In this document: positions 1-21,291 of the stretch, piece by piece
Numbering within the stretch: position 1 is the stretch's first letter
Layout of the letters: every line of letters begins with the position of its first letter
IMG/VR virus record: IMGVR_UViG_3300046753_000142
Coordinates: 1-21,291 of that record
Length of the DNA stretch: 21,291 nt
Direction: 5' to 3' (one strand)
Source of the DNA: a virus
The notes under the pieces: model-generated
What the model was told of the DNA's origin: nothing
The model's input: only the letters and a program-made list of their open reading frames with translations
The model's database searches: none
Position numbers and translations under genes: made by a program

Positions 1-389
1 CTATTGCAAGGACAGTTGACCGTGATTCTGGTACCTTTGGTGTGCAAACTTATGACTACGGTGAAGTAGAAATTGCTTCAGAAGTAGGCTGGATTAATTA
101 CAAACGTGTAGCGGATGGCATCATGCGTCTCTACCAAACCAGTGGTTTGCTGCACGGCTACTCATTCAACTGGTGGTCAGACTTGGCAGTTATGGATGAG
201 GACTTCATCGAAGACTGGCTGAAGTCACCACAGACAAGCTTGTACTACAGCCTTCAAGTCATGGGGGATGTGCAAGATAAGACTAATGCTTATGCCGCGA
301 TTTCAGAAGATGAAGTTGATGACTACCTAACAGAACTATTTATGGAATCAGTAAATAAAAATGAACCTGCCTGCGACTGCGCGGAGTAG
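1..389 (+). CDS. nrdA: Ribonucleotide reductase class I large subunit, C-terminal part (5' end outside window)
   Basis: The frame is open from base 3 to the stop at 387-389 and gives the last 128 residues; the GTG at 42 is an internal Val, not a start. The enzyme reduces ribonucleotides to deoxyribonucleotides for phage DNA synthesis. The fragment ends in a Cys-x-Cys pair three to five residues from the C-terminus (NEPACDCAE), the usual place of the mobile cysteine pair that re-reduces the active site in RNR large subunits. The stronger argument is context: a diiron/dimanganese-type small subunit lies 334 bases downstream. I recall that cyanopodovirus RNRs were once labelled class II and later reassigned to class I because of this neighbour. 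The catalytic core is outside the window, so class rests on the neighbour. The last 29 bases overlap the next gene. Confidence 0.8.
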   Translation, partial: IARTVDRDSGTFGVQTYDYGEVEIASEVGWINYKRVADGIMRLYQTSGLLHGYSFNWWSDLAVMDEDFIEDWLKSPQTSLYYSLQVMGDVQDKTNAYAAISEDEVDDYLTELFMESVNKNEPACDCAE

Positions 390-726
390 GGTTTGTAATA
401 AATGTAAGGAAGAGAAAACCGCTGAACATTTTCATAGTGATCGTACAGTTAAGTCTGGACTTCATTCATATTGCAAATCCTGTCGCTCTGAAAACGACAA
501 ATACAATAAAATAAAAAGACTCTACGGCTTATCAAAAGATGAGTACGAGTCAATGAATACAACCCATTGTCCGATCTGCGGTAGCGAAGAACCTCTCGTT
601 GTAGACCACGATCACAGCACCTCCAAAGTGCGTGGACTTATTTGTAACCATTGCAACCTTGTCTTAGGTCATGCAAAGGACAACATCGAAACTCTAAAAA
701 ATGCTATCAAGTATCTCGAACAATGA
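361..726 (+). CDS. HNH endonuclease, phage endonuclease VII-like, with N-terminal zinc ribbon
   Basis: This 121-residue protein has two Cys pairs at the N-terminus (C12-x2-C15 and C38-x2-C41), a likely zinc ribbon. The C-terminal half has the endonuclease VII/HNH pattern CPICG, then VVDHDHSTSKVRGLICNHCN, then LGHAKDN. The DHDH histidines are the predicted catalytic/metal site and the two CxxC pairs hold zinc. Family members cut DNA as junction resolvases or free-standing homing nucleases. It overlaps nrdA by 29 bases and nrdB by 4 (ATGA), so it is wedged inside an RNR pair. T4-type phages also carry homing nucleases in or beside nrd genes, which makes a selfish nuclease the likelier role here. 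No clear Shine-Dalgarno sequence precedes ATG 361; the start was chosen because it keeps the whole zinc ribbon. Confidence 0.85.
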   Translation: MNLPATARSRVCNKCKEEKTAEHFHSDRTVKSGLHSYCKSCRSENDKYNKIKRLYGLSKDEYESMNTTHCPICGSEEPLVVDHDHSTSKVRGLICNHCNLVLGHAKDNIETLKNAIKYLEQ

Positions 727-1439
727 ACCCATACGAAAAACTACTACAAAGGAAAAGGAAATGGACACCTGTTCAGACAACTGCAGGTACATGTACTCCA
801 GGAACAGAGGAAACAATCCGCCGTGCTCTTGCATTGCGACATATGGAACTACCTGTGGGAGATTTTATAACTGATGGATTGGCCGGTGAAGTTCCAGACG
901 TGGCACGGGAGCTACTCCTATCCAACGTCAAAGACGAAGAAAACCACGACGTGGCTCTTGGCTACATCGCCGATGCTTACGGGACTGACCCGAAAGCTGA
1001 AGCGGAAGCGCTACGGCTACGAGATGCTTGGGTCTCGCATCCTGATCACACGATCACGAAAGCGATGGTTGCCGAGCGTGCGATCTTCTTCGTTCTTTTA
1101 CCATTCTTTCGCGCTCATGGTGACAGTGGAATGCGAACCGTAAGTGCTGACATTTCTAGAGATGAACAAATTCATGTCGCTACCAATTCTATTGTCTGCC
1201 GCGAGTTGGGCCTTAGTGCCTCTCCTTCTCTTGATAAATTGAGGAAGGCAACAATCAATTGGGTTATGCAACCCCTAGGTATTAATACTACCCTTAAAAA
1301 TTTGGATAAAAAATTCTGGCTGAGTTCTAGTGACAACCTAATGTATCAGGGTAAGGCACCTGAACTTTCCTTCACTAAATCAGCAAGGATGCCTGCCTTC
1401 TTCGAACATTCTAATGTCAACCTCCCTCAGTACTCTTGA
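723..1439 (+). CDS. nrdB: Ribonucleotide reductase class I small subunit, ferritin-like, lacking the radical tyrosine
   Basis: This 238-residue protein starts at the ATG that overlaps the previous stop (ATGA); an upstream in-frame ATG at 651 lies inside the HNH gene and is rejected. The six metal ligands of a ferritin-like RNR small subunit can be picked out: E42, E72-x-x-H75, E118 and E148-x-x-H151. Spacings (30, 46 and 30 residues) are close to those of E. coli R2. The residue four after the first ligand His, where E. coli R2 has radical Tyr122, is Leu79. The protein would therefore use a metal-based or otherwise Tyr-independent oxidant. It is short against about 320-375 residues for bacterial R2. 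It partners the upstream large subunit in the cytoplasm to make dNTPs. An alternative is another ferritin-like oxidase, but adjacency to the RNR large subunit argues against that. Confidence 0.82.
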   Translation: MNPYEKLLQRKRKWTPVQTTAGTCTPGTEETIRRALALRHMELPVGDFITDGLAGEVPDVARELLLSNVKDEENHDVALGYIADAYGTDPKAEAEALRLRDAWVSHPDHTITKAMVAERAIFFVLLPFFRAHGDSGMRTVSADISRDEQIHVATNSIVCRELGLSASPSLDKLRKATINWVMQPLGINTTLKNLDKKFWLSSSDNLMYQGKAPELSFTKSARMPAFFEHSNVNLPQYS

Positions 1440-1599
1440 AGCTATGGGTATGCAACATCATGCCCTAGTTAATGAGTTGAATGAAAACTTTCCACCTGTT
1501 ACACCATCACCAGACGACACAATTGAAAAGATTATGTACCGCTCAGGTCAACGTTCAGTTGTGGAGTGGTTGTTAACTCGCTTAGAAAACAATGCCTAA
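1414..1599 (+). CDS. Small hypothetical protein, 61 residues
   Basis: I do not recognise a family. The protein starts inside the last 26 bases of nrdB; in-frame ATGs at 1444 and 1450, just after the nrdB stop, are possible alternatives. It is mildly acidic and probably helical, with a central segment (DDTIEKIMYRSGQRSVVEWL) and an NNA end. It overlaps the next gene by 8 bases, so it is part of a translationally coupled run from nrdB to the portal. Its place between RNR and portal suggests nothing specific about its function. Confidence 0.65.
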   Translation: MSTSLSTLEAMGMQHHALVNELNENFPPVTPSPDDTIEKIMYRSGQRSVVEWLLTRLENNA

Positions 1600-2101
1600 A
1601 AAGATTAAACTATCAAAAGGAAAAGAAGCTCAGAAGTTCGTCAATGATATGACGATGAATCCTGAAAAGAAGAATACATATAAAGGTGGTAACTATAAGA
1701 AGGCTATTGATAATGTAGAAGAAGCAGCCAAGCAATCAGCTAAAGATCAGTTCAAAGAATACAAGCCTGAAAAAATAAAGACTAAATCATCTGATAAAAA
1801 GATGGCAAAGTTTAATAGGGCTCTGAAGATTCGTGGTGCTAGGGAAGAAGGTGACCAAGTTAAAAAGTATAAGGATAATAGAGGTAAGTTGCAAAGGAGT
1901 AAGAGCTTTGACATGCCGACGTTTAAACGTACCAAGAATGAAACAAAGTTACTGAGTAAAGACAATCGAAAGCGTAAACGTACAGCTACTATTCCACATC
2001 TAAGTTCTTTTATGAAGACTAATGTTAGTCCAGCAGCAAGTGTAAAGAACCAAGCTGCAGCTCAACAAAAAGGTGCAGCTCTACTAAAAGGTAAGTACTG
2101 A
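1592..2101 (+). CDS. Basic, lysine-rich hypothetical protein before the portal
   Basis: This 169-residue protein is very rich in Lys and Arg throughout (it opens MPKKIKLSKGKEAQKF) with few hydrophobic stretches, so it is probably soluble, extended and able to bind nucleic acid. I do not recognise a domain. It overlaps the previous gene by 8 bases, and its stop shares one base with the portal start (TGATG), indicating coupled translation with the portal. The position suggests a small virion or packaging-associated protein, but that is inference only. Confidence 0.75.
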   Translation: MPKKIKLSKGKEAQKFVNDMTMNPEKKNTYKGGNYKKAIDNVEEAAKQSAKDQFKEYKPEKIKTKSSDKKMAKFNRALKIRGAREEGDQVKKYKDNRGKLQRSKSFDMPTFKRTKNETKLLSKDNRKRKRTATIPHLSSFMKTNVSPAASVKNQAAAQQKGAALLKGKY

Positions 2102-3687
2102 TGACAGCTAAAGCACGGTACGATTATCTCAGATCCACAAGGGATAACTTTTTAGATGATGCTATCGCTGCTTCACGGTTAACACTACCTTATCTCGTCA
2201 AACAAGATGATGATAATAGTAGCCATAAAAACTTTACTACTCCATGGCAAGCTGTAGGTGCTAAAGGTGTTGTTGCCTTAGCATCTAAATTGATGCTTGC
2301 ACTTGTACCTGTACAGTCTACGTTCTTCAAACTACAAATGGATGAACGAGAAATAACAGAAGGTAAGATGGATCCAGCAGTTAAGTCTGAAATGGATTTA
2401 GCTTTTGCTAAGATGGAACGTACAATCATGGATAGCATTGCTGCTAGTGATGATCGAGTTGCTATTCATCAGGCGATGAAGCACTTAGTTATCAGTGGTA
2501 ATGCTTTAATCTTTATGGGTAAGGAACGTCTAAAGATGTTCCCACTAAGTAGGTATGTTTTAGATCGTGATGGCATGGGTAATGTCAGTGAGATCATAGC
2601 TAAAGAACGTATAGCTAAGGCTATCGTTATGGAAGGATTGACTGATGCACAACGTCAGCAATTGGCACCTAATGAACCAGCTAACGTAGATGGTAATGAT
2701 CAGATCAAGAATGAATGTGATGTTTACACCCACGTAAAACGTGAAGGTAATAAATATACCTGGCATCAAGAGGTGTATGGAAAAATCCTACCTAAGTCAA
2801 GGAGTATGGCTCCTCTTGAAACTACACCTTGGCTACCACTTAGGTTTAATGTTGTTGATAATGAAGCCTATGGTAGAGGCAGAGTAGAAGAATTTATGGG
2901 TGATCTTAAGTCACTTGAAGCTCTCTCTCAAGCACTAGTAGAAGGTTCGGCGGCAGCGGCTAAGGTTGTATTCACCGTAAGTCCTAGCTCTACTACTAAG
3001 CCTGCCACGCTGGCTTCAGCAGGCAATGGAGCAATCATCCAGGGTAGACCTGATGACATTGGTGTTGTTCAGGTAGGTAAGACTGCTGACTTCAGCACTG
3101 CCTATCAAATGGCACAAACATTAGAGAAGAGATTATCTGAAGCATTCCTTATTCTACAAGTACGAGATTCAGAACGTACTACTGCAGAAGAAGTAAGGAT
3201 GACACAGATGGAACTTGAACAACAGCTTGGAGGTTTATTCTCTATGCTGACTGTTGAATTCCTAGTACCATATCTCAATAGGAAACTAAGTATTGCCCAG
3301 AAGACTGGAGAGATACCTAAGTTACCTAAAGGTATGGTTAAACCAACCATTGTTGCTGGTGTTAATGCACTTGGTCGTGGTCAAGATAGGCAGAGCCTGA
3401 TTGAATTCATGACAACAATTGCACAGACATTAGGACCAGAAGCAATGATGCAATTCATCAATACAGATGAAGTAATTAAGCGTCTTGCTGCTTCACAAGG
3501 TATCGATGTACTGAACCTTGTTAAGTCACAAGATGAACTACAAGCTGAAGCACAACAACAGCAGCAAGCTGAAGCACAACAATCACTTGTTGGACAAGCT
3601 GCACAACTACAACGTAATGAAATGGAGATGATGAATGACGGAGCAGACACCCAAGCCCAAACGCCGCAAGGCCAAGGCGGTCTCTGA
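2101..3687 (+). CDS. Head-tail connector (portal) protein, T7 gp8-like
   Basis: The 528-residue length is close to T7 gp8 (about 536). It forms the dodecameric ring at one capsid vertex through which DNA is packaged and ejected. Recognisable T7-portal features are the N-terminal R-YDYLRSTRDNFLDDAIAAS region, the TPWQAVGAKGVVALASKLM segment near residues 48-66, the YGRGRVEEFMGDLKSLEALS segment near the middle, and RTTAEEVRMTQMELEQQLGG about two thirds along. The C-terminal about 60 residues are Gln-rich (QAEAQQQQQAEAQQ). The gene is followed in T7 order by a scaffold gene. Its last 53 bases overlap the next small gene in another frame. Confidence 0.95.
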   Translation: MTAKARYDYLRSTRDNFLDDAIAASRLTLPYLVKQDDDNSSHKNFTTPWQAVGAKGVVALASKLMLALVPVQSTFFKLQMDEREITEGKMDPAVKSEMDLAFAKMERTIMDSIAASDDRVAIHQAMKHLVISGNALIFMGKERLKMFPLSRYVLDRDGMGNVSEIIAKERIAKAIVMEGLTDAQRQQLAPNEPANVDGNDQIKNECDVYTHVKREGNKYTWHQEVYGKILPKSRSMAPLETTPWLPLRFNVVDNEAYGRGRVEEFMGDLKSLEALSQALVEGSAAAAKVVFTVSPSSTTKPATLASAGNGAIIQGRPDDIGVVQVGKTADFSTAYQMAQTLEKRLSEAFLILQVRDSERTTAEEVRMTQMELEQQLGGLFSMLTVEFLVPYLNRKLSIAQKTGEIPKLPKGMVKPTIVAGVNALGRGQDRQSLIEFMTTIAQTLGPEAMMQFINTDEVIKRLAASQGIDVLNLVKSQDELQAEAQQQQQAEAQQSLVGQAAQLQRNEMEMMNDGADTQAQTPQGQGGL

Positions 3688-3934
3688 AGATATCAGTACT
3701 GAGAATGTAGGTGAATCTACAGCAGCAGAAACATATCGAGCGACTGAACCTAAGAAGTATCGACCACCTGAAAATATGGTTGCATTGAATGATGAACGCT
3801 ATATGGATAAGCCAAAGATTGGCAAAGTAAAAGCAGTACGTGGACCAGGACAACAAGTAGTTAAGCCTGGTCTTAATGGACTGAAAGTAACCCACCAAAA
3901 CCCTATCAATTATTATGGCAACATTGACGTATGA
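3635..3934 (+). CDS. Small hypothetical protein between portal and scaffold
   Basis: This 99-residue protein opens with a basic run (KPKRRKAKA) followed by a Ser/Thr/Glu-rich stretch and a Pro/Lys-rich half (KKYRPPENM, GPGQQVVKPGL). No domain is recognised and it looks largely unstructured. It overlaps the portal end by 53 bases and the scaffold start by 20. The overlaps at both ends and the uninterrupted frame support a real gene. It may act in head assembly with its neighbours, by position only. Confidence 0.7.
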   Translation: MTEQTPKPKRRKAKAVSEDISTENVGESTAAETYRATEPKKYRPPENMVALNDERYMDKPKIGKVKAVRGPGQQVVKPGLNGLKVTHQNPINYYGNIDV

Positions 3935-4559
3935 TCCAACACCAGCGGATCAGCCTGAATTCACTCCCGAAGAACAAGATTCAATTGCTGTTGGTGAACA
4001 ACTAGAACAGCAACAAGAACAACTCTTGGCAGGTAAATATTCAAATGCCCAAGAACTAGAGAAAGCTTATGTCGAACTGCAACGTAAACTTGGGGGAGAG
4101 TCTGAAGATGAAGAGTCAGACGTATCTGAAGAAACCGAGCAAGAAGAAACGGAAGAAGAAACAGAAGTAGAAGAAGAAGAAACAGAAACTACTTCTATCT
4201 CTGAAGAAGATATTGAAGCACTTAAAGGTATTGCTGGTGGTGAAGAAGGATATAGTGAGATGATGGCATGGGCTGCTGATAATGTCAGTGATGATGAACA
4301 GCAGATCTATGATTATGTCATGGAATTGAATGATCCATGGGCAGCATTCTTTGCCGTTAAAGCACTACATAATAAGTACGAATCTGAAGTTGGTTATGAA
4401 GGTGATGTGTTGACAGGTCGCGCTGCTCAGAATGCAGTTGATACCTTCCGTAGTCAAGCTGAAGTCGTACAAGCAATGAGTGATCCTAGATATGATAGTG
4501 ATCCAGCATATCGTAATGATGTATTTGCAAAACTAGACCGATCTAACATTGATTTCTAA
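3915..4559 (+). CDS. Capsid assembly scaffolding protein, T7 gp9-like
   Basis: This 214-residue protein is strongly acidic, with a central block of Glu/Thr (EETEQEETEEETEVEEEE) flanked by helical segments. This is typical of T7-like scaffolds, which guide procapsid assembly inside the shell and then leave. It begins after ATTATG at 3915 and ends DRSNIDF. T7 gp9 is about 307 residues, so this copy is short, but cyanopodovirus scaffolds vary. Unusually, the major capsid gene does not follow at once: about 4.4 kb of accessory genes including psbA intervenes. Confidence 0.82.
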   Translation: MATLTYDPTPADQPEFTPEEQDSIAVGEQLEQQQEQLLAGKYSNAQELEKAYVELQRKLGGESEDEESDVSEETEQEETEEETEVEEEETETTSISEEDIEALKGIAGGEEGYSEMMAWAADNVSDDEQQIYDYVMELNDPWAAFFAVKALHNKYESEVGYEGDVLTGRAAQNAVDTFRSQAEVVQAMSDPRYDSDPAYRNDVFAKLDRSNIDF

Positions 4560-4690
4560 TGAAACAACGTCTTGATAGTAGCTGTTGGAAAGGCTACAAG
4601 AAACAAGGTACAAAAGTATCTTCAGGTAGCGGGACTAAAACCCGTGTCAATAACTGTGTAAAAAAATCTACAGCTAAGAAAAAAAAATGA
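4559..4690 (+). CDS. Tiny basic protein with CWKGYKKQGTK...NNCVKK motif
   Basis: This 43-residue gene starts at an ATG overlapping the scaffold stop (TAATG) and ends in a TGA overlapping the next ATG (ATGA). The protein reads MKQRLDSSCWKGY, then KKQGTK, then VNNCVKKS and a lysine tail. Two Cys residues (C9 and C33) flank a Lys/Gly-rich core. From memory, short marine phage proteins often carry a C-W-K-G-Y...C-V-K pattern, so this looks like a member of a conserved but uncharacterised group. Exact fit of start and stop to both neighbours supports it as real. Confidence 0.75.
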   Translation: MKQRLDSSCWKGYKKQGTKVSSGSGTKTRVNNCVKKSTAKKKK

Positions 4691-4983
4691 ACGAACGAAA
4701 GATACTCCGCAAAAAAATGCGGAAAGCTGCTGCTTCGGGGAATAACAACAGAGTTTCACGTCTATCAAAAAAGTTTGATAATGCAGGTGGTAACTCTATT
4801 GCTGCTAACAAACGAATAACTGCAGGTCTTCAAGCTAAGGATGCCCGTGGTCAGCTACGTTCAGCTATCAATACTGGTGATACACAAGCTGTAAGGGGTG
4901 CTACTAGGGCTGTAAGGGCTACAAGTACAAATGCTAATCATAGAGGTTCTGCTTTGCGTATTAAAACCCAAATGGGTTACTAA
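4687..4983 (+). CDS. Basic hypothetical protein, 98 residues
   Basis: The protein is rich in Arg, Lys, Ala and Asn (MNERKILRKKMRKAAASGNN), likely helical at the N-terminus and nucleic-acid binding in character. The C-terminal half is Ala/Arg-rich with an imperfect echo (TQAVRGATRAVRATST). No family is recognised. It starts in an ATGA overlap with the 43-residue gene and is the last gene before the gap ahead of psbA, so it ends the scaffold transcription group. Confidence 0.65.
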   Translation: MNERKILRKKMRKAAASGNNNRVSRLSKKFDNAGGNSIAANKRITAGLQAKDARGQLRSAINTGDTQAVRGATRAVRATSTNANHRGSALRIKTQMGY

Positions 4984-5000
4984 TTAAATAGATAGGAGAC
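4981..5000 (+). promoter_or_regulatory. Candidate phage promoter, copy A (shared 20-base word)
   Basis: The word TAATTAAATAGATAGGAGAC lies about 90 bases before psbA. It matches 16 of 20 positions of 8877-8896, about 56 bases before the capsid gene. These are the two longest gene-free gaps in the window. A shared promoter, perhaps for a T7-like phage RNA polymerase, would explain this. The core is AT-rich, so chance cannot be excluded. Confidence 0.4.
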
Positions 5001-5023
5001 ACCTCAGAGTCGGACCTCCTATC
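4991..5023 (+). promoter_or_regulatory. 8-bp stem-loop in the psbA leader
   Basis: GATAGGAG (4991-4998) pairs perfectly with CTCCTATC (5016-5023) around a 17-base loop. No run of T follows, so it is not a standard terminator. It lies 67 bases before the psbA ATG. It could protect the 5' end of the psbA message, be a processing site, or belong to a cyanophage psbA leader RNA class such as PhotoRC. I could not match a consensus by eye. Confidence 0.55.
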
Positions 5024-5090
5024 ACTTAGACAGCCAAGTCTTTAAAATGGTCTTACTTAATTGCTTTAAAAAACATGCACTATTATTTAA

Positions 5091-6167
5091 ATGACCGCTA
5101 CTTTATCCAGACCACAACAACAGAATACTTGGGAAGCCTTTTGCAAATGGGTTACCTCAACAGACAATAGGCTTTATGTAGGTTGGTTTGGGATCCTTAT
5201 GATTCCAACACTATTAGCCGCAACCATCAGCTTCATCATTGCATTTGTTGGAGCACCACCCGTTGACATCGACGGTATCCGTGAACCAGTCGCAGGCTCT
5301 CTACTCTATGGAAACAACATCATCAGTGGGGCCGTCGTCCCCTCTTCCAACGCAATCGGATTACATTTCTACCCAATTTGGGAAGCTGCTTCGCTTGACG
5401 AATGGCTCTACAACGGTGGCCCGTTCCAACTGGTCATCTTCCACTTCCTCATTGGCATCTATGCTTACATGGGACGAGAGTGGGAACTTAGTTATCGATT
5501 AGGAATGAGGCCCTGGATTTGTGTTGCATACTCAGCGCCCGTGGCTGCAGCGTCAGCAGTCTTTCTTGTCTATCCATTTGGACAAGGTTCTTTTTCAGAT
5601 GCAATGCCTCTCGGGATTTCCGGCACGTTTAATTACATGCTCGTCTTCCAAGCTGAGCATAATATTCTTATGCATCCATTTCATATGCTTGGTGTTGCCG
5701 GCGTATTTGGTGGGTCTTTGTTTTCTGCTATGCACGGTAGCCTTGTCACGTCTTCTCTCGTTCGTGAAACTACTGAACAGGAAAGCCAGAACAAGGGTTA
5801 CAAGTTTGGTCAAGAGGAAGAAACCTATAACATCGTAGCTGCTCATGGATACTTTGGTCGTCTTATTTTTCAGTACGCTTCTTTTAACAACAGCCGTAGT
5901 CTCCACTTCTTTCTGGCAGCTTGGCCTGTTGTTGGTATCTGGTTTACTGCTCTTGGTGTGTCTACCATGGCTTTCAACCTAAACGGATTTAACTTTAATC
6001 AATCGATTGTCCATGGCGGACATGTCATTAATACATGGGCTGACATCCTGAACCGTGGTGGTTTGGGTATGGAGGTCATGCATGAGCGTAATGCTCATAA
6101 CTTCCCCCTTGATCTTGCAGCAGCTTCTACTACTGAAGTAGCACTGTCTGCACCTACTATTGGATAA
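5091..6167 (+). CDS. psbA: Photosystem II reaction centre protein D1 (phage-borne)
   Basis: This 358-residue D1 is intact, with five membrane segments, and binds the P680 chlorophylls, the Mn cluster and QB. Key residues are present: E130 (the Glu form), Tyr161, D170, H190, H198, H215 and H272. The C-terminal Mn ligands follow as H331, E332, H336, D341 and A343, each one position below standard numbering. The lumenal segment before INTWAD reads QSIVHGGHV, one residue shorter than the usual host form with D-S-Q-G-R. The 15 residues after A343 are the extension normally removed by host CtpA. The product would replace damaged host D1 and keep photosynthetic energy flowing during infection. No intron interrupts it. 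No Shine-Dalgarno sequence precedes the ATG; the leader is AT-rich with a stem-loop at 4991-5023. Confidence 0.98.
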
Positions 6168-6170
6168 ACA

Positions 6171-6908
6171 ATGAGTGCCTACCTTAAACGATTAGACATA
6201 GCCGAGGTTGATGAATCATCAGCACAACTCGGTGCATATATTAAACGTGTCCATATCGTTGAGGTAGTGGACTCTGATGGAAATCCTTGGGAACCAGTAC
6301 CACCTGTTGACCCAATAGAGCTAGCTGAGGGTCAAGGTGCTAACTGGGTAGGAACAAACGTCTATGAAATTGGACAGACTGTTGAAGCCCGTACTGCTGC
6401 TTTCACAGGTGGTTTAGAGCCAGTTACCTATCGCTATAGATTCCAAACCAAAGCTGTTGGTTCTGACTCTTGGGTTAGTGAATCTTGGACTACTACAACT
6501 AACGCTAAGAACCCAGTCTTCTTTAACATCACTGCTCCAGGTCAGGTTAAATTCCAGTCCCAAGCCCGTGATGCTTCTGATCCTGTATTGTTCTTGAACA
6601 GTAATACTGGTATTAAAACTGTTGCTCAGACAACCATTGGCACTGTAACTATTAACCCAGATACGACTGCTGTATCCACAATGGGTAGTGCAACGTTCTC
6701 GGTGGTAGTTACTGGTGGTGATGCAGAAGATCTTACATACAAATGGAGTGTCAGGAGTGGTGCTGCTCAATTAGATTCTTCTGATACTGAAGCATCCGTC
6801 ACTTATACATTTATCGGGGGAGAATCTGCTCAGATTCAATGCACTGTTAGTAGTGCTAATGCCAGCAATTCACCACAGACTAATCTCTCATTTGTCCTTA
6901 TTTCTTAA
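6171..6908 (+). CDS. Virion-associated protein with Ig-like domain and N-terminal tandem motif
   Basis: This 245-residue protein starts 3 bases after the psbA stop. The first 35 residues hold two copies of an A-Y-[LI]-K-R-x-x-I-x-E-V motif 19 residues apart. The body is beta-rich. The last about 90 residues have the look of a bacterial Ig-like/PKD-type domain (VTINPDTTAVSTMGSATFSV, then LTYKWSV, then IQCTVSSANAS). Such domains decorate phage capsids and fibres and bind carbohydrate or cell surfaces weakly. With the following fibre-like genes it suggests a surface-exposed virion protein. No exact homologue is recognised, and a decoration role is inference. Confidence 0.7.
   Translation: MSAYLKRLDIAEVDESSAQLGAYIKRVHIVEVVDSDGNPWEPVPPVDPIELAEGQGANWVGTNVYEIGQTVEARTAAFTGGLEPVTYRYRFQTKAVGSDSWVSESWTTTTNAKNPVFFNITAPGQVKFQSQARDASDPVLFLNSNTGIKTVAQTTIGTVTINPDTTAVSTMGSATFSVVVTGGDAEDLTYKWSVRSGAAQLDSSDTEASVTYTFIGGESAQIQCTVSSANASNSPQTNLSFVLIS
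6177..6272 (+). repeat. Tandem coding repeat, two units 57 bases apart
   Basis: Residues 3-14 (AYLKRLDIAEVD) and 22-34 (AYIKRVHIVEVVD) of the Ig-like protein are clearly related in both protein and DNA, with a 19-residue period. This suggests a local duplication, perhaps of a virion-attachment or strand-forming motif. Confidence 0.7.
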
Positions 6909-6916
6909 AATTAATT

Positions 6917-7147
6917 ATGTCTGCTTACGGAACTAAAGTCGTAGCTGTACTGGATACCCAGTCAGCATTTGGAGCTAGCATTAAAACTATGCGAGATCAG
7001 ATCAACACCTTCAGTGCTGGTCAGGTTGCAGCATTAGTTGTACAACCACAGAATCCTATTGAAGGACAACTATGGTTTGATAAATCATGTTTGAAAATGA
7101 AAATCTATATCAATGATGGTAACTCCAGTCAGTGGTTAGAAATTTAG
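6917..7147 (+). CDS. Small fibre- or decoration-type protein with GQLWFD motif
   Basis: This 76-residue protein opens MSAYGTKVVAVLDTQSAFGA, sharing the MSAY start with the previous gene, and ends PIEGQLWFDKSCLKMKIY...QWLEI. The pattern P-x-E-G-x-L-W-F-D followed by a Lys/Ile strand and a terminal W-[LV]-E-[IL] is recurrent in tail-fibre and structural proteins of marine phages. It probably adds a small beta module to the virion surface. The start follows an AT-rich leader (ATTAATTATG) with no Shine-Dalgarno sequence. Confidence 0.65.
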   Translation: MSAYGTKVVAVLDTQSAFGASIKTMRDQINTFSAGQVAALVVQPQNPIEGQLWFDKSCLKMKIYINDGNSSQWLEI

Positions 7148-7160
7148 TAAAGGATCCACC

Positions 7161-7334
7161 ATGTTTGATTTCCCAAATAACCCTACGGATGGAGAGCGAG
7201 TAATCCATCCCAATGGCCGAACCTATGAGTTCGTCAATATACGAAACTCTTGGGCTGTTGTCCAGGAGGATCTCGCAACAATAACCACCCGACTTAATGC
7301 ATTAGAACAAATTAATTTTCTTATTCTAGAATAA
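7161..7334 (+). CDS. Small virion-like protein with FDFP...NGRTYEF motif
   Basis: This 57-residue gene is preceded by an AAGGA ribosome site seven bases before its ATG. It opens MFDFPNNPTDGERVIHPNGR and then TYEFVNIRNSWAVV. The F-x-F-P-x-x-P-T-x-G and N-G-x-x-Y-x-F/W pattern occurs in cyanophage fibre proteins as a short beta module. The last about 20 residues (EDLATITTRLNALEQINFLI) have the heptad spacing of a short coiled coil, which could trimerise it. It sits in a row of fibre-like genes, and a role as a small appendage protein is inferred. Confidence 0.7.
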   Translation: MFDFPNNPTDGERVIHPNGRTYEFVNIRNSWAVVQEDLATITTRLNALEQINFLILE

Positions 7335-7335
7335 C

Positions 7336-8028
7336 ATGTCTACAAAACTTTCAGCCGTTACACAGAAGACTGGTACTAACGCTGACGATCTTATCTATCT
7401 AGCTTCTACAGAAGACTCAGGCAGTACTTATGCCTCTAAGGCGATTAAAATTTCCAACCTATTCTCTAGTGTTGCTTCTGGTACTGACCTTGGAACCTTT
7501 ACTGGTTCTACTGTGTCTGCCAATGCATCCGTCAAGACTGCTATTCAGGAGCTTGAGACTGCTCATGAAGCTGAGGTTACCAACCGTGGCACAGCTATCT
7601 CAGCAGCCGTCAGTGCTCTTGTAGATGCCGCTCCTGGCACACTTGATACGTTGAATGAAATCGCAGCAGCAATCAATGATGACGCTGATGTCTTCACTAC
7701 GTTGACTACTGCTATTGCTGCAGTTCAAACTGATGTAGATCAGAACGAAGCTGATGGTGATTCAGGCCGAGCATTGCTTGCTGGTTTGATCACAGCCTTG
7801 ACAGCTACTGTTGCTACTAACAAAACAGATAGCGAGACTGCTGACACTACGTTGACTAACGCTGTTGCAGCACTTGATGCTAAGACTGTTGATGGTGGTG
7901 ACAACGTAAATAATCTCGTTGCTTCTACAACTCCAGATACAACCCCTGCATCCTTCTACTTCCTTGCTGTTGATGCATCTACTGGTGCTATCAAAGTTGT
8001 TAATAAGAACTTCGTTGAGGTTGAATAA
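7336..8028 (+). CDS. Fibre-like structural protein, Ala/Thr-rich helical
   Basis: This 230-residue protein is rich in Ala, Thr, Asp and Val. Its head begins KLSAVTQKTGTNADDLIYLA, with KAIKISNL after it, a pattern common at the start of cyanophage fibre and appendage proteins. The middle has APGTLDTLNEIAAAINDDAD, a motif found repeatedly in phage fibre shafts, inside long helical segments with coiled-coil character. The C-terminus returns to beta-type sequence. This fits an elongated trimeric virion fibre or capsid appendage. The real T7 gp17-type tail fibre would be expected downstream of the internal proteins, outside this window, so this is probably an accessory fibre. Confidence 0.7.
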   Translation: MSTKLSAVTQKTGTNADDLIYLASTEDSGSTYASKAIKISNLFSSVASGTDLGTFTGSTVSANASVKTAIQELETAHEAEVTNRGTAISAAVSALVDAAPGTLDTLNEIAAAINDDADVFTTLTTAIAAVQTDVDQNEADGDSGRALLAGLITALTATVATNKTDSETADTTLTNAVAALDAKTVDGGDNVNNLVASTTPDTTPASFYFLAVDASTGAIKVVNKNFVEVE

Positions 8029-8219
8029 TGGCAGTATCTAATCGTACCCCTGCATTTACACAAGTAACTTATGCAGTAAATACTACAGGTGATGCTTGGT
8101 ATTGTCCTACTATTAGGACATCAGATTCACCTGATATCTCTACTGCTCCTGATAAGGCTGCTGCTGTTACACAGTGTGCACTTAATTCACCTGAAGGAGT
8201 GGAAATCCTAGGCTCATGA
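8028..8219 (+). CDS. Small hypothetical protein, 63 residues
   Basis: The protein is mostly polar (MAVSNRTPAFTQVTYAVNTT), with two Cys residues and no membrane segment. No family is recognised. Its ATG overlaps the fibre-like gene's stop (TAATG) and its stop overlaps the next start (ATGA), so it is co-translated with both. It is probably another virion accessory protein, by position. Confidence 0.65.
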   Translation: MAVSNRTPAFTQVTYAVNTTGDAWYCPTIRTSDSPDISTAPDKAAAVTQCALNSPEGVEILGS

Positions 8220-8452
8220 CAGAAGCAGCAGTAGCTTTATTCATCGCTGCTGTTGCTGGCCTAGGTACAGTTTCTAATCGACTCCACTCTCGAATCAATT
8301 CTTTGGATAGTCGCGTTGATGGCTTCGAACTACGAATTGCTGAGAACTATCTCACTAAGTCTGAGTTTGCTAATGCCATGGAGCGAGTAGAAAAACATAT
8401 GGTTCGAATCGAAGATAAACTAGATCGTCTTGCTAATTGCGACAAGCACTAA
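8216..8452 (+). CDS. Small membrane-anchored coiled-coil protein, holin-like candidate
   Basis: This 78-residue protein has one N-terminal hydrophobic segment (AAVALFIAAVAGLGTV, about residues 4-19), then a charged helical region with heptad-like spacing (RINSLDSRVDGFELRIAENY) and ends DKLDRLANCDKH. A single N-terminal membrane span with a cytoplasmic coiled coil resembles small phage holins or membrane-linked accessory proteins, but this shape is not specific. It lies in an overlapping run with its neighbours (ATGA upstream, TAATG downstream). Lysis is one possible role; a virion protein is the main alternative. Confidence 0.65.
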   Translation: MTEAAVALFIAAVAGLGTVSNRLHSRINSLDSRVDGFELRIAENYLTKSEFANAMERVEKHMVRIEDKLDRLANCDKH

Positions 8453-8604
8453 TGATTACTTTAATTCGACCAATCCTTATGAACTTCCTTGTAAGTCGTA
8501 GGGTAAAAGAACTTCTAGTTGAATTGCTAGAAGCACTTGCTAAGAAAACTGAAAATAAATTGGATGACGTTGTTGTCGCCCAAGTACGTTCAGCACTACT
8601 TTAA
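8452..8604 (+). CDS. Small amphipathic protein, 50 residues
   Basis: The ATG overlaps the previous stop (TAATG). The protein begins MITLIRPILMNFLVSRRVKE and continues as a Leu/Glu/Lys helix, then KLDDVVVAQVRSALL. The N-terminus is hydrophobic with basic residues, too short for a sure membrane span, and the rest is amphipathic. It may interact with the membrane protein encoded just before it. No family is recognised. The stop lies immediately upstream of the riboswitch-like element. Confidence 0.65.
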   Translation: MITLIRPILMNFLVSRRVKELLVELLEALAKKTENKLDDVVVAQVRSALL

Positions 8605-8605
8605 C

Positions 8606-8672
8606 TCTTCGTACGTTTATCCTTCGGGACGCATGATGACACAGTATGAAACGGGACTGTGTTTAACGGAGA
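8606..8672 (+). promoter_or_regulatory. Glutamine-riboswitch-like RNA (Downstream-peptide type) with pseudoknot
   Basis: The element lies between two small genes. Stem P1 pairs CGTTT (8614-8618) with AAACG (8649-8653). Inside it a TTCG-capped stem pairs TCC (8620-8622) with GGA (8627-8629), followed by GACGCATGATGAC. A seven-pair pseudoknot joins ACACAGT (8639-8645) inside P1 to ACTGTGT (8656-8662) just outside it. This order, the CGTTYATCC...GGACG core and the small ORF 17 bases downstream match my memory of the glnA/Downstream-peptide RNAs of cyanobacteria and cyanophages, which bind glutamine. TCTTCGT (8606-8612) can also pair with ACGGAGA (8666-8672), covering the GGAG ribosome site at 8668-8671. 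Confidence 0.75.
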
Positions 8673-8678
8673 TCTATC

Positions 8679-8795
8679 ATGACCCAAGTACAAGTCCGCA
8701 ACATCATGAATACTAAGGCAGAAGCCTCTCGTAAAGAGAAGGAAGTATGTCTAGTGTATCGCGGTACTGCATACAAAAAACAAGTGACTGTGTAA
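8679..8795 (+). CDS. 38-residue peptide controlled by the riboswitch-like RNA
   Basis: The ATG is seven bases after GGAG (8668-8671), one of the clearer ribosome sites in the window. The peptide opens MTQVQVRNIMNTKAEASRKE and ends VYRGTAYKKQVTV. It is basic, with a charged helix followed by a Y-R-G-x-x-Y stretch resembling the short DUF4278 proteins of cyanobacteria and cyanophages. Its position makes it the downstream peptide expected for this riboswitch class, so its level probably follows host glutamine. In cyanobacteria a related RNA controls a glutamine synthetase inactivating factor. Whether this peptide touches nitrogen metabolism is unknown. Its last codons lie inside the next folded element. 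Confidence 0.72.
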   Translation: MTQVQVRNIMNTKAEASRKEKEVCLVYRGTAYKKQVTV

Positions 8796-8827
8796 GCACA
8801 GAGGCAGGTGCAACTCCTGCCGTCACT
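8783..8827 (+). ncRNA. Compact three-way-junction RNA resembling tRNA acceptor plus T-arm
   Basis: Sixteen perfect pairs fall within 45 bases. The outer stem is AGTGAC (8783-8788) with GTCACT (8822-8827). The first arm is TGTG (8789-8792) with CACA (8797-8800), whose loop holds the peptide stop codon. The second arm is GGCAGG (8803-8808) with CCTGCC (8816-8821), around the 7-base loop TGCAACT. That loop differs from the tRNA T-loop consensus TTCRANY only at its second base. As in tRNA, the arm runs directly into the outer stem's 3' strand. There is no anticodon or D arm, so it is not a tRNA gene. Confidence 0.55.
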
Positions 8828-8831
8828 CTAT

Positions 8832-8871
8832 GGCTTTCAGCCGGTACGCCGATACCTGATTGCCAAATCGG
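8832..8871 (+). other. Further potential hairpins before the capsid gene
   Basis: GGCT (8832-8835) pairs with AGCC (8839-8842). CCGAT (8849-8853) pairs with ATCGG (8867-8871) around 13 bases, or alternatively GGTA (8843-8846) pairs with TACC (8853-8856). The stems are weak and only three T follow, so a terminator is unlikely. They may extend the structured RNA at 8783-8827. Confidence 0.3.
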
Positions 8872-8872
8872 T

Positions 8873-8902
8873 TTGACAATTAAATACATTTGAGACTCTA
8901 AT
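8873..8902 (+). promoter_or_regulatory. Sigma-70-like promoter candidate before the capsid gene
   Basis: A perfect TTGACA (8873-8878) is followed after 18 bases by TCTAAT (8897-8902), one mismatch from TATAAT. Transcripts would start near 8909 with a leader of about 44 bases. It overlaps the shared 20-base word at 8877-8896, so the two readings compete. Confidence 0.35.
8877..8896 (+). promoter_or_regulatory. Candidate phage promoter, copy B (shared 20-base word)
   Basis: CAATTAAATACATTTGAGAC matches 16 of 20 bases of 4981-5000. It lies 56 bases before the major capsid gene. With the terminator at 10398-10423 it would delimit a capsid transcription unit comparable to T7 phi10 to T-phi. Confidence 0.4.
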
Positions 8903-8952
8903 TATTCTAGATCATTTGGAGTAAACAATATACACATTATTTTTTAAATATC

Positions 8953-10038
8953 ATGACTGCTACTGCAGGTACACCTCCGAATTCTACGCCAACTCCGCTT
9001 GGCTCTATTAACTCTACACCTCAACTAGCTCTTAGTACTGCTACTTCAACAGCTAAGGGTTACCAGCCAGGTGATGCTACAGGCAAATATGCCACATACC
9101 TGAAACTCTTTTCGGGTGAAATGTTCAAGGCTTACGAGTCCGCTTGTATCGCTAAGGGCACCGTCCAGAACCGTACACTTACCAACGGTAAGTCTATGCA
9201 GTTCATCTTCACTGGCCGTATGACGGCTGATTACCACACCCCTGGAACTCCGATTCTTGGTAGTGGTGATCCCCCAGTGGCAGAGAAGACCATCGTCATG
9301 GATGACCTGCTGATCAGTTCAGCATTCGTCTACGACCTTGATGAAACTCTTGCTCATTATTCATTGCGTGGTGAGATCTCTAAGAAGATCGGCTATGCAC
9401 TGGCTGAAGCATATGACAAAAAAATCTTCCGTACTGTTGCACTTGCTGCACGTGAAGCACATCCAATCACTGCTGCACCTGGTCCTGAGCCCGGTGGTTC
9501 AACCATTGCTCTTGGTGCTGGTAATCAGTACAATGCTCAAAGTCTCGTAGATGGCTTCTTTGAAGCTAGCTCGATTTTGGATGAGAAGAATGTACCCCGT
9601 GAAGGTCGCTTTGCTGTACTGTCACCACGTCAGTATTATGCATTGATCTCTCAGGTTGATAGCAACATCCTTAACCGTGACTACGGAAACACTCAGGGCA
9701 ACCTGAACTCCGGTGAAGGTCTCTATGAGATTGCTGGTATCTCTATCAAGCGTTCTAACAATCTGCCATTCATGTTGGGTGGTGGAAATGTTACTGCTGT
9801 TGCTGGTGAGAACAACTTCTATGGTGGTGACTTCTCAGCTCATGCTGGTTTGATCTATCAGAAAGATGCTGCTGGTGTTGTTACTGGTATTGGTCCTTCT
9901 GTTCAGACCACTGGTGCTGACGTGAAGACCATGTATCAAGGTGACATCATTGTTGGTCGTCTTGCTATGGGTGCAGGTACTCTGAACCCTGCTGCTGCTA
10001 TTGAGCTGTGGGCTGCTGATACCGTTGCTTATTCCTGA
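8953..10038 (+). CDS. Major capsid protein, T7 gp10-like
   Basis: The 361-residue length is close to T7 gp10A (345) and the HK97-type fold is expected. It builds the icosahedral shell. Typical cyanopodovirus capsid segments are visible: YLKLFSGEMFKAYESACIAK (about residues 49-68), then GKSMQFIFTGRMTADYHTPG, DLDETLAHYSLRGEISKKIG, REGRFAVLSPRQYYALI and IAGISIKRSNNLPF. The N-terminal about 40 residues are Thr/Pro/Ser-rich and probably flexible. C-ending codons (ATC, TTC, AAC, CGT) are commoner here than in the tail and internal protein genes, as expected for a very abundant product. No Shine-Dalgarno sequence sits near the ATG; a GGAG at 8918-8921 is too far away. Confidence 0.95.
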   Translation: MTATAGTPPNSTPTPLGSINSTPQLALSTATSTAKGYQPGDATGKYATYLKLFSGEMFKAYESACIAKGTVQNRTLTNGKSMQFIFTGRMTADYHTPGTPILGSGDPPVAEKTIVMDDLLISSAFVYDLDETLAHYSLRGEISKKIGYALAEAYDKKIFRTVALAAREAHPITAAPGPEPGGSTIALGAGNQYNAQSLVDGFFEASSILDEKNVPREGRFAVLSPRQYYALISQVDSNILNRDYGNTQGNLNSGEGLYEIAGISIKRSNNLPFMLGGGNVTAVAGENNFYGGDFSAHAGLIYQKDAAGVVTGIGPSVQTTGADVKTMYQGDIIVGRLAMGAGTLNPAAAIELWAADTVAYS

Positions 10039-10040
10039 TT

Positions 10041-10205
10041 ATGCCTAATACTCCTGGTACATCTGCACGTAAGGTTGTTGACCCTGCAATGTCTGGAGAG
10101 GATAAAGACCGTGTGACGACACCTGCTAACCCAGTAGCGTCGTCCACGTATGATCCTTTCGAAGGTATTGAAGCTGGTCGTACAGTCCCTGCTGCAGCTC
10201 CGTAA
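10041..10205 (+). CDS. Small hypothetical protein after the capsid gene, 54 residues
   Basis: The ATG follows the capsid stop by two bases (TGATTATG). The protein is Pro/Ala/Thr-rich (MPNTPGTSARKVVDPAMSGE) with STYDPFEGIEAGRTVPAAAP at the end. It is probably extended and has no known domain. Compact spacing, an intact frame and the small neighbour behind it support expression with the capsid protein. A minor head or decoration protein is possible. Too short for automatic listing, it was read by eye. Confidence 0.65.
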   Translation: MPNTPGTSARKVVDPAMSGEDKDRVTTPANPVASSTYDPFEGIEAGRTVPAAAP

Positions 10206-10224
10206 ATTTACATACATAATAATT

Positions 10225-10389
10225 ATGGCTACTGTTAATCGATTCAGCGTTGCCAAAACTCAGCGGTCTTATACTGCTGATGGTGTCAACGTTGTTAAGG
10301 GTTCTACTGTTTTCAGTGCAACCCAAGACCTGCGTGATTCTTACGCAAACCCTGCGCCAAACACTACACGTTTGGCTCCTACTACCTGA
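10225..10389 (+). CDS. Small hypothetical protein, 54 residues, last gene of the capsid unit
   Basis: The chosen start is ATG 10225, after an AT-rich leader (CATAATAATTATG). An in-frame ATG at 10150 would run through the previous gene and adds an unlikely hydrophobic head. The protein opens MATVNRFSVAKTQRSYTADG and continues KGSTVFSATQDLRDS and NTTRLAPTT. No family is recognised. It is followed nine bases later by a strong terminator, so it closes the capsid transcription group and is likely a small, abundant virion component. Confidence 0.7.
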   Translation: MATVNRFSVAKTQRSYTADGVNVVKGSTVFSATQDLRDSYANPAPNTTRLAPTT

Positions 10390-10397
10390 TTTATATG

Positions 10398-10423
10398 GGC
10401 TCCCTTCGGGGGGCCTTTTTTTT
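10398..10423 (+). terminator. Intrinsic terminator after the capsid unit
   Basis: GGCTCCC (10398-10404) pairs with GGGGGCC (10409-10415) through seven pairs with one G-U, capped by the stable TTCG loop, and is followed by eight T (10416-10423). It lies between the capsid gene group and tail tube A, the same place as T-phi in T7. Confidence 0.93.
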
Positions 10424-10436
10424 AACTTTTTATATT

Positions 10437-11075
10437 ATGACTGAACTAGAAGCTATCAATAGAATGCTGTCTGCTATTGGTCAGGCACCTGTTACTTCGG
10501 TAGAAGAAACCAACCCGGACGTTGCGATTTGCAAGAGAACCTTATATCAGGTGTCGCAAGAGGTTCAGTCTGAAGGCTGGACATTTAATACATCTTATAA
10601 TGAAAAGGTTAGTCCACGTGAAACAGATAACCGTATAGTTATTCGTAACACACAACCTGGAGAAGGTCGTTCATTCTGTATGCAGATGGACCTCTCTTAT
10701 AACACATACTATTCAAGAGATAAACAAGCCATTGCAAAAGCAGATGGTACAACTGTTTACTTATACAATAAAAATACTCAGTCTTATGATTGGGGTACAG
10801 AACCAGTTGAAGTAGATAAGATGATGTATCTCCCTGAATTAGGAGAACTTCCACCACCTGCTTATAACTATATTGTAGCTAAAGCATCTGCTGTTGTTTC
10901 TATGAGAACTGTAGGTGATCCAAACCAATTCCAAATACTCCAACAGCAAGAAGCTTATACACGAGTATTGTTGCAAGAGTATGAAACCTCTCAAGGTGAC
11001 TATACATTCTTTGGTCATCCTAAAGGATCAAATTATTATAACAGCTATCAACCATATCATACATTGGCTAGATGA
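10437..11075 (+). CDS. Tail tubular protein A, T7 gp11-like
   Basis: The 212-residue length is close to T7 gp11 (196). It forms the ring below the portal that receives the tail nozzle. The start MTELEAINRMLSAIGQAPVT is characteristic of the family. Further typical segments are CKRTLYQVSQEVQSEGWTFN (about residues 32-51) and YNYIVAKASAVVSMR near the C-terminus. An in-frame ATG at 10395 lies in the terminator stem and is rejected. The leader after the terminator is AT-rich with no ribosome site. The stop overlaps the tail tube B start (ATGA). Confidence 0.93.
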   Translation: MTELEAINRMLSAIGQAPVTSVEETNPDVAICKRTLYQVSQEVQSEGWTFNTSYNEKVSPRETDNRIVIRNTQPGEGRSFCMQMDLSYNTYYSRDKQAIAKADGTTVYLYNKNTQSYDWGTEPVEVDKMMYLPELGELPPPAYNYIVAKASAVVSMRTVGDPNQFQILQQQEAYTRVLLQEYETSQGDYTFFGHPKGSNYYNSYQPYHTLAR

Positions 11076-13588
11076 ATGTAACACAATTAATTCCTAATTA
11101 CTTAGGTGGTGTCAGTCGTAAACCTGACTTCGATAAAGCTCCTGGTGAAGTAATAGATGCTCTTAATGCATACCCAGATGAAACCTATGGACTACTTAAA
11201 CGTATCGGAACAGAATTTATAGGAAATTCAACCTCTGCTCCAGGTGGTACAAGCTGGTCAAATTGGTGTTTCCATCCACTACTTAGAGAAGGTAGGCCAC
11301 CATATTTAATTGGCGTACATGAAGGTTACATAAAAATATGGAACCTGACTACTGGTGTAGAATGTACTGTTACTATTAATGCTGGACCATATAATCTTGA
11401 TTATTTGTTATATGATCCTGCTGCTAATATAGCTAGAAATAAGCAATTTAAAATTGCATCAGATGACCAACGAACTATTCTATTAAATACAACTTTAACA
11501 ACAGATTATAGTACTGGCCTGCTAGGATTCCAATGGGCTTATGATACCCTAAATTATCCATATTATGCTAAGTATCAAATTGTTAATAGTATTAGTGAGT
11601 TGCCTGACTCTAGTGTGAAAGAAGTACATATCGATGCTCCAGGTCCACCATCTACTTTTCCAAGCTTGTTAAGAGATGGGTGGCATATTGTAGGTACACA
11701 TCATACTGATCAAGATGTACCTCAAGCTGCAGGTTGTACAGTAAAAATCTATGTAGTAAATGGTACAATTGATATCTCCAAAAGAATCTATGTCAATTCT
11801 GCAGGATTTGGCTACTACGATAAGATGGCTCTTAGCCTGGACGGGTTCCCTGCTACATCAGTAACTATAAATACTGGCCTAAAGGTAAACAGAGTTTATA
11901 GGGTAAAGCAATCAAATGCTAGTGATGATGATTACTATATGATGGCTTTAAGTAACTCATATTTTAGTGATCCAAATCCAATTGGTTTAAAAGGTCCATA
12001 CTATTATGTGGAAGTACCAAACCCTGGTGCTAGAGCTGGTCTAGATAAAACGTTATTACCTGTCGAATTAATTGAAACAAGTGAAAATAATTTTAGCTAT
12101 CAATTAGTTGATTACTCTGATAGATGGGCAGGTGATGATGTAAACAATCCTGATCCAAGCTTTGTTGGCAATAGAATATCAAATGTATTCTTTAGCAATA
12201 ATAGATTAGGGTTCTTATCTAATGACAATGTAATTCTTAGTCGTCCTATTAACTATGGTCCTCCAGGTACATCAGGTGGTGTTATAGTTCCTGATGATAA
12301 TCCATATGTGAGACGTAATTATAAAGAGATTGACTTCTACCATCAATCAGGTATTCAACAAGTAGCAGATGATCCTATTGATTTGAATGCTGCTAGTAAT
12401 GATGTCAGTGTATTCCAAACTGCTATCTCTACACCCCAAGGTATCGTCCTATTCTCTGATGGTAACCAATCTCTTATGTATTCAGAGCAGGGCTTTCTAA
12501 CACCTGCTACAGCGTCTATTAGAGCCATTGCAGCATATGATAAAGCACCTGGTATTGATGCAATTATTATGGGTAGTAAGTACTACTTTATTAATAAGAC
12601 TGCTAAATACTGTCGTCTATATGAGATGTTAAACCAAGGTATGCAGAACCCACCTATTGTCAATGATTTAACAAAACCAGTATCAGATTGGATACCTAAT
12701 GATATTAGTGACCTTACCTTTAGTACCGCTACTTCTACTCTTCTAGCTTATTCAAGAAATTCAGATAATTTATATGTACATAAACTATTAGATGAAGATA
12801 CAGGTTCATGGGTTAAGTGGCAACTGCCCGGTCCTATTCAAAATATAATGATTGATCATGATGTTGCATATATATCTATATTGATTAATAATAAACTATA
12901 TTTTGCTAGGGGTACATTCTTTGTTAAACCAAGTGATTCACTACAAACATTCCCTACTGTTACCAATGGTGCTATTACACCTTACATTGACTTCTTTACT
13001 AATGATGTCACTGCTTCAGGTTCTTCAATCACACCACCTTCTGGCTTTCCTAATATATCTGGATTAACTCCTGTTGTTGGTATATCAGCTACAGATACTG
13101 AGCCGTTTGATGATGGTAGTGGTTCTGTATATGATTGTACTTGGAGTGGTTCTAACTTAATTGCACCTGTTGATGTTAGCTTTGCTAATGGCAGGTTGAC
13201 AATTGGTTATAGATATAACTTTGAATTAACTCTACCTACATTTTATCTACAACAACAACCTGATGGTTCGGCACCTGATTATACAGCATATACAACTATC
13301 TCTAGAATTAAATTTGCTCTTGGTATGTCTGGTGATGCTACCTTCTTTACAAGGGATGCCAATGCAATAACACCTGAATGGAATCAATTATATTCTAATT
13401 TAAAAGCAGGTACATATAGAGCTGATACAACTCCTGTTGAAATAAGACAGACTGTAGCTGAAGTTCCTATACACCAGCGGAATACTAATTTTGAAATTAA
13501 AATAACTAGCAATACACATCTACCACTTTCCATTGACTCTTGTATGTGGGAAGGTATTTATTCTCCACGTTACTATAAGAGGGCTTAA
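11072..13588 (+). CDS. Tail tubular protein B, T7 gp12-like (tail nozzle)
   Basis: The 838-residue length compares with about 794 for T7 gp12. It forms the hexameric tail nozzle. The N-terminus VTQLIPNYLGGVSRKPDFDK with ALNAYPDETYGLLKRIGTEF is diagnostic: the N-x-x-G-G-V-S motif and the R-P-G/K-R-x-G type region open all gp12 proteins. The middle holds NRISNVFFSNNRLGFLSNDN and the SVFQTAISTPQGIVLFSDGN segment typical of the family. The C-terminal part is beta-rich and ends WEGIYSPRYYKRA, also a conserved ending. It overlaps tail tube A by 4 bases and the next gene by one. Confidence 0.94.
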   Translation: MNVTQLIPNYLGGVSRKPDFDKAPGEVIDALNAYPDETYGLLKRIGTEFIGNSTSAPGGTSWSNWCFHPLLREGRPPYLIGVHEGYIKIWNLTTGVECTVTINAGPYNLDYLLYDPAANIARNKQFKIASDDQRTILLNTTLTTDYSTGLLGFQWAYDTLNYPYYAKYQIVNSISELPDSSVKEVHIDAPGPPSTFPSLLRDGWHIVGTHHTDQDVPQAAGCTVKIYVVNGTIDISKRIYVNSAGFGYYDKMALSLDGFPATSVTINTGLKVNRVYRVKQSNASDDDYYMMALSNSYFSDPNPIGLKGPYYYVEVPNPGARAGLDKTLLPVELIETSENNFSYQLVDYSDRWAGDDVNNPDPSFVGNRISNVFFSNNRLGFLSNDNVILSRPINYGPPGTSGGVIVPDDNPYVRRNYKEIDFYHQSGIQQVADDPIDLNAASNDVSVFQTAISTPQGIVLFSDGNQSLMYSEQGFLTPATASIRAIAAYDKAPGIDAIIMGSKYYFINKTAKYCRLYEMLNQGMQNPPIVNDLTKPVSDWIPNDISDLTFSTATSTLLAYSRNSDNLYVHKLLDEDTGSWVKWQLPGPIQNIMIDHDVAYISILINNKLYFARGTFFVKPSDSLQTFPTVTNGAITPYIDFFTNDVTASGSSITPPSGFPNISGLTPVVGISATDTEPFDDGSGSVYDCTWSGSNLIAPVDVSFANGRLTIGYRYNFELTLPTFYLQQQPDGSAPDYTAYTTISRIKFALGMSGDATFFTRDANAITPEWNQLYSNLKAGTYRADTTPVEIRQTVAEVPIHQRNTNFEIKITSNTHLPLSIDSCMWEGIYSPRYYKRA

Positions 13589-14727
13589 TGGCAAAAAAAT
13601 CGAAAGCAGCAAAGGCTCAGTCTAATTATACTAATGCTAATAGTTTGCTTGGGTATAACCAGCAAATGATTCAGCATGAAGCTAATATTCTTAATGACCA
13701 GAATATGGCAACGCTTAGAGATAAGCTAGCTGAAGATGCTTACAATAGAGATGTAGACCTACAGAATCTACAGTTTCAAAACCAACTAGAAGCCTTTGAT
13801 AGAAGCGAGCAAGCATTCCATCAAGGTTTAGGTATGATTGATGAAGCTACTCAATTAGCTTATGATCAAGAGAACCTATTGTTAGATCAGAAGTTAAAGG
13901 AATTAGCTTTCTCTAAAAGTGATTTAGATCGTGGTTGGTTGCAGACACAACTTGAATCTCAATTTGCAATGCAACAACTACAACTAAAAGATGAAACAGA
14001 AGAAGCTACGTTTGCTTCTAATAGTAAAGCAGCATCTATTGATCAGAAACAGAAAGCTGCTGATGCTAAGTATGAATACTTACAAGCATCAATGAAGGGT
14101 GATGCAGAAGCTGGTCAAGCAAATGCTGCTGGTAGACGTGGTACTTCTGCACGTAAGGCAAATAACTCTGCTGTTATGCAGGCAAGTATGGATAAAGGTA
14201 AGATTGCTTCTGATCTTTATAATGGATCTTTGTCATATAAAAATACAGCATCCTCACTTTCTGCTCAAAGGAAGTTAGGTATGAAAGGTCGTGCAAGTGA
14301 GCAGAAGAATATTGAATCTATGTTGGGTATTAGTGCAGAACAATTTACATCTGACACTAAACAATTAGGTAAGATGCTGAGGGATCAATTTAAGCAATCT
14401 GAATACAACATGTCTAAGATTGAACTTAAAGGATTTAATACTAAAGCACAGCTATATGAGGCAAGACCACTACCTCCTAAGAAACCACCTGCACTGCCCA
14501 AACCATATAAAACCCCTACTACTAACTATGTAAAACCTCTACCTCCTGTACACGCTTCTAAAGGCGTTTCAGGTGGATATGGTGGTGGTAGTCCATCAAG
14601 TCCTTCTACAGCTTCTTCTTTGATGGGCTTTGCTGGGTTGGGACTGACTGCTGGTGCTATGGCATTTGGTGGACCTATCGCGGCCGGTGCTGGAGCTCTT
14701 TTAACAGGTTTAAGTTCACTATTTTAA
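13588..14727 (+). CDS. Internal virion protein, T7 gp14-like position
   Basis: This 379-residue protein has a long Gln/Glu/Asp-rich helical N-terminal two thirds (NRDVDLQNLQFQNQLEAFDR), a Pro-rich linker at about residues 295-320 (ARPLPPKKPPALPKPYK), and a Gly/Ala-rich hydrophobic C-terminus (MGFAGLGLTAGAMAFGG, PIAAGAGALLTGL). That end could insert into a membrane, as T7 gp14 does in the outer membrane during DNA ejection. T7 gp14 is about 196 residues, so this is nearly twice as long. The assignment rests on position directly after gp12 and before two large core proteins, and on composition, more than on sequence motifs. Confidence 0.78.
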   Translation: MAKKSKAAKAQSNYTNANSLLGYNQQMIQHEANILNDQNMATLRDKLAEDAYNRDVDLQNLQFQNQLEAFDRSEQAFHQGLGMIDEATQLAYDQENLLLDQKLKELAFSKSDLDRGWLQTQLESQFAMQQLQLKDETEEATFASNSKAASIDQKQKAADAKYEYLQASMKGDAEAGQANAAGRRGTSARKANNSAVMQASMDKGKIASDLYNGSLSYKNTASSLSAQRKLGMKGRASEQKNIESMLGISAEQFTSDTKQLGKMLRDQFKQSEYNMSKIELKGFNTKAQLYEARPLPPKKPPALPKPYKTPTTNYVKPLPPVHASKGVSGGYGGGSPSSPSTASSLMGFAGLGLTAGAMAFGGPIAAGAGALLTGLSSLF

Positions 14728-14737
14728 TAAATAACAA

Positions 14738-17647
14738 ATGCCAAAATACAGAGCCTCTGCTGAAAGTGGTGTAGGGTTCTTAATACCCAAAGCTGCTGAT
14801 AACTCCAGAAAAATAAAAGAGCAAGGTGAAGCTTATATCCGTCAACTAAAGGCTATACGTGATGCTGAGACTGCTCGGGAATTAACAAACTTAAATGAAT
14901 ATGAAAAGACCGTAGAGAAAGGTCAAAGGTGGGCAACTGAAGTTGGTGAACAACGACGTTCTCAAGCTATGGCTGTAGCTCAATTAAGAGTTGAGTCTAT
15001 GAAGCAGCAGCAACAACGTTCTGAAGCTATCACTGGCAGTAAGTCAAACTTTCAGGGTGGTTCTAAATGGATGAAGTTTGTTACTGAAACATCCATGACT
15101 GCCGCTAAGATGTATGGTGATTATAGAGTAGAAAAAGAAAAGGCTGACAAAATTGAAGGTCGTAATCTTGCTGCTTTATTTCCCCATACTTCAGACCAAG
15201 CTGGTTTCGTTCATCAATTAGGTACTTCTAGTATCATCTCTGCTGATGCTGAAACGATGGCTGCTGTTGCAGCTTCTCAAGGTGCTAATCAAGAGACGAT
15301 TGAAGCCTTACGTGGAGCTAACTCTACTAAACTGAATGAAGTAAAATACGCTTTATCACAACGTGTTGGTCAACAAGCTTCCAATGCATTCCAAGAAAGC
15401 CTTATCAAAGATAATGGTTATACTGTCTTAATTGATGGTGAAGAAGTACCACTTAATGAGTTACCCTCACAAGATACTCAGACCTTAACTAAGGCTTGGA
15501 CACAGTTCATGCCTGAATATTTTGATAAGGCTGGGTTTGGTAAGGCTAGTAATGAGTTCCTAACTTCTGGTGTATCTATTGCACAGAAGGGTTGGACTGA
15601 ATGGATGGGTGGTAAACGTGAGCTAGAACTAGAAGCACTTCAATCTAATAGAGATCAAGAGCAACAGAACCTCTTTACTACTGATATTTCTATTCCAGGT
15701 AATGAGGTAAAAGGTACTCTTGGTTATTTTAACTATCAATTTAATCAATCTGGTGGTGATTATAAATCTGCTGTTACTAGCACCCTAGACATGTTGTCTA
15801 ATACAGCACTTGTAACTGACCAACAGTTTGAAGCTGCTCTAGATACCCCTATGGGTGATGCTAATAACCCTAATGATACACGTTCTATTAAAGAACGATT
15901 CCCACAACTTGTAAAAGATGCACGGGAAAAACGTTCTGCTGACATCAGTCAACAAATACAATCAGCATCTATCCAAAAAAGGGCAGATGCTAAGAAAGTA
16001 GAAGAACAATTACGTCAAGGATACCTATCTGATCTTGGTGACAATAACCTTATTGATGTACCACCTGAAACACTTAGTGCTAAGGCTGCTGAATATAGGA
16101 TGCTTGGACCTGAGTATAAGAATGTTGCAGATATGTTGGATAGTCTTATTCCACTAACTGCTAGTACACAACTTGATGAACAGTTAGTAGATCAATGGAC
16201 TGAAGCTGAAGCTAATGGTGCTTTAACCACTTGGATGGTTATGAGTTCAGGTGCTTCAAAAGAAGTCAAACGTACTTGGGCTGAGAAGGCTAATGCCTCT
16301 AGTGCTGCACTACCTGGTAAAACAAGTGTTGATCAATTCAAGAAGTATGCTGAAGTCACCTTACGTGAACGAGTAAAGTTTGCGCCGGGTTCAGGACAAG
16401 TACAAGGTAGAGACCTTGCTTTAAAAGAACGTGAAGCAATTGCTATCTTCAAGCAAGATTATAAGACTGCAAAGCTATCAGGTAAGACTGATGCTGAAGC
16501 TTATGCCTATGCTGAAGGTAGATTCAATACTGAATTTGATCGTGGTACAGGTGATACTGCTACTGGTAGATATAAGTTAACTGATGAATCAGAAAGGGAT
16601 GCTAATGGTGTCATTAGACCTGGTAGATACACTACTGATATTGATCAAGTTACATTACTAGAGAATCCAATGGCTCCTGTTGTAGCAGCATTTAAAGATA
16701 CACCTGCACAACAAGCAATTACTAAACCAATAGTCCCAAAAGAAACACTAGAAATTGTATTACAACAAGCAAATGGTAAAGGTATGATTCCAGCAATGCC
16801 ACCAATGGTGGTGGAGATGTCTAATTTAACTGGTGGTAGATTTAGTCCACTACAAATTTTACAGACACAATTAGAAGCTCATGGCTTAGAGCAACTACCA
16901 GAAAACATTTTAAATCCTGCAACAGAAGCTCAACTTTCTGTTAATCCTGAGATGCAGAAGTTCTTGAACTATAAACCTACTCTTACTAGAGCTGATATAG
17001 CAATGACTGGTAGTGGTCAAGAACAAATCTATGCAGCTACTACTGCTACTCAAGAACAAGTCAAATCAATATTTGGCTCCAGGGAATCACCCCAGGCTGC
17101 ATATGATGCTATTAACAGGGGTATAGGTGGTGATACACCAGGTGGTGCTAAGGCACGATATGGTAGACCACTAACACAAATGACACTTGGAGAAGTAAAA
17201 CAACTCCAAGCACAAGAACTACATGCTGTTGGTAAATATCAATTCATTCCAACTACATTAGCTGAAGCTGCACGTGATGCAGGTATTACTGATGACATGA
17301 TATTCAATGAAGCAGTACAAGATCGTATCTTTTTTGTACACTTAGACATCCATGGTGCTCATAACCCATGGGAACGATGGTGGATTAAAGAAGGCGGTTC
17401 TCACCTCAGCTTAACTGCTGAAGAGAAGAACGTTATTAGTGCTTTTAGGGCTGCATATGATCCATCTAAACCATGGCGTCAACCAAAGAATACTAACCCT
17501 GAACTTATTAGGCGTGGTGTAACAGTACCTACTGAAGAACCTTCTAGGGGTCGTTTAACTGTACCTACTGAAGAAATTCCTAGGGGTGGTCCTGAACTAC
17601 AAGCCTATATAAGAAGACTAGAAAATGGTGAATTAACTGATGAGTGA
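14738..17647 (+). CDS. Internal virion protein, T7 gp15 position, with C-terminal cell-wall hydrolase domain
   Basis: This 969-residue protein (T7 gp15 about 747) is mostly helical and Gln/Ala-rich, as expected for a core/ejection protein. From about residue 780 a lysozyme- or transglycosylase-like module appears: GSRESPQAAYDAINRGIGGD with E783 as likely catalytic Glu, LTQMTLGEVKQLQ, then AVGKYQFIPTTLAEAARDAG and FNEAVQDRIFF. This module opens peptidoglycan during DNA ejection. In T7 the equivalent activity is at the N-terminus of gp16, so it sits in a different protein here. A tail with two VPTEE repeats follows (17519-17590). The start is 10 bases after the previous stop in an AT-rich leader. 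The stop overlaps the next ATG by 8 bases. Confidence 0.85.
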   Translation: MPKYRASAESGVGFLIPKAADNSRKIKEQGEAYIRQLKAIRDAETARELTNLNEYEKTVEKGQRWATEVGEQRRSQAMAVAQLRVESMKQQQQRSEAITGSKSNFQGGSKWMKFVTETSMTAAKMYGDYRVEKEKADKIEGRNLAALFPHTSDQAGFVHQLGTSSIISADAETMAAVAASQGANQETIEALRGANSTKLNEVKYALSQRVGQQASNAFQESLIKDNGYTVLIDGEEVPLNELPSQDTQTLTKAWTQFMPEYFDKAGFGKASNEFLTSGVSIAQKGWTEWMGGKRELELEALQSNRDQEQQNLFTTDISIPGNEVKGTLGYFNYQFNQSGGDYKSAVTSTLDMLSNTALVTDQQFEAALDTPMGDANNPNDTRSIKERFPQLVKDAREKRSADISQQIQSASIQKRADAKKVEEQLRQGYLSDLGDNNLIDVPPETLSAKAAEYRMLGPEYKNVADMLDSLIPLTASTQLDEQLVDQWTEAEANGALTTWMVMSSGASKEVKRTWAEKANASSAALPGKTSVDQFKKYAEVTLRERVKFAPGSGQVQGRDLALKEREAIAIFKQDYKTAKLSGKTDAEAYAYAEGRFNTEFDRGTGDTATGRYKLTDESERDANGVIRPGRYTTDIDQVTLLENPMAPVVAAFKDTPAQQAITKPIVPKETLEIVLQQANGKGMIPAMPPMVVEMSNLTGGRFSPLQILQTQLEAHGLEQLPENILNPATEAQLSVNPEMQKFLNYKPTLTRADIAMTGSGQEQIYAATTATQEQVKSIFGSRESPQAAYDAINRGIGGDTPGGAKARYGRPLTQMTLGEVKQLQAQELHAVGKYQFIPTTLAEAARDAGITDDMIFNEAVQDRIFFVHLDIHGAHNPWERWWIKEGGSHLSLTAEEKNVISAFRAAYDPSKPWRQPKNTNPELIRRGVTVPTEEPSRGRLTVPTEEIPRGGPELQAYIRRLENGELTDE
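17519..17590 (+). repeat. 36-base tandem coding repeat (two units)
   Basis: 17519-17554 and 17555-17590 share 30 of 36 bases and encode VTVPTEEPSRGR and LTVPTEEIPRGG. They form a Pro/Glu/Arg-rich tail after the hydrolase domain, perhaps a flexible linker or docking tag within the virion core. Confidence 0.8.
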
Positions 17648-20600
17648 CTTAAACGAATCACTACTAAATTCTCTTGATGCTCAAGGTGAGGAATACCAAG
17701 CCCGAGTGCAAGCAGAAGAAGAAGAAATTCTTGCTATACAAAATAAGCAGAATGAACTAAATGAGGAGGATATTGGTGCTGGTGAAAGGCCAGGGCCACC
17801 ATCCCCTAAATATCAATCAGAAGAAATGAAGAGTCAACCTGCAAAGGTTGCACAAGCTAAAGAACAAAAACAAGCCAACGAATCTAAGTCACAAGAGGGA
17901 GGATCTGATGCTCTTGAGTACTTACAAGGCGATGGAGGTATTGGTGGTAACCCAATAAGGACTTTTGAGAATCTAGCTTTGCTTGGTCAAGGTGTTGTAG
18001 ATACTACAATGGATGCTGCTTCTGCCTTACTTCCATGGTTGAAACCTGCTGATGAAGCATGGGAGGAAATGAGTGGTCGTAATCAACAAGGAGAAGCTGC
18101 AAAGTTTGTTCGTGATACGGCTGGTCTTGTTATTCCTACAATGGTTACAGGTGGAGCTGCAGCAGGTCTTGCAACTAATACTGCAGGTAAATTAGGTTTT
18201 ACTGCTTTAACAAAAGGTGCACCTAAGATTGTAGGTACTGTTGCTTTAGATGCTGGTATTGGTGCTGCTATTGATAGTGTCTCAGACACCTCTGAGGAGC
18301 CCGGTAACCTATCTGAAATCCTAAACAATACACTTGGTGTGCAAACACCTTGGGTACACGTTGAGGGCGATTCTCCTGACGTTACAAAGAAGAAGAACGT
18401 ACAGGAAGCAGCAGCTTTGTCTGGTGTTGTTGGTGCTATTGAACTTGCACTATCTTCTAATCGTATTACAAAACAGATCCCTAGAATTTTAACTAAAATT
18501 TTTGACGCTAAAACAAAGAAGGAGATTGTGATACCTAAAGAGGGTATTGAAGTAACTGCTAAGACTGATAAGGCACGTGTTGTTGCTCAAACAGATGAAG
18601 CACAAGCTAGATATGAAGCTGATCCTGAAGGTCAAAAAGGATACGATGCTTTTGTTAATGAACCTCATGAGCCTCAAGCTAGGGCTGTTCAAGATGCAGA
18701 AGCAGATCCAATCCTATTTAAAGTAGATAATGCTGCTATTCAAAAGAATGTTGGTACTAGTAATGGTAGAGCACGCCCTGCTGTAACTGCACATTTCAAG
18801 AAAGACTTCCTTAAGGCTGATGATTACACTGCTCAAGGTAAGAAATTAGATGGTCTTGCTGAAGAACTTGGTGAAGTTAATGTAGAAACACAGATTGGTT
18901 CTACTAAGATCTCTGCTGTTGATATTGATAAAGCAGTTGATAACCTTGTGGTTTCTGCTTTTAATGATCCAGTTGATTTTGCTAAGCAATTTGATAGTTT
19001 AATTAGTGCTTCTAATGACATCCTAGGCAATAGAGTTCAATATCTATCTGAAGATGGGATGAAGGTAGCTACTAAAGCGTACCAGAAATTCTTTGAACTA
19101 GCTGATCCTAAACGTAAAAGAGCTTCTGCTGTACTTACTACACAGTCTGCAGGTAATGTTGCTGATGCTGCAAGTGCTATTGAAATTCTGGGAGAAAATT
19201 TTGACACCACTCGTCAACAAGAACTTGTATTTGATGCACTGAAAATCATGCTACCTGAGATTCGAAAGAATCAATTCATTTCAGGTAAGGTATTGCAGCT
19301 AAAAAAACTAGCTGATACTAGTAAAAAATCAGGTAAAGGTATCACTGCAGAGTGGGCAAATGAAGCAGGAGAACAGTTCAGAGTAGATCTAAAGCAGAAG
19401 AATGATCAAAGCATTGAATTCCTCAATACTATGGTTGATATTTCTAAGGAGAACCCTGAATACTTTAAACCCTTGATGCGAGAGTTTGCTAAGACCAACG
19501 GTAATGTTGATTCTATTGACAAACTTGCACGTCTAGCTGAGAACCGTCTTGGATTCATCAAGAAGTTTTTCTATGATGGTAATCCTGAGATGTCTTCATA
19601 TGTAGTTGATCTATTTCAACAGACTAGGTATAACAGTGTCCTATTTGGTATGGCACCTATTCGTGCTGCTGAAGGTGCTGGTAAAGCTGTCATAGTTAAA
19701 CCATTGACTACCCTTGTAGGCTCTGCAATGACGGGTGATATGAAGTCATTCCAGCGTGCACTATTTATCTACGGTGGTATTAGAGAAAACATTGGTCGTG
19801 CTTTTAAAGTAATGGGTGATGAATATCGATTTGCTGTAGATCATCCTGAAGCTGCCGCTGCTAGGGGCCGTGAAGACCTGAAGACTGGTCAATTAGGTGA
19901 TAGGGAAACCCTGGATGAACTAGCTGAAGTCTGGAGAGAAAAAGGTGAGTATGGAAAACTAGCTACTTGGAACATCACTAAGTATATGACTGGTGTTCAA
20001 AACCACTGGGTACCACGTGCTGGTATTAATATCATGTCAGGCTTAGATGGATTCACCAAATCACTTGGTGCTTCTTTTAGTGCTCGTACTGATGCTTATA
20101 ACTCAGCATTTGATGTAACTAAAGGTGCTATTAATAAAGATGAATTCAATAAGATCCAACGTGATCTTTATAAGAAAGCATTTAATAGTGAAGGTGTTCT
20201 AACTGATGAATTAGCAAAACAAATATCTGGTGAAATTAACCTGAACCAAGACCTGAAAATGGTTACGGCTCTAGAAGGAATCATGAAACATGCACCAGTT
20301 GCTAAGTCTATTTTCATGTTTCCACGAACTGGTTTGAATGATATTAACTATGTAGCCACCTTTAGTCCTACCAGTTTACTTGGTCAAGGTATAGGTAGAG
20401 CACGTGGTCTAATGAAAGCTTCTAGTCAGTTTGAAATACAAGAAGTCCTTACTGAATTCGGTTATAAGATTGGAGATGATGCCACTAATATGGCTAACTT
20501 CAATATGCTTAAACGTGAATATCAAGGTCGTTCTATTGCTGCTACTGGTTTAGTAATGGGTGCAGGTTTATGGGCATTAGATGGAAACTTAACTGGTTCT

Positions 20601-21291
20601 GGACCGTATGACGGTGCTGAGAAGAAACGTATGCGAGAAATGGGCTGGAAACCTTACTCTATTCGGATGCCTAATGGTGAATGGAGGAGCTATGAAGGTA
20701 TGGGACCTATGACTACCTTCCTTGGGTTGGTTGCTGATGTTGCCTATGAAGGACAACGATTAGACAGCAACATCAGTGAGGAATGGTTCAGAGCTATTGT
20801 AACTTCAATCAGTATGAATGTCACTAATAAAACATTCCTATCTAGTTTTGAAGGGTTAGCTAAGGCACTCAGCGGTGAACCTGGTGAATTAAATAGATGG
20901 TTTGCTATGCAGGTGGATAGTCAACTACCATTTGCTGGTGCGAGGAATATTACCAGTAAAGCTTTAGTACCTCAATTAAAAGAAGTAGAAGATCACTGGG
21001 TAGCTTATTTGATGAATAGGAATAGGTTCTTACCACCTGTTAATGCAATGCTGCATGACGCAGTAGATGTCTATAACGGTGAGCCTATTAACTATACAGA
21101 CCCGATGACTGCTGCTATTAATTCAATCTTACCTTATTTCAAGGTAAATCCTAGTATTGAAGAGTGGCGTGAAGAACTACTTCGTACAGGTTGGGATGGA
21201 CTACAGAAACCACGTAGGAATCCAATCAATAACCGTGAATTAACTAAGGATCAATTGAATTATATCAATACCTACATGGGTAAAACATATA
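17640..21291 (+). CDS. Large internal virion protein, T7 gp16-like (3' end outside window)
   Basis: The frame from ATG 17640 stays open to the window end: 1217 residues and still going (T7 gp16 is 1318). It starts in an overlap with the previous stop. The first about 80 residues are very charged (QAEEEEILAIQNKQNELNEE). A hydrophobic Gly/Ala-rich region follows at about residues 100-215 (GLVIPTMVTGGAAAGLATNT, VALDAGIGAAIDS), possibly membrane-active. The rest is helical. Near residues 770-830 it has WNITKYMTGVQNHWVPRAGI and GLDGFTKSLGASFSARTDAY, a block I associate with the large core proteins of cyanopodoviruses. It would be ejected into the host and help pull DNA in. No transglycosylase motif is seen at its N-terminus, unlike T7 gp16. 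Confidence 0.88.
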   Translation, partial: MSDLNESLLNSLDAQGEEYQARVQAEEEEILAIQNKQNELNEEDIGAGERPGPPSPKYQSEEMKSQPAKVAQAKEQKQANESKSQEGGSDALEYLQGDGGIGGNPIRTFENLALLGQGVVDTTMDAASALLPWLKPADEAWEEMSGRNQQGEAAKFVRDTAGLVIPTMVTGGAAAGLATNTAGKLGFTALTKGAPKIVGTVALDAGIGAAIDSVSDTSEEPGNLSEILNNTLGVQTPWVHVEGDSPDVTKKKNVQEAAALSGVVGAIELALSSNRITKQIPRILTKIFDAKTKKEIVIPKEGIEVTAKTDKARVVAQTDEAQARYEADPEGQKGYDAFVNEPHEPQARAVQDAEADPILFKVDNAAIQKNVGTSNGRARPAVTAHFKKDFLKADDYTAQGKKLDGLAEELGEVNVETQIGSTKISAVDIDKAVDNLVVSAFNDPVDFAKQFDSLISASNDILGNRVQYLSEDGMKVATKAYQKFFELADPKRKRASAVLTTQSAGNVADAASAIEILGENFDTTRQQELVFDALKIMLPEIRKNQFISGKVLQLKKLADTSKKSGKGITAEWANEAGEQFRVDLKQKNDQSIEFLNTMVDISKENPEYFKPLMREFAKTNGNVDSIDKLARLAENRLGFIKKFFYDGNPEMSSYVVDLFQQTRYNSVLFGMAPIRAAEGAGKAVIVKPLTTLVGSAMTGDMKSFQRALFIYGGIRENIGRAFKVMGDEYRFAVDHPEAAAARGREDLKTGQLGDRETLDELAEVWREKGEYGKLATWNITKYMTGVQNHWVPRAGINIMSGLDGFTKSLGASFSARTDAYNSAFDVTKGAINKDEFNKIQRDLYKKAFNSEGVLTDELAKQISGEINLNQDLKMVTALEGIMKHAPVAKSIFMFPRTGLNDINYVATFSPTSLLGQGIGRARGLMKASSQFEIQEVLTEFGYKIGDDATNMANFNMLKREYQGRSIAATGLVMGAGLWALDGNLTGSGPYDGAEKKRMREMGWKPYSIRMPNGEWRSYEGMGPMTTFLGLVADVAYEGQRLDSNISEEWFRAIVTSISMNVTNKTFLSSFEGLAKALSGEPGELNRWFAMQVDSQLPFAGARNITSKALVPQLKEVEDHWVAYLMNRNRFLPPVNAMLHDAVDVYNGEPINYTDPMTAAINSILPYFKVNPSIEEWREELLRTGWDGLQKPRRNPINNRELTKDQLNYINTYMGKTY

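Follow-up and report, generated by a model that had tools for sequence, protein, structure and literature searches.

Positions 8606-8678 of the window, a virus record of 21,291 bases analysed over its whole length, very probably constitute a Glutamine-II riboswitch. From the computational evidence, the element would lie in the leader that precedes a 38-codon gene, and glutamine would open a helix (P0) and so permit translation. The window has the gene layout of a T7-like cyanophage, with psbA at 5091-6167 and a Gp10A-like major capsid gene at 8953-10038, and the virus is a podovirus of marine cyanobacteria. The Glutamine-II class is already known and the window element adds a member to it. RNA sensing of a host metabolite by phages has rarely been documented. 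Many cyanopodoviruses, among them the model phage P-SSP7, have the sensor at one fixed place among their late genes, so that the reading of host nitrogen status by a phage during infection becomes testable in the laboratory.

The class of the element was assigned with Rfam. Family RF01704 (Downstream-peptide, i.e. Glutamine-II) matched 8611-8661 on the plus strand over model positions 1-60 of 60, with a score of 35.0 bits and an E-value of 2.5e-5 (whole window searched). It is the sole Rfam family reaching its gathering level anywhere in the window, although it exceeds that level (33 bits) by 2 bits only. In a permissive search of 8500-8800 all other Rfam matches were far below their cut-offs, and Glutamine-I (glnA, RF01739) gave no match in this interval even at E up to 10. 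The first-pass annotation had proposed a mixed "Downstream-peptide/glnA" class, with the Rfam models as a check: the Downstream-peptide half of this label is borne out by the match above gathering, and the glnA half is to be dropped. According to the literature, Glutamine-I has part of its glutamine-binding sequence in common with Glutamine-II and is built on a three-way junction with a loop E. The folding energy of the aptamer is unremarkable (z -0.60); as it is not significant, the case rests on the profile match, conservation, covariation and synteny.

The anatomy of the aptamer was described with the residue numbering of the crystal structure 6QN3, the mapping being taken from PMC6698751. 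On the plus strand, the 5' strand of the pseudoknot, CGUUU (C1-C5, C5 being U here), lies at 8614-8618 and is followed by A6 (8619), by the P1 hairpin UCC-UUCG-GGA at 8620-8629 (stem 8620-8622/8627-8629, loop 8623-8626) and by the core C17-G18-C19-A20 at 8630-8633, in which G18 contacts glutamine and C19 pairs with G41 (8632:8654). The two strands of P2 are ACACAGU (8639-8645) and ACUGUGU (8656-8662), and a G-U at 8638:8663 extends them. Between them, also on the plus strand, the conserved segment A33 to G42 (8646-8655) includes the 3' pseudoknot strand AAACG (8649-8653), with A33 at 8646, G35 at 8648, G36 at 8649 (A here) and A37-A38-C39-G40-G41-G42 at 8650-8655. All the structural parts reported in the first-pass annotation are present in the sequence, namely a UUCG-capped hairpin within a 5-bp helix, a crossing 7-bp stem and an ATG at 8679: the 5-bp stem is the pseudoknot helix 8614-8618/8649-8653, which encloses the UUCG hairpin, and the crossing helix is P2. 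In 6QN3, glutamine is contacted by C1, G18, C39 and G40, and the pairs C19:G41 and A33.G42 are formed (PMC6698751). These contact residues and pairs are all retained in the window, which has the whole core and contact set (C1, G2, U3, G18, C19, A33, G35, A38, C39, G40, G41 and G42). The pseudoknot pair C5:G36 is replaced by U8618:A8649, a compensatory change. The construct that was crystallised as 6QN3 carries a UUCG-capped P1 as in the window, and the pseudoknot and P2 are common to both.

The distribution of the element was analyzed in 80 viral contigs with related capsid genes, to which further loci were added by a pattern scan. RF01704 was above cut-off in 31 of the 80 capsid-bearing records (19/50 and 12/30), and below it in more of them. 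The pattern scan gave at least 124 parsed aptamers, at least 114 of which are distinct. Among the 114 distinct aptamers listed, C1, G2, U3, U4, G18, C19, A20, A33, G35, A37, A38, C39, G40, G41 and G42 are invariant, partly by construction since the parsing pattern demands some of the core letters and no fewer than 4 pairs in P2. In the same 114 aptamers every P2 pair is canonical, with as many as 6 pair types at a position, the P1 pairs vary and covary, and the pair C5:G36 is C-G in 111 cases and U-A in 3, one of which is the window; neither the variety of P2 pairs nor the C5:G36 double change is a product of the parsing pattern. The first-pass annotation had suggested looking for covariation across cyanopodoviruses, and such compensatory changes are indeed present in P2 and in the pseudoknot pair, beside the covarying P1. 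Seventeen T7-like isolates were also considered. Nine are above the RF01704 cut-off (NATL1A-7, S-RIP2, S-TIP37, S-TIP28, 9515-10a, NATL2A-133, P-SSP7, S-CBP1 and S-CBP4), two have a match below it (S-SBP1 and S-CBP3), and Syn5, P60, S-CBP42, S-SRP01, 7B11-B and DSL-LC07 have no match. In most relatives the aptamer keeps a fixed place 5' of the capsid gene, mostly at 230-390 nt.

We also observed variant Glutamine-II aptamers in which the long-range pair C19:G41 is swapped to G19:C41 (CGGG...GGAACGCGC), with the YRG peptide still downstream. They are found at loci L061, L063, L065, L069, L425, L439, L446, L489, L498 and L517, and in isolate S-CBP3 (L261). As judged from sequence, their ligand may be changed or unchanged.

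The direction of control was approached through P0, a further helix of 7 bp which had not been separately named in the first-pass annotation. In the centroid fold its 5' strand UCUUCGU (8606-8612) pairs with ACGGAGA (8666-8672), both on the plus strand, and the latter contains the Shine-Dalgarno sequence of the peptide ORF (GGAG, 8668-8671). Over the 113 distinct flank pairs listed, the mean best pairing of 5' and 3' flanks was 9.42, compared to 7.24 +/- 0.30 in 200 shuffles (maximum 8.04). At the loci listed, the P0 score of the window (15.8) is reached by 23.7% of the matched flank pairs and by 3.3% of the mismatched ones. The P0 strands found elsewhere (UUCGUAC/GUACGAA, UACCUUA/UAAGGUA and UAUCUAGUA/UACUAGGUA) are quite different in sequence from one another and from those of the window, which indicates covariation at the minority of loci concerned. 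Between about one quarter and two fifths of the listed loci show P0 clearly, so that it is no universal platform.

The location of P0 over the Shine-Dalgarno sequence suggests that the peptide is under a translational switch of the ON type. When glutamine is absent, the 5' flank would pair with the Shine-Dalgarno region and the small ORF would be poorly translated. Glutamine would stabilise the CGUUU/AAACG pseudoknot, the C19:G41 pair and P2. As C1 would be followed by C19:G41 and then by P2 in this coaxial stack, linkers of 1 nt and 3 nt would be left to span it, so that ligand binding and P0 would compete; P0 would open and the ORF would be translated. Such a competition agrees with the ON direction described for Glutamine-II RNAs, a Prochlorococcus Glutamine-II riboswitch having been reported to activate expression (PMC6316151, PMC6698751). 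The reverse direction, in which a true Glutamine-II aptamer would act as an OFF switch, P0 stacking with the bound fold and glutamine closing the Shine-Dalgarno sequence, is unlikely. P0 can coexist topologically with P1 and P2, and all three are present in the centroid fold, but the reported activation goes the other way, and on the 6QN3 topology the two linkers seem too short to bridge the ligand-bound stack between C1 and the end of P2.

It is still less probable that the aptamer is a relic, or has been re-specialised, and does not bind glutamine any more. The score near threshold would fit such a reading, as would the G19:C41 subclass, which shows that the core can drift; against it, the contact residues are all intact, the single pseudoknot change is compensatory, and the downstream ORF is under purifying selection across the set of listed aptamers (pN/pS 0.26 in close pairs).

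This ORF extends from 8679 to 8795 on the plus strand and begins 17 nt past the end of the aptamer. Its 38-aa product, MTQVQVRNIMNTKAEASRKEKEVCLVYRGTAYKKQVTV, ends in VYRGTAYKKQVTV and consists of a DUF4278-like single YRGxxY module (YRGTAY in the window; phrog_5049, E 0.0016). A Y[RKS]...Y ORF, nearly always YRGxxY, follows 121 of the 124 parsed aptamers listed, and a short downstream ORF of the YRG type is likewise found in the Glutamine-II class. A Pfam search with the window peptide gave no match. For five of its relatives DUF4278 (PF14105) was the top match, at 14.1-19.6 bits, below the cut-off of 25.3 bits, and tblastn of the 38-aa peptide in phages returned just four weak matches. Host references came from a scan of a genome collection with the core pattern, which gave mainly chance matches and from which two Prochlorococcus loci were retained; the two Prochlorococcus genomes contain 3 and 5 Glutamine-II copies. 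Several of these host copies precede proteins with two or three YRG modules that match DUF4278 at 32-43 bits, above the cut-off. From this comparison, the phage peptide resembles the longer host protein with one module instead of several. In the glutamine synthetase inactivating factor IF17, DUF4278 forms the N-terminal part (PMC6316151). The DUF4278 proteins (PF14105; IF17 N-terminal part, PMM1846) combine the YRGxxY motif with glutamine-riboswitch control, as in the window, but the phage peptide has a single module and stays below the Pfam cut-off. The peptide may act on host nitrogen metabolism, a role also supposed for its DUF4278 relatives.

The most likely target of control is the YRG peptide gene, rather than the capsid gene, which lies a further 291 nt away. 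The fixed position of the aptamer 5' of the capsid gene could be accounted for if the switch reached beyond the peptide and acted on the capsid gene or the late operon, through transcription termination or the stability of the RNA. We nevertheless consider such control very improbable, slightly more so than the loss of glutamine binding, and capsid control by the switch is not indicated. The plus strand contains no terminator-like site from 8661 to 8953 (aptamer to capsid gene), so that control probably acts locally, at the level of translation. The switch sits directly at the Shine-Dalgarno sequence of the peptide, and almost all the listed aptamers have kept this peptide. Moreover, the capsid genes of Syn5, P60, S-CBP42 and others have no aptamer, yet keep their own leader RNA. 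Finally, chance resemblance, with which the folding energy would agree, can be dismissed in view of the E-value, the synteny, the covariation, the conserved peptide and the count of 0/14 control genomes over the RF01704 cut-off.

Some relatives of the window element contain a gene nested in the aptamer. In 19 of the 124 parsed aptamers listed, a distance of 167-193 nt separates the core from the 5' pseudoknot strand upstream of it, and one ORF of 54-60 codons makes up the P1 loop (for example at loci L160, L107 and L239, and in isolate S-SBP1, L254 1492-1685); the same locus is compact in the window, where the loop is UUCG. The nested ORF starts 9-17 nt after C1, in or adjoining the P1 5' strand, close by the strand of the pseudoknot. 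In 15 of the 19 cases its stop codon (UGA or UAA) begins 3 nt after G18, giving the core GCAUGA or GCAUAA. P1 pairing is retained around the ORF, with up to 12 pairs at one locus, and Rfam scores these aptamers below cut-off. The ORF has a dN/dS of 0.03-0.21 in the closest pairs, and its protein matches phrog_628 and is annotated SSBP1_gp32 in S-SBP1. Among its 80 closest homologues in viral contigs, a sample chosen for closeness to the query, 78 are nested in an aptamer that precedes a YRG ORF, and the other two stop at or near a contig edge. Distant free-standing relatives occur in T4-like cyanophages, and no aptamer was seen around these. No report of the nested arrangement was found in the literature searched, which included few subscription papers.

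In this cyanopodovirus lineage the glutamine riboswitch thus holds a whole gene inside it; that it would also switch the two genes in opposite directions is a proposal for which we see the chances as evenly balanced. Glutamine binding would hide the start of the nested gene while freeing the downstream peptide, and translation of the nested gene would unfold the aptamer. These relatives raise a new question, namely how a riboswitch and a translated ORF share nucleotides.

Compared to the Glutamine-II reference (RF01704; 6QN3), the window element has the full-length profile match and the core and contact nucleotides in common. It differs by its location in a T7-like cyanophage beside a capsid gene, by the U:A that replaces C5:G36, by an ORF that encodes one YRG module in place of the longer host DUF4278 protein and by the P0 helix that covers the Shine-Dalgarno sequence. 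Glutamine riboswitches have been reported in T4-like cyanophages and in the methylophage Melnitz (PMC9964418, PMC9602691, PMC9004378). These aptamers are phage-borne like that of the window, but belong to other phage groups and occupy other positions; in Melnitz a glnA-like aptamer is located at the tmRNA gene, unlike in the window.

Two other folded elements were observed between the peptide and the capsid gene, with a combined z of -3.53, and neither was matched in Rfam. The first, at 8783-8827, is tRNA-like: an outer helix stands beside a stem whose loop resembles a tRNA T-loop, and the peptide stop codon lies in its side hairpin. ARAGORN finds no tRNA gene at 8780-8830, where a weak tRNA-Sec-like Rfam match is far below gathering. 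In NATL1A-7 a real tRNA-Gly stands where this element would be. T-loop-like hairpins are present in 66 of 98 capsid leaders, and another hairpin (ACCUCAGAGU) in 16. One might guess at a processing role, for example through RNase P. The second element, at 8831-8865, is a hairpin whose internal loop is asymmetric (C / AYAM); it is found 5' of the capsid gene in most cyanopodovirus relatives. Over 51 sequences, 10 of its 11 pairs are changed on both sides, and its covariation score is 0.597 versus at most 0.11 in slid controls; part of this set was picked by pairing ability, which inflates the percentage of paired cells and not the variety of pairs. An imperfect palindrome is also visible at 8895-8922, before the capsid gene, and is perfect in many relatives (CTCTGACGTCAGAG and others). 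The ORF at 361-726 of the window shows a zinc-finger/HNH-like pattern which, by eye, is endonuclease VII-like.
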